Translations under genes and position numbers: made by a program
The notes under the pieces: model-generated
What the model was told of the DNA's origin: nothing
Databases searched by the model: none
What the model saw: only the letters and a program-made list of their open reading frames with translations
NCBI GenBank assembly: GCA_003165595.1
Contig: PLWQ01000012.1
Coordinates: 186,015 to 250,014, forward strand
Reading direction: 5' to 3'
DNA length: 64,000 nucleotides
From: Fibrobacterota bacterium
Lineage (GTDB): Bacteria > Fibrobacterota > Chitinivibrionia > Chitinivibrionales > FEN-1185
In this document: positions 1 through 64,000 of the stretch, piece after piece
Layout of the letters: the number at the start of each line of letters is the position of its first letter
Numbering within the stretch: the stretch's first letter is position 1

Positions 1-45
1 GCCGTGCGCCTCTACAACCGGGGGAACGCCCAATTCTCATTTTAG
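1..45 (+). CDS. possible 3' end of an upstream gene
   Basis: Frame 1 is open from the window edge to a TAG at 43-45 and encodes a short tail ending in Gln-Phe-Ser-Phe. A terminal Phe is typical of outer-membrane beta-barrel proteins, but 14 residues cannot identify a family. The gene, if real, lies almost wholly outside the window, on the same strand as and 44 bases before the glycosidase. Confidence 0.25.
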   Translation, partial: AVRLYNRGNAQFSF

Positions 46-89
46 ACAACAACTGAAGAAGCGGAATAACCCTTAATCAAGGACCCCTT

Positions 90-2903
90 ATGCTCAAACA
101 AATCCTTGCCGTCTTCATTGTGTCACTTCTGTCCGCAAAATGCCTTGCGGAAACCTACACCGGCGAACCCTCGAATCGCGTCACCATCAACCTCGGCGAA
201 ACGTCCTGGAAATTTACAAAGATTGATCCCATCGGCGCGCAGAACCCGACGTTCAACGATGCAGCCTGGAAAGACGTGGGCATTCCGCACACCTACGACG
301 ACACAGGTACGTTTGTCAATATGTCAATGGGCGGCAACGACGGCACGGTGATGCCCGGCACGGTATGGTACCGCAAGCATTTCACGCTCGACGCGGCGTA
401 TTCGTCCCGAAAGATTTTTGCGGAATTCGAAGGTGCCCACGTGGGCTGTCAGGTCTACATTAACGGCACGCTCATCCCCGGAAACAGCGCCGTGAATCCC
501 AACGCAACGCATGTAATCGGGTTTGTTGGGTTTGTGGTCGACCTCACGCCCTCTATTCAGTTTGGCGGCGCGGACAACGTCCTTGCCGTACGGGTGGGCA
601 AGAGCGGCGGCTTTTACAGCGACCCCGGTTTCGCCGAGGGCTTCCGGTTCGGCCAGTCGGACGGCGGCTTGTTCCGTCCCGTGTGGATGCACATTACCGA
701 CAAAGTCCATGTGCCGCTTAACGTGTATTCGGTGCTCAATCAGTGGGGAACCTATACGGCGGCGGTAAACGCATCCGACGCTTCGGCAACGGTCAACATC
801 AAAACGAATGTTCGAAACGACGGCGCGTCGTCGCAAGACGTCTCGCTCACCACAAAAATCGTGGATGCCAATAGCAACGTGGTGCTCACGCTGCAGGGAA
901 CGCAAACCGTTCCGGCCGGTCAATCCTATGCATTCGACCAGACCGGCGACATCGCCAGCCCGCATCTCTGGTATCCCAACAACAGCACCTTCGGCAAGCC
1001 GTATATGTATAAGGTTTACCATATTGTCAAGGTGGGCGGGACAACGGTCGACCTATTTGAGAGCCCGCTGGGCATCCGCGTGCTCACGTGGGATGCCAAT
1101 TTTCCGTATTTCAACGCCCATCAGCATTACCTGTGGGGTGCCAGCTCGCGGTACGATTATCCCGCGCTCGGCACCGCAGTTCCCGAGGAGCAGCAGTGGC
1201 GCGACGCAAAGCTGTGCGCCGCCATCGGCGGGAACCTGTGGCGTCCGGGACATTCCACGTGCAGCAGCGAATTCGTTCACGCATGCGACGCCTACGGCAT
1301 CATGATCGTCCAGCCCACGGGCGAGGCCGAAGGCGCCTTTACCGGCGTCGCCCCGACGGACCCGAAAGGGATTTTGAAGGCCGAAATACACCGCGACATG
1401 GTCATCAGAGACAGAAACGATCCCTCGATCCTAGCCTACGAGATCGACAACTCCGGCATGACCGCCGAAATGGCATCGACACTCAGGGCCTTATCGGCAC
1501 AATGGGACCCCGTCCACACCAGGGCGCAGTCCGACCGGTCATCTATCTGCGGCAACGGCGACATTCATTCCTGCACCGCAAGCGGCTGCGAAATGGGAGT
1601 CAAGAGCGCGTGTCCGACCATGCCCGCCTTCGGGGCAGAGGCGTGGAACGCCACCGGCATGTCGGCCCGCTTCGCCTACGATCACCAGATCGCCTATGTG
1701 GCGGCGTATCTTCCAAACTGGGTAAAGAGCCGGCAAGACAACTGTTTTGGACTTTGTCAATGGTATTTTGCAGAGACCGTTGGAGAAGCGGGGGTGTATC
1801 TCGAACGGCCCGCCGGAGACTACAACGTGCGGTCGTTCGGCTGTTCCATGGTCGACTTCAACCGCATTCCTAAACTTCTGTATTATGCCTACCAGGCCGC
1901 ATGGGTGCCGTTTTCCACCAAACCGGTGGTCGCGCTCGCCCACCATTGGAACCGGTCGGGCGCGGTACGAGTGAACGCGTTCAGCAATTGTCCAAGCGTG
2001 AAGCTGTTGATCAATGGCGTCAGTCAAGGAATCAAGACGCCCAACGCCTGGACCGGGACAGGCAACGATGCGACGGAGAACTCCACGCAATTGCCGTTTC
2101 AATGTTCATGGGACGTTACCTGGGCGGCCGGAACTCTCACGGCCCAGGGATTGGACGGCAGCGGGACCGTGGTGTGCACGGACCAGAGGGTGACGGCAGG
2201 CAATTCGCACCACATCGTGCTCAGTGTCGAGCCTCCTCTTGTCAAGCCCGACGGCGACACGTTCCTCATCAGAGCCAACGGATCGGACGCCGGATTCGTC
2301 CTGGCAACCGTGGTGGATTCCCTCGGCGCCTGGTGCCCTCTTGACAGCCACAATATAACCTTCACCGTTTCCGGCCCGGGCAATTACCGCGGCGGCGCGG
2401 ACAACTATGTTACGGTCGGTCAGCCTCTCGGGTATCATGCGCCGCTGGACCCGGAGCTTCGGGCCGAAGGGGGCTTGTGCAAGGTAGCCATTCGCTCGAT
2501 GTTTACACCGGGCACCGTGACGGTTACCGCGACATCAGCGGGGCTGGGCCAGGGCACTGCCTCGTTCGTCGTTCATGCACTCAACGAAACGACGTCCGTG
2601 TACGGAGCCGCTCGCGCGGCAGCACAGTCGCAGGAACCTGGCCTCAGGATCGGCTTCGCGGGCGGCGTGGTCCGATATTTTATTGCCAGGCCCGGCGTGG
2701 TCGCAATTGACGTTCTAGACGCAACAGGAAAGATCGTGAGCCGTGTCCTTCCGACCCAACAATCGGCGGGATGGCATGCAGCCTCCGGGCTTTTCGGCCG
2801 GGGCAGCGCGAGCGGCTGCGGCGTCTATTTTGTACGCTGCACCGCATCAGGAGAGGGAAACGCGGTCCGGCGCGTCGTTGTTATGCCGACCGATCTAAGG
2901 TGA
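90..2903 (+). CDS. secreted GH2-type glycosidase (beta-galactosidase-like) with C-terminal sorting-type tail
   Basis: A 937-residue exported protein of glycoside hydrolase family 2 architecture. Residues 1-20 form a signal peptide, followed by a jelly-roll sugar-binding domain (about 30-200), an Ig-like domain (about 225-335), a TIM-barrel region (about 340-625) and further Ig-like domains. The last 75 residues resemble a FlgD/type IX-style sorting tail (CGVYFVR near the end). GH2 enzymes hydrolyse beta-galactosides, mannosides or glucuronides with two Glu residues. A nucleophile candidate is Glu517 in GAEAW. The segment NDPSILAYEIDNS (443-455) aligns with the family's NHPSIILWSLGNE, placing Ser455 where the acid/base Glu normally stands. 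Substrate cannot be read from sequence, and activity is uncertain. Confidence 0.8.
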   Translation: MLKQILAVFIVSLLSAKCLAETYTGEPSNRVTINLGETSWKFTKIDPIGAQNPTFNDAAWKDVGIPHTYDDTGTFVNMSMGGNDGTVMPGTVWYRKHFTLDAAYSSRKIFAEFEGAHVGCQVYINGTLIPGNSAVNPNATHVIGFVGFVVDLTPSIQFGGADNVLAVRVGKSGGFYSDPGFAEGFRFGQSDGGLFRPVWMHITDKVHVPLNVYSVLNQWGTYTAAVNASDASATVNIKTNVRNDGASSQDVSLTTKIVDANSNVVLTLQGTQTVPAGQSYAFDQTGDIASPHLWYPNNSTFGKPYMYKVYHIVKVGGTTVDLFESPLGIRVLTWDANFPYFNAHQHYLWGASSRYDYPALGTAVPEEQQWRDAKLCAAIGGNLWRPGHSTCSSEFVHACDAYGIMIVQPTGEAEGAFTGVAPTDPKGILKAEIHRDMVIRDRNDPSILAYEIDNSGMTAEMASTLRALSAQWDPVHTRAQSDRSSICGNGDIHSCTASGCEMGVKSACPTMPAFGAEAWNATGMSARFAYDHQIAYVAAYLPNWVKSRQDNCFGLCQWYFAETVGEAGVYLERPAGDYNVRSFGCSMVDFNRIPKLLYYAYQAAWVPFSTKPVVALAHHWNRSGAVRVNAFSNCPSVKLLINGVSQGIKTPNAWTGTGNDATENSTQLPFQCSWDVTWAAGTLTAQGLDGSGTVVCTDQRVTAGNSHHIVLSVEPPLVKPDGDTFLIRANGSDAGFVLATVVDSLGAWCPLDSHNITFTVSGPGNYRGGADNYVTVGQPLGYHAPLDPELRAEGGLCKVAIRSMFTPGTVTVTATSAGLGQGTASFVVHALNETTSVYGAARAAAQSQEPGLRIGFAGGVVRYFIARPGVVAIDVLDATGKIVSRVLPTQQSAGWHAASGLFGRGSASGCGVYFVRCTASGEGNAVRRVVVMPTDLR

Positions 2904-2953
2904 GACATTGCTCGTCCGATTATCGCGGGATCTTCATTGTCCGCGGAGGACCT

Positions 2954-3226
2954 ATGAAAGAATGTATATGCATTTCTGAAGCGAAATATCTTGATGGATA
3001 TCGAATATCGTTGCGTTTCAATAATGGTGAATACGGGGTGGTTGATCTGCAGGATTTGGTTTTCAAGTTTCCTGTTGCAGCGCCATTGCGTGACTTGACC
3101 CAATTCGCTGATTTTCACCTTGATTCATGGCCAACATTGGCTTGGGATTGCGGTTTTGATGTTGATCCGGAATCACTCTACGAACGCGCCACCGGGAAGA
3201 CTTGCAACATGCTGCTATCGGCCTGA
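2954..3226 (+). CDS. DUF2442 family small protein
   Basis: A 90-residue protein starting at the ATG after GGAGGACCT. It matches the DUF2442 pattern: a short beta-rich protein with an aligned 'YRISLRFNNGEYGVVDL' segment, a phenylalanine-rich middle and a 'LAWDCGFDVDPESLY' motif. Family members are often partners of DUF4160 proteins in toxin-antitoxin-like pairs. No DUF4160 gene is seen beside it here, so it appears to be an orphan. It lies 50 bases after the glycosidase on the same strand. Its molecular function is unknown. Confidence 0.75.
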   Translation: MKECICISEAKYLDGYRISLRFNNGEYGVVDLQDLVFKFPVAAPLRDLTQFADFHLDSWPTLAWDCGFDVDPESLYERATGKTCNMLLSA

Positions 3227-3474
3227 CGCCCGCAGCCACACGCCGCCGGGAGACTTGCGACCTCTCCTGACTTCAAAAGAATAACCTGTCTGCGTGCTGC
3301 ACACAATTCTACAAGAGTAAACGCGACAGCGAACCTTCGGGGGACCGCGAATACAACCGGATGTGCACCCCGCGAGCAGCCTGCAAAAGGCAAATGACAT
3401 AATGTTAAGCGCGAAGCGCTATTACCATACCTTAGGGAATGAAATGACAATCTTCCACCGCTATTTACAGATAA
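3227..3474. other. intergenic stretch, no gene seen
   Basis: No supported gene. Open frames on both strands exist but lack ribosome binding sites and recognisable domains. The stretch separates a plus-strand gene from the terminator of the convergent lipoprotein gene. Confidence 0.4.
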
Positions 3475-3501
3475 AAAGCCCCGCGAGAACCGCGGGGCTT
3501 T
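3475..3501 (-). terminator. rho-independent terminator of the repeat lipoprotein gene
   Basis: An 11-bp perfect stem (AAAGCCCCGCG / CGCGGGGCTTT) with a 5-base loop. Read on the minus strand it is followed by a short T run (complement of 3473-3477), as expected for a terminator about 60 bases past the stop codon at 3564. Confidence 0.8.
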
Positions 3502-3563
3502 GAAGGAACCGATTTGCAACTGGATCGCTGCCCGGAGCTTCCTCACGTGTAGCAATCCAGTTT

Positions 3564-5483
3564 TTACTTCGCCAGCTTCTTTGCCAATTTCTTGGCGGTA
3601 GGAGTGGCGGTTGCGGCCGGCAGGGTCCAGTAGAGATCATCTATCTCTACATACTGCCCGGCAGTATAGGTCGGGTTATTGAACCTGACACCCAATAAAT
3701 TTGAGACGTTTGTCAAGTCGCAGGTTCCCATCCAGGCGGAAATCGGTATCACGACCTCATGCCAGGCTTCGTCGGCTACATATCCGCTGGCAAGGGCGGA
3801 TACCCAGGTCTGCAGCGCAGGATTAGGACCCGGATTCACGTTTTCAATAAGCAATCCGAGGTCAGTCGCGTTTCCCTTGAGCCATACATGGAGAGAGCAG
3901 GCCGCGTAGGCCGTCATGTCAATGCCTGTAGTAGCTCCAATGCCTCCCTGCGCCCAGCCAAACCCGTCCCATGTTGCGCCCACAGCCGTGATCATGACCG
4001 CTTTGGTCGTGCCGTTGACACCTGCGGAATCCAAAGAGTCAATGGTGCACCCATTCCAGCTCAACAAAACCGGGTTCAATCCGGTAACGACGGTGCTACC
4101 GGCAGTGACTCCCGCGCCGAAAAGTCCCATGGCAGGCTTCTGAGTCGAGTACCAGTTCACCGTGATACCCGGCATGTCGCCCCTAATGCTATCGGTGAAC
4201 GAGATCGTTACCATGTCGCTGTCCTTAACCCCGACCGCAGTTGCAGTCTTGACGCCGGGGCTGAAACCGACACTACCTGTGAATATCCAAGGAGTGGCGG
4301 TTACCGCGGTAAGCGTGATGGGAATGGTGTCACCCGCCTTTGCGCTGCTTACATTTACAACAATCGTACCTGCGGTAGTGTGGTCATTCGTGGCGCTGAT
4401 CATCATCTGTTCAAACCCATTGTAGCTGGCCGAATCAGTCACAATCGCAACCGCACTGGCCTGCCATACCAGCGCGCCGGTAATCGGCGTGGCAATGGCA
4501 GGGTCCGTATACGAAATAGTCATGGTGTCAAGCGGAGGCTGAATTGCAATGACATTAATGCCGGATGTCGTCAGGGAAGCGCCGACCTGAACAGAATAGA
4601 CGCCGCTTGCGCTCGACAGTGTGAGGTCGATCCCGGTCGGATCCTTGTGCGACGTCAGGTGCACAGTTATGCTTGACGTGGTGACGTTAGAGTCAACCAC
4701 ATTAATTGTCATCTTGCCATTGAGTCCCGAGTAGCTCGCTGCGCCGGATTGCACCGTGATAGGCTGAATCGCAGTCCAGCCGGCCTTGGCGACCATCGAA
4801 ACGCTCGAGGTCACAACATCGCTGTAGGTCACGGTAATCGAGTCGCCGTTTTTCACGTGCAGAGTGTCGGTGCTTGTGATGGCAGTGCTCACGGTGAAGT
4901 ACACTTTGCCGGAGTACTGTCCGTAGGATGTCTGAGTGAGAGTTACGGGAAACGGCGTGGAGTAGGAAGTGCTCATGACGTTAACCGTTGCCGTCTGGCC
5001 CGAGATATTCGGATCGGTCACCGTAATCACCGCTGCGGAACCGATGCCCCTATACGAAGTGTTGTCAAGAGCAACCGCCAGAGTACCGGCTTTCCAGTAA
5101 AAAGTCTCTGTCCGGTTCCCTGCCGGCTTTGCGTCTTTGTAGGTGATGGTTACCAAGCTGTTCTGGCTGACCTGGATGACACTCCCGGCGGTAGACTGGG
5201 CAGTGGAGAACCCGAGCGCATTCTTGTAGATGCCGCTCGATCCTGTAAGCGTAAGGAAGATACCTACATTATCGGCTGAGCTGGTTACCTTGACGCTCAC
5301 GGTGTCGGCGGTGAGATCTGCATCCTTCAGTGTAATCGTGTCCACTCCGGCTGTTCCGGAAACAATCGTATCGTTCACTACGATCTTGCCTTCCGTACCT
5401 TTTGGCTCGGTGCTGCAGCCCGTGGAAAGAAATGCGGCAAGCATTGCGCTTATTCCAAGAATTGATAGCAGTACTTTTTTCAT
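3564..5483 (-). CDS. surface lipoprotein with four Ig-like repeats and a carbohydrate-binding-like C-terminal domain
   Basis: A 639-residue lipoprotein. The N-terminus has a signal peptide with lipobox LSTGC (Cys23), so it is probably anchored in the outer membrane. Residues about 40-450 contain four divergent beta-sandwich repeats of roughly 100 residues, each with an 'SYxG' segment near the start and a 'DTxTxTYxD' segment near the end. From about 455 to 620 a different domain rich in Trp and Asp ends in 'VEIDDLYW', the usual end of family 11-like carbohydrate-binding jelly rolls. The last residues are a Lys/Leu/Ala repeat (KKLAKKLAK). A GAGGGGAAAG ribosome site supports the start. Likely role is binding polysaccharide or scaffolding at the cell surface; this is inference. 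Confidence 0.7.
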   Translation of the reverse strand: MKKVLLSILGISAMLAAFLSTGCSTEPKGTEGKIVVNDTIVSGTAGVDTITLKDADLTADTVSVKVTSSADNVGIFLTLTGSSGIYKNALGFSTAQSTAGSVIQVSQNSLVTITYKDAKPAGNRTETFYWKAGTLAVALDNTSYRGIGSAAVITVTDPNISGQTATVNVMSTSYSTPFPVTLTQTSYGQYSGKVYFTVSTAITSTDTLHVKNGDSITVTYSDVVTSSVSMVAKAGWTAIQPITVQSGAASYSGLNGKMTINVVDSNVTTSSITVHLTSHKDPTGIDLTLSSASGVYSVQVGASLTTSGINVIAIQPPLDTMTISYTDPAIATPITGALVWQASAVAIVTDSASYNGFEQMMISATNDHTTAGTIVVNVSSAKAGDTIPITLTAVTATPWIFTGSVGFSPGVKTATAVGVKDSDMVTISFTDSIRGDMPGITVNWYSTQKPAMGLFGAGVTAGSTVVTGLNPVLLSWNGCTIDSLDSAGVNGTTKAVMITAVGATWDGFGWAQGGIGATTGIDMTAYAACSLHVWLKGNATDLGLLIENVNPGPNPALQTWVSALASGYVADEAWHEVVIPISAWMGTCDLTNVSNLLGVRFNNPTYTAGQYVEIDDLYWTLPAATATPTAKKLAKKLAK

Positions 5484-6142
5484 TTTTGCTTTCCCCTCAA
5501 AATAAAGTGATTACGCGAAGAATTAAGAAATGGCTCAATAGAATGGCTCCGGACTTTACCCCCCACACCACCTCCTTCTTAAAACAGCCTGTACCGGAAT
5601 AAGCTGCCTTTGCGGTTTGATTGTAGACCGACACTTCTGTTGTTTTGCAAAAAGTTGGAATCAAGGTTTCTTGAGGACCACAAACAATTGTACTTGGGCA
5701 GAGTCAACGTGAGGGGGGAATCCGTTTCACTGCATTATGTCGAGTTCTTAATATAGGTGGATTAGGCTGGTTTCTGCAAGGGGAAAAAGCTTCCCTCCGG
5801 TAAGGGCCCGTGCTCCCGGAAGCGACGGGACGCAAATTGCTTCGTTGCCCGTGATACGTCTTTGCAGTTTCATTGGTTTTTCAGAGGGGAAATACGATAA
5901 TTGCCGGTCTCCTAATCATTCGCCCGAACAGGGAGAACCGGGCCGCAGCGTATACAAAATGTATACACTTTCCTTGATACCGGGGCGGGTACAAGGGCGA
6001 TACGATATAGAGAACGAAGACCTGGGCGCCCGACGAGCCTCGGTTCGAGTTCGGCCAGTGGCCTCGGTACTGCCCGTAATGTGCGAACTTGGGGAATCAA
6101 AAGCTTTCGCAATGAGTCACGGTTTTGCAGGCAGTGGGACGC
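5484..6142. other. long intergenic region, no gene seen
   Basis: About 660 bases between two minus-strand genes. Short open frames exist but none has a ribosome site or a recognisable domain. A weak imperfect hairpin (CCGGTCTCC ... GGAGAACCGG) lies near 5903-5941. The promoter of the repeat lipoprotein gene should lie in the first 100 bases. A riboswitch was considered and not supported. Confidence 0.4.
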
Positions 6143-6721
6143 TCATTTCTTCACCCGAGGATCGCATTGAGACATAAAATCATTCAAACATGTAAATAGC
6201 GAATTGGAAATGCATTCCAGATACATCTTTTCTGAAAAAGATCTCCCCCAACGGTGTGAATCGCCATAGGCCAAACAAGTACAAACCGTATCACTATTTC
6301 TGTTCAACATCGTAAATTCTATTTGAACTTTGCCTATATACGTATTTTCTTCGGTTACAAAGAGTGTTTTCAAGCTACCATTGATCACAAAATCATAGTC
6401 GTTGCCAAGTTTTATATTGAACTGGTTCATGATACTGGACGTACTTTTCTTTACAAAATCGGTAACGCTGCCATTTGCCGAATAGTATTTCGGCGAATTC
6501 TTTTCCTCGTTATTTACCCCTATGTAGTCACTGCTTGTCCGGTCGTCAGCGAAATTGCCGATCAAGAACGTGGCTTTCATAAAATCATTCAGGTGTTTCG
6601 GCTGATAGTCAGTTGCAGCATCGGTTGGCGCAAATACCAGGCTAACGTTCTTGTTGTTTCTCGCGAAACAAAGGCTGCAAGACGCAAAGGCCATAATGGC
6701 CAACAGAACAACTTTACTCAT
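6143..6721 (-). CDS. exported protein of unknown function
   Basis: A 192-residue protein with a signal peptide (MSKVVLLAIMAFASCSLCFA). I chose this start because GGAGG lies six bases ahead of it, while an upstream in-frame Met has none. The mature part is mixed alpha/beta with 'DDRTSSDYIGV' and 'IGKVQIEFTML' segments that loosely recall YajG-like envelope proteins, but the match is too weak to assign. Four cysteines in the C-terminal third could form disulfides in the periplasm. The gene is more AT-rich than its neighbours. Confidence 0.6.
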   Translation of the reverse strand: MSKVVLLAIMAFASCSLCFARNNKNVSLVFAPTDAATDYQPKHLNDFMKATFLIGNFADDRTSSDYIGVNNEEKNSPKYYSANGSVTDFVKKSTSSIMNQFNIKLGNDYDFVINGSLKTLFVTEENTYIGKVQIEFTMLNRNSDTVCTCLAYGDSHRWGRSFSEKMYLECISNSLFTCLNDFMSQCDPRVKK

Positions 6722-7102
6722 ACTATGCCTCCAATCATACGTGTGATTTACCAAGACAGAATCAACAAGATCAAATTGAAGATTACATCCTATGATTCTT
6801 AATTCATTTCATCTTTGTCACAATCCCCAAATCATTCGGGCAACCCGCTGCCTCCTTTCTTTGAAAATTAGGTGTTCCAAGCTCAAATAGCAATTCCTGC
6901 ATTTCCCGGCGCCGGCTACATTCGCCTGTTTCAGGGTTGATACGGCCACTAGCAGTTCCGAGATTCCGACTTGCAACATTGCACTTTTCGATTGTGAAAT
7001 CCTGCCAGGTTTAACGTATGGCAGCCTTTGGCCAACGGCCCGGTTATTGCTTCTCTCGGGAGTGGTTCACAGTTTGTCACCAAGAACAAGGAGGGAAGTG
7101 TC
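6722..7102. other. divergent promoter region, no gene seen
   Basis: About 380 bases between divergently oriented genes, AT-rich near the minus-strand gene. It should hold promoters for both sides. I see no convincing coding sequence or RNA. Confidence 0.4.
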
Positions 7103-7396
7103 ATGTTTAAGCGAATGATCGGATTGGTTTTTGCGGGAGCGCTGGTTTTTAGCGCTTTGGGGGGTGAGCTCGTCGTTCGCATCGCACCACCGCGTGCCGT
7201 AATCGAGCACCGGGACCTGCGGCCGAGCCACGACCATGTGTGGATTCCCGGGTACCATCGTTACGAAAACAATGCCTACGTCTGGACGCCGGGAACGTGG
7301 CAATTGCCTCCACGGCCGCATGCCCGCTGGATAGCGCATCGCTGGACCCACCGAAAAGACGGCTGGGTCTTTGTGGAGGGCCACTGGCGCAACTAG
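7103..7396 (+). CDS. exported YXWXPGxW-repeat protein
   Basis: A 97-residue protein with an N-terminal hydrophobic signal (1-20) and a Trp/Tyr/His-rich mature part. It carries three copies of a W-x-P-G-x-[HWY]-like unit ('HVWIPGYHRY', 'YVWTPGTWQ', 'WVFVEGHWR'), the pattern of the YXWXGXW/BcpO-type repeat family of small periplasmic or outer-membrane proteins. The start follows AAGGAGGGAAGTGTC. Function in this family is not established. Confidence 0.75.
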   Translation: MFKRMIGLVFAGALVFSALGGELVVRIAPPRAVIEHRDLRPSHDHVWIPGYHRYENNAYVWTPGTWQLPPRPHARWIAHRWTHRKDGWVFVEGHWRN

Positions 7397-7477
7397 GTGC
7401 CAGGTCCGCTTCAAGCGTAAAGCGGAGCGCGATGATCGACCGGCAAGTGCGGGCCACACGGTTTTGGGGTTGAGCCC

Positions 7478-7496
7478 GGGCGCCGGCCAGGCGCCC
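7478..7496. terminator. possible bidirectional terminator
   Basis: A 7-bp perfect GC stem (GGGCGCC / GGCGCCC) with a 5-base loop, lying between convergent genes ending at 7396 and 7554. T runs on either side are poor, so this is tentative. Confidence 0.35.
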
Positions 7497-7553
7497 TATC
7501 CACCTTCGTGCTTTTAATCCATCCCCGTGTGGTCTGCGCTTGCCGGGTGCTGG

Positions 7554-8162
7554 TTACCCGCACATGAGCACATGCTCCCGTATCTCGGCCCGTTCACGCC
7601 AATCCGGAAGTATAGGCGGATTGTCGCTGATAAAGAGCGGGTGAAACGACGTATCAAGCCGGCAGCTTGACAGATATGACAACCTGCGCAGTCTGCACGA
7701 GCATCCGAGGTGGAACGGCGGAATAACTTCCGGGTGTGCATGGATTTCGCCGCGGCTGGCATACGTCCTTTGCTGCAGGTGCCGCGAGCACACCGGGTCT
7801 TCGCCGTCGATTTCGTAGTAGTAACTCTCGGCGCCCATTCTATCGCCGTCCTCTATTTCGGCCAGGTTTCTTTCCAGACTCCTGTTCCAGAAAGCGATGT
7901 AGCATCGTTGAAATTCCCGCGTCCGGCCCGGATCCCTTGCAAAGGGTGAGATTTCTTCCAGATAGTCCATCATTTCCGCGAACGACGGCTGGTGGTCCAA
8001 TACCGTCTGCCGGGGCAGTTCGCGCACGAATGGAAAGCGGCAGGGCCAATCACCGGCGCCTTGGCCATCGGATTTTCCGGTTCTCCGTCTGGTGAAAATG
8101 ACTCTGGCGCCCACGAGCGCTGTGGTCATGACTGCGGTTCCGATGCAGAGCGGTTCGATCAT
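7554..8162 (-). CDS. membrane-anchored protein with a phage MuF-like Cys/His motif
   Basis: A 202-residue protein. Residues 1-24 are hydrophobic (an anchor or signal). Residues 117-157 carry a motif strongly reminiscent of the C-terminal end of phage Mu gpF/minor head proteins: Asp-x-Val-Cys-x-x-His (near 122-128), a central Gly-Glu-Ile, then Ile-Pro-Pro-x-His and Gly-Cys-x-Cys-Arg-Leu (147-158). In phage proteins this Cys/His set is DxxC...PPxHPxCRC and probably binds a metal. The N-terminal half is not recognised. The start has a GGGAGAA site. It lies 71 bases after the GGDEF gene on the same strand, so the two may be cotranscribed. No other phage genes are near, so it is either a domesticated domain or a part of an uncharacterised signalling pair. 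Confidence 0.5.
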   Translation of the reverse strand: MIEPLCIGTAVMTTALVGARVIFTRRRTGKSDGQGAGDWPCRFPFVRELPRQTVLDHQPSFAEMMDYLEEISPFARDPGRTREFQRCYIAFWNRSLERNLAEIEDGDRMGAESYYYEIDGEDPVCSRHLQQRTYASRGEIHAHPEVIPPFHLGCSCRLRRLSYLSSCRLDTSFHPLFISDNPPILPDWRERAEIREHVLMCG

Positions 8163-8233
8163 TCGGTTCTCCCTATTGGAAGGCCGGGGTGGTCGGCACA
8201 ACCGTGGCGTTGTTGCGGCGGCCGGTCCCGGCT

Positions 8234-8791
8234 TCAGGCGGCCTGGTTTGGCGCAGGCACCACCATGGTTATGTTGCACTTGCCGTGTTTCTTCGATTTG
8301 GACAGCGCGGAATCCACCGTTGTCAAGGCATCGTTTGTCAATCCCTGGTTCAGGTTCAAGACAACGCCCTGGCTCACGGTAAAAGACTCCCTCTTCTTCA
8401 TGTAGTCGCGGATTGCGTTGCAAAGAAATACCGCCTCGCGCCGTGGGACGACGAGGACGAACTCGTCGCCGGCGAAGCGATATGCCCGTCCCAAAGGCGC
8501 AACCGCCTGCGACAGGATCGAGGCAAGGCGCCTGAGAATGTTGTCGCCCTGCAGATGGCCTCTTGAATCATTGATACTTTTGAAATCGTCAACGTCGATC
8601 ATGATGAGGGAATATGAATCGTCCACCCCGGCCCTGTCGCGCTCAAAAGCCGCACGGTTGGAAATTCCGGTAAGGCAATCGACGTACCCCATTATCGAAT
8701 CGACCGATTCACCCGACTTATATGATTTTTCAAATCCCAGCATTGCTACCTGCACGGCTATGTTTACGCTTCTCGCGATTCTTGTCAACAT
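8234..8791 (-). CDS. GGDEF-domain diguanylate cyclase
   Basis: A 185-residue protein consisting of a short N-terminal helix and one GGDEF domain. It shows 'DCLTGISNRAAF' at 38-49, the metal-binding 'DVDDFKSIND' at 66-75 with 'GHLQGD' following, and the signature Ala-Gly-Asp-Glu-Phe at 107-111. Ala at the first position is a variant seen in active cyclases, which make cyclic di-GMP from GTP. No RxxD inhibitory site five residues upstream is obvious, and there is no sensor domain; the short N-terminus may bind a partner. The start has AGAGGGGGC. It is upstream of the MuF-like gene. Confidence 0.85.
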   Translation of the reverse strand: MLTRIARSVNIAVQVAMLGFEKSYKSGESVDSIMGYVDCLTGISNRAAFERDRAGVDDSYSLIMIDVDDFKSINDSRGHLQGDNILRRLASILSQAVAPLGRAYRFAGDEFVLVVPRREAVFLCNAIRDYMKKRESFTVSQGVVLNLNQGLTNDALTTVDSALSKSKKHGKCNITMVVPAPNQAA

Positions 8792-9552
8792 GGGTTGCCC
8801 CCTCTTTGGTGAACTTATCGGTGCTGCCTGGGAACCTTCGAAGATGCATTTTCTCTCCGCATTGCTTTTCTGAGGAGAACAACGCACGGGCCGTGCCAAC
8901 ACCGGCCGGGTCGATGTTTCGCTTTGGGAATCAATGCGATAGCTGGTAATTTCTCCCGGAACCGGTTTGTCCTCGTCAATGCAGAGTGCATTGCCTCCCG
9001 GGCCCGCAAACGGGGAGCCAGAGCCCGAAACGCACTTCTCAGCGAGGAAAATTGCGCCAATGCATTTTGCATCGCGCAGAATGCACAATGCAGGTTATTG
9101 TCCGATGCCATGAGAGAATTCGTTCTTTCACACGTTTCCCCTCTGCAGTTGGCAGCGCGTGTCCTGGTCTTCTCGATTTTGTCACGGCCTTGCCCTGGAC
9201 ATGGTTCACATCCGATACTGAGAAAGATAGAATGTCGCGAACCGATTGTCTGTGATCCGGGTCACGTTTTGATGAGACTTTTCTTGTACAAGAGGAGGAT
9301 TTCTTTTTGCACCTGTGCAAGCCTTGTGTCACATGAACAAACTGACACCGCCTGTGTCGCAAACGGCAAGGCCGGGTAGCAGCCTTTCGATAGGCAGGAC
9401 TTTGGCAGGGGTGATCCCGACAATCCTTCGATGAACTTTTTGGGGTCTGTCAGAGAAGATTCTGGAGAAACCCAGACGGGTCTTGGCGATTCAGCGGAAA
9501 CGGACAGGGAGGAATTCGAGCCGGGCGGCACAGGTGAGCGAGGACTGCCTTC
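8792..9552. other. 760-base gap, no gene seen
   Basis: Open frames on both strands are short and lack ribosome sites or recognisable sequence. It should contain the promoter of the GGDEF gene. I cannot exclude a small RNA, but no strong hairpin followed by a T run was found. Confidence 0.35.
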
Positions 9553-10185
9553 TCACGCGCGGACCGATGCAGTGCGTTCGCTTACCGGTAGTACCACGCT
9601 CATCGTGGTTCCTGCCCCGACCTTGGAATCAATCTCGATCGAACCATTGTGACTCTTTACGATGTTGTTGCAGATGGAAAGGCCCAAACCTGTGCCATTG
9701 CGCTGGTCTTTTGTGGTGAAAAACGGTTCGAAAATGTGATCAATGACGTTCTTGTCCATGCCCCGGCCTTCATCGCGAACCGCAATTACCACAGCCTTTC
9801 TCCGAACGTCGAAGCTCGCAGTGACGAAAACGCGGAATCCCGGATACAGAATGAGAAGACCTGCCGCGGCATTGGAGACTGCCGCCATGGGCTGAAGCCA
9901 GCCAAGGAACCGCCTGTGGAATGTGCCGACGAGGACCGCAATCAGAATGGGCATGATGCTCGCGGAAATAACCACAAGCCAATAGTGGAAGAACTGCGGA
10001 TACTTTCCATACACCAGGACGATGCTGGATGCCCAGGCGAGCATCGACAGGATTGTCCCGACCCGGACGAAAAGGACGTTCTCGGAGTTGTAAAAGAGAT
10101 TGAATTCCCGTTCGGTTGCCCGGTTGAGAAACCGCAGCCCGGTCCTGTCGGATCTGAGGCTTACTGGAACTTCCGGTTTAGCCAT
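9553..10185 (-). CDS. membrane histidine kinase-like protein lacking the phosphoacceptor region
   Basis: A 210-residue protein with two or three membrane segments (about 38-59, 68-88, 101-116) followed directly by the second half of a HATPase domain: G1 DEGRGM (138-143), F box FEPFFTTK (152-159) and G2 GTGLGLS (164-170). The HisKA helix with its His and the N box that normally precede G1 by more than 100 residues are absent. The join near residues 116-120 looks like an in-frame internal deletion of a longer sensor kinase, or an assembly collapse. As it stands it should not autophosphorylate. It follows the NtrC-type regulator gene by 79 bases, consistent with a former two-component pair. GGGGGATCC precedes the start. 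Confidence 0.75.
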   Translation of the reverse strand: MAKPEVPVSLRSDRTGLRFLNRATEREFNLFYNSENVLFVRVGTILSMLAWASSIVLVYGKYPQFFHYWLVVISASIMPILIAVLVGTFHRRFLGWLQPMAAVSNAAAGLLILYPGFRVFVTASFDVRRKAVVIAVRDEGRGMDKNVIDHIFEPFFTTKDQRNGTGLGLSICNNIVKSHNGSIEIDSKVGAGTTMSVVLPVSERTASVRA

Positions 10186-10264
10186 GGATCCCCCGGGATA
10201 GCTTGACAAGAGTGAGTTTACGCAAGGAATTGCCTTCCGGCGGCCGAAAGCCGGCTGCCCCTCC

Positions 10265-11686
10265 CTATTTCTTGAACCGTCTCCACAGAGTCGACTGCGC
10301 AACGCCCAGCATCTCCGCGGCCCGGTACTGGTTTCCCCCGGCTTTCGCCATTGCTTCACATATGAGGAAATCCTCGACCTCCCGGAGTTTGGGAAACTCG
10401 CCGTGATACGGGATGGTGCACTGGTTCGCGGCTTCCACGGTCAGGTCGCCGGGGTTCCTGCCCGTCTGCCTGGCTATGTACTCTATGAGATGCGTCAGGT
10501 CCAGCGCGTCGGACCGACAGCGTGCGGCGAGGTCGAACAGGAGGGCGCCGAGCTCCCGGACATTGCCGGGGAACTCGTATTGACACAGGAGACTAAGCAT
10601 GCCGGGCGGAACTGCGGGCCGCGCCTTTGCGGATGCCCCGGAGGCCTGCGCGAGGAAATGGTCGAGCAGCGCAGGAAGATCCTCCCGCCGCTCCCGCAGC
10701 GGCGGAATATGAATGTGATGCGTGAGCAGGCGAAAATAGAGGTCGTTCCGGAAATCGCCCGCTTTCATCCGGGCCTGGAGGTCCGCATTGGTTGCAGCGA
10801 TCACCGCCGCACGGGCGGTCTTCACCACGTCGGAACCGATCGGATAGTACTCGTTTTCCTGCAACAGGCGCAGCAGCTTTGTTTGCGACGTGATGTCGAG
10901 AGTTCCTATTTCGTCAAGGAACAGCGTCCCGCCCGACGCCTCTTCCACAAGGCCGCGGCGCTCCGCGTCGGCGCCGGTAAATGCCCCCTTGCGGTGCCCG
11001 AAAAGCGTGTCGGAAAAAACCGTGTCGTCGAGCCCGCCCACATTCACCGGGACAAACTTGCCCGTGCGGCCGCTCACCGCATGGACTGCCCTGGCAACCA
11101 GCTCTTTGCCTGTGCCGCTTTCGCCGGTGACAAGCACCGGCTTCGCGCCTTCGGCAATCGCTTCGATGTAGCCGAAAATCGCCAGCATCGCATTGCTCGT
11201 GGTCACAATCGACGAGAACGCATCAAGGTTCTTAATCTGCGGAGCGAGCATGCTCTGCCTGAGCGCATTATTCTCATTGCGCAACTCAAAGATCTCAATA
11301 ACGTTTTTCAAGCCCGTGATGAATCGGCTGTCTTCAACCGGCTTTACCATGTAATCGTGAGCTCCCTGTTTCATGCACTCGACCGCGGTGGGAACGCTGT
11401 TGGATCCGGTGACCACGATCACCGGGGTCCCGGGATGCTTTTCCCTGATGCAATTCAACAACTCAAGCCCGGTTACGTGCGGCATGGACAGGTCGAGCAC
11501 GACAGCCGAATGCCGCGACCGGGAAAGCAGCTCCATAACCTTGCGGCTGTCGGAAAACAGCGTGAAATTGTTGATTCCGCTCAGTCGCAGCGTCATCTTG
11601 TACGACTGCAAAACGTCTTCCTCGTCGTCCACGATAAGAATGGGGTTTGCGGGATACGGTTTGGGCGGCGTATTGCCATCCGTCAA
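10265..11686 (-). CDS. NtrC-family sigma-54 response regulator
   Basis: A 473-residue transcriptional activator with three domains. The receiver (13-130) has Asp20/Asp21, phosphoacceptor Asp65 in VLDLSMP, Thr93 and Lys115. The AAA+ domain (about 155-390) has Walker A GESGTGKE (188-195), the sigma-54 contact loop GAFTGA (234-239) and Walker B TLFLDEIG (254-261). A C-terminal Fis-type helix-turn-helix ends at 'STLWRRFKK'. It should activate sigma-54 promoters when phosphorylated. The only start giving a full receiver is TTG with a poor ribosome site, suggesting weak translation. The partner kinase is probably the damaged gene just downstream. Targets are not evident. Confidence 0.9.
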   Translation of the reverse strand: MTDGNTPPKPYPANPILIVDDEEDVLQSYKMTLRLSGINNFTLFSDSRKVMELLSRSRHSAVVLDLSMPHVTGLELLNCIREKHPGTPVIVVTGSNSVPTAVECMKQGAHDYMVKPVEDSRFITGLKNVIEIFELRNENNALRQSMLAPQIKNLDAFSSIVTTSNAMLAIFGYIEAIAEGAKPVLVTGESGTGKELVARAVHAVSGRTGKFVPVNVGGLDDTVFSDTLFGHRKGAFTGADAERRGLVEEASGGTLFLDEIGTLDITSQTKLLRLLQENEYYPIGSDVVKTARAAVIAATNADLQARMKAGDFRNDLYFRLLTHHIHIPPLRERREDLPALLDHFLAQASGASAKARPAVPPGMLSLLCQYEFPGNVRELGALLFDLAARCRSDALDLTHLIEYIARQTGRNPGDLTVEAANQCTIPYHGEFPKLREVEDFLICEAMAKAGGNQYRAAEMLGVAQSTLWRRFKK

Positions 11687-12104
11687 TTAAGATGCAGGAC
11701 TCCCGGCTCGGCCGGGAGCACTCGAGTACGGGGGAATAGTAAAAATTAAATGATCGCCCGGGGCCGGAAAAGAACCAAATTCTCGAGGCCTTTTGGGATG
11801 GCAGGCCTACAGGAACAGCCCTACGTGTGATTGGTGTCAAATGTGATTGTCCGGGCGCTAGAAAGGATATGTCAAACAAACTCTGTCGGGCCCGGCCGAA
11901 AAGCCCACTTTTCGATTATTGCGGCATTGGGATGCATAGTATTTCCACAGCAATACCGTTGCGGCGATGCAGAACGCTCCACCCACGATGCAGCTCAACT
12001 GCAATCGTAAAAAGCGTTAAGACAGAATCGCGACCGATTGTCTTTGCCGCACAACATGGGGGGGAGGCAAACCGAATTAATCACGGAGGCGGAAGGAGGG
12101 TCAA
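11687..12104. other. divergent intergenic region
   Basis: About 420 bases between the regulator (minus) and the DUF1059 gene (plus). Nothing coding is convincing. Promoters for both genes should be here; no clear -24/-12 sigma-54 site was found. Confidence 0.35.
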
Positions 12105-12299
12105 ATGAAGTACGTATACTGCAGAGACACCGGAATGCGGACATGCAACTTTGTGGCTGAGGGGAAAAGCGTCGAGGAAGCGGAAAGAGTACTTCTGGAC
12201 CATGTGCAACTCCGGCATCCTGGGTTAATTGATACCATGACTTTTGAGGAAGAAGAAAAGCTCTTGGAGCATGTCGAAGCCATGGCAGAAGTGAAGTGA
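12105..12299 (+). CDS. DUF1059 small protein
   Basis: A 64-residue protein matching DUF1059: 'YCRDTGM..CNF' at the start, a helix 'SVEEAERVLLDHVQLRHPGL' region and an acidic C-terminal helix. Two cysteines (6 and 14) are conserved in the family. Function is unknown. A strong GGAAGGAGGG site lies just ahead of the ATG. It is a single gene convergent with the prenyl synthase; a small GCCAC-AAA-GTGGC hairpin directly follows the stop. Confidence 0.8.
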   Translation: MKYVYCRDTGMRTCNFVAEGKSVEEAERVLLDHVQLRHPGLIDTMTFEEEEKLLEHVEAMAEVK

Positions 12300-12343
12300 G
12301 CCACAAAGTGGCATGGGAGAAAGCAGGCCTTTGAGATCTGGGG

Positions 12344-13258
12344 CTATGCTGCAAAGGGGGTTTGTTGTTTCTGGAAGTTAATCGTTTTATTCAGCACCGG
12401 CCCCAGATCTTTGACAAAGAAGTCAGTAATTCCGTCTCGAAGCAGCGGCCATCTTTCCAATACAGTTTTTGCAGATCCGATTGTAGAAATGATAAGCGAA
12501 TCAGGTGTCCCGTTCAAGCCTTGTATGCCGAAGGCCAGAGTCGCTTTTTTCCGCAATGCGTCTGTCCCGAGAGTCTTGCCCGTCGATTCTTCGTCCCCAG
12601 CTGCATCAAGAAGGTCATCGGCAAGCTGATACGCCGTACCTGTAAGGTACCCGGCTTCTTCGAGTGCCCGGGCTAGCTCGATATCTTCGGCCCCGCACGT
12701 GTAGCCCAGAAAGGCAAATAGCGGCCCGGTTTTTCCCCGAACCATGTCCAGATAGGTTTCGCATTCCGTCGTTCTTGCACGAAACAGCAACTCCTGTCTG
12801 ATCTCGGCAAGACAGACTTCCTTGACCTTTTCAACAAACAGCGGGGCTAGATATCCGTTTTCTCCGGAGAGAAGCATCGTAAGCGCCTCGCAATACAGCA
12901 GATCACCCGCGAGCACCGCGTAGTTCGCGCCCTGAGTCTTCCACAGAGTAGGCTGCGATCTCCGGACAAGAGCATTATCGATGATATCATCGTGAAGCAG
13001 GCTTGCCGTGTGAACGAGTTCGATCGCCGCGCATGCCTTTTCGAGACCCGGCGCAGGCGTGCAAGAACCGCCGGAAGCCGCGAAAATTCGGGCTGCGAAC
13101 TTGGTTCGAAGCATTTTGCCAGTTGCCAGACTGCGAAGATGACGGGCCTGCGCCTCCGAAAGCCTTGCGTCGGATACGCGGTTCAGGATCATCTCCCTTA
13201 CGTGATCTACGAATGTTTCCGTCAACTCATCATTTCCCGACTCTTCCAAGAACGACAT
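12344..13258 (-). CDS. trans-polyprenyl diphosphate synthase
   Basis: A 304-residue member of the long-chain trans-isoprenyl diphosphate synthase family, which condenses isopentenyl diphosphate units onto an allylic primer to make the quinone side chain. The first Asp-rich motif HDDIIDNA is at 89-96 and the second, DDLLDAAGDEES, at 214-225; both bind Mg-diphosphate. The usual GGKRLRP motif is altered to 'TGKMLRT' (47-53). AGGAGGGG precedes the start chosen; an upstream in-frame Met has no site. Location beside a UbiA-type prenyltransferase and complex I supports a role in menaquinone or ubiquinone synthesis. Chain length cannot be read with confidence. Confidence 0.85.
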   Translation of the reverse strand: MSFLEESGNDELTETFVDHVREMILNRVSDARLSEAQARHLRSLATGKMLRTKFAARIFAASGGSCTPAPGLEKACAAIELVHTASLLHDDIIDNALVRRSQPTLWKTQGANYAVLAGDLLYCEALTMLLSGENGYLAPLFVEKVKEVCLAEIRQELLFRARTTECETYLDMVRGKTGPLFAFLGYTCGAEDIELARALEEAGYLTGTAYQLADDLLDAAGDEESTGKTLGTDALRKKATLAFGIQGLNGTPDSLIISTIGSAKTVLERWPLLRDGITDFFVKDLGPVLNKTINFQKQQTPFAA

Positions 13259-13385
13259 CTTACCCCTCCTGCTCTTAGCCTCGATGTGACTGCAAGGCGC
13301 GAAGCGATGTGGCACCACGACTTCGACGGCATACAGCGCTACCGGAGTAGCCGCGTTCGCGAATCTCAAGTTATTCATTACGAAA

Positions 13386-13419
13386 CGCGAGATTGCTTCA
13401 CTTCGTTCGCAATGACAAA
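13386..13419. repeat. dispersed intergenic repeat of the 'GTCATTGCGA...GCAATCTC' type
   Basis: On the minus strand it reads TTTGTCATTGCGAACGAAG then TGAAGCAATCTCGCG. It is self-complementary around ATTGC...GCAAT. Closely similar short palindromic repeats are scattered between genes in many unrelated bacterial genomes. Only this copy was spotted in the window. Confidence 0.5.
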
Positions 13420-13487
13420 CTGCGTTTTGAATTCTTAGAGGTACCCTTACGCAAAATTTGACTTAGTTGACAAAAAGACTCCCCGCG

Positions 13488-13784
13488 TCAATTGCCGGAT
13501 TTCGGAGCCGATCGGACCATGGCAACCGCCTTGTTGAGGGCAGCCGTTGCCGCCTCCAACGCTTCCGCAATATGCGCCCATGTTATTCCTGCCGGCCCAT
13601 CACTGCCGTTCTTGTGATTCCACTCGTGCTCGGTCTCGCCGGTGCGTTGCGATTTCTTTTCCCATGGCCCATTGCATCCTCCCTGCGAACACTTGTGCCA
13701 CACGATCTTGATCGCAACCGCAACAAGTCCAAGCGCCACCCAGGCGAGGGCCGCGGTCACAAAGTACTTCTTGAGTTCTTTCAT
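13488..13784 (-). CDS. small membrane-anchored protein of unknown function
   Basis: A 98-residue protein with one N-terminal membrane helix (about 8-28), a short Cys-containing polar loop (HKCSQGGCNG) and a C-terminal amphipathic Ala-rich helix. AAGGAGA six bases ahead of the ATG fixes the start. It lies 49 bases after the UbiA gene and could be in the same transcript, but nothing identifies its role. Confidence 0.55.
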   Translation of the reverse strand: MKELKKYFVTAALAWVALGLVAVAIKIVWHKCSQGGCNGPWEKKSQRTGETEHEWNHKNGSDGPAGITWAHIAEALEAATAALNKAVAMVRSAPKSGN

Positions 13785-13833
13785 ATGGATTCTCCTTTTC
13801 ATTACTGTTACCCTCCACCTCGTTTCATGATTG

Positions 13834-14727
13834 CTACAGCATCAACCCCACGGCAACAAGCAGATCGGTGCCCAGAATCATGGCCACGTTCGCTCCAAGT
13901 GCGGGCACCATCTTCTCGAACCGATCCCCATACCGAAGCGCCGTTATCGCGGCCTTAGCGCTCAGCGGCAGCGTGAGGCAGGCAAGCATCACCGTGGGCG
14001 GGAACCAACGCTGTATCGCACCCACCACAATCATCGCGTACGACAATGTTAACGCCAGCGTGTAGACAATTGCCGCGCCCCGCCAGCCTAGAAGAATCAC
14101 CAGATGCCGTCTGCCGCCGCGGCGGTCGGCCTGGACATCCGGGAACTCGTTAAGGAGGAGAAGCAATGCGGTGAGGATCCCCGGCGGCACCGAAAGCAAC
14201 ACAACCTCCCTTGTAATGGTGCCCGCCAGTGTAAAGTAGGTTCCGATAACCACCAGGGACCCCAGACACATACCGGCGGTAATCTCGCCCAGCCCCCAGC
14301 GGGAAAGGTGCGAAGTGTAAAGCAGGGCGGCAAGTCCTCCGGCAATCACAAACAGCATAACGGCCCAACTCGAAACCGCGGCAAGAAAAATGCCGATACC
14401 GAGGGCTGTGGAAAGCAGCGCTATGGCCACGGCAAGCACGGAGCGCGGAGTTGTTCTTCCCGCAGGCAGGTTGCCGCTGCCCCCGGAAAACGGCGTGCGC
14501 CTGGTGTTGTTGTCGATGCCTGTTGCGTAATCGGAATGTTCGTTGAACAGGTTCACCGCGCTGTGCGCCAGAACGATCCCCACCATGCACGGAACGAACC
14601 TGATGCCGTTAAAAGCGCCGTCGTGAAACGCAGCCGCCCCCCCCATGCCGACGAGCATCACCGACAGCAGCAGAAACGGCGCGCGGATTTGCGATGCCCA
14701 GATTTTGAAGACGGTGGACTTTTGCAT
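13834..14727 (-). CDS. UbiA-superfamily prenyltransferase (MenA-like)
   Basis: A 297-residue integral membrane protein with about eight or nine hydrophobic helices. The first Asp motif is N-x-x-x-[DE]-x-x-x-D-like ('NLFNEHSDYATGID'), the second 'NEFPDVQADRRGGRR'; these bind the Mg-prenyl diphosphate. The family attaches polyprenyl chains to aromatic acceptors such as dihydroxynaphthoate in quinone synthesis; MenA is the best guess, but other acceptors are possible. The second Met is used because AGGAG then sits seven bases ahead. It lies 15 bases after nuoN, so it is probably the last part of the nuo transcript. Confidence 0.8.
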   Translation of the reverse strand: MQKSTVFKIWASQIRAPFLLLSVMLVGMGGAAAFHDGAFNGIRFVPCMVGIVLAHSAVNLFNEHSDYATGIDNNTRRTPFSGGSGNLPAGRTTPRSVLAVAIALLSTALGIGIFLAAVSSWAVMLFVIAGGLAALLYTSHLSRWGLGEITAGMCLGSLVVIGTYFTLAGTITREVVLLSVPPGILTALLLLLNEFPDVQADRRGGRRHLVILLGWRGAAIVYTLALTLSYAMIVVGAIQRWFPPTVMLACLTLPLSAKAAITALRYGDRFEKMVPALGANVAMILGTDLLVAVGLML

Positions 14728-14742
14728 ATGCATACTCCTCTC

Positions 14743-16194
14743 TTATGAGCCGACCATCCATGCAATGAAATCAAATAGCGGACCCGGATAGACACCAAAA
14801 CAAACGAGCAAAACGCCTGCCGTTCCCAGCGCAATCATCCCTGCAGCCGAAAGCGGGCGGCTCATGCCCGCCATTGCCGAAGGGCCGGCGTCCTTTTCAC
14901 TTGCCGGGGCTGGATGCCGGTACATCACGATAACGACGCGAAGATAATAGTAGAGACCAATAGCGCTGGATACGGCAAGGCTGAACGTGAGCGGCCACAC
15001 GCGGCTCTGCACACCGGCCGACAACACGTAAAACTTCCCTATGAAACCCACCGTAAAGGGAATTCCGGCCAAAGACATCATGGCAACCGCGAAGAGGAAA
15101 GCGACGAGCGGTCGCCTCAAGGCAAGTCCTCGAATATCGGCCAGGGATTCGGTCTCTTTGGCGTGCGAAAGAAGCGACACAACGGCAAGCGCGCAGAGTG
15201 CGGTTATGGCGTAGGCGGTAACGTAGTACGTTGCCGAAACGATTCCCAAGGCGGTGCCGCACAAGAACGCGACCAGCACATACCCCATGTGGGCTATCGA
15301 CGAATACGCAATGATACGCTTGATGTTTTCCTGGCGAAGCGCGAGCAGGTTGCCCGCAAACATCGACGCTATGGCCAGGGCCCACAAAGAAGCCGCAACG
15401 GCGTTGCTTCCGTGATCCGTAAAAGGTGCGAAGAATCGCATGAGCAAACCTACCACCGCCGCCTTGGACACGGTTGCCACAAACGCGGTGGCCGGCGCGG
15501 GCGCTCCCTGGTAAACGTCCGGCGTCCACAGGTGAAACGGCACAAGCGCCAGCTTGAAAGCCGCGCCGGACAATATCATGAGGAGGCCCACAGTCATCAG
15601 TAAAGACATTGCCGGAGCGCGACCGATCGCGGCAATGGAGCCGAAATCCATGACGCCCGAATCGGCATAGACCAGCGCCATGCCGAAAACGAGAAACGCG
15701 CTGGCAACGGTCGAGGGAACCAGATATTTGATTCCGGCTTCGATGCTCGCGGGTGTAAACCTTGCATAGGCCGCAAGCGGATACAGTCCCGCTCCCTGCA
15801 ATTCGAGCCCCAGCAAAAGCGACGCGAAATGCGAGCTCGAGGCAATTACCATGGCGCCGAGCGTCGATAACAGGAGAAAAAGACAGAACTGGACCGGGCC
15901 TTGTTCCCGGCGGGCAAAGTATCCCATGGAAAGCAACGCAACGCCGAGCGAGCATGCCAGCACCAGACCCGAAAAGTACAGTGAATACCCGTTTATCAAC
16001 AACAGCGGCGTCACTGCGGCAGGCGCCCTGCCCACAAGCGCCCCGGTCGAAGCAAGGCCAGCCCCCAACCCAACCACGGTAATCAGAAGCGCGGGGAAAC
16101 GGGTCTTCCACAGGGTAGCGGCAAGCATGACGGCTATCGACGCCAACGCCACGGCAATAAACGGAGAAAGGAGCATGAGGTTTTCCAGGTTCAT
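14743..16194 (-). CDS. nuoN: NADH-quinone oxidoreductase subunit N
   Basis: A 483-residue antiporter-like proton-pumping subunit of complex I with about 14 membrane helices. It contains the Lys/His-bearing helices typical of the family ('FKLALVPFHLWTPDVYQGAPAP', shortened here to its core, and 'KRIIAYSSIAHMGYV'). Its ATG overlaps the nuoM stop as ATGA. GAGGGG precedes it. Confidence 0.95.
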   Translation of the reverse strand: MNLENLMLLSPFIAVALASIAVMLAATLWKTRFPALLITVVGLGAGLASTGALVGRAPAAVTPLLLINGYSLYFSGLVLACSLGVALLSMGYFARREQGPVQFCLFLLLSTLGAMVIASSSHFASLLLGLELQGAGLYPLAAYARFTPASIEAGIKYLVPSTVASAFLVFGMALVYADSGVMDFGSIAAIGRAPAMSLLMTVGLLMILSGAAFKLALVPFHLWTPDVYQGAPAPATAFVATVSKAAVVGLLMRFFAPFTDHGSNAVAASLWALAIASMFAGNLLALRQENIKRIIAYSSIAHMGYVLVAFLCGTALGIVSATYYVTAYAITALCALAVVSLLSHAKETESLADIRGLALRRPLVAFLFAVAMMSLAGIPFTVGFIGKFYVLSAGVQSRVWPLTFSLAVSSAIGLYYYLRVVIVMYRHPAPASEKDAGPSAMAGMSRPLSAAGMIALGTAGVLLVCFGVYPGPLFDFIAWMVGS

Positions 16195-17717
16195 GGCAAG
16201 CCCCTCGCAAGCAGCTCCCTTGGTGACGTGATGACCGGACGCGCTTCGGGGGCGCTCTGGCGAAGCTCGGTAACGGCCGGAGCGCTTGTGTCGAGAAAGG
16301 GCTTCGGATACACACCGAGCCATACGATAAGGGCGGCCATAATGCCTAGCGACAGCAATTCGCGGCCCCGGCAATCGGCGATATGAGGCCGCGGTGCGCT
16401 TTCGCCCATAAAGATCCTCTGCACCATCCACAGAGAATAGACAACCGCGAATACCGTACCGGCTATTGGAATCACCGCCAGCGGTATGGACAGCCGGAAT
16501 GTGTCGAGCAGAATCAGGACTTCACCCACAAAAGTTCCGAGCCCGGGCAGTCCCATGAGCGCGAGGGCGAACACGAGGGTGATTCCGCCCAGCCTCGGCG
16601 TAACGTGCCACAATCCGCCGTACCGCGTTATGTCCCGGGTTCCGATTCGTTTTTCGAGCCCTGCGGCGATCATGAACAACGCGCCAGCCGTGATGCCATG
16701 ACTTATCATCTGGAGCACAACGCCCTGCAGAGACAACTGCCCCCATACGTAAATGCCGAGCAACACGAATCCCATGTGGCTCACGCTCGTGTAGGCAATG
16801 AGTCGCTTGAGATCGGTCTGACCAAGAGCCATTAGGGCGCCGTACACGATGGCGGCCGCGCCGAGGATCATCGCCGCAAGGGAAAACGAATTTGACGCTT
16901 GGGGAAATAGCGGAAGGCAGAACCGGATAAGCCCGTAGGCTCCGGTCTTGGCCATCACGCCTGCAAGCAGGATGCTGCCGGCAAGCGGCGCCTCGCCATA
17001 GGCGTCGGGCAACCATCCGTGAAACGGGAAAACTCCCAGCTTTACCGCAAAGGCAAGGAAAAAACCGAGCATGAGCCACACGCCGGCGCGGTGCGACAGT
17101 GCGGTATGCAAAAGCGCGGCGTAATCGAAGGAATAGTTTCCCGTCGCATTCCCATGGACAAAATAGAGTCCCAGAATGGCGATAAGGAGGAACAGGCTGC
17201 TTGCCTGGGTGAACACGAAGAATTTGACGGCCGCCCGTATACGGTTTTCGCTCCCCCACAAGGCGATGATGAAGTACATGGGCACAAGCATAAGCTCCCA
17301 TGCCACGTAGAACAGAAACAAATCGAGCGCCATGAACACGGCTATCATCGCCGAAATCGACCACAGCACGTTTAAATGGAAGAAACCGGGGCGGTCACGC
17401 ACGTCGCTTGACGAAACAGCAACCGACATGATGCCGAGAAACAGGGTGAGCACCACCAGCAGAAGGCTCAGACCGTCCATGGCAAGGTGAACCGAAATTC
17501 CCATGCGCGGTATCCACGGCCACTGCACCTGCGCAATCCAGGCGCCCGACTGCGTCAGCGCCTGCACATGCGAGCCCCGGAGCCACAGGGCCAAGCACAG
17601 ATCGATGCCCAACGCGGCAATGGATAGCACTTGCGAAGCGCGAGGGTGAACGCGCGCCGCAGCCCAGGCGAGTACTCCGCCCAAGAGGGGGATGCCTATG
17701 AGCCACACAAGCATCAT
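16191..17717 (-). CDS. nuoM: NADH-quinone oxidoreductase subunit M
   Basis: A 508-residue antiporter-like membrane subunit of complex I. Key segments include the Glu-containing 'WELMLVPMYFII' helix, 'KLGVFPFHGWLPDAYGEAPL' with its pumping Lys, and 'DLKRLIAYTSVSHMGFV'. The start overlaps the nuoL stop (ATGATG over TGA), and the stop overlaps the nuoN start, so L-M-N are translationally coupled. Confidence 0.96.
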   Translation of the reverse strand: MMLVWLIGIPLLGGVLAWAAARVHPRASQVLSIAALGIDLCLALWLRGSHVQALTQSGAWIAQVQWPWIPRMGISVHLAMDGLSLLLVVLTLFLGIMSVAVSSSDVRDRPGFFHLNVLWSISAMIAVFMALDLFLFYVAWELMLVPMYFIIALWGSENRIRAAVKFFVFTQASSLFLLIAILGLYFVHGNATGNYSFDYAALLHTALSHRAGVWLMLGFFLAFAVKLGVFPFHGWLPDAYGEAPLAGSILLAGVMAKTGAYGLIRFCLPLFPQASNSFSLAAMILGAAAIVYGALMALGQTDLKRLIAYTSVSHMGFVLLGIYVWGQLSLQGVVLQMISHGITAGALFMIAAGLEKRIGTRDITRYGGLWHVTPRLGGITLVFALALMGLPGLGTFVGEVLILLDTFRLSIPLAVIPIAGTVFAVVYSLWMVQRIFMGESAPRPHIADCRGRELLSLGIMAALIVWLGVYPKPFLDTSAPAVTELRQSAPEARPVITSPRELLARGLP

Positions 17718-19600
17718 AGCAGCACCCCGATCCCGATGAGAACCACCGCGCCGATGCCGACGCCCGCGGCATACCAGCGAACCCGGCCGGTTTGGGTCAT
17801 GCTCAAAAGGTAATGCAACGCCTCCGCCACACGGCTTATGGCGCCGACATAGGCGATACTCACGTCGCGTCTATTGACACGAGACAGGTACACGACAGGC
17901 TTTACAAAACAGTAATCGTACAGCGCGTCGAACCCGAACCCCTGCTTTGCAAACCCGTGGACGGCCGCAAGCGCCGGAAGCCGCGCGTAGCCTTGCAGAA
18001 ACCGTGGCCGGTGCAGGTACATCGTCCATGCGACCATGATCCCGACGAGCGGGACGATCGCGGCAACGAGTGATAGCGAGCCTTGCAGGCGGCCAACGCC
18101 TTCCCTAACCTGCGGCAGCGTCGGGGCGAGGAAATCTGCGAACAGCGATACGCCGCCCAGGCCGGAAGGCATCTGGCAGAATCCGGCAATAACCGAAAAC
18201 AGCGAGAGAACCACAAGCGCCAGCGTCATGTTTCTTCCAGACCCTTTTGAAACTTGTGTGCGAACTTCGCCAAAGAACACCGCAAACAGCATGCGAAAGG
18301 CGTAGAGCGTTGTGATGAATGCACCGATAACCCCGGCCAACCACAGCCAGATTCCTCCCTGGTGTGCCGCAAGCGCCGACGACAATATCAGGTCTTTGCT
18401 GTAGAATCCCGCCGTAACCAGGGGCAACGCGCACAGCGAGCATACTCCAATTGCAAATGTCCAGAAGGTACCCGGCATGGCGCGGCGCAATCCGCCCATC
18501 TTAAAAATGTCGTGCTCCTGGTTGAGGCCGCGGATCACCGCCCCGGCGCCGAGGAACAAGAGCGATTTGAAGAACGCGTGAACCACGAAATGAAATTCGG
18601 CGGCCGAAAATGCGCCAACGCCAAGGGCGAGGAACATGTAGCCGATCTGGCTCATGGTGGAATAGGCGAGGATGCGCTTTATGTCGCGCTGCGCAAGCGC
18701 CGCCAGGCCTGCCGCAAGCAAGGTGACCGCGCCCACGATCGCCACGCCGAACAGCACCTGCGGCGAGAGGGTGAATAACGGATGCAGGCGCGCGACAAGG
18801 TAGACCCCGGCGGTCACCATCGTGGCCGCGTGAATAAGGGCGGACACAGGCGACGGACCGGCCATGGCGTCGGGCAGCCACACGTGCAACGGGATTTGCG
18901 CCGATTTTGCGGCTGCGCCCACGGCAAACAGCGCGGCCGCAGCATTGGCGGCGCCCGAATTGGCAGGCCACGATACCGCGGCGCGCGATAGAACTTCGGG
19001 AATCGACAGGGTGCCCAATTTATTTACAACGAGGAATATGCCGGCCAGAAGCGCGGCGTCGCCCACGCGGGTCACCAAGAATGCTTTGCGCGCCGCGACT
19101 ACGTTCTTGGGGACCTTGTACCAGAACCCGATAAGCAAGAAGCTGCACAAACCCACGCCTTCCCATCCCAGATACAGAAAAACGAGATCGTTTGCCAAGA
19201 CAAGGACAAGCATGGCTGCAACGAACAGGTCCATGTAAGAAAAAAACCTGCTGTAACCTTCATCGCCGCTCATGAATTCCGATGAGTAAAGCATTATGAG
19301 AAACGCGACAACCAGGATCACGCACACGGAGACAAGCGAGAGCGGGTCCAGCCGAAGCGACACTTCGGGAGAAAATGGGGGCACCGACATCCAGCTCCAG
19401 AGCGTTTGCGTAAACTGCCGGCCCTCGGGCGGGGACACGGCAAAGGAGACTCCCATTGCCAGGGCCAGCGCCGCGGATATTCCAACGGTCCCGGCGCCCA
19501 CAAGCGCGCAAAGCCGGCCGGGCATGCGCGAACCTGCAAGCGCGAGCAGCGCAAACCCGGCGAGCGGCAACGCAATAACAATCCAAAGACAGTTGAGCAT
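17714..19600 (-). CDS. nuoL: NADH-quinone oxidoreductase subunit L
   Basis: A 628-residue distal proton-pumping subunit of complex I. It has the conserved 'GWEGVGLCSFLLIGFW' helix, 'KSAQIPLHVWLPDAMAGPSP' and 'DIKRILAYSTMSQIGYM' segments, then the long lateral amphipathic region and last membrane helix. Length is in the family range. It begins one base after the nuoK stop region. Confidence 0.96.
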   Translation of the reverse strand: MLNCLWIVIALPLAGFALLALAGSRMPGRLCALVGAGTVGISAALALAMGVSFAVSPPEGRQFTQTLWSWMSVPPFSPEVSLRLDPLSLVSVCVILVVAFLIMLYSSEFMSGDEGYSRFFSYMDLFVAAMLVLVLANDLVFLYLGWEGVGLCSFLLIGFWYKVPKNVVAARKAFLVTRVGDAALLAGIFLVVNKLGTLSIPEVLSRAAVSWPANSGAANAAAALFAVGAAAKSAQIPLHVWLPDAMAGPSPVSALIHAATMVTAGVYLVARLHPLFTLSPQVLFGVAIVGAVTLLAAGLAALAQRDIKRILAYSTMSQIGYMFLALGVGAFSAAEFHFVVHAFFKSLLFLGAGAVIRGLNQEHDIFKMGGLRRAMPGTFWTFAIGVCSLCALPLVTAGFYSKDLILSSALAAHQGGIWLWLAGVIGAFITTLYAFRMLFAVFFGEVRTQVSKGSGRNMTLALVVLSLFSVIAGFCQMPSGLGGVSLFADFLAPTLPQVREGVGRLQGSLSLVAAIVPLVGIMVAWTMYLHRPRFLQGYARLPALAAVHGFAKQGFGFDALYDYCFVKPVVYLSRVNRRDVSIAYVGAISRVAEALHYLLSMTQTGRVRWYAAGVGIGAVVLIGIGVLL

Positions 19601-19601
19601 G

Positions 19602-19910
19602 TTATCCCTTCATTGATCCGGCAGCATCGATGTCGAGCGACTTTGCCAGGTGGTTCTGGCGAAGCACGAGCGCCAGCCCTATGGAAACCTCCACCGCCGC
19701 AGTCGTCAGGATAAACAGAAACATGATCTGGCCGTCCGGCGCCAGCCAGCGAGATCCTGCCGCGACAAACGCGAGTCCGGCCGCATTGAGCATGATTTCC
19801 GCCGACAGGAGCACAAGGATCATGTTGCGCCGGGTTATCACGCCGGCCAGCCCTATCGCGAACAGCGCGGCGGAAAGAAGCAGCGCATGGCTAAGCGGGA
19901 CCGTTGCCAT
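19602..19910 (-). CDS. nuoK: NADH-quinone oxidoreductase subunit K
   Basis: A 102-residue subunit with three membrane helices. The two conserved Glu residues in helices 2 and 3 are present ('LLSAEIMLNAAGL' and 'TTAAVEVSIGLAL'); these belong to the proton path. GGAGGCGCCG supports the start, which overlaps the end of nuoJ by 20 bases. Confidence 0.95.
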   Translation of the reverse strand: MATVPLSHALLLSAALFAIGLAGVITRRNMILVLLSAEIMLNAAGLAFVAAGSRWLAPDGQIMFLFILTTAAVEVSIGLALVLRQNHLAKSLDIDAAGSMKG

Positions 19911-20424
19911 CGGCGCCTCCTTTCGGATGTTCCGGTTCGCCGGATCGCTTTCCCAGATAATAGGCGCCCGCAAGCCCGGCCAGGAGCAGCATTGAGGCAA
20001 GCTCCACACCCAGAAGGTACGTACCGAACAGTGCTGCGCCCACCTGTGAGGGCGCCACCGGCAGGCTTCCCGTCTGTGCCTTGCCAAAGGAGAACGTCCA
20101 TGCGAGTTGGGCAAGCAGAATGAGAGACAGCAGGCCCGACCCGGCCCACACGATGCGCGGCTGCCACTGACGCTCCCGCTGCACCGCGTGCGCTCCAAGA
20201 TTCAAGAGCATGATGGCAAACATAAACAACACCATTATGGCACCGGCATAGGTTATCACTTCGAGGGCGGCGATAAACGGCGCGCCCAGCGTGTAGAATA
20301 CCAGCGAAATGGACACGAACGACACGACCAGAAACAAAATGGCGTGAATTGCATGGCTGCGCGTAATTGCCGCGATGCTTGACACAATCGCAATCGCCGC
20401 AGCGACGTAGAAGAGGATGTTCAT
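19891..20424 (-). CDS. nuoJ: NADH-quinone oxidoreductase subunit J
   Basis: A 177-residue membrane subunit with five helices. It includes the pi-bulge helix 3 segment 'EVITYAGAIMVLFMFAIMLL' that couples quinone reduction to pumping. AAGGAGA lies ahead of the ATG chosen; an earlier in-frame start lacks one. It is separated from nuoI by about 147 bases holding a dispersed repeat, the second-longest break in the operon. Confidence 0.94.
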   Translation of the reverse strand: MNILFYVAAAIAIVSSIAAITRSHAIHAILFLVVSFVSISLVFYTLGAPFIAALEVITYAGAIMVLFMFAIMLLNLGAHAVQRERQWQPRIVWAGSGLLSLILLAQLAWTFSFGKAQTGSLPVAPSQVGAALFGTYLLGVELASMLLLAGLAGAYYLGKRSGEPEHPKGGADGNGPA

Positions 20425-20514
20425 ACGCGATTCTCCTTTGCGCATCTCACCGTGGCCATGCTATAGAGACCTACTACAAAGTTGCAAAGCCCGTAAAGGA
20501 TTTGGGAAGGCATC

Positions 20515-20560
20515 GGTCTGCGTCTCTATTCGCCTTCTTCATTGCGTCCTTTGCGGTGAA
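20515..20560. repeat. dispersed repeat of the 'TTCACCGCAAAGGACGCAA' type between nuoJ and nuoI
   Basis: The minus strand reads TTCACCGCAAAGGACGCAAT followed by GAAGAAGGCGAATAGAGACGCAGACC. This matches a common style of short intergenic repeat (variants of 'TTCACCGCAGAGGACGCAGAG') found in many bacterial genomes. It lies inside the operon in the 147-base gap before nuoJ. Confidence 0.45.
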
Positions 20561-20571
20561 TGTATTTACGG

Positions 20572-21087
20572 TCAGTCCGCCAGGCCTCGCACGTCGATCG
20601 GCGGCTGCTCGTTTTCGCCCTCTCCCTTGCCCTTGCCGCCGATGCTCACGCCGGCAACGCGGTAAAAATCGTACCCCGGATATTTTCCCTGGCCGCTTAT
20701 GAGCAGGTCTTCCTTTTCGTACACAAGGTTTTGCCTGTCGTATTCGCTCATTTCGTAATCGGGCGTCAGCTGGATGGCGTAGGTTGGGCACGCCTCCTCG
20801 CAATAGCCGCAAAAAATGCAACGCGAAAAATTAATCCTGAAGAATTCGGGGTACCGCCTGCCCGTCTCGTCTTCCGCGCATTGCAGGGCGATGCACGAAA
20901 CCGGGCAGACTGCAGAGCACAAATAGCAGCCAACGCACCGTTCTTTCCCGTCCGGGCCCCGCGTGAGCACGATCCTGCCGCGCCACCGGGGGGCGAGATA
21001 GGCCTTTTTTTCGGGATACTCGATGGTGGCCCGTTTCCGGAACGAATGCAGGAACACGGTCCACAACGCCTTGACCAATGCAATCAT
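20572..21087 (-). CDS. nuoI: NADH-quinone oxidoreductase subunit I
   Basis: A 171-residue ferredoxin-like subunit carrying clusters N6a and N6b. Both 4Fe-4S motifs are intact: [15 protein letters not shown] and [15 protein letters not shown]. It passes electrons from NuoG towards NuoB. The ATG overlaps the nuoH stop as ATGA, with GGGGAGG ahead. The C-terminus has an extra Gly/Lys/Glu-rich tail of about 25 residues. Confidence 0.96.
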
Positions 21088-22043
21088 TGTCCTCCCCGCA
21101 CCAGCACCACGGCGGCGGTAACAAGCAGGTTCGCAAGCGACAGCGGCAGCAGCACCTTCCACCCGAACGACATGAGCTGGTCGTAGCGCGGTCTCATCAG
21201 CGTGGCCCGGCACAACACGAAGAAACACACAAAAACAAGGGTCTTGATGCAAAACCACACCACGCCGGGCAGCCACGGCCCCAGCCAGCCGCCAAAGAAC
21301 AGGACGGTAATCAGCGACGACACCAGCACAACTCCCACATATTCTCCAACATAAAACATGCCGAACTTCATGCCCGAATACTCGGTGTGATAGCCGGCGA
21401 CAAGTTCGTTTTCTGTTTCCGGTAAATCAAGCGGTAACCGTCTGGTTTCGGCAAATCCGGCAATGAGGAAGATCACGAGACCCAGAACCTGCGGCACGCA
21501 AAACCACAGGTGCCGCTGCGCCAGCACGATTTCGCGCAAGTTAAACGACCCGGCGCACATCACCACGCCCATGAGCGATAATCCCATAAAGACTTCGTAC
21601 CCGAACATCTGGCCCGCAGCCCGCATCGCACCGAGCAGCGGATACTTGCTGTTGGAGGCCCACCCTGCCAGAACAACACTGTACACCCCCATGGCCGACA
21701 TGGCCAAAAAGAAGAGCAGGCCTACGTTGAGGTCGGCCACAACGGCGCTTGGGCCAAAGCATATAACCGCGAATGAAAGCAGCGTGGTTGTCATAATGAT
21801 CATGGGTGCAAGCACGAAAATGGGCTTGTCGGCAAACGGGGGAATCCAATCTTCTTTTGTCAATATCTTGACGACATCGGCCGCCACCTGCCCAAGGCCC
21901 AGCGGCCCCACGCGGTTGGGACCAGAGCGGTCTTGCCATACCGCAAGCAGCCTGCGCTCGCCCCATATCAGGAGCGACGCGGCGACAAGCACGCCGGCGA
22001 GCACCCCGGCAATTGTGCCCGCCATCACAAGCGTTTGATTCAT
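21084..22043 (-). CDS. nuoH: NADH-quinone oxidoreductase subunit H
   Basis: A 319-residue membrane subunit of complex I with about eight helices that forms much of the quinone chamber. It has '[19 protein letters not shown]' near the N-terminus and the acidic loop '[19 protein letters not shown]'. The start overlaps the nuoG stop as ATGA. Confidence 0.96.
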
Positions 22044-24736
22044 GGCGCGCCCGCTTTCCGTATCCACAGCCATTCGGGCAGGTCCAGGCCCTGGGTTTCT
22101 GGCCGGCCCACCGACAGTGCCGCGCTTCCCTTGGTTACCCAGGATGCTATAGCGGCGACACACGCACACGACAGGGCATAGTTGCTCACTTCCACGGCGT
22201 CGTTTTCCCTGATGGAAAGCTTTGCCGCGTCCTCGGGGTTGAGCACAATAAGGGCGGAACGCGCAAGGCTTGCCACGGACGGCGACAGCATACTGAGTTC
22301 TTCCGATCCGAAAATGTGGTGAAGGGGCATTACAAGCCATTCGGATGCGTGGGAGGCAAACGCAGCGGGCGCTTTTGCGCCGTGATTTTCGGCGGCATCC
22401 GCGCCGGCTTCCCCTTTGACAAGTGCGGCCGGCGGGTCACCGTGGTACTTAGAAACAGCCTGGACCGAATTGATTCCAGGCGCCCAGTACCTTGCGACAA
22501 GCGGCTGCTCCCGGGGCGCCTGTATTCCTTCCGGGGAAAACGCCAGCGCCGAATCCGGGTCAGCGGGATTGGGAGATTCGGCAACCGACGTGTTCGCAAG
22601 AAGAGCCGTGCGTCCGCTCGCCCGGAAACTCTGGCGCGCTATCTTTTGGCTGCCTTCCCGAAACGAGGCGCTCGGCGCTGCTGCGCGGATGCCGGCACAA
22701 TCGGCCACGCGGCTCTCCATGTCGTTCACGATGTCGTCAAGCGTTTCCCAACGAGGCGCCTCGGGGCCTACAACGGACAGAATTTCGGCAATCCAACGGT
22801 AACCCGGCGCAAAACCGGCTTGCGGCGCAATGGCGCTAAAGAAGCGCTGAAAACGTCCCTCGTTGTTGACAAACGTTCCGCTTGCCTCTGCAAACGTTGC
22901 AGCCGGGAGCACGAGATCGGCCATGGCGGCGGTGGCGGTGAGCGTGTGGTCGATGACGACGACGTTGCGCGGCAGAGTGAGCAGGGCCCCGGCGATTGCC
23001 GGATCGCAATTCCGGTACAAATCGGCCTCCAGCACGACAACGGCTTCCGCGTTGTCGCGCTCGGCTGCATCCAACGCGGCAGTCAAATCCCGCCCGCCAA
23101 GCAGCGTGCAGCCGAAGCTGTTGCACTCGGAAAGTGACATGCACAGGCACGCGTCGTGGTTTACTTTGTACAATGCCGCTGCAACGCCTGCCGCGGCCTC
23201 AACAACGCTCGCGCTTCCGCTTCCCGCGCCGGACACCACTGCCGGCCGTGCCGCTTGCGCAAGATCCCGGGCAATACCGCGCGCCATGGCTTCGATTTCG
23301 GGCGAGAGTCCCCGGGGAGCAGGTGCGCTGCCGTCAAGCGCGTGCGCTATTGCAAAGCCCAGGCGTGAAATATCGTCGGGCGGCGCATGATATACGGTGG
23401 TTGCGACATCGTCCAGTTTGGTAAGCGTCGGCGTAGCCACGACAAGCGAAGACCGCACGTTGTGTCCCGTTTCACGTATCGCAGCATCGTTCCAGGGATC
23501 AATGCCCAGACCATGGGCATTGGTCAAAGCCGCGGTACGGCAGGCCTGCCGTACCGCAAGCGCCAGCAGCGGCGCGGTATTGGTGACGTCTTCTCCCAGG
23601 ACAAGCACGGCGCCGGCCTTTGCAACGTCGCGCAGGGACGCCCTGGAGGCAGGTGTCCTGCGGAGTGCATGGACGATTTCGGTTGTTATTGAATGCTGGG
23701 TCTCGGATTCGGCCACAAAGAACCGCTGGGGACCCACCAGTTGACGCAACGCGAAATTCGATTCCAGCGATGCGCGGCCCGATCCGATGCCGATAACGGG
23801 ACGTCCGGAGGAAAACAGCTCTGCAACCCGCTTGATCGCCGCGGAGCGGTCGAGCGGTTCAAGCTTCTGGTTTCTTCCCTTTTTGGCAAGTGGCGTGCGC
23901 ACGCGACGAGAACCGTTGACGAATTCGTACCCGAACCGGCCGCGGTCGCACAGAAAATAGCCGTTGACGTCCTCGCTAAAGCGGTTGAGAATACGCCGCA
24001 GCACGCCCGACCGCTGGCCGGCAATGGTGTTGCATCCCAGGCTGCAGTGCACGCACACCGAAGGCGCTGAGCACAGGTCCCATTTGCGGGTGAAGTGCTT
24101 GCGGAATGTCTTGTCCGTAAATACGCCTGTGGGGCATACTTCAACCAGATTGCCCGCGAATTCGCTCGCAAGCACGCCGCTTTCGTGCCTGCCGAAATAT
24201 ACCGAGTCGTGCCATCCGAACACCTCAAGGTCTTTGCCGCCCGCATAATCGCGGTAAAATCGCACGCATCGGTAGCATGCGATGCACCGGTTCATCTCGT
24301 GATGCACGAACGGCCCCAGGTCCTGATTTCTGTGCGTTCGTTTTTTGAACCGGTGCTCCCGGTACGTATGTCCGGTAAGCACGGTCATGTCCTGCAAATG
24401 GCATTCGCCGCCTTCGTCGCACACCGGGCAGTCGTGCGGGTGGTTGGCCATGAGAAAACCGATCACCTCGGCGCGGAACTCATGTGCCTCCTTGTCGTCA
24501 ATTGATATGCGCATATTGTCCCGTGCCGCCGTCATGCACGACATCACGATGGTCCCGGTGCAATCGTTTTCGTCCTTAAAAAGCTTCACGGCGCATTGCC
24601 TGCACGCGCCCACCGAATCCAGGGCCGGGTGCCAGCAGAAGTGCGGAATATCGAACCCCAGCCCCAGGCACGTATGCAGCAGGTTGCGGCCTTCCTCGAA
24701 TTCGTAAGGTTTGTTATCGATGTAAAGAGTCGCCAT
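22040..24736 (-). CDS. nuoG: NADH-quinone oxidoreductase subunit G
   Basis: An 898-residue peripheral-arm subunit. The N-terminus binds N1b (2Fe-2S; Cys in '[15 protein letters not shown]'), N5 ('[14 protein letters not shown]') and N4 ('CIACYRC'). A further 'CVHCSLGCN' motif with Cys upstream may bind N7. The remainder is a molybdopterin-oxidoreductase-like fold without cofactor. The start has almost no ribosome site because the preceding 110 bases are an AT-rich repeat, so translation of this gene may be weak or use a different signal. A 26-bp palindrome lies in its coding sequence. Confidence 0.95.
23532..23557. repeat. 26-bp perfect palindrome inside nuoG
   Basis: The arms are GCGGTACGGCAGG and CCTGCCGTACCGC with no spacer, so the site is a perfect 13+13 palindrome. 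It lies near nuoG codons 394-402, in frame and without breaking the reading frame. Confidence 0.8.
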
Positions 24737-24740
24737 AAGA

Positions 24741-24847
24741 AAAATTCCAAATTACAAATTACAAATTACAAATTGCCAAACCCGTTCCGCCGGCTTAGTG
24801 CATCTTATTTATCAATTTTCAATCTGGAATTTGCAATTTGCAATTCA
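24741..24847. repeat. AT-rich imperfect inverted repeat between nuoF and nuoG
   Basis: It starts with four tandem 7-base units (CAAATTA three times, then CAAATTG; 24748-24775). It ends with the complementary style GGAATTTGCAATTTGCAATT. The middle is GC-rich. The whole forms an imperfect inverted repeat of about 105 bases resembling small AT-rich elements dispersed in some environmental genomes. It separates two genes that elsewhere in this operon overlap, so it looks inserted. Confidence 0.6.
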
Positions 24848-26128
24848 TTAATGTTTATACGGACACCGTTTTTCCGTAATGTGCCGTTCGAAATCCTCCC
24901 GAAAGTATTTGAGTGCACTTTGCAGCGGCTCTACCGCGCCCGGCGCCAGGGCGCAGAATGTGCGGCCGGGGCCCAGCAATTTACAATGAAGTTCGAGCCG
25001 GTCCAGGTCTTCCGGTCGCCCCCGGCCCTGTTCAATATCGGCCAGGATGTTTTGCGTCCAGGGCAAGCCGTCGCGGCACGGTGTGCACCAGCCGCAGGAT
25101 TCCCGCGCAAAGAACGTCACCAGATTGTGCACCATCGCAACCGGGCATGTGCGGTCGTCAAGAACAATCATTGTGCCTGTGCCCAGCCTGCTTCCGGCCT
25201 TCTGCATTGCGTCGAAATCCATGGGCACATCGAGGTGCCTGTCCGTAAGAAAATCGGTGGATGCGCCGCCCGGCAAGAAGCCGCGCAGGTTGTATCCGCT
25301 TTTCATGCCGCCTGCGTGCTTCTCAATTATCTCGCGCGGCGTTGTTCCCATCGGGAGTTCCCACAGGCCGGGAGCATTCACCCTGCCGCTTGCGCCGTAC
25401 AACTTGGTTCCGCTGTCGCCTGTTTTCGACAGCGCCTTGAACCATGCGGCGCCGTTTCGGAGAATAGGCGGAATATTGCACAAGGTTTCCACATTGTTAA
25501 CGACCGTGGGCCTTCCCAGCAACCCCACCACCTGGGGAAACGGCGGTTTGCTGCGGGGAGACGCACGCTTGCCCTCCAGGGCGTTGAGAAGTCCGGTCTC
25601 TTCGCCGCACAGGTACCTGCCGTGGCTCGTGTGCACGTGTACGCGCACGCAGAATTTTGAGCCGAGGACGTTGTCGCCGATATACCCGCGGCGCTGTGCC
25701 TCGATAATCGCTTTTGTCAGTCTTTGCGCCGCCTTCGCGTATGCCCACCGCACGAACACGTATACCGTTTGGGCCTGGATCGCGAATGCCGCGGCAAGAG
25801 CGCCCTCCAGAACAAGATGCGGGTTTTGTTCGAGCAGCAGACGGTCCTTAAACGTGCCGGGCTCCATTTCGTCGGCATTGACAACAAGGTATGCGGCTCC
25901 GGTTCTCTTCCCCGGCGGCGGCACGAAGCTCCACTTCTTCCCGGTTGGAAACCCGGCGCCTCCTCTCCCTCTGAGGTTCGAGTCGGTCACCGCGGCCGTC
26001 ACATCGAATGGCGTCATTTCGGTCACAGCCGTGCGCAGGGCCGCGTAGCCGCCCGCGTCTTCGTATTCGTCGATCGCCAGGGCCTCTTTGGTCGGTTTCA
26101 TGGCATGGGTAAGCGGCGAATCGATCAT
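24848..26128 (-). CDS. nuoF: NADH-quinone oxidoreductase subunit F
   Basis: A 426-residue subunit that oxidises NADH with FMN. It has the FMN-binding 'LRGRGGAGFPTGKKW', the NADH-site 'YLCGEETGLLNALEGKR', and the N3 4Fe-4S motif 'ESCGWCTPCRDG' near the C-terminus with the final Cys further on. The ATG overlaps the nuoE stop as ATGA, so the in-frame upstream extension is not used. Confidence 0.96.
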   Translation of the reverse strand: MIDSPLTHAMKPTKEALAIDEYEDAGGYAALRTAVTEMTPFDVTAAVTDSNLRGRGGAGFPTGKKWSFVPPPGKRTGAAYLVVNADEMEPGTFKDRLLLEQNPHLVLEGALAAAFAIQAQTVYVFVRWAYAKAAQRLTKAIIEAQRRGYIGDNVLGSKFCVRVHVHTSHGRYLCGEETGLLNALEGKRASPRSKPPFPQVVGLLGRPTVVNNVETLCNIPPILRNGAAWFKALSKTGDSGTKLYGASGRVNAPGLWELPMGTTPREIIEKHAGGMKSGYNLRGFLPGGASTDFLTDRHLDVPMDFDAMQKAGSRLGTGTMIVLDDRTCPVAMVHNLVTFFARESCGWCTPCRDGLPWTQNILADIEQGRGRPEDLDRLELHCKLLGPGRTFCALAPGAVEPLQSALKYFREDFERHITEKRCPYKH

Positions 26129-26652
26129 TGTTCTTTGCGCCCCGTTGCCAAGGGAGATTGTGCCGTGCGTCGATCGCCGTCCTTTATCCTGTATTGGTCG
26201 ATGATTGTGTCGATGCTTTGCCGCGTGAGGTCGCCAAAGAGTTCCCGATCGACCATCATGGCGGGCGCATGGTCGCAGGCGCCGAGGCACGCGGATGGAA
26301 GGAGCGTAAACATACCGTCTTTCGTAGTTTCACCAAAACCGGAAATTCCCAGTTTTGTCAATAGATGGTTGAGCAAGTATTCGTAGTCCATGATCCAGCA
26401 ACTCACGCTGTCGCACAGCAGAATAACGTGCCTGCCCACGGGCGAGCGATAGATGCGGTTGTAAAACGTGGCAATGGAATCGAGTTCGGCCGGCGTCATG
26501 TGAAGGAACTCCGCAATGTCGCTCAGGCTTTCGTCGGAAATCCATCCTCTGCTCGCCTGGACCGCTCCAAGCGCGTGCGGCGCGGCCGCCCGCGCGGACG
26601 GGCTGGAATCACATCCCTCGCTGATCGCGGCCCGTTCTTCTTGTGTCAACAT
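26125..26652 (-). CDS. nuoE: NADH-quinone oxidoreductase subunit E
   Basis: A 175-residue thioredoxin-like 2Fe-2S (N1a) subunit. The four ligands are in CDSVSC and, about 35 residues later, CLGAC. It pairs with NuoF. AAAAGGGGGCC precedes the ATG, 12 bases after nuoCD. Confidence 0.95.
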   Translation of the reverse strand: MLTQEERAAISEGCDSSPSARAAAPHALGAVQASRGWISDESLSDIAEFLHMTPAELDSIATFYNRIYRSPVGRHVILLCDSVSCWIMDYEYLLNHLLTKLGISGFGETTKDGMFTLLPSACLGACDHAPAMMVDRELFGDLTRQSIDTIIDQYRIKDGDRRTAQSPLATGRKEQ

Positions 26653-26663
26653 TTGGCCCCCTT

Positions 26664-28412
26664 TTACCTGTCAACGTCGGCAAGGACAAAATCAACCGCT
26701 CCCAGGATAGCGATAAGATCGGACAGCACCGCTCCTTTGCACAACAGCGGCAGCATTTGCAAATGCGCAAACGACGGCGTTCGGATGCGCGTGCGGTACG
26801 ATACTGTCCCGCCGTCGCTTATCACCTGGTATCCGTTTATTCCTTTGGTCGCCTCGATTGAGGCATGAGCCTCACCCGCCGGCATAACCGGCCCCCAGGT
26901 TACCGAGAGAAAATGTGCAATGAGCGTTTCTATGTCGTGCATGGTTTTCTCTTTCCGGGGCGGCGACGCAAGCGGATGATCCGATTTGTAATCGCCCGCC
27001 GGCATGTTGTTGCGGCACTGGTCTACAATACGCAGACTTTGCCGAATTTCTTCCACCCGCACAACCGCCCGGTCGTAGCAATCGCCGCTACTCGCTACCG
27101 GAATCTCAAAATCGTACTGCTGGTATCCTGAATACGGCCTCTTCTTGCGCAGGTCCCATGCACATCCGCATGCGCGCAACCCCGGCCCTGTAATGCCCCA
27201 TTCCACGGCTTCCTCTTGTGTAAAGGCGCCGATGCCTCTGGTGCGCCGCTTGAAAATGGGGTTGTTGAGCACGAGCGTGTCGTATTCCTTGAGCCGTCCG
27301 GGAAGCCATTGCAACAATCCGTCGATAAGGCGGTCCCATCCTCGCGGCAAATCGTCGGCGATGCCGCCGATCCGAAACCAGTTGGGATGCATGCGCGCGC
27401 CGCAAACCGCTTCGATAATCTCCAGCACGTGTTCGCGGTCTGTGAACATGTAGAACACCGGCGACATTGCCCCCAGATCCTGCGCAAACGTGCCGTAGAA
27501 CACCAGGTGACTTGCGATTCGAAACAGCTCGGAAAGCATCACGCGAATGCATTGGGCGCGGGGCGGCACCACGATGCCGGCGAGTTTTTCGACGGCCAGC
27601 ACGTAGGCAAGATTGTTCATGACTCCGCCCAGGTAATCGACGCGGTCGGTATACGGGATAAACGTGTGCCATGTCTGGCGCTCGGCCATTTTTTCTGCGC
27701 CTCTGTGGTGGTAGCCGATATCGGGAACCGCGTTTTGTATCGTCTCACCGTCGAGCTGGCACACGATCCGAAACAGCCCGTGCGTTCCGGTGTGGTGCGG
27801 GCCGATGTTGACGAACAAAAAGTCGCCGTCCTCACTATGGCGCGACAGGCCCCATTCGTCCGGATTGAACTGGAGTTGGGATAGCCGCTGGTCGACCTTC
27901 TCGTTTGTCAGGACAAATGGCGGCATCTCGGTGGCGCGGTTCGGATGGTCTTTGCGCAAAGGATGGCCCTGCCACCACGGCGGCATAAGGATGCGCCTGA
28001 GGCCGGGATGGCCGTCGAAATGAACGCCGAACATGTCCCACGCTTCTCGCTCGTACCAGTTTGCCGCCGGCCAGATGTCGGTGACGCTCTTGACGGACAG
28101 GGATTCACCGTGTAACGGCACCTTGACGCGGATGTCGGCGTTGCGGTCGAACGACAGCAGATGATACACTATTGTAAAGTCCGCCTGCGGCTGTCCCGAC
28201 CGGTGCCCGCGCATCCGTTCGTCGATGGCAAAGAGGTCGTAGAGCATCCGGTAAGGCTTTTCGATGCCGGTCTTGAGATATCGCAGGACGTCGGCCGCGC
28301 GCTCCTTGGTTACCCACAAGGTAGGTACGTCGTCGGAAACGGGCTGCCATGCGGCGATTGCGTCGCCGAACCGCCAGGTGAGATCTTGACGAAGGATTGT
28401 ATCGTTTGTCAT
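26664..28412 (-). CDS. nuoCD: NADH-quinone oxidoreductase fused subunits C and D
   Basis: A 582-residue fusion. The NuoC part (about 1-180) ends in '[20 protein letters not shown]'. The NuoD part (about 195-582) has '[13 protein letters not shown]', bearing a quinone-site His, and '[12 protein letters not shown]'. It ends in the family-typical '[13 protein letters not shown]'. The CD fusion is known from enterobacteria and several other phyla. The start lies 13 bases after nuoB. Confidence 0.95.
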
Positions 28413-28425
28413 TGAAGCATGGCTC

Positions 28426-29028
28426 CTATACCGTATCCGGCGGCCGCAGCCCGGCCGCTTGCTGACGCGACTGCCGTTTCTCGTCGCGCATGCTCGGAAG
28501 CGTCGGCCGGATCGTGGCTTGGTCGCCCGCCGCCCACGACAGGGGCCTGCGTTCCGATCCGACAAGTTTACTCAACAAGAGAAGCCCCTCCATAAACGCA
28601 TCGGGCCGCGGCGGGCAGCCGGGCACGTACACATCCACCGGAAGGATGCGGTCGACTCCCTGGACGACGCTGTAGATGTCGTACATACCGCCGGAATTGG
28701 CGCACGACCCCATGGAAATGACCCAGCGCGGCTCCATCATCTGGTCGTACAGACGGCGAACAACCGGCGCAATCTTTACAAATACCGTTCCGGCAACTAT
28801 CATAAGATCAGCCTCGCGCGGACTGGCGCGAATCACTTCCGCGCCAAACCGGGCGATGTCGTATTTGCTCGTAAGGCTGGTGGCCATTTCCACGTAGCAG
28901 CACGATAGTCCGAAATTGAACGGCCATATCGAATTCTTTCTTCCCCATGCGAGCATGTCTTGCAACCGTGAGAGCACAATGCCGACGGCGCCGGCTTCAT
29001 TCCGGGGTTGGTCAGTCCTGCCGAACAT
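28426..29028 (-). CDS. nuoB: NADH-quinone oxidoreductase subunit B
   Basis: A 200-residue subunit carrying cluster N2, the last donor to quinone. The ligands are the adjacent Cys pair in '[10 protein letters not shown]', Cys in '[12 protein letters not shown]' and Cys in '[11 protein letters not shown]'. GGGGGGACG precedes the ATG, which overlaps nuoA by 17 bases. It has a C-terminal Arg/Gln-rich tail longer than usual. Confidence 0.96.
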
Positions 29029-29464
29029 CGTCCCCCCGTGCCTGCAAAGAACTCTCTTCCCTTGGCTTGGATTTCGATCGGCGCGCAGAGGGCCCCCAAT
29101 CAAGCGCACCTTCATGCCACAAGTAACCAAGCCCGGCCATGAGCACGCCGACAAAGACAAGCATTTCCACAAATGCGGACCATCCTGCCTGCTTAAGCGA
29201 AACCGCCCAGGCAAAGATGAACGCAGCTTCCAGATCGAAGATGAGAAAAAACATTGCTACGAGATAATAGGAAACAGAGAGATGAATGTGCGTTGACCCC
29301 GTAGGCGTCATGCCGGATTCGTACGGTGGGGTTGTGGGCCTGTGCTTGCGCCTGCCGCCGGCAAAGTGAGAAGTGACTACCATGCCGCATACAATCAGCG
29401 CCACAGCCGCGCCATAGAGGGCAAGCGGCAGGAGCGGAGATATCAAAGCTGTGCGGTGATTCAT
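29012..29464 (-). CDS. nuoA: NADH-quinone oxidoreductase subunit A
   Basis: A 150-residue membrane subunit with three helices, first gene of the operon. It contains '[11 protein letters not shown]' (equivalent to the C-rich loop of other NuoA proteins, but with Ser instead of Cys) and '[22 protein letters not shown]' in the family's helix 2, with its conserved Asp and Glu. The Met closest to AGAGG was chosen. The C-terminal 30 residues are polar and longer than in short NuoA forms. Confidence 0.94.
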
Positions 29465-29500
29465 GAAAATTTGCCTCTGCCCGTCGGACAACGATCAATA

Positions 29501-29528
29501 ATTATTTAGGACCTTTCCCAAAATGCAA
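29501..29528 (-). promoter_or_regulatory. candidate sigma-70-type promoter of the nuo operon
   Basis: On the minus strand TTGCAT (complement of 29523-29528) and AATAAT (complement of 29501-29506) are spaced 16 bases apart, 37 bases before the nuoA start. The -10 box matches five of six consensus positions. This is inspection only. Confidence 0.35.
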
Positions 29529-29850
29529 ATAGTGTACCATGCCGACTCACGTGGACGTTCCAGCAGATTTCCGTGTTTTGCGTATGCAATTAAGTGGCGA
29601 GGACAGGCAACTTTTCCGGCATTTGAGGAGAAGTCTCAATCGGAAGCCCGTTAGCCTAGGAGAGAGATGCAAAGAATAAATTGAATTTCCAGGAATTTCG
29701 CAAAAGTGGAGACGTCAATTCTCAGAATCGAAAAAGATTTACCACTTCTACAATCAAGGCACGCTCGCGGCCGCACCTCCGCACATTGGCAATGCCTGAA
29801 CCGGCTTTGCCCTAAATTAAGAATACCGCCCCTTACCCGAATTTTCCGCA
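29529..29850. other. gap upstream of the nuo operon, no gene seen
   Basis: About 320 bases between the end of the cytochrome c gene and the putative nuo promoter. No coding sequence or strong terminator is visible. Confidence 0.35.
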
Positions 29851-30708
29851 TTACCCTTTGGCCGCGTTTCTCAGGTATTCCAGAATGTACCGCGCCTGTG
29901 TACTGTCGAGCCCGGTTTGAGGCATTACAAGGTCGCCGTAGTCGGCGACCATTTTTTTTACAAAAGAGTCTTTCTCCTCCATGCCGCCGGGGTTGAGCAT
30001 CATATTCATGACGTACTCAGGAGTGCGCTGCCCGAGGATACCGCCGACAGCGGGGCCCGATAGCGGCTGGGAAAGGCCGTGACATACAGAGCATTTGCTC
30101 TTGAAAAGAACCCCGCCTCGCGAGGCCATGCCGCCGTTCACCGGCCCTAAAACGACCTTCATCACGGGTCCTACTCCCTTGTCGTCGCGCATTGAGACTT
30201 CAGCAACGGCCGCCTGTGCAAGATCGCGGTACTGGTCTGCCGACAACGAAGGCATTTTCTTCACCAGCGCCGTGATTTTCCACAAAACCGAATCCGGGTA
30301 CGACGGGCCGAATGCGGGCATGCCGGTCATCTTGACGCCGCTTTTGATAAATAGGAACGTTTGCGCAGCGGTCCAGACTGGTTTTCCTTCGGCAAGAAGC
30401 GGCGGAACCGGGTTGAGCCCGACTCCGACGCTCGACCGTGGCACGCCGGGCGCACCATGGCATGCAACGCACAGTCCCTGGTACAAACGGGCGCCCGCGG
30501 AAGCAATGTCGGGTGAGGACAGGTCGGGCGGCCGGATGGTTTTGCTATGCCGCTGTATAGAGTATTTCGATCCGGTAAACAAGACCCAGTCCATGCCCGG
30601 CGGGTCGGGCGTGGTGGCGGCGACGCCGATGAGCCCTGAATACAGTGTGACGAAGAAACCCGCAACAACAAGAACCAGGAGAGAGCAAATTGCAACCACA
30701 AATTTCAT
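29851..30708 (-). CDS. membrane-anchored diheme cytochrome c
   Basis: A 285-residue protein with an N-terminal anchor (about 4-26) and two cytochrome c domains facing the periplasm. Heme motifs are CVACH (80-84) and CSVCH (206-210). Met residues in 'MTGMPAFG' (127-135) and 'VMPQTGL' near the C-terminus are likely axial ligands. It probably shuttles electrons between quinol oxidation and a terminal acceptor. TTAGGAGATTTAG precedes the ATG and overlaps the transaldolase stop region, so it is cotranscribed with tkt and tal, which is unexpected for a carbon-metabolism unit. Confidence 0.88.
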   Translation of the reverse strand: MKFVVAICSLLVLVVAGFFVTLYSGLIGVAATTPDPPGMDWVLFTGSKYSIQRHSKTIRPPDLSSPDIASAGARLYQGLCVACHGAPGVPRSSVGVGLNPVPPLLAEGKPVWTAAQTFLFIKSGVKMTGMPAFGPSYPDSVLWKITALVKKMPSLSADQYRDLAQAAVAEVSMRDDKGVGPVMKVVLGPVNGGMASRGGVLFKSKCSVCHGLSQPLSGPAVGGILGQRTPEYVMNMMLNPGGMEEKDSFVKKMVADYGDLVMPQTGLDSTQARYILEYLRNAAKG

Positions 30709-30717
30709 CTAAATCTC

Positions 30718-31842
30718 CTAATAAACCGGCACCCGGTGTTTTTCGATGACGGCCATTACCGCATCGTGCGCCTCGTTGAACTTTACAATTCCCTCGTCTT
30801 CAAGAAGTTGTGTCTGCCTGTCGAGATCGATACCGACATCGGCCAGACTCTTCAGGGCTTTTCGCGCATTCTCCAAGCCCTGCTCCAGGCGCGGCGCAGG
30901 TTGACCGTGGTCCCGATACGCGGCAAGCGTTTCTACCGGCATGGTATTAATGGAATAGGGCCCGATGAGCGAATCAACGTACTTTACATCGCTGTACGCC
31001 GGATTTTTTGTTCCGGTACTCGCCCACAACACCTTCTGCATGCGACCGCCCTTAGCGGCGAGCGCCTTGAACCTTGCGTCAAAAAAGACTTCTTTGAACG
31101 AGCTGTATGCTTCTTTGGCGCTTGCGATCGCAATCTCGCCAATGAGCGGCCGGGCAATTTCCGCCTTTGCCCCGCCGACCTTTATTATCGATTCGAGAAT
31201 TGGATCCAGCAGAGCATCTATCCTGCTCAGGAAGAAGCTGGCTACCGATGCTACATTGTCAATGGGCAGCCCGTCCTTCACGCGGTCTTCGAGTCCCGCA
31301 ACAAAAGCCTCCGCCGTCTCACGATAGCGGGGTATGCCGAATAGAAGCGTGATATTCACGTTGATTCCGTCGGAAATGAGCTGCCGCACGGCAACAAGCC
31401 CTTCTGCGGTTCCCGGAACCTTGATAAGCAAATTGGGCCTGCTGACGCGTTCCCACAGGCTCCGGGCTTCCAGGATTGTTCCGTGGGCATCGCGGGCGAG
31501 ATGGGGAGACACTTCGAGGCTCACATATCCGTCGTCGCCTTCGGAGTCGTCGTATACCGGCGTCAATAGATCGGCTGCCGCAGCAACATCCTCTATGATA
31601 AGCGAGGTGTAGATTTCTTGTTCGTCCGCATGCGCCTTAGCCAGCGTGTTTATGGCCGAGTCGTACCTGCGTGATGAGGAAATCGCTCTTTGGAAAATGG
31701 CGGGATTGTCGGTAACGCCGCTTACGCCGTCGTCGCGTATCATGCGCGCCAGCTCTCCCGTATCGAGAGTCTCGCGGCTCAGGTAGTCGATCCATACGCT
31801 CTGGCCATGACGTTTGAGTCCTGCAAGCGCGCTGCTATGCAT
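30718..31842 (-). CDS. tal: transaldolase
   Basis: A 374-residue transaldolase of the longer (TalB/actinobacterial-cyanobacterial length) class. It transfers dihydroxyacetone units in the non-oxidative pentose phosphate pathway. The Schiff-base Lys lies in 'NLLIKVPGTAEGL', with 'VTDNPAIFQRAI' near the N-terminus and 'NITLLFG' following. AAAGGAA is six bases ahead of the second candidate Met, which I use. It lies directly after the rpiB remnant and transketolase. Confidence 0.93.
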   Translation of the reverse strand: MHSSALAGLKRHGQSVWIDYLSRETLDTGELARMIRDDGVSGVTDNPAIFQRAISSSRRYDSAINTLAKAHADEQEIYTSLIIEDVAAAADLLTPVYDDSEGDDGYVSLEVSPHLARDAHGTILEARSLWERVSRPNLLIKVPGTAEGLVAVRQLISDGINVNITLLFGIPRYRETAEAFVAGLEDRVKDGLPIDNVASVASFFLSRIDALLDPILESIIKVGGAKAEIARPLIGEIAIASAKEAYSSFKEVFFDARFKALAAKGGRMQKVLWASTGTKNPAYSDVKYVDSLIGPYSINTMPVETLAAYRDHGQPAPRLEQGLENARKALKSLADVGIDLDRQTQLLEDEGIVKFNEAHDAVMAVIEKHRVPVY

Positions 31843-31921
31843 AAGCATTTCCTTTCGTTCCCGTTGCTTCCACGCCATCCAGAAGATAGCCGCCGTGATC
31901 GACCGCGATGCCGATTTTCAT
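31835..31921 (-). pseudogene. rpiB remnant (N-terminal tip of ribose-5-phosphate isomerase B)
   Basis: A 28-codon frame whose ATG overlaps the transketolase stop as ATGA. Its first 14 residues, [14 protein letters not shown], match the highly conserved start of RpiB (MKIAIGSDHAGFxLK). After this the homology stops and the frame runs through the tal ribosome site to a TAG seven bases past the tal start. RpiB is normally about 145-150 residues. This looks like a gene cut out between its first codons and the next gene, or an assembly deletion. A pentose-phosphate role fits the neighbours. Confidence 0.65.
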
Positions 31922-34041
31922 AGCACCTCCCGGGAAATGCGGCCGGCTACCAAGCCAAGCACGCGGTCCGCAATATTCTCTTTTGTGAAACCAAGCTCAG
32001 CCATTAATTCCGCGCCCGGGGCAGAGCTGCCGAACGATGTTATCCCCAGCGTGTCGCCCCGGTCGCCCGTATATTTGTGCCAGCCAAGGGGAGAGCCCGC
32101 TTCAACCGCAAGGCGCAGCCCTACCAATGGGTCCAGCACCTCGTCGCGGTATTCCCGGGGCTGCGCGTCAAAAAGCTCCCAACTCGGCATCGACACGACC
32201 CGCACGCGTACCCCGCGCTGGGCAAGCAGCACTGCAGCCTCGCAGGCCAGGCTCACCTCAGACCCGCTGGCAATGATAATCGCGTCCGGCCTGCCGTTCG
32301 GCGCGTCGATAAGTATGTAGCCGCCGCGCCTGAGGCTCTCCGCCGGTGCGTAGACGCTGCGATCGAGCGTGGGAACATTTTGACGTGTAAGAATGAGCGC
32401 CGTGGGACGGTCGCGCGTTTCCATCGCCACTTTCCAAGCGACCGCAGTCTCATTGGCATCGGCCGGACGAATCACCAGGAGTCCGGGAACCGCGCGCAGT
32501 CCCGCGAGCTGTTCCACCGGTTGATGTGTTGTGCCGTCCTCTCCCAGCCCGATACTATCGTGTGTGAACACGTAAATCACCTGTTGCCGCATTATCGCCG
32601 CCAGCCGCACGGGCGGCCGCACATAGTCGGAGAAAATGAGGAACGTTGCCCCGAAGGGAATGGTGCCGCCGTGAACCGCCATGCCGTTGAGGATGGCGCC
32701 CATGGCGTGCTCCCGAACACCGAAATGAATGTTCCGGCCGGCGCGGCTCCACCCGCCTCCGGCCGAGCCCTGGCGGTCGAGATACCCGCTGCCGCCGTTT
32801 TCAAAATCGCCGGCGTTTGAAAGCGCAGTGAATGTCGAAGGATCAAGGTCGGCGCTGCCGCCCGCTATTGCGTGCACGCGGCCCGCAATGGCGTTCAGCA
32901 CCTTTCCGGATGCGACTCTGGTTGCCATGCCTTTTGCGTCTGCCGGAAACGCAGGCACTTCGCGGTCCCATCCTGAGGGGAGTTGCCCGCCCGTTTGCAA
33001 ACGGAACTCCTCGGCAAGGTCGGGATATTTTTTCCGGTACTCTTCGAGTAACGTCCGCCAGTCGGCTTCCGCCTGTTTCCCGCGAACCATGCACTCCCGA
33101 AAATGCTCATAGGCGGCTTCGGGAACGTAAAAGGGAGGATCAAGCGGCCATCCGAGCGCCGTCTTCGTCAGTTTCACTTCATCTTCTCCGAGAGGCGCTC
33201 CATGCGCTTCCACCGTGTCCTGCTTGTGCGGAGACCCGAATCCGATGTGCGTTCTCACCCGGATGATTGACGGACGCATTGTTTCGGCACGAGCACGCGC
33301 AATTGCGCGCGCCAGATCCTCTACCTTGTTTCCGTCTTCAACCTCCTGGGTGTGCCAGCCGTACGATTCGAATCGCAGTATGCAATCTTCCGAAAACGTC
33401 AGCGACGTGGCAGCAGAGAGCGTGATCCGGTTGTCATCATATAAGTAAACTAATTTCCCCAACCGCAGATGCCCGGCCAGCGATGCAGCCTCAGCCGAAA
33501 CGCCTTCCATAAGGTCGCCGTCGCTCACCACGCCGTAGGTATAATGACTAACAATGTCCAAACCCGGCCTGTTATAGCGCGCGGCAAGATTGGCTTCGGC
33601 GATCGCCATGCCAACGCCGTTTGCAAATCCCTGCCCCAGAGGACCGGTGGTTACATCCACGCCCGGCGTGAGTCCGTACTCAGGATGGCCGGCAGTGATA
33701 CTGCCCCGCCGGCGGAAACGGCGGATATCTTCGATGGAGACATCGAACCCGCACACGTGCAACAGGCTATAGAGCAGCATTGACCCGTGCCCGGCCGAAA
33801 GAACGAACCTGTCCCGGTTGAACCACGACGGCTGTGCGGGCGAGACATTGAGGAACCGCGTCCACAACGTGTAAACCATGGCAGCCGCTCCCATTGGCAT
33901 GCCCGGATGTCCGCTGTTTGCCTTTTGCACTGCATCAACCGACAAAAAGCGGAGGGTATTAATGCAAACAGAATCGAGGGCTGCCGCCGATCGTTTCGGA
34001 TCGTGAGCGATGCCGGGAATCTTTTTGGTAGCGGTTGTCAC
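31918..34041 (-). CDS. tkt: transketolase
   Basis: A 707-residue thiamine-diphosphate enzyme that moves two-carbon units between sugar phosphates. The N-terminal '[13 protein letters not shown]' carries the active-site His, '[11 protein letters not shown]' begins the thiamine motif, and '[15 protein letters not shown]' is the family signature in the middle domain. The start is GTG with AGGA ahead. It is first in a tkt-(rpiB remnant)-tal-cytochrome unit. Confidence 0.96.
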
Positions 34042-34492
34042 TGTCCATTCCTGTGATGAGCACCCAGTGGATCTCTCTTATGCTCTGCAAATTAAATACC
34101 AATTTCCGCACTATAGACCGCGTGAAGTTCAATTTCTATGATCCTTTCTCAAAACCGCCAAAAGCCTTCTTGGATTCGAAACTGGTAAATGGTTCCCATG
34201 TGGTTTCAATTGAAGGACCCCTCAGCAAGCCACGGGGAATCCTTCCATCCCTATGGAAGAAGAAATATTTGTATTCGCTCGCTAACCCCGAAGCAGCTTC
34301 GGGGAATGCGCTCGCTGTGGGATTCAAGATCGCGGCTGTTGGTTATTCGACAAATCCACAATGGTACGATGTTTGCAAGAATGAGAATAGCTTGGGTCGA
34401 GGATGATGGTAAATTTCTGCTCGTCCAGGTAAAGCATTGAGTAAACAACCGCGGCAAGAGGCGGTCCCATTCTTCAAGGGTGCCGAATTCTT
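34042..34492. other. divergent gap with a small hairpin
   Basis: About 450 bases between tkt (minus) and pntAA (plus). A perfect hairpin CCCCGAAGC-A-GCTTCGGGG lies at 34286-34304. A plus-strand frame of about 120 codons across 34035-34406 has no recognisable domain or ribosome site and is not annotated. Promoters for both units should lie here. Confidence 0.45.
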
Positions 34493-35620
34493 ATGAAGAT
34501 AGCAGTGCCAAAGGAAACCAAGCCCAGGGAGAAACGCGTTGCGCTTACGCCGGAGGTGGTGAAATCACTCCTTGCGACAGGGTTCGAATGTATTGTTGAA
34601 ACCGGTGCCGGAACAGGAGCATTTCTCGACGACGCCTTGTATGCCGCAGCCGGGGCAGTAATCGCACCGGATGCGGCCTCGGCATATGCCCCTGCCGATG
34701 TCGTAATAGGAGTGAATGCTCCCCTGCCCCGCGAAATTGCGCTGATGAAAAAGGGGTCTGCGCTCATTTCCTTTATGTATGCCGCGTCAAACCCCGACCT
34801 CGTTGCTGCGTGCGTCAAACAAGGCGTTTCGAGCTTTTCCATGGATGCAATTCCCCGCATTTCACGCGCCCAAAGAATGGACGCTCTCAGCTCACAGGCT
34901 AATCTTGGCGGATACAAAGCGGTTCTGGTTGCCGCAAATGCGCTTGGCAAGGTATTACCACTCCTGATGACCGCCGCCGGCACCATCCGGCCCGCAACCG
35001 TGGTTATCATGGGTGCGGGCGTGGCAGGGCTGCAAGCGGTCGCAACGGCAAAACGGCTTGGAGCAATTGTGGAGGTGTCGGACATCAGGCCCGAAACCAA
35101 GGAACAGGTGGAATCACTCGGAGGGAAATTCATCGAGGTGACCGGCGACAAATCGCTCAAAGTGGAAGGCGGATACGTCAAGGAGGTATCGCCGGAGTTT
35201 CTGGCGCGGCAAAAGCAGCTCGTTGCGCAGCACGTGGAAAAGGCCGACATCGTAATCACCACCGCCCAGGTTTCGGGCAAAAAGGCGCCCGTGCTTGTCA
35301 CAATGGATACGGTGGAGCGCATGCGACCGGGATCGGTGATTGTCGACATGGCCGTGGAACAGGGCGGCAACTGCGAAGGCAGTGAACTTGACAAAGTGGT
35401 TGTGAAGCACGGCGTCACTATCATTGGAGAATCGAACCTCCCTGGACTTCTTCCGCGTACGGCAAGCGACCTGTATGCACGCAACGCGGAGGCCTTCCTT
35501 ACCCATGTGGCAACAAAAAACGGGTTTGCCTGGGACATGTCGGATGAAATCACAAAGGGGTCGCTTATTACGCACCAGGGCAAAGCGGTGCATCCGGGTT
35601 GCGAACCCGCAAAGCCCTGA
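34493..35620 (+). CDS. pntAA: NAD(P) transhydrogenase alpha subunit, NAD(H)-binding part
   Basis: A 375-residue soluble domain I of the proton-translocating transhydrogenase, which moves hydride between NAD(H) and NADP(H) using the proton gradient. It shows 'PKETKPREKRVALTPE' at the start, 'SFMYAASNPDL', and the nucleotide-binding 'IMGAGVAGLQAVATAKRLGA' with Asp in 'VSDIRPE' ending the strand. Here the alpha subunit is split into two genes, as in Rhodospirillum and many bacteria. A weak AAGGG site precedes it. Confidence 0.95.
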   Translation: MKIAVPKETKPREKRVALTPEVVKSLLATGFECIVETGAGTGAFLDDALYAAAGAVIAPDAASAYAPADVVIGVNAPLPREIALMKKGSALISFMYAASNPDLVAACVKQGVSSFSMDAIPRISRAQRMDALSSQANLGGYKAVLVAANALGKVLPLLMTAAGTIRPATVVIMGAGVAGLQAVATAKRLGAIVEVSDIRPETKEQVESLGGKFIEVTGDKSLKVEGGYVKEVSPEFLARQKQLVAQHVEKADIVITTAQVSGKKAPVLVTMDTVERMRPGSVIVDMAVEQGGNCEGSELDKVVVKHGVTIIGESNLPGLLPRTASDLYARNAEAFLTHVATKNGFAWDMSDEITKGSLITHQGKAVHPGCEPAKP

Positions 35621-35655
35621 AGTCAAACCGGCGCCACGCACAAGGAGAGGCAACA

Positions 35656-35976
35656 GTGGAACAGCTTATCGCCTTTGCAGGATCAAACATCCAGATGGTT
35701 TACATCCTGATACTCTCGGTTTTCCTGGGAGTCGTGGTGATAGGGGGCGTGCCGAGCGTACTGCACACGCCGCTCATGTCGGGAGCCAACGCCATACACG
35801 GCGTGGTGGTTGTGGGCGCCATCATCGTGGTGCTCAAAACCGATTCGACAAACTATGCAGCTCTGTGCCTGGGGTTCCTGGCCGTGGTGCTCGGAACCCT
35901 CAACGTGGTCGGCGGATTCGCGGTTACGGATAGGATGCTGGAAATGTTTAGACCCAAGAAGCGGCGCGCGCCATGA
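35656..35976 (+). CDS. pntAB: NAD(P) transhydrogenase alpha subunit, membrane part
   Basis: A 106-residue membrane subunit with three or four helices, matching the C-terminal part of PntA ('GVPSVLHTPLMSGANAIHG', then 'LGTLNVVGGFAVTDRML'). The start is GTG with AAGGAGAGG ahead, and the frame excludes an upstream ATG extension. The stop overlaps the pntB start as ATGA. Confidence 0.94.
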   Translation: MEQLIAFAGSNIQMVYILILSVFLGVVVIGGVPSVLHTPLMSGANAIHGVVVVGAIIVVLKTDSTNYAALCLGFLAVVLGTLNVVGGFAVTDRMLEMFRPKKRRAP

Positions 35977-37367
35977 TGCATACAGACGGCTACGTGCTTG
36001 ACTTGTGTTACCTTGTCTCTTCGGTTACGTTTATTGCCGGCCTCAGGATGATGAGCAGCCCGAAAACCGCGCGAAACGGCAACCTCATAGCGGCGGCCGG
36101 AATGTTGCTCGCGGTTGCCGCCACGCTGCTTTTGTCCGGCGACCACGCTTCGAGTGAGGTGCTGAAACTCGCGATTATCATAGCAGGCATAACTCTGGGC
36201 GGCGTTGCAGGCTGGATCGTTGCGCGCTCGGTGAAAATGACTGCCATGCCGCAACTGGTATCGCTCTTTAATGGCATGGGCGGAGGCTGCGCCGCCATCA
36301 TCGGCCTCTTGGAATTCGGCCACAAAGGCGGCGACGCCGCGGCACGCTCGGTTGTCGCGGCAGGAATGATCATCGGAGGCGTATCCTTTGCGGGCAGCGT
36401 CATCGCGTTCCTCAAGCTGAGCGGCGCCATTAAGCGTCCTTTCCGCATGCCCGGTTACAACATTGTCAATGGAGCCGTGCTCGCCGGCGTGCTGGTTGCG
36501 GCGGGACTGGCGGTAGTGGCGGCCACCAGCGCTCCGGCATATATTGCGCTTGCCGTTGCCGCGCTGTATGGCGTGCTGTTCGTGCTGCCGATCGGAGGCG
36601 CCGACATGCCGGTGGTGATTTCGCTTCTCAATTCGTTTACAGGACTCGCCGTGGCGTTTTCGGGCCTCGGCTACAACAACCAGGCGATGCTTACCGGCGG
36701 CGTTCTAGTGGGAGCGGCCGGTACCTTCCTCACCATTATTATGTGTAAAGCGATGAACAGGTCGCTTGTGAACGTCGTGTTCGGCGCGTTCGGCTCTCCG
36801 GTCGCCGCTGCCGCAGCAGGCACGTCCATCAAGGGTTCGGTGAAGGACATTTCCGTTTCCGATGCGGCAGTCCTTCTGAACTATGCATCAAAAGTGATTA
36901 TCGTCCCCGGATACGGGCTGGCCGTTGCCCAGGCCCAGCACGCTGTGCACGAACTCGAAACCGCGCTGGCGGCAAAAGGCGTGAACGTCTCCTATGCCAT
37001 TCACCCGGTGGCGGGACGCATGCCCGGGCACATGAACGTGCTTTTGGCCGAAGCAAATGTGGACTACGACAAGCTTCTGGACATGGAGAGCGCGAATCCG
37101 CAATTTGCGACAACCGACGTTGCCCTGGTGGTGGGCGCAAACGACGTGGTCAATCCCGCCGCCAGGAACACCGCATCCTCCCCCATTTATGGAATGCCTA
37201 TTTTGGATGTCGAAAGCGCCCGCAATATCATTATTGTCAAGCGCAGCATGAACACGGGATATGCAGGCATCGAAAACGAACTCTTCTACAATGCCAAGGC
37301 AAGCATGCTGTTCGGCGATGCAAAGCAAGTGCTTGCCGGGTTGATTGCGGAACTGAAGAAGATATGA
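35973..37367 (+). CDS. pntB: NAD(P) transhydrogenase beta subunit
   Basis: A 464-residue subunit. About eight or nine N-terminal membrane helices form the proton path ('LVSLFNGMGGGCAA', His and Asn residues conserved). The C-terminal domain III binds NADP(H) with 'VIIVPGYGLAVAQAQHAV' and later 'ALVVGANDVVNPAA', which are family hallmarks. It completes a three-gene pntAA-pntAB-pntB operon. Confidence 0.96.
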   Translation: MMHTDGYVLDLCYLVSSVTFIAGLRMMSSPKTARNGNLIAAAGMLLAVAATLLLSGDHASSEVLKLAIIIAGITLGGVAGWIVARSVKMTAMPQLVSLFNGMGGGCAAIIGLLEFGHKGGDAAARSVVAAGMIIGGVSFAGSVIAFLKLSGAIKRPFRMPGYNIVNGAVLAGVLVAAGLAVVAATSAPAYIALAVAALYGVLFVLPIGGADMPVVISLLNSFTGLAVAFSGLGYNNQAMLTGGVLVGAAGTFLTIIMCKAMNRSLVNVVFGAFGSPVAAAAAGTSIKGSVKDISVSDAAVLLNYASKVIIVPGYGLAVAQAQHAVHELETALAAKGVNVSYAIHPVAGRMPGHMNVLLAEANVDYDKLLDMESANPQFATTDVALVVGANDVVNPAARNTASSPIYGMPILDVESARNIIIVKRSMNTGYAGIENELFYNAKASMLFGDAKQVLAGLIAELKKI

Positions 37368-37582
37368 GCCGAATCAAGGAGAGACTGCTGTCTGCGAGAT
37401 GATATCCGCACCGAAACACCTCCGCGAATTCCGGCCGAAACACCTCCTCACGCCCGTCCTCGCCGCTTTGCGCCGCCATAATTTCCAAATGACGGCGGAG
37501 CGGATCGTATTTTTCCAAGGCAGCCGGGTCCAATTCTTGAACGACGCCGGCGCTGCCCACGGAAACGTGACCGGGATAAACT

Positions 37583-38086
37583 ATGCTCTCCGATGATGAC
37601 CTGAAGGTTATCCTAAGCTATTTGTCGGCGGTCGCCGGGAAAACCGTACGGTCGGCCGACGATCTCTTGGCGATGGGAACAGAACCTTTCCTTGACTTGA
37701 CAGAGAAGATTCCCGACGAGGCGCTTCCCATTGTCGTCTCCCTGTTCAAAAGCACGCTGCATGGCCGGGAGTTGTTCATCAAGCTCACCGGAGATCCCGA
37801 CGAGCCCCCGGGAAAGAAGGCCGCGGCATTTTTCAAGCGTTACAGTAACCTCGTGCTGGCCCAGGAAGATACAACGGCGAATTTCAATCCGCTGCTTCTC
37901 TACCTGCCCCCCGAAAGTTTCGACGACCTTGCATTTATACAATCTCGACAATCCTTTTTTCTTCGGCAAACCGTTGACACGATCAACGAATTTCTCAAAA
38001 CTGCCTGCCGGTGTACGGATATATTTGGTCCCGGCCAGCAGGAGGAAGCTTGGATATGGTACTGGAATTATCTGCTCAGGAGATGA
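37583..38086 (+). CDS. unknown helical protein encoded just before clpS
   Basis: A 167-residue soluble, mostly helical, acidic protein that I do not recognise. It begins with a Ser-Asp-Asp-Asp cap and helix and has a Pro-rich 'DPDEPPGKKAAAFF' linker. It ends in an aromatic 'EEAWIWYWNYLLRR' tail. Its end overlaps the ClpS start region, so the two are translationally linked. That suggests a role near the Clp protease pathway, for example as a substrate, regulator or adaptor partner. The ribosome site (GGGATAAACT) is weak. No signal peptide or catalytic motif is visible. Confidence 0.55.
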   Translation: MLSDDDLKVILSYLSAVAGKTVRSADDLLAMGTEPFLDLTEKIPDEALPIVVSLFKSTLHGRELFIKLTGDPDEPPGKKAAAFFKRYSNLVLAQEDTTANFNPLLLYLPPESFDDLAFIQSRQSFFLRQTVDTINEFLKTACRCTDIFGPGQQEEAWIWYWNYLLRR

Positions 38087-38412
38087 GCACGCTCCCGGGA
38101 AGCGGAGCACGCACGGGTGAATCCACCGAAAGCGGCACACTCACGGAGGTTCGGCTCAGCAGCAAGGTGGTGCTGTTCGACGACGAAGAACACTCGTACG
38201 ATTATGTCGTCGAGATGCTCACGCACTGTTGCGAAATGAGCCGGGAGGCGGCCTTTCGCTGCGCCTTCGAAGTCGACATGACGGGCCGGACAATCGTCTT
38301 CCACGGCGATTTTGACGAATGCAAAACGGTGTGCGATAAAATCCTCACCTATGGTCCCGACCACCGTCTTCCCCAAAGCATGAGTTCCATGAATGCGGAA
38401 GTGCAGCACTAG
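38056..38412 (+). CDS. clpS: ClpS-like Clp protease adaptor
   Basis: A 118-residue protein whose core (about 37-103) matches ClpS: 'VVLFDDEEHSYDYVVEML' followed by 'MSREAAFRCAFEVDMTGRTIV' in two parts and a final 'ECKTVCDKIL' helix. ClpS delivers N-degron substrates to ClpAP or ClpCP. The usual His-Asn-Asp-Asp pocket is changed to Phe-Asp-Asp-Glu, as in ClpS2-like divergent forms, so substrate choice may differ. An AGGAGG site 10 bases ahead supports this start; a later ATG overlapping the upstream stop is possible. clpA is not adjacent, which is unusual. Confidence 0.8.
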   Translation: MVLELSAQEMSTLPGSGARTGESTESGTLTEVRLSSKVVLFDDEEHSYDYVVEMLTHCCEMSREAAFRCAFEVDMTGRTIVFHGDFDECKTVCDKILTYGPDHRLPQSMSSMNAEVQH

Positions 38413-38459
38413 CGGTCGGTAGCAATTCTGACAACCATATCTTCTCAAGGCAGCTGGAA

Positions 38460-39059
38460 ATGAAGCACCCTTCTCAGGAACAATGTTTTGACCGGGATTA
38501 CTATACGCGGTTTTACCTGAATTGCGATACGAGAATACGGGACGAAAAGCACATTCCCGAACTTGCCGGTTTTGTTTTCGGCGATCTGCGCTACCTGCAC
38601 CTGCCTATTCGAACGGTTCTGGACGTGGGTTGCGGCCTCGGGGAATGGAGAACCGCCCTGTCGGATCGCTTTCCAAAGGCTCGATTCCAAGGCATCGAAG
38701 GCAGTGATTACCTGTGCCGGGAGTTCGGGTGGAAGAAAGGCTCAGCGGTTGATTTCAGGTTATCAAAGACCTATGATTTTGTCATATGCCAAAGCGTCCT
38801 GCAATACCTGAATGATCACGACGCAAAAAGGTCGCTTGGAAACCTTGCGCGTCATTGTCATGGCGCGCTCTACCTGGAAGTGGTGACAACAAAGGACTGG
38901 CGCCGTCATTGCGACAGGAAAGCGACGGACGGGATGATCCATTTGCGGTCCGGGTCATGGTACCGGAAAGAATTGCGGCGCTATTTTCGGACCATCGGCG
39001 GCGGGCTGTTCCTTGCCAGGAAAGCACCGGCGGTATTATGGGAGTTGGAAGAAAATTGA
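38460..39059 (+). CDS. SAM-dependent methyltransferase
   Basis: A 199-residue class I methyltransferase. Motif I 'VLDVGCGLGEW' lies near 53-63, the acidic end of strand 2 is in 'GIEGSDY', and motif IV 'YDFVICQSVLQYL' near 105-117. The substrate is unknown. It lies 47 bases after clpS on the same strand with AAGGCAGCTGGAA ahead. The pair may be transcribed together but no functional link is known. Confidence 0.8.
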   Translation: MKHPSQEQCFDRDYYTRFYLNCDTRIRDEKHIPELAGFVFGDLRYLHLPIRTVLDVGCGLGEWRTALSDRFPKARFQGIEGSDYLCREFGWKKGSAVDFRLSKTYDFVICQSVLQYLNDHDAKRSLGNLARHCHGALYLEVVTTKDWRRHCDRKATDGMIHLRSGSWYRKELRRYFRTIGGGLFLARKAPAVLWELEEN

Positions 39060-39299
39060 CCAGCGTCTGCACAGCAACACTTGCTGTTTCGAAAAGCCAT
39101 TGCTTTCCGGCGCAATTAAATATGTATTGAAATGTAGCAATTGATGAATTATGATACATAATGTGGCACTGGACGAGCGGTTGCGAGGATTTGTTTTGGA
39201 GAGACTGCGGGCCTTTCGAAAATAGGCCTGCCGAGAGCACCTCCGGCGTCTTGATCCCCCTGCCCGACCGTGCCGCCGCAAAATCCTAACGGCCAATGC

Positions 39300-39980
39300 T
39301 CAATCGCCAAAAATCACCTTTTTTTCCAAGATTCCCACCCCGTAGGTCGAGATATATACGCCGGATTTCCTGATTGAGACTTTGTCAATACGCCGGCCGG
39401 ATAGGTCGTAGAGCTTCATTGACGAAGACGCCTTGCCAGAAACAACAATCTTTGATCGAATTGGGGACTTTGTTCCGCCACTAATCCTTGGCCCGATCAA
39501 TACAACAGAGTCCCTGGCACCATTGTTGGGTACAAAAATAGCCTTGAGAATACATTGGTCATTGTAGCTGTTGGCTTGAACACCAACACAACCAAGGCAT
39601 TCACCGACCTGAACATTTTTCAACATTAGTGAATCGTGAGGAGCAATTGTAAGATAACTCGAATAACACCCCCACACTTTTGTTGCGATGTAAACACTGT
39701 CAGTTGTTGTTTTCAAAGGCGAAATAACATCCACGCAAAAGGCGACATGGGCAGGGTCCTGAAACGCTATATCACTGCAAATTACAAGTGGTGATAATTT
39801 GTAGATGTAAATAGAGTCAACATAGACGGTTTCAATGGCGCTCGTATTTTTGATGGTAAAGCACGCTGTCGTGTCACCCTGGGGACCTGCGGAAAAAACC
39901 GTATCAACGTTGATTTCAATTCCCCAGCATTGCCAGGCGAGCGCCAAGGAAAGGAAAGGCCATAAGCAACCTATTTTCAT
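39300..39980 (-). CDS. exported protein with C-terminal sorting-type domain
   Basis: A 226-residue protein with a signal peptide (1-20), a Cys-containing beta-sandwich region and a C-terminal FlgD/type IX-like tail containing 'MKLYDLSGRRIDK' and 'KSGVYIS'. This tail is characteristic of surface-displayed or secreted proteins in Bacteroidota and Fibrobacterota. The core is not recognised. AAAGGTGTAACC precedes the ATG. Confidence 0.7.
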   Translation of the reverse strand: MKIGCLWPFLSLALAWQCWGIEINVDTVFSAGPQGDTTACFTIKNTSAIETVYVDSIYIYKLSPLVICSDIAFQDPAHVAFCVDVISPLKTTTDSVYIATKVWGCYSSYLTIAPHDSLMLKNVQVGECLGCVGVQANSYNDQCILKAIFVPNNGARDSVVLIGPRISGGTKSPIRSKIVVSGKASSSMKLYDLSGRRIDKVSIRKSGVYISTYGVGILEKKVIFGD

Positions 39981-40120
39981 GGTTACACCTTTGTAACGAA
40001 TGGAATATCACCCGCTAGAATAATATACTGTCAACCCCGTGCTTTACAACCCCCTTCGACAGAAAGTGTTTTCTGCCAGAAACCACCCGCTCCCTCCCTG
40101 CCGAGCACACGCACAAAAAA

Positions 40121-40146
40121 ACAAGGCATCCTTTCGGATGCCTTGT
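40121..40146 (-). terminator. strong rho-independent terminator on the minus strand
   Basis: An 11-bp perfect stem (ACAAGGCATCC / GGATGCCTTGT) with a 4-base loop. On the minus strand it is followed by a long T run (complement of A's at 40114-40121). It terminates a gene that is no longer intact (the sorting-domain remnant just upstream). Confidence 0.85.
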
Positions 40147-40169
40147 TTGCCGAACCGATAAAGAAAAAC

Positions 40170-40256
40170 CTACCGTACCAGCAGAACCTGCCTCACAAAG
40201 GATCCGCCGTTCACGTCAAGTCGGACGAAGCAAATCCCGTTGCTCAATTCCTGACC
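40170..40256 (-). pseudogene. orphan C-terminal sorting-domain remnant
   Basis: The minus-strand frame just ahead of the terminator encodes a tail containing LSNGICFVRLDV, then SFVRQVLLVR and a stop. This is the last strand pair of the [GS]-G-[IV]-Y-F-V-R-L sorting tail seen elsewhere in the window. It is cut by a TAG immediately upstream, and no body of a secreted enzyme remains. It is probably the leftover 3' end of a deleted exported-protein gene. Confidence 0.6.
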
Positions 40257-40409
40257 CTATCCATGAGGCGCATTTGCCGATTTTCACGGAAAACTTGGCT
40301 CTTTTCTCGCCTCATGACGTGCGATCCTCAGTATGTACCCCGGTATGTATATTGAATATTCGTAACGGCCGGGAAACGGACTCAATTCCACTCTTTGGAT
40401 TGCCCTAGG

Positions 40410-43400
40410 ATGCTCAACCTTCATTTTGCCCCTTCCGCAAACCTTCTGGTCCCCGAACTGCTCATGCGAATTCGTTCCGTTTGGACCGACCCCTTTTGCC
40501 CGCCCAAGCTCCTTGTGCCAAGCCCTGCACTCGGTAAATGGCTGCACCTCCGCCTGGCGGATTGCGATGTCCCGGATAAAAACGGACGTGCGCTTGCGTT
40601 GGGGTGTACCGCCAACCTTGAGATGCTTACGCTTGAACGCTTTCTATGGAACGTACTTGCACCATCGGATAACATGCGGCGCATGGATGTGGCGGTGATG
40701 CGGCAGGTGATTTGCGCATTATTGACGCCCGGATTGATTTCGGAGAGCTCCTACAAATCGGTCAGAGCATACCTCACGCAACCGGACGCGACCATTGACC
40801 CGGTCAAACGGATTCAACTGGCGTCCCAAATTGCGCGCCAGTTCCAGGAATACGAGTTCAACCGGCCAAGCGTGTGGGACGACGCCGTTCGCTGGTGGCG
40901 GCTCGACGGTATTGACGCCACATGGCTCAAGAACCGGATGTATTCCGGCGACGACACCGGCAATGAGCTCTGGCAGAAAGACCTCTACTGCAGAACGCTC
41001 AATTATTTCGGCAATGGCGGCGCATCCGATACTATCCGCCATATTTCTCTGCCTCACCTCTATCGGCTCCGGCGCGAAAAGGGAATGGAAAACGGTACAG
41101 CATGGACAGTGTCTCCGGACAACATCTTCCTTTTCGGGGTATCAAAGGTCAGCCATTTTCACCGGAATACGCTCGTGGAAATTTCCCAGATGCCCGGGAT
41201 GGAAATGCATGTGTTTCTTACCAATCCCTGCGCCGAATTCTGGGAGGATGTTGACACACGGCGAAACCGCGGCAGACTTCGCCGGGCATGGAAAAGTGAT
41301 TCCGAAAAAGAGGACGCAGGCATTGCTCCCCGAAGTCCGGACGATTACAGGAAGGAGGAACTGAGGGATATCGCCCAACCGCCGCCCTCCCGCGACCATT
41401 CGCTGCTCGAGCTGTGGGGAAATGCCGGTAAAGCGAACATCTTTCTCTGGTGTGCGAGGGCGCAGTGGAATTTCGAATATTATGGTCCCGGCTGGGTAGA
41501 CAAAGAAGACAATCCCGGCTCATTGCTTAGGGCAATCCAGTATTCGCTCCTGCGATGTCACGATGAACTCGCATACTTCCAAAAGGCCGACGCATCACTC
41601 CTGGTACTTGCCTGCCCTGATCCGGCGCGCGAAGTTGAGGAACTGCGGGAGCACGTCCTCGACCTGGTGAAAAGCAACACTGTTGGGCATTTGAATGACA
41701 TCGTCGTCTATCTTCCCGACCCCGGCACCTATGTGTCGCATATCCACCGGGTTTTCGGATCACTACCGCAAAGTGACCCCGGATACATTCCCTACTCGGT
41801 ACTGGCCGCGCCGGGCAGCGACAGCCTTTTTGCGCAGGGTATGAGCACACTCCTGGAAATTCTCGAAGGACGTTTTGACCGGGCCCGCATTTTCGTTCTC
41901 CTGCGCAACCCGATTGCCCAATGCGCTCGGAAGATTTTTCCCGAGGATGTCGTCGTCTGGGAAGGGTGGGCGGAAGAACTCGGCATCTTCCGCGGCTACA
42001 ACCGCCAGCACCGCCGGCACATGGGTGATCTCGGGCAAACCGCTACCGATGCCCACACCTTCGAATTCGGTATGGCACGGTTGCTTCTTGGTAATCTGGC
42101 CGCTGGTCCGGTTGACATGAAATATAGGATACCTGCAGCCGACGGCGAACCGCCGACAGTGCCCGTTCCCGCGTTCCGGGATTTCGACACCTCCGACGCC
42201 GACAGCGTTGAAACCTTCTGCAGCCAGGTTGAGGACCTGTACAAAGCCGCCGAGCTGCTGGTCGCGCAGAAGTCGTTGTCTGCATCTGTTGATATCATCA
42301 CCGGGCTGGTGTGGGACTGGTTCGGTACTGTTCCGGACGACAAGACGGGCACTATGGCTGCCGAAGGCAGGGTACGCAATGATTTTCTCGAAGCAATTTC
42401 TGCAATTAAAATGCAGGACGAGATTGCAAATCGAGGCGAAGGGGCCGGGCTCAAGGAATTCCTTGCCTTGGTGAGCGCGTGCTTGCCTCAAGAACTTCCC
42501 GCAGGATCAAGGGCATGGACCGGCGGCATCACGTTTGTTCCCCTGCGACCGGCAATGATTGTTCCGCACAGGGTGATTTTCGCGCTGGGGCTTGACGCAA
42601 CGGCATTTCCCGGCACAAACGACAAACCCGGATGGGATCTGCTGTCTCAAAAACGCATTGTGGGAGATTCGGATCCTGTTCGCGATAACCGCTTTGCATT
42701 CCTCGAGCTGTTGCATGCGGCGCAGGAACGCCTTATTCTCTCTTTCCGCGCGCGCAACATGCAGAAAGAAGAGGAACTGCAGCCGTCAAGCGTCATCCTT
42801 GAGCTGGAGTCGTATCTCAAGGCTCAAGGATTAATGGCACAGACGGGCGCCTCGAATGAGGATCGCTGCACGATACGGCGCAACATCCCATGGATTGTCC
42901 GCGAGTCCCTGGATGAACTTTTGACAACGGAACGCTCCGCGGGAAGCTGGGACCCTTCCGAAGTCCGCCTTGCCCGCATTGAGCGGCAGGCCGGGGCGCA
43001 TAAGGCAAAATACCGCTATGGAACCGCTATCGTGACAAAGGAGAATACCTCGCAGGATCGTCTGCGCACCACCATTAACGACCTGCGCACGTTTTTTGCC
43101 AACCCCCTTGAATACCACCTGTCAAGAACGCTGGGCATCGAGATCGACCAACGGCCTGCCACCATGGGCGCTACCGACGAGCCGCTGCAGTCTGGCCCGC
43201 TGGAAATGTCCATTTTGCAGAAAGCAATCTGGACCGAACTGCTTCTCCTGGTTTTCCCGGAGGATCAAAAGGGCGCCTGTACCGACCCGGCCTCCCTGGG
43301 TGACAAGGCGGAAGAAGTCGCCCGAGAGGTTCACGCCAGGTACGTTGTGAACGGCGGCTCACCCGAGGCCCAGCTTTGCACAATGGAGGAGCGGTTTCTT

Positions 43401-44096
43401 ATCAACTGGGCGCGCGATTGCGCGGCCGCCACCCTGGATTTACGCACCACGTTCGGCAACCATGCAATGGTTCGGAACGTCGACGTGTCGCTTAAGCGGC
43501 CGGGGGTGGCCGGTCAATTGACGGTTGACATGGAAACCGGCAGTGAATGCATTGTTGAGTGCAGGCATGGAATGACGCTTGTGCCGCGCGGCGGCACGGG
43601 AGAGATCGGCATTCTCAGCATCAAGAAAGAAGGGAAAGCGTACGAAAATCCGGACCTCTGGTTGGCCGGAGCCATACAATGGCTCGCCGACGCCAAAATC
43701 GGCTCGCGCTTCGACATCACGCTTGTCCAGTTGAACCGCGGGGATGGGAAGACGACGTTTGCCAGAATGAAAAAGCAATGCGCCGGCCGCCGTGATGTGG
43801 AACACTGGCTTCGCGGTTTGATCCGGTCGATGCTGATCGAGCGCTGCTGCGATCACCTCCCATTCGCAATAGTCCAGGAACTGTGCGAACGGGGCAACGA
43901 CAACAAACTCGATTTGACCAAATTGACCAGAGATAACATCGAGGACCAACTCGCCAGGGAACATCCCCCTTATCATTGCTACCTGGAGGCCTTTGCGCTC
44001 GTGGATGCGCGCATCCCGGAGGTAGGTAACGAAGAATTGCAAGAGCGCGCACGCGCACGCTTCGGGCCGATGCTGGAGGGTTGGATCCATGAGTAA
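40410..44096 (+). CDS. recC: exodeoxyribonuclease V gamma subunit (RecC)
   Basis: A 1228-residue RecC: a helicase-like protein without ATPase motifs that recognises Chi and splits the DNA strands in the RecBCD double-strand-break repair enzyme. It begins with 'LNLHFAPSANLLVPELL'. It also has 'PSPALGKWLHLRLA' and the family's 'FVPLRPAMIVPHRVIFALGLD' in the middle, then 'LRTFFANPLEYHL'. I use the ATG at 40410 rather than an upstream TTG. The stop overlaps the recB start by 8 bases. Confidence 0.92.
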   Translation: MLNLHFAPSANLLVPELLMRIRSVWTDPFCPPKLLVPSPALGKWLHLRLADCDVPDKNGRALALGCTANLEMLTLERFLWNVLAPSDNMRRMDVAVMRQVICALLTPGLISESSYKSVRAYLTQPDATIDPVKRIQLASQIARQFQEYEFNRPSVWDDAVRWWRLDGIDATWLKNRMYSGDDTGNELWQKDLYCRTLNYFGNGGASDTIRHISLPHLYRLRREKGMENGTAWTVSPDNIFLFGVSKVSHFHRNTLVEISQMPGMEMHVFLTNPCAEFWEDVDTRRNRGRLRRAWKSDSEKEDAGIAPRSPDDYRKEELRDIAQPPPSRDHSLLELWGNAGKANIFLWCARAQWNFEYYGPGWVDKEDNPGSLLRAIQYSLLRCHDELAYFQKADASLLVLACPDPAREVEELREHVLDLVKSNTVGHLNDIVVYLPDPGTYVSHIHRVFGSLPQSDPGYIPYSVLAAPGSDSLFAQGMSTLLEILEGRFDRARIFVLLRNPIAQCARKIFPEDVVVWEGWAEELGIFRGYNRQHRRHMGDLGQTATDAHTFEFGMARLLLGNLAAGPVDMKYRIPAADGEPPTVPVPAFRDFDTSDADSVETFCSQVEDLYKAAELLVAQKSLSASVDIITGLVWDWFGTVPDDKTGTMAAEGRVRNDFLEAISAIKMQDEIANRGEGAGLKEFLALVSACLPQELPAGSRAWTGGITFVPLRPAMIVPHRVIFALGLDATAFPGTNDKPGWDLLSQKRIVGDSDPVRDNRFAFLELLHAAQERLILSFRARNMQKEEELQPSSVILELESYLKAQGLMAQTGASNEDRCTIRRNIPWIVRESLDELLTTERSAGSWDPSEVRLARIERQAGAHKAKYRYGTAIVTKENTSQDRLRTTINDLRTFFANPLEYHLSRTLGIEIDQRPATMGATDEPLQSGPLEMSILQKAIWTELLLLVFPEDQKGACTDPASLGDKAEEVAREVHARYVVNGGSPEAQLCTMEERFLINWARDCAAATLDLRTTFGNHAMVRNVDVSLKRPGVAGQLTVDMETGSECIVECRHGMTLVPRGGTGEIGILSIKKEGKAYENPDLWLAGAIQWLADAKIGSRFDITLVQLNRGDGKTTFARMKKQCAGRRDVEHWLRGLIRSMLIERCCDHLPFAIVQELCERGNDNKLDLTKLTRDNIEDQLAREHPPYHCYLEAFALVDARIPEVGNEELQERARARFGPMLEGWIHE

Positions 44097-47000
44097 CGTC
44101 ATCATCATTGCGAAACCGGAGGATATCGACCTCGGCCGCCACGGCGTGATCGAAGCCCACGCTGGTACAGGCAAGACCTATACCATCGTGGAAATGGTGC
44201 TGAGGATTCTCGAACAGACCGTTACGGACGAGAAACATGCCGAACGCTCCGTGCACATTCGGGAAGTTCTGCTGGTCACCTTCACGGAAAAAGCCGCCGG
44301 AGATCTCAGGAAACGGATCCGGGAAGGGCTGGAGAACCGGATACGGACGTTTCACAAAGACAGCACGGAAACAGGCACCGAGTTGAGGAAGCACCTCGAA
44401 GACTGCCTCAATAACATCCACGAGTCCTTTATCGGCACCATTCACGGAGTGTGCCTGCGCCTGCTCCAGACGTGGCCGTTCGAAACCGGCGTGCATTTCA
44501 AAACGGAGATCGCGGATGACTCCGAAGGGCTGGCGGAGGCACTGCGGGCATCAATGCGCTCCGACTGGCAGGACCCGGACAACAAGATTATCTGGGCTTT
44601 GGAGCGCATGCAGGAACAGGGAATGCGGCTGGAGGAAGAGCACTTCACCCTTGTCACCAAAATTGCGGAGCAACTTCTTGACAAAGACAATACAGTCCTT
44701 GACAGGAGAACATGCGGGAATTTCAGGTTGACAGGCCTCGTGCAACTATTTGAAAAGGAATGCCGCGCTTCCCTTCCCGAATTCATGGGCTCTGTAGAGA
44801 GGCTCCAAAAATTCCTCGACGGCTTTGCTCCCCCCGATGCTTTTCATGAGAATGCAAAAATCGCCATCACCTCTGTCAAAGCCTGGGCAGAACAAATCAT
44901 TGCCGGAACACTGCCGATTAATGTAAAGACCGTGGCCTCTCTTTCCAAATACAAAAAGCCTGACAAAAACGGAGTATTGAGATCCACCAACATTTGTGAC
45001 GCCGTGTTTAAGAAAACAAGGCCCGGCTACGAACTGGACTGTTTATTGCAGACGGTACAGAGTCACCGGTGCATCACGTCATTATGCACAATCCGCAACG
45101 CCCTTTGTCTCACCCTGCTCTGTGACGCCGCAGAACTTCTCCGCGACCGGTGGATCCGCACAAAACAGGAAAAAGGCCTTATCTCTTTTCAAGACATGCT
45201 CCGCCTGATGCACAACGCGGTAACCGACAATCCCGTTTTCTGCGCCAAACTTCGCCAGCGGCTGCGCTTCGGCATCATCGACGAGTTTCAGGACACAAGC
45301 ATGCTGCAATGGGGAATTTTCAACCGAATATTCCTTGAAACGCCGGACGAAAACGGTCCGAGGCTTTTTATCGTCGGCGATCCCAAACAGTCGATTTACT
45401 CATTCCAGGGCGCCGATGTGCAAAGCTATCTTGACGCGAAAATCGCCATTGAAAAGAAGAAAGGCCAGGTGTATGGCCTGATAAACAACTACCGGTCCCT
45501 TCCCGAAACTATTGACGGATGCAATACAATTTTCAAAAGGGATACGGACGGCGAAGACTGGTTTGCATTTGACGAAACTGCTGCGGGAGAGGAAAAGATA
45601 TCGTATCCTTCCGAGGGTGAAGGCGGCGCGCTCGCGCAGGCTCCGGCGGAGCGCACGCACAAGCCCAACCACCGGTTACAGGACAAGCCGGTGCAAATCA
45701 TGGATTTCACGGGAAACGCAGCCCAACGGCGTCCCGCCATGGCCGCGCGGGCAAGCACGGTCATCAGATCCCTTAAGGGAAAAACCATTTCGATTCCGAA
45801 AGGAACGGGTTGGGCGGACATCACTCTCGATTACAAGGATTTTGCGGTCATCGTTGAATCACACACCCTTGCCGGATTTTTTCTGGAACAATTCCAGAAG
45901 GGCGGCATCCCTGCTGTCAAGTACAAGATGGAAGGCGTGTTCCAATCGCCCCTGGCGCTGGACCTGCATGCGCTGCTTCGCGCGATCATCCGTCCCACCG
46001 GCGAGGGGGCACCCCGGCTTGCCGCCCTGCTTACAAGGTTTTTCAATCGCCATCCGGGTACGGTCGATCCGGAAAAGGACCTTGAACCCTGTTTGAATCC
46101 CTTCGGGAATTGTGGACATGGCGACGCCTGCATCTCACACGCATTGGAGGAATGGACCTATCTCACGTCAAGGCATCTCTGGTCCCGTCTTTTTAGAAGC
46201 ATTCTTGAACGTACGTCGATACGCGAGCGGCTTGTCCGCCTTGCGGACGGGCAGCGCCATTTGGCCGATCTTCGGCAGGTGAGCGACTATTGCCTCGAAA
46301 AGCTGTATCGCGGCAACTTGAGCCTCGAACAGCTTGTGGAGCACCTGGGCCGGTTGCTTGCGGAAGAAGAATCCGCGGGCCGGGACAAGAACCTGTTTAT
46401 GCTTTCGACAGACAAATCGAGCGTGCGGGTGCTCACCATGCATGCCGCAAAGGGGCTGGAGTTTCCTGTTGTCTTCGTGGCAACCCTGGGTTCCAGGAAT
46501 GTTCGCAGCGGAGCGAATGCGCTCTCCTGGGTGGGAGACGATCGAAAGAGTCATGTTGTCCCCTATTTGAAAATTGAAGAGACCAGGATTCCTTCGGCCG
46601 GACAAATCACGCCTCACGACAGAATCCTGACCCAGGCAATGCGGGAGCGCAGGCGCCTTCTTTATGTTGCGCTTACCCGGGCGCAGGCAATGCTGTTTGT
46701 GCCTGCGCACCTCAGGGAATTCAAAATGAGCGGCAACGGCGATCTCGCCGGATACGAACTCCTCGACAACAAACAAAGATCCGACAACGACCTCACTCCC
46801 CGCCTTCTCCGGCTGTTCAATAAACCAAGTGCCGACAGGATGAATATCGCACTGTTTGATCATAACCGCTGGAACGGCGGCCCCGCCCAAGCGACCAACG
46901 AGACCGACGACCATCTTGACCCTGCGTGGGCAATTCCGTCCGAAGCCCGAAAGGCTTCGGACGGAATTGCAAAACAGATTCAGGCGCTCAACCTGCACGG

Positions 47001-47835
47001 TCGAATCTCTTGGCAGACAAGTTATTCGGAGCTCAGCCGCGAAGCCGATTCCGACCGCGCCATTGACCACAGCGATGAAGGAAACGAAGCCCCTGGAGAC
47101 AAGTTCAGGCAGCGCCCTCTCCTTCCGGGCGGCGCACAGACCGGAGATGCGCTTCATTTGGCACTCGAGGAGATCGTGAGTGCGGAGGACATCAAGACGG
47201 TGCTGTGCGACAGGCATTCCGTTAATTCCATTGTCGAAAAGTATCTGGACCGCAACGGGGTTCTCAATGGCCTTCGGCATGAAACCGAACGGAACAAGGC
47301 TATTGACGCCGGTGTTGATTATGTCAATGGCGCGTTGACAACGTCCCTGCCGCTTCCCGAAGGAGGGACTGTTGCAATTGGCGACCTTGCACGCTCGGCG
47401 TGTATTCCGGAAATGGAGTTCTTCCTCGGCGTTTCTCCGCACTGGGTTCACGGGTTTATGGACCTGGTGTTCCGGCTTGAAAACAAGAATGCGAAACACC
47501 CGTGGCACTATTTCGTGCTGGACTGGAAAAGCGACCAACTCGATGCGTTCGACCCGCAGAATGTAAAAGCCTGCATCGAGGAGCGCCACTACGACCTTCA
47601 GTCGAAAATCTACTGCCATGCTCTCGACACCTATCTCAAAGGATTGCTGGGAGAGACGTATGATCCGGGCAAGAACCTTGGAGGGGCCGTGTATGTGTTT
47701 CTGAGAAGTTTTGACGCCCGGCTGCACGAGGGTCAATGCCATGTGTGGACAAGGTCGGCGGATCCGGAAGAAGACTCGAAGTTTGCAAAAGATCAAATAC
47801 ACGACCTGATCATAAAGAAATCCGGCCGCGCTTGA
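44089..47835 (+). CDS. recB: exodeoxyribonuclease V beta subunit (RecB)
   Basis: A 1248-residue 3'-5' helicase-nuclease. Helicase motifs are present: Walker A AHAGTGKT, Walker B 'FGIIDEFQDTS', 'FIVGDPKQSIYSFQGAD', 'VLTMHAAKGLEFPVVFV' and 'RRLLYVALTRAQ'. The C-terminal nuclease has 'HGFMDLVF', 'FVLDWKSDQL' and 'QSKIYCHAL', so the catalytic Asp, Asp and Lys are intact. It carries an 18-bp inverted repeat at codons about 948-961, just before the nuclease domain. Confidence 0.95.
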   Translation: MSNVIIIAKPEDIDLGRHGVIEAHAGTGKTYTIVEMVLRILEQTVTDEKHAERSVHIREVLLVTFTEKAAGDLRKRIREGLENRIRTFHKDSTETGTELRKHLEDCLNNIHESFIGTIHGVCLRLLQTWPFETGVHFKTEIADDSEGLAEALRASMRSDWQDPDNKIIWALERMQEQGMRLEEEHFTLVTKIAEQLLDKDNTVLDRRTCGNFRLTGLVQLFEKECRASLPEFMGSVERLQKFLDGFAPPDAFHENAKIAITSVKAWAEQIIAGTLPINVKTVASLSKYKKPDKNGVLRSTNICDAVFKKTRPGYELDCLLQTVQSHRCITSLCTIRNALCLTLLCDAAELLRDRWIRTKQEKGLISFQDMLRLMHNAVTDNPVFCAKLRQRLRFGIIDEFQDTSMLQWGIFNRIFLETPDENGPRLFIVGDPKQSIYSFQGADVQSYLDAKIAIEKKKGQVYGLINNYRSLPETIDGCNTIFKRDTDGEDWFAFDETAAGEEKISYPSEGEGGALAQAPAERTHKPNHRLQDKPVQIMDFTGNAAQRRPAMAARASTVIRSLKGKTISIPKGTGWADITLDYKDFAVIVESHTLAGFFLEQFQKGGIPAVKYKMEGVFQSPLALDLHALLRAIIRPTGEGAPRLAALLTRFFNRHPGTVDPEKDLEPCLNPFGNCGHGDACISHALEEWTYLTSRHLWSRLFRSILERTSIRERLVRLADGQRHLADLRQVSDYCLEKLYRGNLSLEQLVEHLGRLLAEEESAGRDKNLFMLSTDKSSVRVLTMHAAKGLEFPVVFVATLGSRNVRSGANALSWVGDDRKSHVVPYLKIEETRIPSAGQITPHDRILTQAMRERRRLLYVALTRAQAMLFVPAHLREFKMSGNGDLAGYELLDNKQRSDNDLTPRLLRLFNKPSADRMNIALFDHNRWNGGPAQATNETDDHLDPAWAIPSEARKASDGIAKQIQALNLHGRISWQTSYSELSREADSDRAIDHSDEGNEAPGDKFRQRPLLPGGAQTGDALHLALEEIVSAEDIKTVLCDRHSVNSIVEKYLDRNGVLNGLRHETERNKAIDAGVDYVNGALTTSLPLPEGGTVAIGDLARSACIPEMEFFLGVSPHWVHGFMDLVFRLENKNAKHPWHYFVLDWKSDQLDAFDPQNVKACIEERHYDLQSKIYCHALDTYLKGLLGETYDPGKNLGGAVYVFLRSFDARLHEGQCHVWTRSADPEEDSKFAKDQIHDLIIKKSGRA
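46930..46970. repeat. 18-bp perfect inverted repeat inside recB
   Basis: The arms are GCAATTCCGTCCGAAGCC (46930-46947) and GGCTTCGGACGGAATTGC (46953-46970) around a 5-base CGAAA loop. It stays in frame and encodes the segment running from Trp-Ala-Ile-Pro through Ser-Asp-Gly-Ile-Ala in the linker before the nuclease domain. Confidence 0.9.
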
Positions 47836-47853
47836 CATAAGTGGGGACGCACG

Positions 47854-49938
47854 ATGGAACTGCTGGAAGCTCTGGAAAAATATCTTGTTGAAACCGGACA
47901 GATCCACCCGCTGGCACGGCGGCAGGCGAGGCTGCTGTGCCGCTCCGTAGCGGACGAAGGCCTTCACGCGGAAGCGCAGATCTTCCTGCTTCTCAACCTG
48001 GCCGCCCTCAACCTGGGAGCGCCTCGTGCGCCAAGAGATTTTCTTCTCAGGCCGCTCACGGAGGAATTCGTCAAGCGGAATGTTGAAGTGTACGAAAAGG
48101 AACATCCCGGCAGCAGTCCCGCATGGAAAGACATAATCACCGGTCCGGATGCAGGCACGACGGTCGCGGCAGCGGTGGACGAGGCATTGCGAAATCCCCG
48201 GCGTTATGCGCCATTGACAGGACAGGAACCTCTGGCCGAAAACGGCCGATACCCGCTCCTGATCATCGGAAATCGGCAGAATGGCTGCGCGGGATTTTCA
48301 CGTTACTGGCGCGCAGCCGCCTCCCTGGAAAAGGACCTTTCCAACCGATTGCTGCAGCCGCCTTCGGCGCTATCGGATCAAAAAGCCGCACACGCGATAC
48401 ACGATGTGTTCGCAACCGATTCCGTTCTCGAGGGCACCAAGACATTTCACTATCGTCAGGTCACGGCGGCGGCGCTTGCGCTCCGCACAAATTTCCTGAT
48501 TGTTTCGGGGGGCCCGGGAACCGGTAAGACCAGCGTGGTTTTGCAGATTCTTCGAGTACTCATGCATGCCTATGGAGAAATAGAGCCGGACCGCATAGTC
48601 TTGTGTGCTCCCACCGGCCGGGCAAAAGCCAGATTGGGTGAAAGCGTTGATCGGGGGATAGCTTTGCTGGAGAAGAAAGCCTCCTCCGACAACAGCGGTG
48701 GCAGAGCGCGTGACCTGAGCTTGAAAAACCTTGCTCGGAAAACCATCCACGGTCTGCTGGGCACCAGGCCCGACGGCAGCGAAAAATACCATAAAGGCAA
48801 TTTGCTTTCTTACAAGGTCATTGTGGTGGACGAAGCGAGTATGGTTGACTTGCACCTTTTTTCCGCGCTTGTGGATGCCGCCGCCCCGGATTGCCGGATA
48901 GTATTGGTTGGCGACATGCATCAATTGCCCTCGGTGGAAGCCGGCGCAGTACTGGGCGACCTGACCGACCGCTTTGCCGGAATAAGCGGACACCCTACCT
49001 TGACAAAGCACACAGCGGACTGGGTGCGAACAATTATTGGCGGCATTCCTGTTGATAACGCAACCAACGGCGCGCCGTCACTTGTTCTATCAACGCCCAC
49101 CATGACGCAAAAGGCCGGACGCCTGGCAGACCATGCGGTTATCCTCACTCACTCATACCGGTCGACAAAAGAGATCCTGGATGTGAGCGAGCAGGTGAAC
49201 AACGGCGACGTCGACCATGCCCTGTTGTCCGTTACCGAAAACAATGACGCCTCCGTCGTGACGCTGGACACCGGCGAAGGAGTTAGCCCGATCAAGAACT
49301 GGTTGAAGGAGTGGTATTCAAACGAAAAGCTGGAACCGGTAAGAGCCTTGCGGGGGCTTGATCTTGACGCAGTCGAAGACCCGCATCATCACGATCACGC
49401 ATCAGCGGTTTCCGGGCTGAGCAAGGCATTCGAGGTTTTTGATGCATCGCGCATTCTGACACTGGCCCACGAAGGACAGCGCGGACGGATTTCGATTAAC
49501 GTGCTGGCAGACAAATTACTGCGTCCCCAATTGGACGAGGGAAACAGAAAAAGTTTTTTTCACGGCCAGCACGTAGTTCTCGGGCAGAACCTCCATGACC
49601 TCGATTTGTATAATGGCGATACGGGCTTGGTGGTGGAATCAAAGAACTCGGGACAGAAAGTCGTCTTTCGCCGCGGAGAATGCTATTCGATACATACTCT
49701 CGAACGTCTCACAGGACTTGAGCCAGCGTTCGCAATGACCGTGCACAAGGCCCAGGGGTCGGAATTCGACGCCGTGCTGCTGGTTTTACCCGAACACAAA
49801 AGCCCGCTGCTCACCAGACAGGTTCTGTATACCGGCCTTACCAGGGCAAAGAAACGGATCCGAATCCTTGGGACCAGGGCGAACTTGCAGGCAGCAATTG
49901 ACACACGGGAGGAACGGCCGGGCGGAGTGGAACTGTGA
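47854..49938 (+). CDS. recD: exodeoxyribonuclease V alpha subunit (RecD)
   Basis: A 694-residue superfamily 1B 5'-3' helicase. Residues about 1-130 form the N-terminal RecB-binding part. Walker A is GGPGTGKTSVV near 218-228, followed by 'LCAPTGRAKARLGES', 'VIVVDEASMVDL' and 'VLVGDMHQLPSVEAGAVLGDL'. The C-terminal end has 'AMTVHKAQGSEFDAVLLVLP' and 'LYTGLTRAKK'. It is the third gene of the recCBD operon, 18 bases after recB. Confidence 0.94.
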   Translation: MELLEALEKYLVETGQIHPLARRQARLLCRSVADEGLHAEAQIFLLLNLAALNLGAPRAPRDFLLRPLTEEFVKRNVEVYEKEHPGSSPAWKDIITGPDAGTTVAAAVDEALRNPRRYAPLTGQEPLAENGRYPLLIIGNRQNGCAGFSRYWRAAASLEKDLSNRLLQPPSALSDQKAAHAIHDVFATDSVLEGTKTFHYRQVTAAALALRTNFLIVSGGPGTGKTSVVLQILRVLMHAYGEIEPDRIVLCAPTGRAKARLGESVDRGIALLEKKASSDNSGGRARDLSLKNLARKTIHGLLGTRPDGSEKYHKGNLLSYKVIVVDEASMVDLHLFSALVDAAAPDCRIVLVGDMHQLPSVEAGAVLGDLTDRFAGISGHPTLTKHTADWVRTIIGGIPVDNATNGAPSLVLSTPTMTQKAGRLADHAVILTHSYRSTKEILDVSEQVNNGDVDHALLSVTENNDASVVTLDTGEGVSPIKNWLKEWYSNEKLEPVRALRGLDLDAVEDPHHHDHASAVSGLSKAFEVFDASRILTLAHEGQRGRISINVLADKLLRPQLDEGNRKSFFHGQHVVLGQNLHDLDLYNGDTGLVVESKNSGQKVVFRRGECYSIHTLERLTGLEPAFAMTVHKAQGSEFDAVLLVLPEHKSPLLTRQVLYTGLTRAKKRIRILGTRANLQAAIDTREERPGGVEL

Positions 49939-49975
49939 CGCCCTTGAGGCCTTTTGCAAATTCTTGGAGGTCTGC

Positions 49976-50800
49976 ATGAAACAGGAGACCAAGGTGTGCG
50001 TTCTGGCCAGCACGAGTGCCGGCAACTGCACGGTACTATGGAATGAGAGCGTCTCCGTTCTTGTGGATTGCGGGACCGGCGTTTCCTACACCGAAGATGC
50101 GCTTGCAAACCTCGGGCTCTCCTTGCAAAGGCTCTCGGCTGTTTTCATCACCCATAGCCACGGGGACCATGTCAACGGCTGCACCCTTAAGAGACTGGCG
50201 GAGCACAGAGTTCCGATCTATTGCAATGTCAAGGTGGCCAAAGCGCTCAAGAATATCCATCCCTTCCTTCTGGACAAAGCCTGTCCGCTCGTCGCATTTT
50301 CAAAGGGGAACGGTCTCTGCGAGGGATTCTCGTATACCTCATTCGGCGTGCCGCACGACTCCAGGGGCGGATGCTTCGGGTACTCTTTCTTTCTGCGACA
50401 TTCGAAAGGAACGCACAAAATCAGCATTGCCACGGATATCGGATTCGCCGGGCCCGGCCTGATCCCTCTCTTCGCGGATTCAAACGTCATTGTTATTGAA
50501 TCGAACCACGATGTGACCATGCTGGCCCAATCATCCCGGCCGCAATGGCTCAAGGACCGGATCGTCAAAACCGGCCACCTGTCGAACGAACAATGCAGCG
50601 CATTCATTCAGGATGTCCTTGCCGCCTCAACACAACTTCCGGCCGCCATCGTGCTTGCGCATATCAGCCAGGAATGCAATACCAACAACCGGGCCAAAGC
50701 CTGCATGAACGACATGCTTGCGGCAGCAGACAGGAAGCACATAGCCGTGGTGGAGACATACAAGGAGAAACCAAGTATCGTGGTGTGCGTGGGCGGGTGA
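49976..50800 (+). CDS. metallo-beta-lactamase-fold hydrolase (YycJ/WalJ-like)
   Basis: A 274-residue protein of the YycJ/WalJ branch. Features are 'LASTSAGNCTVLW' at the N-terminus, the dinuclear metal motif THSHGDHV, a later 'VPHDSRGGCFGYSF' with metal His, the bridging Asp in 'IATDIGF', 'IESNHDV' and 'LAHISQECNT'. Family members are 5' exonucleases linked to DNA repair. Location 37 bases after recD fits such a role. GGAGG sits five bases ahead of the ATG. Confidence 0.85.
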   Translation: MKQETKVCVLASTSAGNCTVLWNESVSVLVDCGTGVSYTEDALANLGLSLQRLSAVFITHSHGDHVNGCTLKRLAEHRVPIYCNVKVAKALKNIHPFLLDKACPLVAFSKGNGLCEGFSYTSFGVPHDSRGGCFGYSFFLRHSKGTHKISIATDIGFAGPGLIPLFADSNVIVIESNHDVTMLAQSSRPQWLKDRIVKTGHLSNEQCSAFIQDVLAASTQLPAAIVLAHISQECNTNNRAKACMNDMLAAADRKHIAVVETYKEKPSIVVCVGG

Positions 50801-50905
50801 CGGAGATCGCAAGGTGCTTACATCCCAATACTCCTGGAAAGCAGAAAAGGCCGGCGGTCAAGCCGACGGACTTAGGGGACCGCCGGTAAAGAGAAATTCT
50901 TCAAA

Positions 50906-50941
50906 GTGAAGCACCGCGGACGGGAGTCTGCGGTGCTTCAC
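50906..50941. terminator. inverted repeat between convergent genes, likely bidirectional terminator
   Basis: 12-bp perfect arms (GTGAAGCACCGC / GCGGTGCTTCAC) with a 12-base loop. The right arm overlaps the stop codon of the minus-strand hydrolase. A second inverted repeat (CCGGCGGTC / GACCGCCGG, 50851-50886) lies just before it. T runs are weak, so termination is inferred from strength and position. Confidence 0.5.
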
Positions 50942-51666
50942 TGCAGAACCCCGGCCCGCAGCAGGCGCATCAGCCCCTCTTTCCACACCGGCCAGTCGTG
51001 ACCGCCATCCAGCGCGACCACGCGTCCTTTCGGCAGCGCCGCCTCGAGTATGCGAATTCCCGGCGCAAGTTTATCTTTCACGCCGTACGCGATATAGATC
51101 CGCGGACATCCGGGACCGCCGTTTGCGCACCCCTTGAGCCACTGCCACAGTGGCCGTTCCCAATCCTTTTCCTTTACCTGTGCCGGCATTGACCACGCCG
51201 CCAGCCCGCCCGCCTTCATAATCTCCCGCACCGGCCCTTTGGACGTGGTATAGGGCCCCAGCAGAATCATGCCTTCGATAACGCCCGGATGCTTCCACGC
51301 ATAGATTTGCGAGCCGACACCGCCCATTGAGTTGCCCAGGAACCAGATCCGGCGGTATCCCCTGGCCAGCGCAGGACTGATGATGTCTACGGTGACACGC
51401 TCGTGGAGCGTGCGGTCGGCATAGTAGCCATAATGGACGTCGGCGGCCACAACATCGAACGACGGGGCATAGGCCCTGATCGAATCGATAAGCCCGTTGC
51501 CCTGCAGCACGGTGATCGAGTCTCCCATACCGGGCAGGTAGACCAGCAGGCCATCCCCGCGAGGCGCCTGTTCGTAGACAATAGTGCGCAGCGGAGCGAC
51601 GGTCCGGGGAATGCACGAAAAAAACGCCGTTACACAGAGAAAAACCACGATTCGGCCGGTTGCCAT
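50938..51666 (-). CDS. exported alpha/beta hydrolase (esterase-like), possibly a lipoprotein
   Basis: A 242-residue protein with a hydrophobic N-terminus ending 'AFFSC', which may be a lipobox. The fold is alpha/beta hydrolase: 'GDGLLVYLPGMGD' oxyanion region, nucleophile elbow 'GNSMGGVG', and a likely catalytic His in 'DGGHDWPVW'. Substrate is unknown. I chose the Met with AAGGAAGGCG ahead over one six codons earlier. Confidence 0.75.
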   Translation of the reverse strand: MATGRIVVFLCVTAFFSCIPRTVAPLRTIVYEQAPRGDGLLVYLPGMGDSITVLQGNGLIDSIRAYAPSFDVVAADVHYGYYADRTLHERVTVDIISPALARGYRRIWFLGNSMGGVGSQIYAWKHPGVIEGMILLGPYTTSKGPVREIMKAGGLAAWSMPAQVKEKDWERPLWQWLKGCANGGPGCPRIYIAYGVKDKLAPGIRILEAALPKGRVVALDGGHDWPVWKEGLMRLLRAGVLQ

Positions 51667-51831
51667 GTTCGCCTTCCTTAACATTTGGAAATCACGATCA
51701 ATTGCACGTTTGTACTTCTGCCTTACTTTCGAGAATAACTATTCGACTTCATTTCGAGCATGCGGTTCACGTAGCCCATGTTGCGAACCTGTAACAGTCC
51801 TCCACCCGCCCACCGGTCAAAATTGAGCGCC

Positions 51832-52398
51832 TCACGGCCGACCTTTTTTTCCTTTTGTGAATCCTGTCGAGTTCGCAATCTTGTACAGAAATAACAAATT
51901 AAATTGAGCAAATGAACATGATGATATTTCTACCCCGTAATTATTTTCAACATAGCGCACTGCTCGACACATTGATCCATTATAAACTCCCGAAGTCGTA
52001 TCGGTTAGAACACATTCTATTATTGCTTTGGACCTAGTTTCCATTTTCTTGATATGTGAAGCAGTAACGTCTCTTTTTGACCATGTTTCGGCTGATGTTG
52101 TCATGTGGGGGAAAAGCGTTAAATAGTATCTATGCTCAATTACATCCAAGCCCTTGTTCATCGGATCATTGAGATCAGAATCGCGTATTTCCAGCCACAA
52201 ACTCGGCTTGTCATTCTTCTGTAGCTGCAGCCTCCCAATAGTCCACTTCTTGGAATGGCAGAACGTAAAGCCGGAACCGCTATCCACAAATACAACCGTT
52301 GAATCTCCAGGTTTCCAAGAATCTTGTTCTTGACCAAAGACATTACCTGCAAGACAAAATAGCAAAACGATGGTTGAATTTAATATTGATTTCATCAT
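51832..52398 (-). CDS. exported protein of unknown function
   Basis: A 188-residue protein with a signal peptide (MMKSILNSTIVLLFCLAGNVFG). The mature part is a beta-rich domain with scattered Cys ('FTFCHSKKW', 'IIECVLTDTT', 'GSMCRAVRY') and a basic C-terminal tail. It loosely resembles small periplasmic domains that monitor stress, but no family is assigned. GGGGCATAT precedes the start. It is AT-richer than the neighbours. Confidence 0.55.
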   Translation of the reverse strand: MMKSILNSTIVLLFCLAGNVFGQEQDSWKPGDSTVVFVDSGSGFTFCHSKKWTIGRLQLQKNDKPSLWLEIRDSDLNDPMNKGLDVIEHRYYLTLFPHMTTSAETWSKRDVTASHIKKMETRSKAIIECVLTDTTSGVYNGSMCRAVRYVENNYGVEISSCSFAQFNLLFLYKIANSTGFTKGKKGRP

Positions 52399-52770
52399 AT
52401 ATGCCCCAACGCCGGAGCTGCTATGCCGACCCCGGGACCACGTATTCTTTCCGCAAACCAACGATCTTGCTTGAAGAACCGGCCGCCCGCGGACCAGAGC
52501 TGTTTGCAAATGCGGACAATCATGCCCCTGCTTCCCGATCATACCAAACTAGCTGTTCCCTGCGGTCAAAAGCAAATCCCGACTCCTCATGCGGCAAATC
52601 ATCGGCGGCATCATAGAATGCTTTTCTTCACCCACCACTGCCCATTGAGAGTCTTCGGAAAACAGGCTGTCGCCCGTAATGCCGTGAACTCTTTGACAAT
52701 TATCGACTGGACACGTATATTCTTCTGGCGAGCCTTTGCCCACGTATCAGCTAATCCCCGTGAGGTATTT
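52399..52770. other. divergent gap, no gene seen
   Basis: About 370 bases between divergent genes; open frames running into the plus-strand gene lack ribosome sites. It should hold both promoters. Confidence 0.35.
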
Positions 52771-53289
52771 ATGATCATACGAATGATATCGATCATTTTT
52801 ATTACGGTGTTTCTTTGTACCATCCCCGCCTGTTCGTTTTCCTTCCCCCAGCTCTTTTGGCCGCAAAAGGACATAGATTCCTTTTCCGTGAACCAGCCGA
52901 CCCTTGCTAAAAAAGTGCTTATCGTTTCGCGCAACAGCAATTTCAAACGGGCAGTTGTCGATAAAATCAAGAATGCGTTAAGAGACGAACCGGTGTATGT
53001 GAAATGCACCGGCCTCACGAAGCTGAAAAATGAAGACGCTTCCGCCTATAGTGTGATCGTTATCATCAATACCTGCATGGCGTGGGACTGGGACAGAAAC
53101 ATTCACGCATTTCTAAAAGGGAAACAAGACGCGAGGAAGGTGATCGTGCTCACGACGTCGGGCAGCGGAAAATGGCTGCCGAAGAAGATCCCGGCCGGCG
53201 TGGATGCCATCGCCTCCGCGTCGGAAAAGACCGACGTAGTTGCGGCGGACATCATCGGTAGAATCCGGTCGCTCCTGGCAACGCGGTGA
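52771..53289 (+). CDS. small lipoprotein with a flavodoxin-like fold
   Basis: A 172-residue protein with signal peptide and lipobox 'TIPAC', so probably membrane-anchored. The domain from about 45 to 170 alternates strands and helices: 'KKVLIVSRNS', 'YSVIVIINTCMAWDWDRN', 'RKVIVLTTSGSGKW' and 'VDAIASAS'. This resembles a flavodoxin-like or receiver-like Rossmann fold. Typical flavin phosphate-loop residues are not convincing. TGAGGT precedes the ATG. Function unknown. Confidence 0.6.
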   Translation: MIIRMISIIFITVFLCTIPACSFSFPQLFWPQKDIDSFSVNQPTLAKKVLIVSRNSNFKRAVVDKIKNALRDEPVYVKCTGLTKLKNEDASAYSVIVIINTCMAWDWDRNIHAFLKGKQDARKVIVLTTSGSGKWLPKKIPAGVDAIASASEKTDVVAADIIGRIRSLLATR

Positions 53290-53340
53290 GGGCCCGGGCT
53301 AGGTTGCCTGTATCACCCGGGAAGCAGTGAGTCCGGGCGA

Positions 53341-54063
53341 CTACTGCGGCGATATGTTTTCAAGGCTGGGCTGTACAAGCATCGCCGTCGCTATCGCTGC
53401 GATCAGCAATTTGCTCTCGTTGTCCAGTTCATTTTTGATCCATACCGATCCCTCGCTCATCAGGCTGACGGCTGCTATGGTTTCCCCAGACTTGGCAAAA
53501 AGTACGCCCTGAAACACCATTTTTTCTTTCACATCGGATTTATACTCGTCGGTCATCTTTACGGTGTCTTTGCCGAAGGGAATGGCCAGCGGCTTTCCTT
53601 TTGTATACATGAGGAACACTTTTTCGCCGTCGTTCTTTGATAAATGTATCTCATAGTGGCAGTTTGAAACTTCATCGGGTGTTAAATTGCTGTATTGGGT
53701 GACTTTGGCCTTTATGGTGTCGAGGCATCGCACGCCGATAGTATCGCCCGCCGAATCGTATTGAGTGAAGTGAAAACCCTGGGTCGCGGTCGTGTATGTC
53801 GAGATGTCTTCGCTCGTGGGACTGCGCTCGGGCTTGTCGTGATTGACTTTTGCGAACCCGGTGCTAAAGGTGTCCGTATGAAACGGGCCGTAGACGACCG
53901 ATTGCTTAAATTTCATATTTAACCGGCCGCTCACCTTCATTTCCACCGCGTTGTTGCGAAGCGCGTCCTGGCCGACCAGCGCGGGCTTGAACGCCGCGCA
54001 CGAGAGCGCGGCCGTCATTGCGGCAAGCATGAAACCGATTGTCATTTTTGTCAATTTAGGCAT
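53341..54063 (-). CDS. lipoprotein of unknown function
   Basis: A 240-residue protein with a lipobox ('TAALSC') after a hydrophobic leader. The mature part is beta-rich, includes 'GVRCLDTIKAKV' and 'GEKVFLMYTKGKPLAIPFG', and ends with a short hydrophobic helix ('LLIAAIATAMLV'). That helix could be a second membrane contact. No known domain is evident. AGGAAAGGACAAAG precedes the start. Confidence 0.6.
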   Translation of the reverse strand: MPKLTKMTIGFMLAAMTAALSCAAFKPALVGQDALRNNAVEMKVSGRLNMKFKQSVVYGPFHTDTFSTGFAKVNHDKPERSPTSEDISTYTTATQGFHFTQYDSAGDTIGVRCLDTIKAKVTQYSNLTPDEVSNCHYEIHLSKNDGEKVFLMYTKGKPLAIPFGKDTVKMTDEYKSDVKEKMVFQGVLFAKSGETIAAVSLMSEGSVWIKNELDNESKLLIAAIATAMLVQPSLENISPQ

Positions 54064-54201
54064 CTTTGTCCTTTCCTGCAATCGCAAGGGAGTCGACAAG
54101 ATGGGTTCGGCCAACCGACGCATTCGCCGCGACCGTCACACGTATTCCAGCTGTCGCATATGTCATCAGACCATACGGCAGCCGCCGAATGCTGTTCCCT
54201 G

Positions 54202-55326
54202 TCACGCGAGCGTGCTCTGCGCGCGTTTGATGTCATCTATGATCCCCAGGTCCTGCGGGCATGCCGCTTCGCATTTGCCGCAGCCGTCGCATCGCAGCGC
54301 CGCTTGCGCAAGGCCCATTGCGCGGAATTCCGAGGCAGCCATCTGCGGCAGGCGTTCACTGTCGTGATAATACCTGATGCATCGCATAATGTCCGACGTC
54401 GCGATTCCCGCCGGACATTCCTGCTCGCATCGTCCGCACATGGCGCAGCCGTGATAAGCAGCTGTTTCATACCCGTTCATGATGCGGTGCAGCAGACCGG
54501 TTTTTGCCGAAACCGCGGCCGCGGACCATGCCTTGAGATCGTCAAGCGAGCCCACCCCTTTGATGATCGTGCTCACGGTTTTATCGGCCAGGACCTTCGG
54601 GATGTGGGCTACGTAATCATCCGCGTTCAACTCCCCCTTCGATTTCATTGCAAGAATCGAAATGTTCTTCTGGCGCAATTTGTCGCGCTGGGCGGCGAGT
54701 TCCTCCACCTGCTTTGGCGGATAAGCGGGCATGACGCAGGTGAAAAAACCTGCGTCGGCCGCCACGTCAAGCACAGCCGCGGTGTCCTTGTGGACCGTGA
54801 GGCCTGCGAATTTGACAAGCCCCTTGCCGCGCCATGCGATGAATTTCTCCTTGATCGAGGGCAACTCCTTCTTGAGGTCGCCGGCATTGTGCCGGTTGAA
54901 CATAAGGAAGTCAATGGAGGTCACGCCGAGCACCTTCAGCGCCTCTTCGATGGAGGGGAAATCGTCTTTGAGCGCGATGTAAATCTTGTCGGTTTTCCCA
55001 CTGATGGCCTTGCCCACCATGTCAAGGGATTGACCGTTCATGTAATGAAAAGACGTGTGGATAAAATTCACCCCCATACCGATGGCCGCGGAAAGAACAT
55101 CGACCTTGATGTTGCCGGCGCCAAGAGAGAACACCGAGGCGGCAATTCCTGTGGTTCCGATGGTCCGATATGCCATTGTGGGCTTGTAATTGCGGATTTT
55201 TTCCGTTGCCGGGTCGGATGCTGGTTTTGTTTCCGCAGCTTTAATGGAAATGCCCGAGATACCCGCGGCAATACCGGCTGCGCCGACCTGCTTGACGAAT
55301 GACCGGCGGGAAACGGTGTTTTTCAT
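54202..55326 (-). CDS. Tat-exported aldo/keto reductase with two 4Fe-4S clusters
   Basis: A 374-residue protein. The N-terminus carries a Tat signal (SRRSFVK followed by a hydrophobic stretch). Residues about 50-300 form an aldo/keto reductase barrel with the Tyr in 'HYMNGQS' and the Lys in 'IYIALKDD', but the first tetrad Asp is His in 'FIHTSFHY'. The C-terminus has CAMCGRCEQECP and CDGCGKCEAACP, each with a fourth Cys, a bacterial-type 2x4Fe-4S ferredoxin. Family members are annotated as oxidoreductases of unknown substrate; an electron-transfer role in the periplasm is likely. It faces away from the 55.9-64 kb redox cluster. Confidence 0.85.
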   Translation of the reverse strand: MKNTVSRRSFVKQVGAAGIAAGISGISIKAAETKPASDPATEKIRNYKPTMAYRTIGTTGIAASVFSLGAGNIKVDVLSAAIGMGVNFIHTSFHYMNGQSLDMVGKAISGKTDKIYIALKDDFPSIEEALKVLGVTSIDFLMFNRHNAGDLKKELPSIKEKFIAWRGKGLVKFAGLTVHKDTAAVLDVAADAGFFTCVMPAYPPKQVEELAAQRDKLRQKNISILAMKSKGELNADDYVAHIPKVLADKTVSTIIKGVGSLDDLKAWSAAAVSAKTGLLHRIMNGYETAAYHGCAMCGRCEQECPAGIATSDIMRCIRYYHDSERLPQMAASEFRAMGLAQAALRCDGCGKCEAACPQDLGIIDDIKRAQSTLA

Positions 55327-55900
55327 GGTAGATCCTTTTGTGAGAGTTATCTTTTACACAGGCAATGAATTTGTGAGTAAAACCGACAGGACCTTCGTCC
55401 GTAAAATACCTTGGGCCAACACGATCAAAGAAGATTGGCACATTTCGGCAATTTTTGGAGGTTCCCTTAAGTATCCGTTCAAAATGGACCGATACGCCCA
55501 AAGCGGCTACTTGACGAACGGCGTATCGAGGCGAGCGGAAAAGGCCGGACGAATTAAATATCAACCCATTTTGAACAGATGCTATTTGAAAAAGACACCT
55601 GGAAACGGACATTGGTTACAACTATTTTCTCTGCTTGCTTCCTTCAATTGTAACAAGTATTTTTTTGGACTTGTGGTGGCGTGAAAGTCGAGGGTGGACT
55701 GTGGAAATTTGGAATTGAAGCGCATAAGGCAGCACCTCGGAACGCTCAACCCAAGGCTAGAGAAATTGAAGAACCCACCCCCCGGGATTCTTCTTTCACT
55801 AGGAAGAAAATAAACCCTGATCCGCCCGCTAATCCCGCCCTAGATGGCGCGGGGATGCGCGGACTCTGTGATTCAATTCTTTTCGGCCAGTGGAGGCGCT
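55327..55900. other. divergent gap of 570 bases
   Basis: It separates the aldo/keto reductase gene (minus) from the redox cluster (plus). No supported gene or RNA was found. The base composition becomes AT-rich here, marking the boundary of the region to the right. Confidence 0.4.
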
Positions 55901-56494
55901 ATGCGGCAAGTAACAATGGTAACGTTGCTGGTAGGCATCTTTGTATTGATAATGCAGTGCAGCGAAAATGAATCCCTCAATAGCTTTAATGGGAGAATGG
56001 AAACAGTCTCCGCCCCTCTCACCAAGGCGTACTCTTTCGCGCCGTATACCTACAATTTGAGCATGGATTCGATCAGATGGGCAAACGAATTCCCGGCCGG
56101 AGGACCCAGCCGCGTGAGCGTCATTTTAGGCGGGCAGATCCAAACTGATAGCGCGGATGCCACGGGAAACCCAGTTCCTATAGGGATCGGGCAAAACCAC
56201 CTTGATTTGGCAGTCGAGACACATACCGACAGCGCAACGGGTATCGTGCACCTTGCCTTCGACAGCTCCGGCCAATTCCTTGACACTTTACTCATTGCCG
56301 CCTCTCCGCTATCCGGGTTGATACTCGCTCGGAGCAGCCGGCTCTTTGTGAAGATGGTAAATATCACGCCTGATCCGGATACTCTACAGCACACCTTTGA
56401 TACCACGCAGATCGTATTTGATACCATACAGTTAGTCAATCCCCATTTTGATACCACGCAGGTAGCCGATCCCCATACTTTAGAGGGGCAATGA
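55901..56494 (+). CDS. lipoprotein with a repetitive acidic tail
   Basis: A 197-residue protein with a short signal and lipobox 'LIMQC' at 19, anchoring it to a membrane. The mature domain (about 30-150) is beta-rich and unrecognised. The last 40 residues repeat a unit like 'HFDTTQ'/'FDTTQIV', three imperfect copies rich in Asp, Thr and His. This could bind metal or lie on the surface. GGAGG four bases ahead marks the start. It is the first gene of the plus-strand redox cluster. Confidence 0.6.
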   Translation: MRQVTMVTLLVGIFVLIMQCSENESLNSFNGRMETVSAPLTKAYSFAPYTYNLSMDSIRWANEFPAGGPSRVSVILGGQIQTDSADATGNPVPIGIGQNHLDLAVETHTDSATGIVHLAFDSSGQFLDTLLIAASPLSGLILARSSRLFVKMVNITPDPDTLQHTFDTTQIVFDTIQLVNPHFDTTQVADPHTLEGQ

Positions 56495-56617
56495 TGAGTT
56501 TTGCGCGACGAATCCAGGGCGAAGTTGGAAAGCAGTTATTTTTGGTCGCCGGAAACTGAGGTTCAATACCGAAACGCAATGAGGTTTTAACGGCAATAGG
56601 CAAGGAGATTGCGCACC

Positions 56618-58954
56618 ATGAAGACACTCAATCAGGTTTACCTGTTTTCAACAGCACTCCTTTTTTTCACGGCTGAGGCGATGGCATTAAGCTTTGTCGA
56701 CACCAGCGGTGTAGCATTAAAGATGCCTCCCGAATACGAAAATTACGCCCAGAAAGGTTCCTATTTGAACCCTACCTGGGTGGGTGAAGTTCCCGAATGG
56801 AACTACTATGACATTTTCGGCAACCATCTAACGGAAGGATTTTATCTTTTTGATATGTCGATGAACGGGAATGCAAAGAGTGAACAATCCGACATCGCTC
56901 TCTCTCCCATTCTAAAAAAGTGGTTGAATGGTATGGTGCAGGTCGGCGACATGGCCGATAACCGGGGGGTCATGGCCCTGGTTGGCGACAGGGTGGCAAC
57001 CCATTTTACGCCATTTACGTTCAATCAGAGCCTGTTTTGCGGCGCGCGTGTTGACGTATTTTTTGATTGGCTCTACGGGATGAATTCGATAACATTCATC
57101 AACTCACGAATCTCAAATACGGGAATTTACGGTATGTACATGGAGGCTTACAATATAGCGCCCAGTGCAGACTGGCTCCATGGAGTTCATGTGAACAAAA
57201 AAATCAAAGACATTTTTGATATCGGGGCCACGGTAATAGATATGCGCAATCAAGTAGATGGCAAGCCCGGCTCGTTAGTTGGCTCGTTTGACTCTCTCTT
57301 TCCAAATTCCCCGAGCGCGCTCCAAATCTACGGGCTTAACGCCGATTGTAACCTTCCAGGGCTAAAGGCGTATGGCGAATGGGCCCAAAGCCAGCAGGTT
57401 ATTGACGGCAATTTCTGGCCAAAGCCGGGCAACGTGGGTGCCCTGAATGCTCTTTGGAACGTTTTCGACCAGTTAAAAGTCGGCGGTGAAGGGTATATTG
57501 TCCAGTCCAATTATAAGACAACGTATTACGACCCGGCTTGTTCCACAGGAGATCTGTCAAGCCAAAAGTACCTGTATCAACTTGTTGAAGACAATGACGA
57601 TAAGGACCAATTTCCGGAAAACGGCCAGGAAGGCAAGGTAAATTTCCTTCCATTGGGCGGAGGAGATTGGGACGGGGTGATGCCTCTTAAGTATGATAAG
57701 AACAAGAACGGCATCTATGATTGGGAGGAAGATTTTTTGAACTACGATTGTGATCCTCCCAAGTCGGATGTTTATGTCGACCGGAACAACAATGGAATTC
57801 CGGATGAAATAGAAGACGATGCATATCCGGATTATCCTTATGTGCCCAGTTACTATCGTTCCGGCGAGCGATATTTACGGCGGAATGACAGGACCGGCAA
57901 GTTGATTGACACTGTTGTGCAAGATTCTGCCGATATCAGTTTCAATATGGAACGGCAGGTGAGCAAGGGGCTCGACGGTTTACATTTATATGGCCAATAT
58001 GATATCCTTCCAAAACTCAATTTGACCTTGGGCGGAATGTACGAAGGGAGTGAACTGAATTCATTTCAAATGAAATATCAGAATGGGCAACCGATCGGTT
58101 ATATCTATGCCTCCGAAAGGGACCTCGATCTGTACTCCCTTATTAAGTACCAACACGATTTCGCAGACGATAAGAAGCTCACCTTTAAGAATTATCTCCG
58201 CTACGTACAGGATAACATTCCCAACAATACGCTGGTCTCCCACGTGGGCAATAATCTTTCCTTCCATCAGGTTGATGTGTTGTACTACACCGTGGTGGAT
58301 CCATTGGATTACCGCGATGCGCTCGACGAAATGCTCGTAGCACAGTACGACATGTACAAGAGCCGCGGTTTCAATTTCACCACGAGAGCTAAATATGAAT
58401 TTACCAAACATTTCCCTCACCTCGACTTCAATTATACCGACGAAAATATTTCCTCCCTCATCCTCACAAACAAATGCGAATATATCTGGGCTCTCCCCTT
58501 TGCAAAAGACATGTTCTTAACCCCCAAGTATAAAAACCTCTATGAATGGGACGATTACGGTCCCAAATCAGACTCGGTTATGGACGATAAATATCGGCAT
58601 AATACCATGTCGAATAACGCCTACCTGGTGTACGATTGGAAGTTCACCCCGAAAACTTCGATATCCACCGGCGTTCAGTTCGAGCTATTTAATGACTTCT
58701 TTAATCCGCTGGAGAACTATTATCATGGAAACTGGACCATTCAATTAATGATTAAGGATAGGTATGCCGGAATGAACGTGATATTGACGACGGGAGTTTC
58801 CTTATATAATTACGTTTTTTACAGTTCCCCCGCGGGGATGGTTCATGATCCCTTCAATAATCCGATGGAACCTGATCCATACAGCAATCCGTTCGGGGTT
58901 ACAGACAATATTCAATCATATTATTTGTTTCTCAAGATCCATTGTGGATTCTAG
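56618..58954 (+). CDS. outer-membrane beta-barrel protein with calcium-loop-like segment
   Basis: A 778-residue protein with a signal peptide (about 1-22) and alternating aromatic beta-strands throughout, ending in Cys-Gly-Phe, a typical barrel terminus. A middle segment (about 355-400) contains two Asp/Asn-rich loops, 'DKNKNGIYDWEED' and 'DRNNNGIPDEIEDD', which match dockerin or EF-hand-type calcium loops. Many Tyr and Trp residues line the strands. The transported or bound substrate is not evident. AAGGAG lies ahead of the ATG. It lies 123 bases after the lipoprotein gene, possibly as partners. Confidence 0.7.
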   Translation: MKTLNQVYLFSTALLFFTAEAMALSFVDTSGVALKMPPEYENYAQKGSYLNPTWVGEVPEWNYYDIFGNHLTEGFYLFDMSMNGNAKSEQSDIALSPILKKWLNGMVQVGDMADNRGVMALVGDRVATHFTPFTFNQSLFCGARVDVFFDWLYGMNSITFINSRISNTGIYGMYMEAYNIAPSADWLHGVHVNKKIKDIFDIGATVIDMRNQVDGKPGSLVGSFDSLFPNSPSALQIYGLNADCNLPGLKAYGEWAQSQQVIDGNFWPKPGNVGALNALWNVFDQLKVGGEGYIVQSNYKTTYYDPACSTGDLSSQKYLYQLVEDNDDKDQFPENGQEGKVNFLPLGGGDWDGVMPLKYDKNKNGIYDWEEDFLNYDCDPPKSDVYVDRNNNGIPDEIEDDAYPDYPYVPSYYRSGERYLRRNDRTGKLIDTVVQDSADISFNMERQVSKGLDGLHLYGQYDILPKLNLTLGGMYEGSELNSFQMKYQNGQPIGYIYASERDLDLYSLIKYQHDFADDKKLTFKNYLRYVQDNIPNNTLVSHVGNNLSFHQVDVLYYTVVDPLDYRDALDEMLVAQYDMYKSRGFNFTTRAKYEFTKHFPHLDFNYTDENISSLILTNKCEYIWALPFAKDMFLTPKYKNLYEWDDYGPKSDSVMDDKYRHNTMSNNAYLVYDWKFTPKTSISTGVQFELFNDFFNPLENYYHGNWTIQLMIKDRYAGMNVILTTGVSLYNYVFYSSPAGMVHDPFNNPMEPDPYSNPFGVTDNIQSYYLFLKIHCGF

Positions 58955-58989
58955 GAGCCAAAACCGAATCAACAGCAGAAGGGAAAGAA

Positions 58990-59916
58990 ATGAGGGTGAC
59001 GATCAAACGCTTTTTACTCTTAATACTTCCTTTTATTCTCATAAATGGAAATTATGCGTACGGCCAGTTTAAGGCAAAGAATGTTTTTATTGTCGTCGGA
59101 GACCAATTCCGGCATGATGAATCCTTCGGTAGCCCGACCCATGCCTTAATCCCTCATCTTTGGAACGACATGGTTCCCAATGCCAGTCGCTGTGTTACCT
59201 TTTATGGGAATCCTTCCTACATGGCCCTGGTTCATCTAGCCATAATCACCGGTTCCTGGAAAGATCTCCGGCGTTCAAACCAGGATGACATTCCGGAACA
59301 ACCTACCATGTTTGAGTACTTCCGTAAAGGCCTCGGGAAGGATAAAAAATCATGCTATTTCATCACCAGTAAGCCGGAACTTAATTTCCTGACGTACAGC
59401 AATAGTGAAGATTATGGCGAAAATTTTGGCGCCACCGCTGAGTTTACAAAAGAAAAAAACAATGATGAAGAGCTCTATACCAAACTCACCGCTTACATGA
59501 AAACGAGCCATCCCCAGCTTGTCTTTGTCATTCTGGGGGGCGCAAAGAGCTTTAATAAGAAGCAGGTACCGGAAGATATGGTCCGCTATCGGAAACAGCT
59601 CAAGGAGATGGATGATCACCTATACAGAATCTGGATGGCTGTCCAGGCGGATCCCGTATACAAGGATAAAACGGATTTCTTCTTTCTCAATGACCATGGC
59701 GATATTCTCTTACAGCAGGATTGTGATGACGAATGTAAGAGGTACCTGGTTATAGTGGCCTTAGGTCCTGATATCAAGAAGAATTATTCGACGGAAAACA
59801 AATGGAGACAGATTAATATCTGCCCGACGGTGGGCAAGATTCTCGGTTTCCCCACCCCGCGGGTGGATAAGGATGCAACAATGATAGATGATTTCTTTCT
59901 GAACGGCGGTAAATAA
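58990..59916 (+). CDS. exported alkaline phosphatase/sulfatase-superfamily protein
   Basis: A 308-residue protein with a signal peptide (MRVTIKRFLLLILPF onward to about residue 25). It has the superfamily's metal-site segments: Asp in 'IVVGDQFRHD', a possible nucleophile region 'GNPSYMALVHLAIITGSW', and the distal 'FFFLNDHGDILL'. The usual Cys/Ser-x-Pro-x-Arg sulfatase signature is not present, so it is a divergent family member, possibly a phosphoesterase, or not catalytic. It is AT-rich and lies between the barrel gene and a membrane iron-sulfur gene. Confidence 0.6.
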   Translation: MRVTIKRFLLLILPFILINGNYAYGQFKAKNVFIVVGDQFRHDESFGSPTHALIPHLWNDMVPNASRCVTFYGNPSYMALVHLAIITGSWKDLRRSNQDDIPEQPTMFEYFRKGLGKDKKSCYFITSKPELNFLTYSNSEDYGENFGATAEFTKEKNNDEELYTKLTAYMKTSHPQLVFVILGGAKSFNKKQVPEDMVRYRKQLKEMDDHLYRIWMAVQADPVYKDKTDFFFLNDHGDILLQQDCDDECKRYLVIVALGPDIKKNYSTENKWRQINICPTVGKILGFPTPRVDKDATMIDDFFLNGGK

Positions 59917-59917
59917 T

Positions 59918-60904
59918 ATGCTGAAAATAACAAGGTTGAAATTGGGTGTCCAAATAGTCTTTTTCCTCCTCATTGTATACCTTGGCTATGCAGGGGTACG
60001 ACTGATCGAGTGGAAGAATATTTCCCTCGTGCTTCCTACGTTAAGCTGTTACTATACGAATCACCGGATAGCCCAATGTTTTATACGTTCCTTGCAGGAG
60101 GGACTTTCCGCCGGTTGGAAGGTTGGGTATAGTACCCTGCTCGTACCCGTAATACTGCTTGTGATTTTCGGTTTGATTTTTGGGCGCGCATGGTGCTCAT
60201 GGGTCTGCCCGCTGGGATTCGTACAGGATTTATCCATCCGTATTCGAAAACTTCTAAAGATAGGCTATTACAACTTATCGGATAATTTGAAACAGGTATC
60301 GGTATTGGTTAGATGGATCTTTGTGATTGCCATTCTATTCATCGCCATGGGCATTGGTATTCCCCATTTCTTCTTAAAGGAGTACCAATACGATCTCATT
60401 ACCCCTTTTTGTCAAATCTGCCCGAGCAAACAAATCTTCCCCTTTGTTGAAGGAAGATTCAAGGAAATGTTCACGGTGGATACTATCAGTACCTTGTCCG
60501 CCGTAATGTCCTACCTGGCAATTGGCGTTTTTGTTTTTTATCTGCTCACCACTTCTTTTATCCGGAGGATGTGGTGCAGGCTGTGCCCGATGGGTGCCAT
60601 TCTCGGATTATTTAACAGGTTTTCATTTCTTTCATTGCGTAAGGAAGGAAAACGCTGTACCAAATGCGGCGTTTGCCAGAGGAGCTGCCCCGTGCAGGTC
60701 ACGGAGGTGTACGAAGAAAAAAAGAAAGAGAAGATAGCTTCATCTGATTGCACTTTATGTTTCCGCTGTGTGGAAATGTGCCCGGAGAAAGACGCATTAA
60801 AAGTCGGCCTCTTCAAATTTCCGATCGCGCGGTCAAAATACAAAAGGTTTTTACAATCGAGTGCGGTGAAAGTAACTAAATTGCAAAAGGAGAATTCCCG
60901 GTGA
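59918..60904 (+). CDS. NapH-like membrane 4Fe-4S protein
   Basis: A 328-residue membrane protein of the NapH/NosR/CcoG-type polyferredoxin class with about five helices. Cys motifs are 'CSWVCPLG', 'CRLCPMG', and two ferredoxin motifs 'CTKCGVCQRSCP' and 'CTLCFRCVEMCP' in the soluble C-terminal domain. A further 'CQICPSK' lies in a loop. Such proteins pass electrons from quinol or another membrane pool to soluble partners. The stop overlaps the next start as GTGA, tying it to the HgdB-like protein, for which it may be the electron donor. The start directly follows the phosphatase-like gene with a poor ribosome site. Confidence 0.8.
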   Translation: MLKITRLKLGVQIVFFLLIVYLGYAGVRLIEWKNISLVLPTLSCYYTNHRIAQCFIRSLQEGLSAGWKVGYSTLLVPVILLVIFGLIFGRAWCSWVCPLGFVQDLSIRIRKLLKIGYYNLSDNLKQVSVLVRWIFVIAILFIAMGIGIPHFFLKEYQYDLITPFCQICPSKQIFPFVEGRFKEMFTVDTISTLSAVMSYLAIGVFVFYLLTTSFIRRMWCRLCPMGAILGLFNRFSFLSLRKEGKRCTKCGVCQRSCPVQVTEVYEEKKKEKIASSDCTLCFRCVEMCPEKDALKVGLFKFPIARSKYKRFLQSSAVKVTKLQKENSR

Positions 60905-62238
60905 AAACCAACAATGATCCAAAATATCTTCCAACGCTTGACCCTGCGGAAAAGGATGAACTGCAAAAGGCATTCAAGGCCGGCGTTCAAAAGACCGTCG
61001 CCGAAAACATCGAGAAGATGAAACAGGTTCCCAATCGTCCCAAAGCCATGGAATATTTCGACCAGGTGGCCGATTTTTTCGGTCAAAGGGAAAAAGAGAT
61101 CCGTGAATTTAAAGCGCAGGGGGGAAAGGTAATCGGCTTTGCCTGCATGTTAGCGCCCGTTGAACTTATACTGGCCGCAGGCGCCATTCCTGTTCGTATT
61201 GATTCAGGGTTCTATACGCCGAGCAAGATCGGGGATAGAATTGTTCCGGTGGAGGTCTGCCCAGTCGTCAGGTCCATGATCGGCCTGGCAATGGCCAATC
61301 TCTATCCTTATCTTGAAATGTGCGATGTTATCATCTCTCCCAATACGTGCGATGGGAAAACAAAGGTGTGCGAGATTTTGACCGATGCGTTTCCCGTGTG
61401 GGAGATGAATGTACCCAGAATAAAGGACACCCCGCAGGCAAAGAGTTATTGGCTTGAACAGGTAAAAGAGATAAAGGGAAAGATTGAAAAGCTCACGGGC
61501 AGGTCAATAACCGGCAAAGCAATGCGTACTGCAATAGAAACGACCCTTAAGGCCACAGCAGCATCCCGTCGGTTGCTGGATTTACGGAAAGGCTCTCCTC
61601 TCATTTCCGGAAGGGATGCCATGCTGGTGGATCAGATGAGCTACTTTGACGATCTCAAGAGATGGACGGATAAAACCAACCTGCTCTGTGATGAGCTTGA
61701 AAGGAAAGCGGTTGATAAGTCATATGTTGCTGCAGAAGATACACCGAGGATTTTACTGACCGGTTCTCCAATGATATGGCCGGATTGCTGGAAAATCCCC
61801 AATCTGATTGAAGAATCAAAACCGCAGGGCTTGATTGTTGCGGATGAATTCTGCTCCGGCGACCGGATATACTACGACCCTGTAGGGGTTGATGAAGGGT
61901 CGGCCGGTGATATGCTGAAGGCCATAGCAGAACGATATATTATGCCGTGCACCTGCCCTTGCTTCACCTCGGAAGACGGGAACCAGGACAGGATCGACAA
62001 GTTGCTAACACTTGTAAAGGACTACAAGATCAGCGGCGTGATCTATCATGTGATACGTGGTTGTCATCTGTATGCCATGGAATATATGCGCCTGAAGCGT
62101 CTGTTCGAAAAAGAGAAAATTCCGATATACTACCTTGATACGGAATACAGTCGCGAGGACAGCGGACAAATGAAAACAAGAATCGAAGCCTTTCTTGAGA
62201 TGTTGGCGACAAAGACCCAAACCGATGATCTGTATTAA
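60901..62238 (+). CDS. HgdB/BcrB/DCCP-family ATP-dependent reductase component
   Basis: A 445-residue protein of the 2-hydroxyacyl-CoA dehydratase / benzoyl-CoA reductase / double-cubane-cluster-protein family. The family's N-terminal fold 'GKVIGFACMLAPVELILAAGA' is present (split here by Cys82). Cys82, Cys120, Cys150 and a cluster at 350/352/354, plus Cys318 and Cys388, are candidates for iron-sulfur ligands. Classical dehydratases need two different subunits, but only one is encoded here, as in double-cubane cluster proteins, which act as homodimers. The start is GTG overlapping the upstream stop. The substrate is unknown. Confidence 0.8.
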   Translation: MKTNNDPKYLPTLDPAEKDELQKAFKAGVQKTVAENIEKMKQVPNRPKAMEYFDQVADFFGQREKEIREFKAQGGKVIGFACMLAPVELILAAGAIPVRIDSGFYTPSKIGDRIVPVEVCPVVRSMIGLAMANLYPYLEMCDVIISPNTCDGKTKVCEILTDAFPVWEMNVPRIKDTPQAKSYWLEQVKEIKGKIEKLTGRSITGKAMRTAIETTLKATAASRRLLDLRKGSPLISGRDAMLVDQMSYFDDLKRWTDKTNLLCDELERKAVDKSYVAAEDTPRILLTGSPMIWPDCWKIPNLIEESKPQGLIVADEFCSGDRIYYDPVGVDEGSAGDMLKAIAERYIMPCTCPCFTSEDGNQDRIDKLLTLVKDYKISGVIYHVIRGCHLYAMEYMRLKRLFEKEKIPIYYLDTEYSREDSGQMKTRIEAFLEMLATKTQTDDLY

Positions 62239-62259
62239 ACTGAAGGAGTATCGATTACA

Positions 62260-63978
62260 ATGATCAGCACAGGAATAGACGTAGGCGCAAGAAACGTAAA
62301 GGTAGTCATTGTCAACGATGGGAAGGTTGTCGCCAAGAGCATGGTACCCACCGGATTCGATCCGTCGGTCTCCGCCAGCGATGCATTACGTAAGGCCATA
62401 GAACAAAGCGGCCTGGCGGAATCCGATATCAAACAAATAATCGCTACCGGCGTCAATGCCGAAATGACCTCACACGCCACGGGAAAGGTGAGCATGGTGC
62501 GTGCCATGGCGAAGGCCGGCACCTATTTATTTCCAAATGCGAAAACAGTGATCGATGTGGGCGCAGAGGATGCGAGAGCGGTCAAGTGCGACGAGAAAGG
62601 AAATATAGCGGATTTCGTGGCCAATGACCGCTGTGCGGCGGGCGCGGGCGCGTTCATCGAGGCCATGACAAGGGCGCTGGAGCTGAATCTGGAAGAGATG
62701 GGCTCCCTGTCGCTCAAGGCCGAAAAAGCGATCCCGATGAATGCCCAGTGTGTTATCTTCGGCGAATCGGAAGTTGTCACCTTAATTCATCAAAAAACTC
62801 CAAAAGCGGATATTGCGAGGGCAGTCTACGACGCCATGTCCGATAGAATCTCTTCCATGGTCAGAAGATTGGGTATAAATCCTGATGTTGTACTCATAGG
62901 AGGAGTAGCCAAAGACGTTGGCCTGGTGAGTTCTCTTAAAAGCAAATTGGGGGTAGACCTGCTTATTCCGGAAGAACCCGAGTTCGCTTCCGCATTGGGA
63001 GCAGCGCTTTCTTCGGCCCTGGAGCATATTGAAGACCGTGTTATTTCGTTGCCCAAGGTAGAGATGGGCGATGGCGATAACGGAAAAGGCGCAAAGAAAG
63101 AATATTGGAGATGGCCGGAATACAGAAAAACCGTAGAAGGAATGGATCCAAAAAAGGCCAAGATAATCTCCGCCGGTATTGATGTCGGTTCCGTGGGTTC
63201 GAAGGCTGCGGTCATGCTCGATGGAGAGATATATACTTGGGCCATTATGCGGACGGGCTCAAATAGCCCGGAAAGTGCAACGAAGATTTTGAATTGGGCA
63301 TTGGAGGGCACGGGTCTTACGGAAAAAGATGTTCACTATATCGTGGGAACCGGGTATGGAAGAGTCAACGTGCCTATGGCAAAAAAGGCGATTACGGAAA
63401 TCGCCTGTCACGGAAGGGGTGCGTCATATATCTGGGGACCTACGGTTAAAACCGTGTTGGATGTGGGCGGTCAGGATATCAAAGCCATCCGCATCGATGA
63501 AAAGGGCAAAATAACCTCGTTTCTTATGAATGATAAATGCGCAGCAGGGACGGGAAGAGGGATGGAAGTCATTGCAGACCTTTTATCGGTACCTATCCAG
63601 GAGGTTGGTGCGCACTCATTGCAAGTCGAGAAAGATCCGCCTCCGGTGAGTTCGACCTGCGTCGTCTTTGCCAAATCCGAGTCGGTATCGCTCTTGCGAA
63701 AGGGATGGACCAAGGAAATGGTACTGGCATCGTACTGTAATGCAATGTCTCTCAGAATGCATGAATTGCTGAATAAGGTAGGTATTGAGCCGAATTTTGT
63801 CATTACAGGCGGTCAATCCAAAAATATCGGGATCGTAAAGAGGATAGAGAGGCTCATTGGTTTCAATTGCCTCCCGCTGCCGCAGAATAGAAATTGTGAA
63901 TTGGATCCTCAAACGGCAGGTGCCATTGGGGCAGCGCTTTTTTCCAAGGCACTGTACGAGAAAGAACAGAGAGCATAA
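62260..63978 (+). CDS. tandem-fused HgdC/BcrA/BcrD-type ATPase (activator of the upstream protein)
   Basis: A 572-residue protein with two complete ASKHA ATPase modules, residues about 1-255 and 301-572, joined by a charged linker. Both halves keep the phosphate-loop (GIDVG), the second phosphate motif (DVGAED / DVGGQD) and the two iron-sulfur Cys of the activator family: Cys125 and Cys164 in the first half, Cys427 and Cys467 in the second. In known systems one 4Fe-4S cluster is shared at a homodimer (HgdC) or BcrA-BcrD interface, so the fusion may form both halves in one chain. It uses ATP to drive very-low-potential electrons into the HgdB-like partner. TGAAGGAGT precedes the ATG. Confidence 0.85.
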   Translation: MISTGIDVGARNVKVVIVNDGKVVAKSMVPTGFDPSVSASDALRKAIEQSGLAESDIKQIIATGVNAEMTSHATGKVSMVRAMAKAGTYLFPNAKTVIDVGAEDARAVKCDEKGNIADFVANDRCAAGAGAFIEAMTRALELNLEEMGSLSLKAEKAIPMNAQCVIFGESEVVTLIHQKTPKADIARAVYDAMSDRISSMVRRLGINPDVVLIGGVAKDVGLVSSLKSKLGVDLLIPEEPEFASALGAALSSALEHIEDRVISLPKVEMGDGDNGKGAKKEYWRWPEYRKTVEGMDPKKAKIISAGIDVGSVGSKAAVMLDGEIYTWAIMRTGSNSPESATKILNWALEGTGLTEKDVHYIVGTGYGRVNVPMAKKAITEIACHGRGASYIWGPTVKTVLDVGGQDIKAIRIDEKGKITSFLMNDKCAAGTGRGMEVIADLLSVPIQEVGAHSLQVEKDPPPVSSTCVVFAKSESVSLLRKGWTKEMVLASYCNAMSLRMHELLNKVGIEPNFVITGGQSKNIGIVKRIERLIGFNCLPLPQNRNCELDPQTAGAIGAALFSKALYEKEQRA

Positions 63979-64000
63979 AGAACGGAAGCGAAGTTTACAT

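Follow-up and report, generated by a model that had tools for sequence, protein, structure and literature searches.

A Double-cubane Cluster-type Protein Encoded with a Fused Benzoyl-CoA Reductase Activation Module in a Fibrobacterota Operon

RESULTS

The window analyzed here is a 64,000-nucleotide stretch of contig PLWQ01000012.1 (contig C37) from a Fibrobacterota bacterium with a genome of 5.39 Mb (98% complete). It contains a gene for a protein of the double-cubane cluster protein (DCCP) type followed directly by a gene for a fused BzdP-BzdQ (PQ) activator of the kind that serves bzd-type benzoyl-CoA reductase (BCR). Among about 695 genomes searched, a sample of three phyla rather than of the whole tree of life, the PQ fusion is present only in this genome and in one other (G031), which belongs to the same genus, and the pairing of a DCCP with a BCR ATP module was seen in no other. 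We consider it likely that the DCCP-type protein is a homodimeric, ATP-dependent low-potential reductase that has been switched to the BCR activation module. The features of the operon are collected in Table 1.

TABLE 1. Features of the DCCP operon (positions count from the first nucleotide of the window; those above 64,000 lie past its end)
Feature	Position	Strand	Evidence
Putative small lipoprotein, first gene of conserved block	55901..56494	+	43% ortholog, same place in G031
Putative outer-membrane beta-barrel, about 780 aa	56618..58954	+	Signal peptide, terminal Phe, all-beta model
Secreted alkaline-phosphatase/sulfatase-like protein	58990..59916	+	27% to downstream AlkP2
NapH-like membrane polyferredoxin, 328 aa	59918..60904	+	PF12801 Fer4_5 and Fer4 domains
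DCCP-type catalytic subunit, PF06050	60901..62238	+	phmmer against PDB, Pfam, fold, tree
Six predicted [8Fe-9S] ligand codons	61144..62064	+	Alignment with BzdN and DCCP
Starts of ligand codons	C82 61144, C120 61258, C150 61348, C318 61852, C352 61954, C388 62062	+
C-terminal tag DDLY, BzdN/BzdV type	62224..62235	+	Tag counts in BzdN, BzdV and DCCPs
Fused BzdP-BzdQ-type ATPase/activator, 572 aa	62260..63978	+	Tree of both halves, EYWRW linker peptide
bzd-type ferredoxin	63999..64283 (63999..64000 inside window)	+	Read from genome
HoxU/NuoG-like + GIY-YIG protein (BzdV-like), ends ISDLY	64268..65371	+	Read from genome
BNR protein	ends 66854	+	Read from genome
300-aa protein	66773..67675	+	Read from genome
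AlkP2, sulfatase-like	67753..68745	+	Read from genome

Identification of the Catalytic Subunit

The DCCP gene encodes 445 amino acids from a GTG start at the first position of the frame. The start is preceded by an AAGGAG ribosome-binding site and overlaps the stop codon of the upstream NapH-like gene by 4 bp. A full-length ortholog with 84% identity is present in G031. Identity between the two genes at codon positions 1, 2, and 3 is 88, 94, and 53%, respectively, indicating purifying selection, and the open reading frame is genuine. A whole-genome search with PF06050 returned this gene as its single match. No second PF06050 subunit was found anywhere in the 98% complete genome or past the window end, where the operon goes on with other gene types (a ferredoxin, a BzdV-like Fe-S protein, and then exported proteins). 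The first-pass annotation had described a single Cys-rich HgdB-like protein, a description that is borne out, and had named a partner gene just past the window end as a finding that would speak against it.

A phmmer search of the PDB gave DCCP (7YYL/6ENO) as the best match with an E value of 1.4e-81, followed by BzdN (1.7e-29), MbdN, and HadC. The score against PF06050 was 327 bits. The AlphaFold2 model (pLDDT 85.7) matched the DCCP structures 6ENO and 7YZM with TM scores of 0.86-0.92 and BzdN with scores of 0.73/0.86. The protein scored 338.4 bits, and its G031 ortholog 348.7 bits, with the NCBIfam double_cubane model NF040772 (cut-off 350, which both narrowly miss), and the protein reached 110 bits with the BzdN model TIGR03190 (cut-off 453.8). 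In a tree with BzdN as outgroup, 28 other DCCPs clustered together at 94/93, and the two orthologs lay next to them on a long branch. The tree and the two model scores rule out a BzdN altered by divergence.

The protein thus belongs on the DCCP side, an assignment supported by sequence, fold, tree, and the six ligand Cys residues described below; it is the tree and the fold that place it there, not the number of Cys residues. The double-cubane type had been proposed at first pass, together with a tree and a superposition as ways to check it; the tree and the fold match agree with the proposal. Identity to Carboxydothermus hydrogenoformans DCCP is only 35%, and a scan of a collection of genome contigs with the single sequence found no closer relative. 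The deep branching outside the sampled DCCPs suggests that the protein may have left DCCP function.

Cluster Ligands and Neighboring Residues

The protein contains Cys residues at positions 82, 120, 141, 150, 157, 263, 296, 318, 350, 352, 354, and 388. The positions listed in the first-pass annotation are correct, but 141, 157, 263, and 296 were missing from it. The ligands of the [8Fe-9S] cluster were taken from the BzdN structure, where they are Cys36/73/100/263/293/327 (PMC11971306). All six align with Cys residues of the window protein (C82, C120, C150, C318, C352, and C388, in that order), as was anticipated for a double-cubane protein, and the same positions are C76/114/144/309/341/374 in DCCP. 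They are the only invariant Cys residues in an alignment of 47 sequences; C350 and C354 lie on either side of the ligand C352. A Cys set larger than a single [4Fe-4S] cluster needs had been read as fitting a DCCP. Although the DCCP assignment holds, the six-Cys set is not diagnostic of it because BzdN of benzoyl-CoA reductase bears the same double-cubane cluster (PMC11971306).

Among the residues close to the cluster, R99 occupies the position of BzdN Arg53, which touches the distal sub-cluster (PMC11971306); 43/43 DCCPs have Gly here. S289 corresponds in the alignment to BzdN Ser239, and Y391 remains DCCP-like. R99 may tie the window protein to the bzd module, but it was noticed after looking and is a lead to test.

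The Activator Is a BzdP-BzdQ Fusion

The gene that follows the DCCP gene encodes two ASKHA halves. In a tree with BzdP and BzdQ from bzd operons of the same order, the N-terminal half grouped with BzdP and the C-terminal half with BzdQ (both at 100/100), apart from all sampled DCCP reductase (DCCP-R) proteins. The linker retains the BzdQ N-terminal peptide EYWRW at residue 281, which identifies the activator as a fusion of the two genes, and all four cluster Cys residues are kept (125, 164, 427, and 467). Open frames long enough to suggest further P-Q fusions (genomes G476 and G389) turned out, when read, to hold P and Q as distinct genes.

A joint P and Q tree placed the fusion inside the bzd radiation, beside a Desulfobacterota clade at 90/99, although this grouping is weak. 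The nesting suggests that the module was recruited and is not a relict, and it makes an ancestral DCCP/BCR intermediate less likely. An origin from the phylum's own bzd operons is unsupported, the fusion joining, if weakly, the Desulfobacterota clade. Two such operons of the same order (L039 and L040, in genomes G021 and G022) encode complete bzd benzoyl-CoA reductases together with beta-oxidation genes; a literature search pairing Chitinivibrionales with benzoyl-CoA found no paper. Among Desulfobacterota, loci L198, L205, L204, and L225 carry BzdP-BzdQ without BzdN or BzdO nearby, most with an adjacent ferredoxin gene. These orphan modules might work with a DCCP of their own, but no PF06050 protein checked in the genomes concerned has the C-terminal tag described below.

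Electron-input Genes

The ferredoxin and BzdV-like genes match those that follow BzdQ in bzd operons of the same order, so that the order P-Q-ferredoxin-V is that of genuine bzd operons, authenticated by TIGR03191 and TIGR03192 scores above cut-off. In these systems BzdM is a ferredoxin and BzdV a putative NADPH:ferredoxin oxidoreductase (PMC5658619). The BzdV-like protein of the operon has 367 residues as against 840 for BzdV; the Fe-S N terminus and a C-terminal GIY-YIG-like domain are kept, and the pyridine-nucleotide flavoprotein part is gone. The loss of the NADPH domain and the gain of a NapH-like protein suggest a different electron source. The short, flavin-less V form also occurs at one Desulfobacterota locus (L223:3886-8209). 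The bzd operon there contains P, Q, and ferredoxin genes but only a remnant of bzdO. The first-pass annotation had the family of the catalytic subunit right but overlooked the BCR-type activator and the electron-input genes.

A Shared C-terminal Tag

The DCCP and BzdV-like proteins end in TDDLY and ISDLY, respectively, and their G031 orthologs in TDDLY and IADLY. The motif [DE]L[FY]-COOH terminates 17/18 BzdN and 19/19 complete BzdV proteins from bzd operons of three phyla (loci L039, L040, L207-L222, and L224; PDB 8s02 chain B ends likewise). The one untagged BzdN, at L220, has no BzdV nearby. The tag was found in none of 84 other DCCPs, against a background of about 2 in 1000 open reading frames, and it is also missing from the HgdB-like proteins encoded in genomes that have orphan PQ modules. 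The biochemically studied BzdN that was crystallized (8s02 chain B) ends in EELF at residue 379, whereas the chain compared by Foldseek comprises 375 residues, which may mean that the tag is disordered in the structure. A limited, non-systematic literature search found no published description of the BzdN/BzdV tag. The counts are strong, but the tag was noticed after looking and is likewise a lead to test. The D-L-Y tags probably dock the DCCP and the BzdV-derived protein on the same partner.

Envelope Neighbors and Operon Conservation

Eleven genes (lipoprotein, barrel, sulfatase-like, NapH-like, DCCP, PQ fusion, ferredoxin, HoxU-GIY, BNR, 300-residue, and sulfatase-like proteins) are kept in this order as a whole block in G031, that is, in two species of one genus. 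The beta-barrel assignment is a weak one, the model being all-beta with about 26 strands at low confidence (pLDDT 43). AlkP2 matches PF00884 at 5e-4, below the family cut-off. As judged by eye, the sulfatase-like proteins seem to lack catalytic residues, and the upstream one is apparently a pseudo-enzyme. Homologs of the barrel were found within the phylum, and the neighborhoods of barrel and sulfatase-like homologs gave no lead on the function of the operon. Divergent from the operon lies a gene (54202-55326, minus strand) whose product has a Tat signal, 4Fe-4S motifs, and a weak resemblance to aldo/keto reductases; it was not seen at the same place in G031.

DISCUSSION

In the mechanism that we propose, each DCCP-type subunit would hold one [8Fe-9S] double cubane, bound by the six aligned Cys residues, and the PQ fusion would energize the protein in place of the usual homodimeric DCCP reductase. 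PQ, a single chain, is predicted to be a pseudo-dimer that has two ATP sites and a single [4Fe-4S] cluster between its domains. Electrons, most likely entering through the NapH-like membrane protein, would pass to the ferredoxin and the BzdV-derived, HoxU-like Fe-S protein and from there to PQ; ATP hydrolysis would then push them on to the double cubane, where the substrate would be reduced. The reductase would be cytoplasmic and linked through its operon to envelope proteins. The DCCP-type subunit is probably a homodimer, and its pairing with the asymmetric activator is structurally a proposal. No genes of a substrate pathway indicate which reaction it would catalyze. The protein family, the ligand match, the gene fusion, the identity of the module, the tag, and the conservation of the operon are computational results, from which the presence of the cluster, the homodimer, the path of the electrons, and the role of the tag are inferred.

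Three other readings have to be weighed. The protein might be an ordinary DCCP served by a generic activator, as in the Carboxydothermus enzyme, with its BzdPQ-type neighbors incidental. Its fold and ligands are those of a DCCP, and the genome does encode other tandem ASKHA proteins, on contigs C6 and C18. Those two are large types, however, with open frames of 1077 and 1458 residues, and no stand-alone, single-domain activator of the DCCP-R type was found in the genome. Elsewhere such an activator is the rule: of 80 other DCCP loci, the majority carry a DCCP-R of about 250 residues nearby and none the PQ type, while at about 16, some of them on short contigs, no activator was detected. The C-terminal tag and R99 also connect the protein to the bzd module, and we regard an ordinary DCCP as unlikely. 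Less probable still is a homodimeric benzoyl-CoA reductase or dehydratase in which the DCCP-like subunit takes the place of BzdN as well as BzdO and has an aryl- or acyl-CoA as its substrate, as the complete bzd-type activation module, the BzdN-type tag, and the BzdN-like residues R99 and S289 might suggest. In BCR the CoA substrate is located at the 3-Cys [4Fe-4S]-OH2 cluster of BzdO (PMC11971306), whereas here all six double-cubane ligands are kept, the genome has no BzdO gene, and the operon has no ligase, hydratase, or dehydrogenase gene of an aryl-CoA pathway.

The double cubane could instead store ATP-energized electrons and relay them, for example via the NapH-like protein, to an acceptor in the envelope. 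The double cubane of BzdN is thought to be a cofactor for electron transfer or storage (PMC11971306). The NapH-like and exported proteins of the operon would suit such a relay, but the operon encodes neither a cytochrome nor any other redox protein that is exported. Moreover, we know of no precedent for the export of electrons of very low potential. We judge a relay to be about as improbable as an ordinary DCCP and favor the reductase switched to the BCR activation module.

DCCPs are nitrogenase-like iron-sulfur reductases, characterized by their use of ATP to reduce small molecules, acetylene among them. The system resembles C. hydrogenoformans DCCP and DCCP-R (6ENO, 7YYL) in the fold, the ligands, Tyr391, the N-terminal PNRP..M.YF region, and a single catalytic gene beside an ASKHA ATPase. 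It differs in the fused activator, where that organism has the single-domain DCCP-R, in the added ferredoxin and BzdV-like genes, and in the DDLY tag, Arg99, and Ser289 of its divergent catalytic subunit. With the bzd-type class I system (BzdNOPQ, BzdM, BzdV) it shares the sequences and order of the P-Q-ferredoxin-V genes, BzdN-type cluster ligands, the Arg53 equivalent, and the tag; unlike that system it has neither BzdO nor BzdN proper, its P and Q are fused, its V protein is without the flavoprotein domain, and no aromatic pathway genes are nearby. The 2-hydroxyacyl-CoA dehydratases HadBC and HgdAB share the superfamily fold and an ASKHA activator but are heterodimers with [4Fe-4S]/[4Fe-5S] clusters, and HadC is only 21% identical to the window protein.

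The combination of a DCCP with a BCR activation module suggests an exchangeability of catalytic and ATP-driven modules, and the shared tag offers a simple rule, open to testing, that would tell which parts belong together. More tentatively, the operon could represent a third architecture of ATP-dependent radical reductases, combining a double-cubane homodimer, a single-chain BzdPQ, coupling to the envelope, electron input from a NapH-like protein rather than NADPH, an imported substrate, and a choice of partner set by the tag.

Other redox genes were seen in the same genome. The window carries nuoE, nuoF, and nuoG of the respiratory complex I type (22040-26652, minus strand). A locus on contig C18 (L167:1-7113) combines genes for exported proteins with genes for a NapH-like Fer4_5 protein and two DUF362 proteins and is perhaps a parallel envelope redox system.
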